Origin: Candidatus Parcubacteria bacterium
GTDB lineage: Bacteria > Patescibacteriota > Patescibacteriia > UBA1558 > GWA2-36-10
NCBI GenBank assembly: GCA_030632225.1
Contig: DAOVVF010000006.1
Coordinates: 1-11,699 of the forward strand
Direction of reading: 5' to 3'
DNA: 11,699 nt
Both the position numbers and the translations under genes were made by a program. The notes below the pieces were generated by a model, which was not told the origin of the DNA, made no database searches, and saw nothing but the letters and a program-made list of their open reading frames with translations. Shown in pieces: positions 1 through 11,699 of this stretch; the first letter of the stretch is position 1; each line of letters begins with the position of its first letter.

Positions 1-2755
1 GCATGATGTCAATTGGAGTTCCATCTTCCATATAAGGCATGTCTTCCATTGGTAATATTTTTGAGATAACTCCCTTATTACCATGACGTCCGGCCATCTT
101 GTCACCAACTTGAATCTTTCTTAACTGAGCAATAGTTATTTGAATACTCTTGATAACACCAGCTGGTAATTTATCACCTTTATCACGAGAAAATATCTTA
201 ATACCAATCACCCTACCTCTTTCACCGTGTTTTAAGTACAAAGAAGTATCTCTAACATCTTTAGCTTTTTCACCAAAGATAGCTCTTAATAGTTTTTCCT
301 CAGCTGATAGCTCAGTTTCACCTTTAGGGGTTATCTTACCAACTAAAATATCGCCTGAAGAAACGTTAGCACCAATATGAACTACGCCCTCTCTATCTAA
401 ATCTTTTAGTTTTTCTTCACTAACGTTTGGAATATCTCTAGTTACTACTTCTGGTCCTAGTTTAGTATCTCTAACATCAATAGTATAGTCTTCAATACTA
501 ATAGAGGTATAGTTATCATTTTTAACAACTCTTTTTGAAATTAGAACAGCATCTTCATAATTACCACCATCCCAAGTCATGTATGCTACCAACATGTTTT
601 GTCCTAAAGCTAATTCTCCTTGATCAGTAGCAGCACCATCAGCAATAATTTGTCCTTTCTTAACTTTATCTCCTTTATCAACAATGGGGTGCTGATTCAT
701 ACTAGTAGAAGTATTAGAACGAGAAAATTTATTCAAGTTGTACAGCGTAGCTACACCCTTTTTATTAGTTACTTCAATACGGTAACTATCTACTAAAGTA
801 ACTACACCTTCTTCTTTGGCTACAACCACTTGTCCTGAATCCATAGCAGCTTTAACTTCAACACCAGTACCAACAATTGGGGACTGTGGACTAATAACTG
901 AAACTGCTTGTCGTTGCATATTTGTTCCCATCAAAGCACGAACAGCATCATCGTGTTCTAAGAAAGGAATCAAAGAAGTAGCAATACTAATAATTTGATT
1001 GGGAGCTACATCTAGTAAATCAATACTTTCTATTCGGTCATAACTAGGCTCACCCTTAACTCTTATTTCCGCATACTCTTTTTTAAAATAACCGTTTTCA
1101 TCAACTGGAGTAGTAGCTGGAGATGTATTGTATTTTTCTTCTTCAAAAGCATCTAGATAAATTATTTCATTGGTGACCAATGGTCTAATAGCTACAGTCT
1201 TTATTTTTTTACAAGCAGCTAATTCTTTGGCTTGAGCAGCATTAATAGTTTCTCCTTTTTTAACAATTGTTTTTTTACTAGCAGGATCAATAATATCTTT
1301 TCTAGCAATCTTATCTTTAGTAATCTTAGGACTATTATCTATATCATGTAGCACTCTTCTAAAAGGCGTTTCAATAAAGCCAAAGTCATTAACTTTAGCA
1401 TAGGAAGCTAGATGACCTACTAAACCAATATTAGGACCTTCCGGAGTAGCAATCGGACAAATACGACCATAGTGAGTACGATGTACATCTCTAACTTCAA
1501 AACCAGCTCTTTCTCTGGATAAACCACCTGGTCCCATAGCAGACAAACGTCTTTTATGTTCTAGCTCAGCCAAAGGATTTACTTGGTCCATGAACTGTGA
1601 TAACTGAGAACTCATAAAAAATTCTTTAATCACACCAATTACTGGACGAGCGTTAATTAACTGATTAGGATTTAAGCTAGCAATATCTAAAGTACTCATT
1701 CTGTCTTTAATAATTCTTTCCATACGAGCTAAACCAATACGGAACCTATTCTGAACTAATTCACCAATGGCTCTAACTCTTCTATTGCCTAAGTGATCAA
1801 TATCATCAGCATTGTCCTGAGTTAAATTAAGACTAATAATTTCTTTAATAACTAAAATTAAATCTTCTCTTCTTAAGACTCTAGTTTCTTTGTTGTTAGG
1901 AATATCTAAACTAAAACGAGAATTAATTTTGTATCTACCAACTCTACCAAAATCATAACGATCAAAGTCAAAAAACATAGAGCGAATTAAACTACGAGCA
2001 TTGTCAGTAGTCGCTAAATCACCTGGCCTGATACGTCGGTAGACTTCTTTCAAACCTTCAGCTTCGTTATGTGAAATATCTTTATCAATAGTTGATTTAA
2101 TAAAACTAACTTCTGGATGATTATCCACTTCTTTGAATAGGTCTATAAGCTCTTCATCAGTAGTATAACCAAAAGCTCTTAGTAAAGCAGTTATCGGTAC
2201 TTTTCTTTTACGATCAATCTTTACATAAATAACATGATTAGCATCTGTTTCTAATTCTAACCAAGCACCACGATTAGGAATAACCTTAGCTCCATAATAT
2301 TTCCTGCCTCTGATTGGCATTGAAGTAAAGAAAACACCAGCGCTACGAATTAACTGAGAAACAACAACTCTTTCTACACCGTTAATAATAAAAGTACCTC
2401 TGTCTGTCATTAGAGGAAAATCGCCTAAGTATATTTCCTGTTCCTTAACTTCATTAGTTCTTTTATTAACTAAGCGAATATTAACCCTTAAAGGAGCTTC
2501 GTAAGTAATATTCTTATTCTTAGCAGTTACTTCATCAAACTTAGGTTCGTCTAAGAAGTAATCTTGCAAATATAATTCTAGATCACGACCGATAAAATCC
2601 TTGATTGGAGAAATTTCATCAAATAATTCTTTTAAGCCATCTTTAAAAAGCCAGTCGTATGACTTTTTTTGTACTTCAATAAGATCTGTAAGAGGGATTG
2701 CTTCTTGCAATTCAGTAAAAGATCTGCGAGGCTCAGAACTTTTTGTTTGGGGCAT
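1..2755 (-). CDS. rpoB: DNA-directed RNA polymerase subunit beta (3' end missing)
   Basis: Catalytic beta subunit of RNA polymerase. The frame is open from the ATG at 2755 to the left edge, giving the first 918 residues; the C-terminal part lies outside the window. The rifampicin-pocket segment, about residues 380-425, reads SSQLSQFMDQVNP followed by HKRRLSAMGPGGLSRERAG. The positions usually mutated in resistance (Q, D, H and S of this cluster) carry the sensitive-type residues. The segment GDKMAGRHGNKGVISKI, which contains catalytic-centre lysines, is near the cut end, followed by EDMPYMEDGTPIDIM. No Shine-Dalgarno is visible before the ATG. The gene is not preceded by rplJ/rplL here; it has its own promoter at 2917-2945 and a leader of about 155 nt. 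rpoC would be expected next, to the left. Identity is certain. Confidence 0.98.
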   Translation of the reverse strand, partial: MPQTKSSEPRRSFTELQEAIPLTDLIEVQKKSYDWLFKDGLKELFDEISPIKDFIGRDLELYLQDYFLDEPKFDEVTAKNKNITYEAPLRVNIRLVNKRTNEVKEQEIYLGDFPLMTDRGTFIINGVERVVVSQLIRSAGVFFTSMPIRGRKYYGAKVIPNRGAWLELETDANHVIYVKIDRKRKVPITALLRAFGYTTDEELIDLFKEVDNHPEVSFIKSTIDKDISHNEAEGLKEVYRRIRPGDLATTDNARSLIRSMFFDFDRYDFGRVGRYKINSRFSLDIPNNKETRVLRREDLILVIKEIISLNLTQDNADDIDHLGNRRVRAIGELVQNRFRIGLARMERIIKDRMSTLDIASLNPNQLINARPVIGVIKEFFMSSQLSQFMDQVNPLAELEHKRRLSAMGPGGLSRERAGFEVRDVHRTHYGRICPIATPEGPNIGLVGHLASYAKVNDFGFIETPFRRVLHDIDNSPKITKDKIARKDIIDPASKKTIVKKGETINAAQAKELAACKKIKTVAIRPLVTNEIIYLDAFEEEKYNTSPATTPVDENGYFKKEYAEIRVKGEPSYDRIESIDLLDVAPNQIISIATSLIPFLEHDDAVRALMGTNMQRQAVSVISPQSPIVGTGVEVKAAMDSGQVVVAKEEGVVTLVDSYRIEVTNKKGVATLYNLNKFSRSNTSTSMNQHPIVDKGDKVKKGQIIADGAATDQGELALGQNMLVAYMTWDGGNYEDAVLISKRVVKNDNYTSISIEDYTIDVRDTKLGPEVVTRDIPNVSEEKLKDLDREGVVHIGANVSSGDILVGKITPKGETELSAEEKLLRAIFGEKAKDVRDTSLYLKHGERGRVIGIKIFSRDKGDKLPAGVIKSIQITIAQLRKIQVGDKMAGRHGNKGVISKILPMEDMPYMEDGTPIDIM

Positions 2756-2827
2756 AAAGATTCTACTAATTTAGGGCTAATTAGTTATAAAATGTCTTTT
2801 TGTTATATTTTGGGAAGTTAACAGCAC

Positions 2828-2867
2828 AAAAAAATAAACTCACCTCTTTTTTGCAGGTCAGTTATTT
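2828..2867 (-). terminator. Possible attenuator hairpin in the rpoB leader
   Basis: On the minus strand the leader contains an arm (2855-2867) that pairs with a second arm (2832-2845) across a 9-nt loop. It makes about 12 pairs with one bulge and one G-G mismatch, and a run of U follows. It sits between the rpoB promoter and the rpoB start, so if it works as a terminator it would attenuate rpoB. The stem is AU-rich, so termination strength is uncertain. A separate 6-bp hairpin (AGACTA/TAGTCT) lies just upstream in the same leader. Confidence 0.45.
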
Positions 2868-2916
2868 ACTTATTTTTAGACTAAAATAGAGTAGTCTGAA
2901 AAAAATTCATGGCTTG

Positions 2917-2945
2917 ATTCTATCAAAAATTAAGGCTCTTGTCAA
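2917..2945 (-). promoter_or_regulatory. Promoter of rpoB, sigma-70 type
   Basis: Read on the minus strand: TTGACA at 2945-2940, a 17-bp spacer, and TAGAAT at 2922-2917. The -35 is perfect and the -10 has one mismatch. Transcription should start near 2910, about 155 nt before the rpoB ATG. Confidence 0.8.
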
Positions 2946-2986
2946 GGATTTAGAGTTTTAAGGAGTAAAATTAGCTTAAAAATACA

Positions 2987-3014
2987 AAAAAATAGCTAAT
3001 CTTAGCTATTTTTT
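2987..3014. terminator. Bidirectional intrinsic terminator upstream of rpoB
   Basis: The inverted repeat AATAGCTAA/TTAGCTATT is flanked by A-runs on the left and T-runs on the right, so it has a U-tract in both directions. It would separate rpoB from leftward transcripts coming from the pseudopilin side. Confidence 0.65.
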
Positions 3015-3077
3015 CTCTATATATATTTTATTACAATTGTCAAATAATAAATACTTTTTGCCTTAACTAAGCTAAAA

Positions 3078-3117
3078 TTATACACAATTTAAGCAATTTA
3101 CCTACAAGTTATCCACA
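3078..3117 (+). promoter_or_regulatory. Two exact DnaA boxes
   Basis: TTATACACA at 3078-3086 and TTATCCACA at 3109-3117 both match the DnaA-box consensus TTATNCACA. They have the same orientation and are 31 bp apart, close to three helical turns. They lie in an AT-rich spacer; the stretch 3015-3060 on its left is almost pure A/T. This could be a DnaA regulatory site or part of an origin. Nothing else here proves an origin. Confidence 0.5.
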
Positions 3118-3121
3118 ATTT

Positions 3122-3132
3122 ATGGGGTCCCT
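3122..3132 (+). repeat. Left copy of 11-bp direct repeat
   Basis: ATGGGGTCCCT, identical to 3707-3717 and 585 bp away. It starts five bases after the second DnaA box. Weak similarity may continue beyond it: GAAC, CCTAAA and TCAT occur in the same order after both copies, with small gaps. Confidence 0.55.
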
Positions 3133-3168
3133 TAAGGGGTGAGTTCGGAACCCTAAATCATTGTATAG

Positions 3169-3198
3169 TTGACAAACTAGGGCTTTTTGGAATATAAT
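3169..3198 (+). promoter_or_regulatory. Promoter of the 102-aa cassette gene
   Basis: Perfect -35 TTGACA (3169-3174) and perfect -10 TATAAT (3193-3198) with an 18-bp spacer. Transcription should start near 3205, giving a leader of about 80 nt before the ATG at 3287. Confidence 0.8.
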
Positions 3199-3286
3199 AC
3201 TATATTAATCAGTACATAATGTTTAGTTACCGTAGATTTATTGTAGGGAGAACATATCAAAATTCAATCTGAGAAGAGGAGACAAG

Positions 3287-3595
3287 ATGCTTAAGGAACA
3301 ATTATCACCATGGGACATTGACATCTCAAAGAGATTAGCCAACAGCGACTTTGCAAGTCGCGATAAAGAAACGGTTGCCTGCTCCATTATCGCCATGTCC
3401 CGAACAAGCAGTAGCTGGCGACCCTTCACCTTCGAAGGGGTCTGCAAATCCTCTGGCCATCCACTGGGTCCTCGCTACGAAACGGTACTGGATCAGTTGG
3501 TCACAGACGGCCTTCTCAAGAAGGACACGGACAGTCAATATACTGTCAAGGATGCCTTCATCGCCAAGCTCTGGAAATTCGTCACTACCTCATAA
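3287..3595 (+). CDS. Small protein of unknown function, possible winged-helix fold (102 aa)
   Basis: I do not recognise a named family. The ATG at 3287 is preceded by AGGAG at 3277-3281 with a 5-nt gap, an unusually good ribosome-binding site for this window. The C-terminal half (about residues 45-98) looks like a winged helix: a helix around FEGVCKSSG, a recognition-like helix RYETVLDQLVTDGLL (63-77), then a wing-like turn KKDTDSQYTV and a final helix. This resemblance is by eye only. Two cysteines (32 and 53); no signal peptide or membrane segment. GC-rich codons (ttc, gac, ctc, aag) contrast with the AT-rich codons of neighbouring genes. It has its own promoter and terminator, so it is monocistronic. 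Overlapping frames on both strands are open only because of the base composition. That it is a real gene is well supported; the function is not known. Confidence 0.75.
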   Translation: MLKEQLSPWDIDISKRLANSDFASRDKETVACSIIAMSRTSSSWRPFTFEGVCKSSGHPLGPRYETVLDQLVTDGLLKKDTDSQYTVKDAFIAKLWKFVTTS

Positions 3596-3624
3596 TGGCA
3601 ACTCCAACACACCAAATACTAGAG

Positions 3625-3665
3625 GAAGTCCGTTCAAGGTTCAAACCTTACGGGCTTCTTTTTTT
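3625..3665 (+). terminator. Strong intrinsic terminator of the cassette gene
   Basis: GAAGTCCGT (3625-3633) pairs with ACGGGCTTC (3650-3658). Inside it AAGGTT pairs with AACCTT, and T7 follows at 3659-3665. It lies 30 nt after the stop codon. Confidence 0.88.
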
Positions 3666-3672
3666 CCCTCAA

Positions 3673-3708
3673 ATCAAAAAACCATCCCTAATGGAATGAT
3701 TCTTTGAT
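3673..3708 (-). terminator. Weak hairpin, possible terminator after the pseudopilin gene
   Basis: ATCAAA (3673-3678) can pair with TTTGAT (3703-3708), with an inner CCAT/ATGG stem. On the minus strand the inner stem is followed by a T6 run. It could end leftward transcripts from the pseudopilin gene. The fold is weak. Confidence 0.3.
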
Positions 3709-3717
3709 GGGGTCCCT
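3707..3717 (+). repeat. Right copy of 11-bp direct repeat
   Basis: ATGGGGTCCCT, identical to 3122-3132. It lies 18 bp from the stop codon of the pseudopilin gene. On the minus strand, 3707-3736 resembles the 3' end of a tRNA gene: a TTCAATT T-loop, then an acceptor-like segment ending in CCA. The T-stem does not pair well, so it is at best a remnant. Confidence 0.55.
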
Positions 3718-3734
3718 AACGAGAATTGAACTAC

Positions 3735-4370
3735 CTAAAACTCATAAACAGTATAACCAAGTTTCCAAATACCCCTATTTAAAGAATCGTTTGACCACAT
3801 AAATCTACCGCATATTTGTCCATCTCCTCCATCTAATAGTTTATCAACTCTTTCAATGTAATCTAAGCCCTGTATATAGAAACTGGCTGATAGGTATGGT
3901 TTTACAGAGGGTACACAACCATTCTCGTCCACTGGCTGGTCATCTCCATCATTATCATACTCATATTCTAAAGCTATAGCATTGGGGTCACTTATGTATT
4001 CACCAAAGCTAGTGTTGGTAATAAACCAACGAATAGTTGGTTCAGCATCATTACTACAACCCCTACTTAAAGTACAAGAGCCTGAACCATCTGGATATTC
4101 TCCTCCTTCACAAAATCTAGCATCTACACCATTTACTCCATCATAAATATTTTGTATCTCACACTCAGATAACCAATGTCCATGCTCATCCATCCAAATA
4201 CGAAAAGCTATTCTCATCTGGTCTATCTCCTGAGCTATCTTAGCAGCCTTAGCTTTATTTTTAGCTTCATTCAAACTAATTACTGTCAAAGAAGAAATAA
4301 TACCAACAATAGCTATAACTAATAATAGCTCTAAAAGAGTAAAACCAAAATTATTTATCTTTTGTTTCAT
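3735..4370 (-). CDS. Type IV pilin-like protein (pseudopilin) with prepilin cleavage motif
   Basis: Subunit of a type IV pilus or type II-secretion-like pseudopilus. The class III signal is clear: a short basic leader MKQKINNFG, then FTLLELLLVIAIVGII, with Glu at +5 of the mature protein and a hydrophobic helix. The prepilin peptidase should cut between G and F. The rest is a soluble domain of about 180 residues with six Cys, and an Asp-rich loop DNDGDDQPVDENGC that looks like a calcium-binding turn. I chose the ATG at 4370, which gives the usual leader length; an in-frame ATG at 4385 adds five residues, and neither has a Shine-Dalgarno. Total length is 211 aa. The six cysteines fit the DsbA-like protein encoded upstream. 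No other pilus genes are in the window, so its assembly system must be elsewhere. Confidence 0.85.
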   Translation of the reverse strand: MKQKINNFGFTLLELLLVIAIVGIISSLTVISLNEAKNKAKAAKIAQEIDQMRIAFRIWMDEHGHWLSECEIQNIYDGVNGVDARFCEGGEYPDGSGSCTLSRGCSNDAEPTIRWFITNTSFGEYISDPNAIALEYEYDNDGDDQPVDENGCVPSVKPYLSASFYIQGLDYIERVDKLLDGGDGQICGRFMWSNDSLNRGIWKLGYTVYEF

Positions 4371-4439
4371 TTTTATTCTGTACATTAGGATATTAACAAA
4401 ACCAAAGTAGCCATACCCACATAGTACAGTAAAATAATG

Positions 4440-4465
4440 TAAAAATCTAATTTAATTTTTTAGAT
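4440..4465 (-). terminator. Weak terminator-like hairpin after the Cys-rich gene
   Basis: ATCTAA/TTAGAT makes a 6-bp stem overlapping the stop codon of the Cys-rich gene, followed on the minus strand by T5. It is AU-only except for one pair and therefore weak; readthrough into the pseudopilin gene is plausible. Confidence 0.3.
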
Positions 4466-4912
4466 CTGTTCGTCTAAACTAATATCGTATTTTTCAGTAA
4501 TAATCTGTTTAATAGTACCCAGATGCTGTTCTCCTACTTCTTCCGCAACAGCTGTAGCAAAATACTTTGAGATATATTTATTACCATGCCCTTCTAATAT
4601 TTCACCAATACATTCTCCACAGGGATGTTCTCCATTCATAATATCACTTAAACAACTACAAGTAGCTCCTTCACCATGACCAGGAGTTTTTTCTATACAA
4701 TACATACAAGGTTTTTCTAAACAGCAAGCATAGTCTCCTTCGGTAATTAAATTATGAACAATATTATCACGTTGTTCTAAAAATACTAATCTATGCTCAT
4801 CCATGGACATACTACCATGATCATTCTGACTAGGTAACATTAATATACCTCCTGTAGTTATCACTACAGCAATTACACTTACTAAAAACCATTTAAAAAT
4901 ACTTTTTTTCAT
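4460..4912 (-). CDS. Membrane-anchored Cys-rich protein, probable metal-binding, family not recognised (150 aa)
   Basis: A short basic start (MKKSIFKWF) leads into one hydrophobic segment, about residues 8-26, so the rest is probably outside the membrane. A Met/His-rich stretch DHGSMSMDEH (31-40) follows. The core has eight Cys at 63, 64, 69, 72, 85, 87, 98 and 101, arranged as CC-x4-C-x2-C, then C-x-C, then C-x2-C, with His residues between them (79, 97). The C-terminal third is a predicted helical region without Cys. The pattern suggests metal binding or disulfides. I do not recognise a named family. It starts 9 nt after the DUF411 stop codon, so the two are co-transcribed, and its partners (DUF411, DsbA-like) make a copper or redox role likely but unproven. 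Confidence 0.75.
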   Translation of the reverse strand: MKKSIFKWFLVSVIAVVITTGGILMLPSQNDHGSMSMDEHRLVFLEQRDNIVHNLITEGDYACCLEKPCMYCIEKTPGHGEGATCSCLSDIMNGEHPCGECIGEILEGHGNKYISKYFATAVAEEVGEQHLGTIKQIITEKYDISLDEQI

Positions 4913-4921
4913 AATCTTTAA

Positions 4922-5383
4922 TTAATATTCTAAATAGACACTATATCCATTGTCAGATAAAGCGTAGATAGTGAAGGGACCACTTTTTAAACCTGGCATA
5001 CCTGGTGAACCAGCTGGCATATCAGGCAAAGCTATACCTTTGATGTCTGGCTTTTCTTCTAATAATTTATCCACCACTTTAAATGGTATGTGTCCCTCTA
5101 CTACATAGTCGTCAAAAATAGAGGTATGACAACTCTCCATTTCTGGTGAGATGCCATATTGTTTTTTAACACTTAACATATCTTCTGTAGCTATGATTTC
5201 TACATCATAACCTCTCTTCTCAAGCATAGAGATATAGTTAACACAACAACCACAAGTTGGGGACTTGTAAACAATCACCTTTTTTGCAGCAGATACTTGT
5301 TTACTTGGTAAAAAGGGGATGATTATTATAGCCAGAACAAAGACAAAGAGTAGAGGAACCCAAAAATATTTTTTTAGCTTCAT
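4922..5383 (-). CDS. DUF411 family protein, exported metal (copper)-binding type
   Basis: DUF411 proteins are small exported proteins usually found with copper-resistance genes. Here residues 6-24 are a hydrophobic signal or anchor. The domain starts with VIVYKSPTCGCC (Cys 44, 46, 47) and continues with MESCHTS (C85, H86), the EGHIP segment (H98) and the MPAGSPGMPG signature near 122-131. All expected Cys/His/Met positions are present. Length is 153 aa, normal for an exported member. I chose the ATG at 5383, four bases after the DsbA-like stop codon; the frame can be extended to a TTG at 5404, but this would overlap the upstream gene. The tight spacing means co-transcription and probably translational coupling. 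A metal-transfer or sensing role is inferred from the family. Confidence 0.92.
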   Translation of the reverse strand: MKLKKYFWVPLLFVFVLAIIIIPFLPSKQVSAAKKVIVYKSPTCGCCVNYISMLEKRGYDVEIIATEDMLSVKKQYGISPEMESCHTSIFDDYVVEGHIPFKVVDKLLEEKPDIKGIALPDMPAGSPGMPGLKSGPFTIYALSDNGYSVYLEY

Positions 5384-5387
5384 ATGA

Positions 5388-6155
5388 TTATAATAAGGGA
5401 TCAATCATGCTTTTTATTTGTTCAAGAGGCAAGGCACCATTTAAAGGTATCTTTTTATCACCAGCTACAATAATACTGTATGGTGTTCCTCTACCACCAG
5501 CAGCTTGAGCCTGTTTAAGATGATCCTGTACTTTGTTAGCATATTTACCAGAATCTAAACATTCTTGAAACTTGTTTACATCTAGGCCAACATCTTGAGC
5601 AATAACTGGTAATTGATTTAAGTCTAAACCATTATTAGTGGGTGTGACTTCAAATAAACGATCAATGTATGCCCAGAAACCATCATTGCCACCTAATTCA
5701 CCAGCACATTCTGTAGCTTCAGCTTCTTTAGGAGCTTTAGAATGAAGAGAGACTAAAGGAAAATGACGGTAGATCCAATTAACTTGTCCATCGTATTCAT
5801 CAACTACTTGCTGCATAGTACTGTGGAACCTTTTGCAAAACGGACATTCTGTGTCAGAAAATTCTACAATACTTATCTTGGCATTCTTATCACCTTTTAT
5901 CCAGTCATTATTATCAACTGGCTTTAAATTTATATTGCCCGTGCCTGATGGCTGTGGAGCAGGCGCTGTTGGACTACCGTTGTTGTTATTACCACTGTTG
6001 TAAGCTACTACTTTATCTCCCTTGTTTAACATAAATCCTAGCAAGGTAAAAAAACCAATGACAAACATAATAGCTAGGCCACTTAGTAACCCTATCTTAA
6101 AAGCACTCTTAGGATTCAAATTTTGCATAAATCCTTTTTGTTTATATTCTTCCAT
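5388..6155 (-). CDS. Membrane-anchored DsbA-like thiol-disulfide oxidoreductase
   Basis: Thioredoxin-fold protein that should form or shuffle disulfides outside the cytoplasmic membrane. A single membrane segment (about 20-43) is followed by a low-complexity linker rich in Asn, Gly, Pro and Thr (52-73). The catalytic motif is CPFC at 104-107 within FSDTECPFCKRFH. The cis-proline is in RGTPYS (TP at 224-225). Two more cysteines, 150 and 199, match the extra pair common in BdbD/Thioredoxin_4-type members. Length is 255 aa. The ATG at 6155 has no Shine-Dalgarno; an internal ATG at residue 10 would leave the anchor intact and cannot be ruled out. Likely substrates are the Cys-rich proteins encoded immediately downstream and the six-Cys pseudopilin. 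No DsbB/VKOR partner is visible in the window. Confidence 0.93.
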   Translation of the reverse strand: MEEYKQKGFMQNLNPKSAFKIGLLSGLAIMFVIGFFTLLGFMLNKGDKVVAYNSGNNNNGSPTAPAPQPSGTGNINLKPVDNNDWIKGDKNAKISIVEFSDTECPFCKRFHSTMQQVVDEYDGQVNWIYRHFPLVSLHSKAPKEAEATECAGELGGNDGFWAYIDRLFEVTPTNNGLDLNQLPVIAQDVGLDVNKFQECLDSGKYANKVQDHLKQAQAAGGRGTPYSIIVAGDKKIPLNGALPLEQIKSMIDPLL

Positions 6156-6183
6156 ATATTTATTATTAAATTTTTTAGATATT

Positions 6184-6224
6184 AAAAAACCCTACTTAAA
6201 AATTAGTAACAACATAAAGTAAGG
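6184..6224 (-). terminator. Possible terminator between the small membrane protein and the DsbA-like gene
   Basis: On the minus strand CCTTACTT (6224-6217) can pair with AAGTAGGG (6197-6190): 8 pairs, one of them U-G, across a 19-nt loop, followed by T6. The long loop makes it a moderate candidate. If active, it would split the cluster or reduce expression of the downstream genes. Confidence 0.4.
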
Positions 6225-6236
6225 TATTATAAAAAA

Positions 6237-6620
6237 CTAATAAATTTTAGGGTGAAGTATCCCTTTACTAAAAAGTAAAATAAAATAACAAAACAATTTA
6301 AAGCCTCCGTGTTTATCTCTTATCTTGTAATAGTAAGCTTTAGTAAAACTATGTTCTGTGTAATTATCTTTAAGAAAAATATATAAACCTACTCCTAACA
6401 ACAATAATATCTGAAAAACATTATTACCTAAAATAGAAGGCATGTTATGAATGGTGCCACCAAAGACCTGGTCCATATTACAACATTGAGCAATAGAACT
6501 AGAGTGCTCACCGTGCATCATTGTAGAGTTTTGAAGAGCAAAAACACAACCCAACACAGAACATACAAATAGGCCTGTTATTAAAATGCTTACTATTAAT
6601 TTGTTTTTATTCTGCTTCAT
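6237..6620 (-). CDS. Small membrane protein with Met/His/Cys cluster, unknown function (127 aa)
   Basis: Not recognised as a named family. Residues 8-29 are a hydrophobic signal or membrane segment containing two Cys (20, 25). It is followed by an exposed stretch with MMHGEH (34-39), CC (46-47), M49, H58 and M60, then a second membrane segment (about 67-83) and a hydrophobic C-terminal part (107-120). The Met-His-Cys cluster resembles copper-binding extensions and echoes the HGSMSM stretch of the Cys-rich protein downstream. I chose the ATG at 6620. The frame extends upstream to 6722, but that would overlap the Mur ligase end by 71 bases and hide the N-terminal hydrophobic segment. The ATG lies just after the promoter at 6640-6667, so the mRNA leader would be only about 12 nt. 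Confidence 0.65.
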   Translation of the reverse strand: MKQNKNKLIVSILITGLFVCSVLGCVFALQNSTMMHGEHSSSIAQCCNMDQVFGGTIHNMPSILGNNVFQILLLLGVGLYIFLKDNYTEHSFTKAYYYKIRDKHGGFKLFCYFILLFSKGILHPKIY

Positions 6621-6639
6621 ATAATTAAGCGCAATATAT

Positions 6640-6667
6640 ATTATAGCTAATTTATGAATTTTGTAAA
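6640..6667 (-). promoter_or_regulatory. Promoter for the exported redox/metal cluster
   Basis: On the minus strand: TTTACA (6667-6662), a 16-bp spacer, and a perfect TATAAT (6645-6640). The -35 lies inside the last codons of the Mur ligase gene. Predicted start is near 6633, about 12 nt before the ATG at 6620. This would let the cluster be transcribed apart from the cell-wall operon. Confidence 0.6.
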
Positions 6668-7944
6668 ATGTCTCTGACTGCTTTTCTATCATCCCAAGGA
6701 ATCTTTTTGCCGTGAGCAACACAAATAGCTTGTTCGGCTCCCTTACCTGTTATAAGTACCAAATCATCTTTCTGGGCTAATTTTAAAGCTTTTTTAATAG
6801 CTTCTCTTCTATTTAATATCTTAAAGAGATTCTTGTTGTATTCTTTACCAGCTTGTTCAGCTCCTTGTGCTACATTGTCTACAATTTCCATTGGATTATC
6901 ATCATATGGATCTTCATTGGTAACAATAACTATATCTGCTTCTTGCCCAGCTAATTTACCTAGAATAGGTTGTCTAGCTTTGTCACGTCCACCACCACAA
7001 GAGCCTAAAATATGAATTAATCTTTTTCTTGGCACTTCCTTTAAGGCACCGTATAACTGTTTTAATCCTTCTGGCTCAGGAGCATAATCAACTAACACTT
7101 TAAAGTTTTGTCCTTGGTCTATAAACTCCTGTCTACCTGGCACACCTCTTAACTGACATTTCTCAGCACTTAAGCCTAAAGCTTTTAGTGCAGCTAAGCT
7201 AGCTAGAATATTATAGCCATTAAACTTACCTAGTAAATTATTTTTAATAACTTGGTTATTAAATTTAAAATTTACTAGACCTTTATCTAAAGATAATTCT
7301 GAACCTTGATAATCAGCTTTATTGGCAAAACCATAAGTTAAAAATTTATCTACCTTGTATTTTCTTAATCTATCTGTTTCCTGATCATCAGCATTAGAGA
7401 TAATTGTCTTTTTTATTTGTTGTCCATTAATTCTTTTGTGCTTACTCTTACTTAAATGTTCAAATAGTTTTTCTTTACAAGCCCTGTAATTATCAAAGCT
7501 ACCATGGGCTTCAATATGCTCTGGAGTTAAATTAGTAAAAATAACTAGATCATAATTAATACCGCTATGCCTAAATTGCTCTATGCCCTGGGAAGAAGTT
7601 TCAACCACCACATACTGACAACCACCACTAACCATTTGCTTTAATAGTTTCTGTGTTTGAAAACGACCCAGCATGGTCATCTTTTTATCATTTAACCATT
7701 CCTTTTTACCCACCTTAAAATTAACCGTAGAGCTTAAGCCTACTTGTTTGCCTAAACATTCTAAATATTGAGCGATAAAATTAACCGTAGCTGTTTTACC
7801 ATTAGTACCAGTCACACCAATTACTATTAACTTGTTGCTGGGGTTAGAGTAGTAAAAAGCAGCCAACTTAGCTAAGAATAAATGATAGCTTAATAATAGC
7901 TGACTAGGAATAAATTTTTTAATAATTTCCTTTGCTATTCCCAT
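6652..7944 (-). CDS. MurE-like Mur ligase, lacking the usual N-terminal domain
   Basis: ATP-dependent ligase that would add the third amino acid to UDP-MurNAc-dipeptide in peptidoglycan synthesis. Visible motifs: P-loop GVTGTNGKT (43-51), ETSSQGIEQFR (115-125), a Lys expected to be carbamylated near 157 in NYRACKEKLF, VPGRQEF (268-274), VDYAPEPEGL (285-294), GSCGGGRDKARQPILGKLA (314-332) and GKGAEQ (400-405). The P-loop is at about 43, against about 110 in E. coli MurE, so the UDP-MurNAc-binding domain is mostly missing; a short hydrophobic N-terminus replaces it. The substrate-selecting DNPR motif of DAP-type MurE is replaced by NEDPYDDNP (344-351), so the amino acid added cannot be told. 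Length is 430 aa. The start overlaps the previous gene by 26 bases. Confidence 0.88.
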   Translation of the reverse strand: MGIAKEIIKKFIPSQLLLSYHLFLAKLAAFYYSNPSNKLIVIGVTGTNGKTATVNFIAQYLECLGKQVGLSSTVNFKVGKKEWLNDKKMTMLGRFQTQKLLKQMVSGGCQYVVVETSSQGIEQFRHSGINYDLVIFTNLTPEHIEAHGSFDNYRACKEKLFEHLSKSKHKRINGQQIKKTIISNADDQETDRLRKYKVDKFLTYGFANKADYQGSELSLDKGLVNFKFNNQVIKNNLLGKFNGYNILASLAALKALGLSAEKCQLRGVPGRQEFIDQGQNFKVLVDYAPEPEGLKQLYGALKEVPRKRLIHILGSCGGGRDKARQPILGKLAGQEADIVIVTNEDPYDDNPMEIVDNVAQGAEQAGKEYNKNLFKILNRREAIKKALKLAQKDDLVLITGKGAEQAICVAHGKKIPWDDRKAVRDILQNS

Positions 7945-8659
7945 TTAAATAATTTTCTACTTTAGATATATCTTCGGGTTTGCCAAAATCTAACCAAATG
8001 CCTTTTAAATCTTTGACTTTAACTTTGCCTTGTTTAGCTAAGAGACTAATGACATCAGTTAATTCATATTCTCCCCTTGGCGATAATTCAATCTTGTCTA
8101 AATAATCAAAAACCTCTGGTGTAAACTTATACAAACCAGTGTTAATTAAATTACCATGAGGATTTTTAGGCTTTTCAATAATTTCTTTTAGCATACCCTT
8201 GTCATCAACTTGTAATACTCCGTAATTCTGTGGCTGCTCATGAGGTAAGCCAGCAATATAGCAGTAATCATCACTAATCACTTCGTTAAAAGCTTCTAAA
8301 TCTTCAACAGAGTATAGGTTGTCTCCATAGATAGCTAAAAAGTTTTCATTCTCTAAGAGATCCTTAACACATCTAACTGGACAAGCTGTACCATACTGGT
8401 CTTCTCCTAGTACTTCGAACTGATTGATAATAGTGACATTAAACTGGCCATTGTAGTTCTTGAGAAAGTCATCAATCATTTCTTTTTTGTAACCAACTAC
8501 CATAATAGCTTCTGTAAAGCCAGCTTCTTTTAGATTGTTAAGTAAATAATATAAAAAGGGCTTACCGTTTGTTTTGATTAAATGCTTAGGCTTGTCTTTT
8601 GATAGATGCAGCATTCTAGTACCTCTTCCTGCCGCAGAAATTAACACTTTATTACTCAT
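7919..8659 (-). CDS. Sugar-1-phosphate nucleotidyltransferase
   Basis: Transfers a nucleotide to a sugar-1-phosphate to make an activated NDP-sugar in the cytoplasm. NTP_transferase fold: nucleotide-binding loop LISAAGRGTRM (6-16), KPKHLIKTNGKP (23-34), metal-binding GDN (112-114), EKP (162-164), NTGLY (173-177), and a sugar-site-like GEYELTD (196-202) and WLDFGKPED (222-230). The motif set resembles glucose-1-phosphate thymidylyltransferases and related uridylyl- or guanylyltransferases; the exact sugar and nucleotide cannot be fixed from motifs. Length is 246 aa, with no left-handed beta-helix acyltransferase domain, so it is not a GlmU-type fusion. The start codon overlaps the FemAB stop as ATGA, and its 3' end overlaps the Mur ligase start. 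It probably supplies an activated sugar for cell-wall or surface glycan. Confidence 0.88.
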   Translation of the reverse strand: MSNKVLISAAGRGTRMLHLSKDKPKHLIKTNGKPFLYYLLNNLKEAGFTEAIMVVGYKKEMIDDFLKNYNGQFNVTIINQFEVLGEDQYGTACPVRCVKDLLENENFLAIYGDNLYSVEDLEAFNEVISDDYCYIAGLPHEQPQNYGVLQVDDKGMLKEIIEKPKNPHGNLINTGLYKFTPEVFDYLDKIELSPRGEYELTDVISLLAKQGKVKVKDLKGIWLDFGKPEDISKVENYLNGNSKGNY

Positions 8660-9660
8660 CTTTGTTTTATTGTCTTAGCTAATTTATATAAATTATACCA
8701 TCCTGTATTGTAGATTAGACTATATGATCCTGGTGAACTTAGCAAGCGTCCGCCAAAGCTTTGTTTAAAGCGAGTTAAGCCTACCCACTTAGCTTTAGAG
8801 CCATCGCTAGGAGCTACTCCCCCCAGATCATAAATAGTGTAGCCCAACTCTTTAGCTTGCTTAATAGTTTCCCACTGTAATAGCTGAGGAGCCATATATG
8901 ATCTAAAAAAATAATCTGAAGCACCGTGTAAATAAGTAACAGCTTTGCCAAACCTAATAATTAAATTAGCGGCTACTACTTTATCTTTTACTGCTGCCAA
9001 ACATATTTGTCCTGCCTTATGTTTTATTAACGTCTTAAACAACAAGGTATAGTAATAATCAGAATGAACCGAGATCTGATTTCTAGCTGCTGTCTGTTTA
9101 ATTAATTCTAAAAAGTATTTTAAATCTTCTTCTTTAGTACTAAATCTAATCTTAACTTCTTTCTTCTTAGCTAAATTAATATTGTAACGAGTTTTAGCGT
9201 GCATCTTAACTAGTAGTTCTGCTTCAGATTTATCAATGTCTAATACCCAAGAGTCTCTATGTTGAATATCATCACTTTTAATTAGTTCTTTGGGTAATAG
9301 TATGTCTTCAGCTGGTTCTAGTTGATAGAAAATCTCTTGATATTGTTTAGTAGCAATAGTAGTGTCTCTTAATTTAGATAATATTAAAGCTAAGACTTCT
9401 TGTTTTTGTTCTACAGATAGTGCGTCAGATATAACTGGTCCTTTGGGAGAGTATAAATAGCTTTTACCAAAGGGTAGTTTATTTTCATAGAACAAACAAA
9501 CAGCAATAGTTTGATTATTATCCACTACAGCTGTCTGCCAAAAATTAAGACCCTGCTCTTTAAGAAAATCCTGCCAAATACTACTCTGTAAAAAACTACC
9601 AGAAACAAATCTGGCATTTAGAAAAGCGTCATAATTTTTCTTTTCCGCAATTAATTGCAT
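8656..9660 (-). CDS. FemAB/FemX-like aminoacyltransferase (double GNAT fold)
   Basis: FemABX-type enzymes transfer amino acids from aminoacyl-tRNA to the peptidoglycan stem peptide to build interpeptide bridges. The protein has 334 aa in two GNAT-like halves: an N-terminal half with YLYSPKGPVI (68-77), and a C-terminal half with KTRYNINLAKKK (156-167), AANLIIRFGKAVTYLHGASD (230-249), the APQLLQWETIKQAKELG segment (257-273), YDLGG (277-281) and RFKQSFGG (297-304). The end of this pattern is typical of the family. The ATG abuts the ruvA stop codon with no gap, and its TGA overlaps the next start, so translation is coupled. The neighbouring Mur ligase supports a peptidoglycan role. A GNAT enzyme with another acceptor is possible. 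The TGA stop shows that UGA is not recoded. Confidence 0.88.
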   Translation of the reverse strand: MQLIAEKKNYDAFLNARFVSGSFLQSSIWQDFLKEQGLNFWQTAVVDNNQTIAVCLFYENKLPFGKSYLYSPKGPVISDALSVEQKQEVLALILSKLRDTTIATKQYQEIFYQLEPAEDILLPKELIKSDDIQHRDSWVLDIDKSEAELLVKMHAKTRYNINLAKKKEVKIRFSTKEEDLKYFLELIKQTAARNQISVHSDYYYTLLFKTLIKHKAGQICLAAVKDKVVAANLIIRFGKAVTYLHGASDYFFRSYMAPQLLQWETIKQAKELGYTIYDLGGVAPSDGSKAKWVGLTRFKQSFGGRLLSSPGSYSLIYNTGWYNLYKLAKTIKQR

Positions 9661-10230
9661 TTATTTGGGAACAAATTTTAAAGCTTCTTTCAAACGAGTA
9701 CTTAAATCACCCTCTGCTGTTGGCATCTGTTGTATAATATCTCTAGCCTCTGAATCTCTGTAGCCCAAAGATACTAAAGCTTGAGCTAATTGTTCATCAC
9801 CACTACTAACACTCGTTGAACCACTTATATCATTAATGAATTTTTCTTTAAGTTCTAAGACTAGTCTTTCAGCTGTCTTTTTACCAATGCCAGATACCTT
9901 TTGTAGAAAAGAGGCATCCCCACCACTAATAGCTCTTTTTAAATCACTAACCTCTGCTAAAGCTAAAACACTTAAGGCACTCTTAGGACCAACTCCAGAA
10001 ACAGAAATTACTTTTCTAAAAAAATCTAATTCTTCCACACTTTTAAAACCATATAAATCAAAAGCGTCTTCTTTGATATGACTATGAACAAATAGCTTTA
10101 CTTCTTCTTCTTGTTTAGCTTGTTCTAAATGCTTAGGAGTTAAAAAAACCTCATAACCAACATCCCCACTTAAAACAATGATTGATTTAAGGGTTTTCTT
10201 TAAAATCTGACCTTTTAGATATGCTATCAT
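9661..10230 (-). CDS. ruvA: Holliday junction DNA helicase subunit RuvA
   Basis: RuvA tetramers hold the Holliday junction and load the RuvB motor. Domain I (OB fold) covers about 1-63, starting MIAYLKGQI. Domain II has two helix-hairpin-helix motifs: ISVSGVGPKSAL (75-86) and LQKVSGIGKKTAERL (109-123). A RuvB-binding domain III follows a Ser/Gly linker at about 144-189. Length is 189 aa, close to the usual 190-205. The gene starts 24 nt after the terminator of the first small RNA; only a weak AAGG precedes the ATG. No strong promoter is visible in that gap, although a TAATAT element lies directly before the start. ruvB and ruvC are not adjacent, unlike in many bacteria; ruvA instead heads a cell-wall operon. 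Confidence 0.97.
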   Translation of the reverse strand: MIAYLKGQILKKTLKSIIVLSGDVGYEVFLTPKHLEQAKQEEEVKLFVHSHIKEDAFDLYGFKSVEELDFFRKVISVSGVGPKSALSVLALAEVSDLKRAISGGDASFLQKVSGIGKKTAERLVLELKEKFINDISGSTSVSSGDEQLAQALVSLGYRDSEARDIIQQMPTAEGDLSTRLKEALKFVPK

Positions 10231-10256
10231 AGCCTTATATTACCAGAGTTAGGGGT

Positions 10257-10289
10257 AAAATAAAACCCCTGTCTGTTGACAGAGGTTTT
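10257..10289 (-). terminator. Intrinsic terminator of small RNA 1
   Basis: AAAACCTCTGTC (10289-10278) pairs with GACAGGGGTTTT (10273-10262) over a 4-nt loop: 12 pairs with one U-G. On the minus strand the T-rich tail TTTTATTTT follows. It separates the small RNA from ruvA, although partial readthrough could feed the ruvA operon. Confidence 0.85.
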
Positions 10290-10472
10290 GTAGAAAGGGA
10301 GTCACTGTAAGTAAGCGTAGGACTCTTATCCACACTCAGGATGTGGTCAGCAGCGTGGAGGATGATACCCCTAATTTTGCATCGGCTGCAAATGCCTAAG
10401 AATCCTATTGGCCCGCCGCTCCAGCGATTTAATTATAATTAATACTTACAGTGACTCCGAAAAGAACTTATT
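10257..10472 (-). ncRNA. Structured small RNA 1 (about 215 nt), 6S-like layout, identity not established
   Basis: A promoter (10479-10507) and a terminator (10257-10289) define a minus-strand transcript without a plausible coding frame. Its ends form a perfect 16-bp helix, 10443-10458 with 10298-10313. Inside: an AU-rich 5' strand (10421-10442), a 7-bp helix (10414-10420 with 10349-10355), an apical hairpin with a 6-bp stem (10376-10392), and on the 3' side a hairpin CCACA/UGUGG (10330-10346). A closing stem, a central bubble and an irregular upper arm of this size recall 6S RNA, but I see no diagnostic sequence. tmRNA, RNase P RNA and SRP RNA signatures are absent. It could also act as the leader of the ruvA operon. 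The higher GC content than its surroundings fits a stable RNA. Confidence 0.65.
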
Positions 10473-10478
10473 AAATAT

Positions 10479-10507
10479 ATTTTAGATTAGACAAGCTCTT
10501 TTGTCAA
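10479..10507 (-). promoter_or_regulatory. Promoter of small RNA 1
   Basis: On the minus strand: perfect TTGACA (10507-10502), a 17-bp spacer, and TAAAAT (10484-10479). Predicted start is near 10472. The -35 sits in the T-rich tail of the terminator of small RNA 2, so the two units are packed end to end. Confidence 0.78.
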
Positions 10508-10535
10508 ACAAAAACTCCTACCTAGGTAGGAGTTT
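10504..10535 (-). terminator. Intrinsic terminator of small RNA 2
   Basis: A perfect palindrome with 10-bp arms, AAACTCCTAC/GTAGGAGTTT (10512-10535), around CTAG. On the minus strand TTTTTGTTT follows (part of the run lies in the stem). On the plus strand the following bases are A-rich, so it works leftward only. Confidence 0.85.
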
Positions 10536-10682
10536 AAAAAAGATCGCTGTGAAGCGTGAAAGGATCCTCGGCCCCTGAGCTGTGGACTAAAGACAACGGG
10601 TGGGCGAAAGGTAGGATGAAGTATGTTTATCCATGATGACACTCCACAGCAATCTTAAGCTTTATCAAAGAACTAGATGGTT
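10504..10682 (-). ncRNA. Structured small RNA 2 (about 175 nt), unassigned
   Basis: Bounded by a strong promoter (10689-10717) and a terminator (10504-10535). The 5' strand 10656-10639 pairs with 10557-10540 to form a continuous 18-bp helix with three G-U pairs, enclosing about 80 nt. The 5' arm GCUGUGGA (10650-10643) can also pair perfectly with an internal UCCACAGC (10586-10579), so two mutually exclusive folds are possible. Smaller elements inside are a GGAU/AUCC hairpin and a CUC/GAG hairpin around AGGGGCC. No start codon with a sensible frame is seen. I could not match it to 6S, SRP, tmRNA or RNase P RNA. The orientation rests on promoter and terminator, which agree. Confidence 0.65.
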
Positions 10683-10688
10683 GTTTAT

Positions 10689-10717
10689 ATTATATACCTG
10701 TAGAAAACTTAAGTCAA
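10689..10717 (-). promoter_or_regulatory. Promoter of small RNA 2
   Basis: On the minus strand: TTGACT (10717-10712), a 17-bp spacer, and perfect TATAAT (10694-10689). Predicted start is near 10682. It begins directly after the terminator of small RNA 3. Confidence 0.8.
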
Positions 10718-10718
10718 A

Positions 10719-10759
10719 ATAACCAAAAAACACCCCAATCGCGCAAGGATGTCTTTTGG
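10719..10759 (-). terminator. Intrinsic terminator of small RNA 3
   Basis: CCAAAAGACATCCT (10759-10746) can pair with GGGGTGTTTTTTGG (10736-10723) over a 9-nt loop: 14 continuous pairs, three or four of them G-U. The inner GC-rich part followed by T6 is the functional terminator form. Confidence 0.7.
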
Positions 10760-10823
10760 TCTACCTTTGTGTATAAGGCAAATTAATGTTTTTTATCTTA
10801 AAAACCCTAAGGTTTTCAAGGTA
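10719..10823 (-). ncRNA. Small RNA 3 (about 105 nt), unassigned
   Basis: Predicted from a promoter (10830-10858) and a terminator (10719-10759), with no coding frame. The transcript would begin with a hairpin of 10 pairs, CTTGAAAACC with GGTTTTTAAG around UUAG (10820-10797). An A-rich single strand, a small CCUU/AAGG hairpin (within 10762-10780) and the terminator follow. An exact DnaA-box sequence lies on its 3' side at 10768-10776. It is less structured than RNAs 1 and 2. It may instead be an untranslated tail or a decoy-type RNA. Confidence rests on the promoter-terminator pair only. Confidence 0.5.
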
Positions 10824-10829
10824 TTTTTT

Positions 10830-10858
10830 ATTATAGCAAATTTTAGACAAGTTGGCAA
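10830..10858 (-). promoter_or_regulatory. Promoter of small RNA 3
   Basis: On the minus strand: TTGCCA (10858-10853), a 17-bp spacer, and perfect TATAAT (10835-10830). Predicted start is near 10823, a few bases before the first hairpin. Confidence 0.7.
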
Positions 10859-10923
10859 AGTAGATTGACAAAAAACAAAAAAATGGGGGTTCTTAATAGA
10901 AGAATGCTCTTTTCTATAATTAC

Positions 10924-11699
10924 TTACTGCCTAATAGGCATGACTAGGTAAATATAATCCTGGCTATCTGTTGGCTGTAGTAAGCCAGGAGAAGTATTAC
11001 TATTTATCTTAATCAACACGTCGCTACTATTTATATTACTCAAACCATCTAGCAGGTATCTGTGGTTAAAAACAATATCACTATTTTCACCCTTTACTTC
11101 AGCAGATACTCTAGCTATAGAATTACCCGTATTAGAAGAGGTGGTAGCTACTACTATTTCCTGTTTTTTAGCATCAAAGCTCAAGCGTATATCATTAATG
11201 CCTTGTTTACAAAACAAAGCTACTGATTTAATAGCTGGTACAAACTTAGCAATGTCGCACTTAATATCTGTAATAAACTCAGAAGGAATTATTTGAGAAT
11301 AGTCGGGGTATTTACCATCTATTACTCTGGAAATTAATTCAACTCCATCAAAAACAAACATAATCTGATTTTCATTTAAGTAAATCTTTATTGTTTGATC
11401 ACCTTGTTCACTTAATATTCTAGCTAATTCTTGCAATGTCTTTAGGGGAATTATTAAATTATGTTCTTTACCGTTAGCAATCTTAATTTTCTTCTCAGCC
11501 AAACGATAGCTATCAGTGGCCGCTAAAGTTAGTTGGTCTGTTTGGAAATTAAAATTAACAGCATTGATTTCTACTCGAGAAGAGTCTAGTGAAGCAGCCG
11601 GCATAACTTGCTGTAGTGCTTTCTTTAAATCACCAGAAGATAGTTCTATTTCATTTTCTCTAACCACATCAGGAATTAAAGGAAAGTCTTCAGCTTCTA
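10924..11699 (-). CDS. dnaN: DNA polymerase III sliding clamp, beta subunit (5' end missing)
   Basis: Ring-shaped processivity clamp of the replicative polymerase. The frame is open to the right edge; about 258 C-terminal residues are present, against about 370 in the full protein, so the start is outside. A GTG at 11667 could be read as a start but is internal: the residues before it, EDFPLIPD, are a conserved clamp motif. Other family marks are ATDSYRLAEKK (residues 60-70 counted from 11667), GKYPDYSQIIPSE, and the C-terminal YLVMPIRQ, part of the peptide-binding pocket. The last two of the three clamp domains and the end of the first are covered. After the stop codon comes a 65-nt spacer without a strong terminator, then the promoter of small RNA 3. 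dnaA often precedes dnaN, so it may lie to the right. Confidence 0.97.
   Translation of the reverse strand, partial: EAEDFPLIPDVVRENEIELSSGDLKKALQQVMPAASLDSSRVEINAVNFNFQTDQLTLAATDSYRLAEKKIKIANGKEHNLIIPLKTLQELARILSEQGDQTIKIYLNENQIMFVFDGVELISRVIDGKYPDYSQIIPSEFITDIKCDIAKFVPAIKSVALFCKQGINDIRLSFDAKKQEIVVATTSSNTGNSIARVSAEVKGENSDIVFNHRYLLDGLSNINSSDVLIKINSNTSPGLLQPTDSQDYIYLVMPIRQ

Follow-up and report, generated by a model that had tools for sequence, protein, structure and literature searches.

The gap between dnaN and ruvA in the stretch of DNA analyzed here (hereinafter the window: 11,699 nucleotides, contig C45 of a 727-kb draft genome, G000, in 161 contigs) carries on its minus strand three units arranged head to tail, each consisting of a promoter and a terminator-type hairpin. 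Comparative analysis establishes the first of these, unit 1, as a family-conserved predicted RNA (RNA1) of roughly 105–120 nt that has a promoter of the extended −10 type and three hairpins, the third being a terminator that exposes a GCGCGA loop. We favor a reading of the locus as an array of three RNA genes, in which unit 1 would act in trans and would be linked to DnaA in some genera, and assign this reading as a whole a probability of about 0.5.

Anatomy of the dnaN–ruvA Gap

The gap spans 693 nt and is flanked by genes whose products are identified by Pfam as the DNA polymerase III beta subunit (truncated at the edge of the window) and as RuvA; further along the window, Pfam recognizes a FemAB-type protein, a nucleotidyl transferase, a Mur ligase and RpoB. 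A sequence-only reading of this DNA had proposed three tandem small-RNA units in the gap, and its anatomical claims are borne out. There is no ORF of at least 60 aa within 10257–10858, and the three −35/−10 pairs that it had named are all present on the minus strand where it had placed them (Table 1). Each is a sigma-70-type promoter with 11/12 matches and a 17-nt spacer, and each is followed by a terminator-type hairpin with a T-rich tail. The tight packing also proves correct, with promoter 2 beginning directly 3′ of terminator 1 and promoter 3 lying within the T-rich tail of terminator 2.

Table 1. Predicted features of the dnaN–ruvA gap, in order of transcription (window coordinates)
Feature	Position	Strand	Description and basis
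Promoter of unit 1	10830–10858	−	TTGCCA-17-TATAAT, TGC before −10; promoter scan
Unit 1 (RNA1), ~104 nt	10720–10823	−	ends inferred from promoter and terminator
RNA1 hairpin SL1	10797–10820	−	MFE fold
RNA1 hairpin SL2	10762–10780	−	contains TTATACACA at 10776–10768; MFE fold
RNA1 hairpin SL3 (terminator 1)	about 10721–10761	−	T-rich tail; loop GCGCGA at 10744–10739; hairpin scan and fold
Promoter of unit 2	10689–10717	−	TTGACT-17-TATAAT; promoter scan
Unit 2 (RNA2), ~175 nt	10508–10682	−	closing helix 10654–10639 with 10557–10542; predicted ends
Terminator of unit 2	10512–10535	−	T-rich tail; hairpin scans
Promoter of unit 3	10479–10507	−	TTGACA-17-TAAAAT; promoter scan
Unit 3 (RNA3), ~215 nt	10258–10472	−	closing helix 10458–10443 with 10313–10298; predicted ends
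Terminator of unit 3	10263–10288	−	T-rich tail; hairpin scan
Exact TTATCCACA inside unit 3	10326–10334	+	word search

Promoters with at least 11/12 matches number three on the transcript strand of the gap and none on the other strand. Across 2000 dinucleotide shuffles of the gap the mean is 0.012, with a single shuffle reaching two and none reaching three. Over the whole window, a simple scan finds no excess of either terminator-like sites (5 versus 6.1 in shuffles) or weak promoter-like sites (38 versus 46.3); the departure from chance sits in the strong sites and not in the weak promoter- or terminator-like ones. This simple scan reports only the middle hairpin as a minus-strand terminator, all three being found by a separate hairpin scan. 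The folding energies of units 3, 2 and 1 (z = −6.7, −5.4 and −4.5) each beat all 200 shuffles, and since low z-scores are common and unspecific along the dnaN gaps of the family, they constitute weak evidence for the units. The three predicted transcripts would be independent of one another. As a claim of three independent RNA genes, the earlier proposal is supported in part: unit 1 has conservation behind it, units 2 and 3 only their anatomy. Elsewhere in the window (3169–3198, plus strand), a perfect consensus promoter, TTGACA-18-TATAAT (12/12), lies in the stretch that separates rpoB from the next long gene on the minus strand.

Distribution of Unit 1

Regions following dnaN were taken from 20 relatives of the window genome; the named relatives (eight loci with a related dnaN) are metagenome-assembled or uncultured, and most are Parcubacteria or Patescibacteria. 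At E ≤ 0.01, nhmmer recovers unit 1 on the same strand as dnaN in 14 of the 20, which together with the window makes 15 of 21 family genomes. When the gap was compared with 35 relatives by blastn, the matches were mostly AT-rich noise, with only the part around query positions 109–154, corresponding to unit 1, recurring. A covariance model (R1), built from 11 of the 15 sequences and covering the SL2 region and SL3 with only SL3 paired, scores 58.8–75.4 bits at 13 loci, including G019 and G020, both outside the model. Two further sequences outside the model, from G013 and G002, score 39.4 and 36.9 bits, and because background matches reach about 30–40 bits, it is their position, promoter and loop that assign them to the family. 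Searching for the loop plus a U-tract recovers 14 of the 15 unit 1 loci, missing that of G005. Among the family genomes without unit 1, dnaN and ruvA are spaced by merely 36, 5 and 5 nt in G001, G008 and G009, respectively, and G011 has a 2-kb gap devoid of the unit; G014 and G017, whose contigs end within or soon after dnaN, were also counted as lacking it.

Searched against 285 class genomes, the R1 model finds matches in 167, most of the inspected loci being plain A/T-rich terminators. Of 22 inspected loci (L114–L135), one has a GCGCGA terminator loop: L127, from a genome of another family (G104), is a minus-strand terminator with 17 possible pairs in a 2.4-kb locus containing neither dnaN nor ruvA. 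One other of the 22, the R1 match at the dnaN end in G139 (L129), has no GCGCGA loop and was taken as an ordinary dnaN terminator. Among 14 order-mates, dnaN was found in 12, and no GCGCGA terminator hairpin occurs within about 1.5 kb on either side of it. Phage and plasmid collections yield matches at chance level only, and an exact pattern scan of viral sequences yields none. GCGCGA-loop terminators after an apparent protein gene, with no RNA1 there, are also found at two loci from one genus (L106 in G007, contig C4; L107 in G019, contig C26), and this loop may be significant outside RNA1 too.

Other structured stretches near dnaN were seen by eye in two order-mates and in G005. In the order-mates, G023 (L202) and G026 (L201), a short promoter–hairpin–U-tract stretch unlike RNA1 in sequence stands just after dnaN. 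In G005 (L064), a GC-rich structured stretch preceded by TTGACA-17-TAATAT lies between dnaN and RNA1 on the strand opposite to dnaN. In G015, a 62-bp stretch with the RNA1 3′ end is present twice with 92% identity, once in the RNA1 after dnaN (contig C40, L189:1806–1867) and once on another contig directly before ruvA (C60, L190:5430–5491), a pattern resembling that left by a DNA insertion which hit the 3′ end of RNA1 and duplicated its target site.

Structure of Unit 1 and Its Invariant Loop

All 15 unit 1 homologues are preceded by a promoter with TGn before TATAAT and a −35 element at 17 nt. Cut at their own TATAAT, present in all 15, they measure 102–122 nt. When each is folded separately, 13 of the 15 display SL1, SL2 and SL3, similarly placed and in an unchanged order, with SL2 absent from the fold in G013 and G002, which belong to one genus. 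In hand-placed stems, 65/65 SL2 cells are paired across 13 sequences (two left out), with two-sided changes at all five pairs; for the outer SL1 stem the figure is 55/60 across 10 sequences (five left out), though hand-placing favors pairing. RNAalifold on a MAFFT alignment of ten sequences retains SL3 only, with 2/13 pairs changed on both sides. The sequence-only reading had named stem conservation and covariation in relatives as a check on all three units; unit 1 shows such conservation, with 15 of 21 genomes sharing its position, its promoter and its fold, and with both-sided changes in SL2, whereas units 2 and 3, for which no sequence relative was found, do not.

The SL3 loop hexamer GCGCGA is identical in all 15 homologues, and its CGCGA portion is unpaired at P ≥ 0.91 in every one of them. 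Two copies of the loop can base-pair with each other (at −11.1 kcal/mol for G000 and G007, −8.3 for G004), which makes RNA1 dimers conceivable. On the strength of these conserved features, we regard unit 1 as very probably a genuine RNA gene.

DnaA-Box-Like Words and the Origin Setting

The word TTATCCACA, with at most one mismatch, is found within the 25 nt upstream of the unit 1 −35 element at 6 of the 15 loci (G003, G007, G010, G016, G018 and G019, representing three genera), always 3–8 nt from the −35 and in both orientations. Counted in the same way, 14 of fifteen control windows give 0 and the remaining one gives 2. Among all 1680 permutations of the word, the true one ranks first with 6 loci, followed by its own one-base shift with 5 and the rest with at most 2; the word had been spotted by eye before this statistical test. 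Nine homologues, including the window's own unit 1, have no upstream box within one mismatch; in the window's gap, the box-like TTATACACA lies inside unit 1 and an exact TTATCCACA inside unit 3 (Table 1). Where the box exists, we consider control of unit 1 by DnaA to be about an even bet.

The DnaA C-terminal domain is encoded just upstream of dnaN in all four other family genomes tested, and the window's own draft has no DnaA match. In G016, a single contig of 1,035 kb of which 400 kb were sampled, the GC skew turns from negative to positive at about 210 kb, stays positive as far as 734 kb and is negative again from 780 kb, with a local cumulative minimum at 209228. Four TTATCCACA-like words cluster at 210037–210112 between dnaA and dnaN, and two exact ones lie at 211669–211687. 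Unit 1 of this genome (model match 207361–207418) is on the leading strand about 2.6 kb from the box cluster; adjacency of unit 1 to the origin was found for G016 only. The gap itself was dropped as a candidate oriC, as in G016 both the skew minimum and the box cluster fall outside it.

Units 2 and 3

Units 2 and 3 have no sequence relative among 380 class genomes: of the eight matches, one is the window and the other seven extend over 23–44 nt. Both have long inverted ends, of 16 bp in each. In G012 (L054:1068–1288), unit 1 is followed by a second unit with a 10/12 promoter, a closed structure and a terminator. The closing helices of this unit and of units 2 and 3 agree in purine/pyrimidine pattern over ten columns, equaled by 44 of 200,000 shuffled triples, this resemblance being a post hoc observation. 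Whole alignments of the three are not significant (128, 427 and 641 of 1000 shuffles reach the score), and the strict closing-helix pattern recovers from 520 kb only the three loci from which it was derived. Kinship among the three is suggestive only. Units 2 and 3 are probably of one structural type, and their anatomy makes it likely that they are transcribed RNA genes. Inside unit 2 (10634–10587, minus strand), there is a 15-codon ATG ORF with GGAG upstream, which could specify a small peptide or be due to chance.

Searches for Known RNA Families and for Targets

The Rfam search named by the sequence-only reading (Rfam 15) finds nothing in the window at E ≤ 1; for ten of the 20 relatives' loci it gives six weak sub-cut-off matches, none overlapping RNA1. 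RNase P RNA was covered by these Rfam scans. 6S RNA (RF00013) has no match in the window and none above the cut-off in 35 genomes, and ARAGORN detects no gene at all in the window, tmRNA included. Signal recognition particle (SRP) RNA was rejected likewise, with neither covariance model (RF00169, RF01854) matching in any of the 21 family genomes; the M domain of its partner Ffh (PF02978) is found in 0/21 family genomes as against 14/14 controls, and SRP absence in Parcubacteria is already reported in PMC4508563.

For pairing with target mRNAs, among them those of cell-cycle regulators as in a CcnA-like RNA, the search used the loop complement alone. Around gene starts in a 400-kb sample of G016 this word is in no excess over control words, and TCGCGC is absent from five dnaA loci. 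One candidate target in G016 lies in a repeat.

Interpretation and Alternatives

In the reading that we favor, unit 1 would be the old, family-conserved member of a three-gene array, whose RNA acts in trans with the SL3 loop as its contact surface, through target pairing, loop–loop contact with itself, or a protein. In several genera, DnaA would act on the unit 1 promoter via the box just upstream of the −35, tying the output of the unit to replication initiation, and units 2 and 3 would have been added to that slot in a lineage-specific manner. That the RNA works in trans by way of the SL3 loop is a tentative proposal, which we place slightly short of even odds. Counting against the favored reading are the nine homologues with no upstream box, the restriction of the box to three genera, the lack of excess of the loop complement, the GCGCGA-loop terminators at places without RNA1, the recovery of SL3 alone by RNAalifold and the want of relatives for units 2 and 3. 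The fuller proposition, that unit 1 is an origin-side, DnaA-controlled RNA through which replication initiation is coupled to how other genes are expressed, and that units 2 and 3 are a second type of structured RNA expanded locally within the same array, is unlikely as a package. The main competitor casts unit 1 as a constitutive RNA with a structural or protein-binding role, be it as a scaffold, a decoy or an RNP component, and devoid of a DnaA link, the boxes reflecting origin-related DnaA binding. A fixed loop on variable stems is what a protein site would be expected to produce, and this explanation fits the loop nearly as well as a trans-acting RNA does. It also accommodates the missing upstream box in 9 of 15 homologues, the loop-complement trials in G016 and at five dnaA loci that brought up no target, and the origin-proximal position of unit 1 in G016. 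It does not, however, readily account for boxes held at a narrow distance from the −35 and absent from 14 of 15 neighboring windows, and we judge it somewhat improbable.

Units 2 and 3 might alternatively be palindromic DNA elements (MITE-like or other repeats) that settled in a variable slot and carry promoters by chance. Their 16-bp inverted ends, their lack of relatives in the family, the varying content of the slot among relatives and the G015 duplication, which points to insertions here, are all in keeping with such an origin; however, blastn finds no second copy in the window's own genome, and each unit combines an 11/12 promoter with an in-register terminator, leaving this explanation distinctly unlikely. 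As cis-acting leaders or attenuators of ruvA, the same units would have the right direction, a unit 3 terminator ending some 25–30 nt before the start codon, and the short ORF of unit 2. Yet a promoter-like pair (10/12) stands 8–9 nt before ruvA in G016, G007, G020, G004 and G005 (the window has no such pair just before ruvA), dnaN and ruvA are separated by only 5–36 nt in three relatives, and no Rfam leader or riboswitch matches in the window. The presence of ORFs between unit 1 and ruvA in several relatives, some on the other strand, speaks against a leader too, and a role of this kind appears very improbable.

Significance and Comparison with Known Systems

The unit 1 family beside dnaN spans ten genera of one family; its promoter is strong, its loop invariant, and in three genera a DnaA-box-like site adjoins the −35. 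It would be a new Rfam entry, and it is a tangible candidate for a regulatory RNA linked to replication, in bacteria mostly beyond genetic handling. Among the top-ranked matches of larger literature result sets, none deals with a small RNA next to dnaN in Parcubacteria.

Tandem intergenic sRNA genes, short and each with its own promoter and terminator, are known in the streptococcal csRNAs; by description, these appear to differ from the units reported here in their regulator and pairing motif. In Bacillus subtilis, an antisense RNA overlapping the dnaA leader is reported (PMC12112137). It resembles unit 1 as a small RNA at the dnaA–dnaN locus; in contrast, unit 1 is located past dnaN, and no ORF of at least 60 aa overlaps it in the window. 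A further likeness is to CcnA of Caulobacter crescentus, presented in PMC8959179 as a 182-nt ncRNA at the replication origin beside hemE, presumably CtrA-activated, with three weak DnaA boxes in ccnA according to a figure legend and a proposed link to the cell cycle. RNA1, as a predicted small noncoding RNA with DnaA-box-like words in or near the gene and, in G016, a place beside the origin, shares a likeness of kind only: by description, RNA1 follows dnaN in another phylum, whereas ccnA is at the origin beside hemE. CcnA shows that a ncRNA encoded at the origin can have a part in the cell cycle (PMC8959179).
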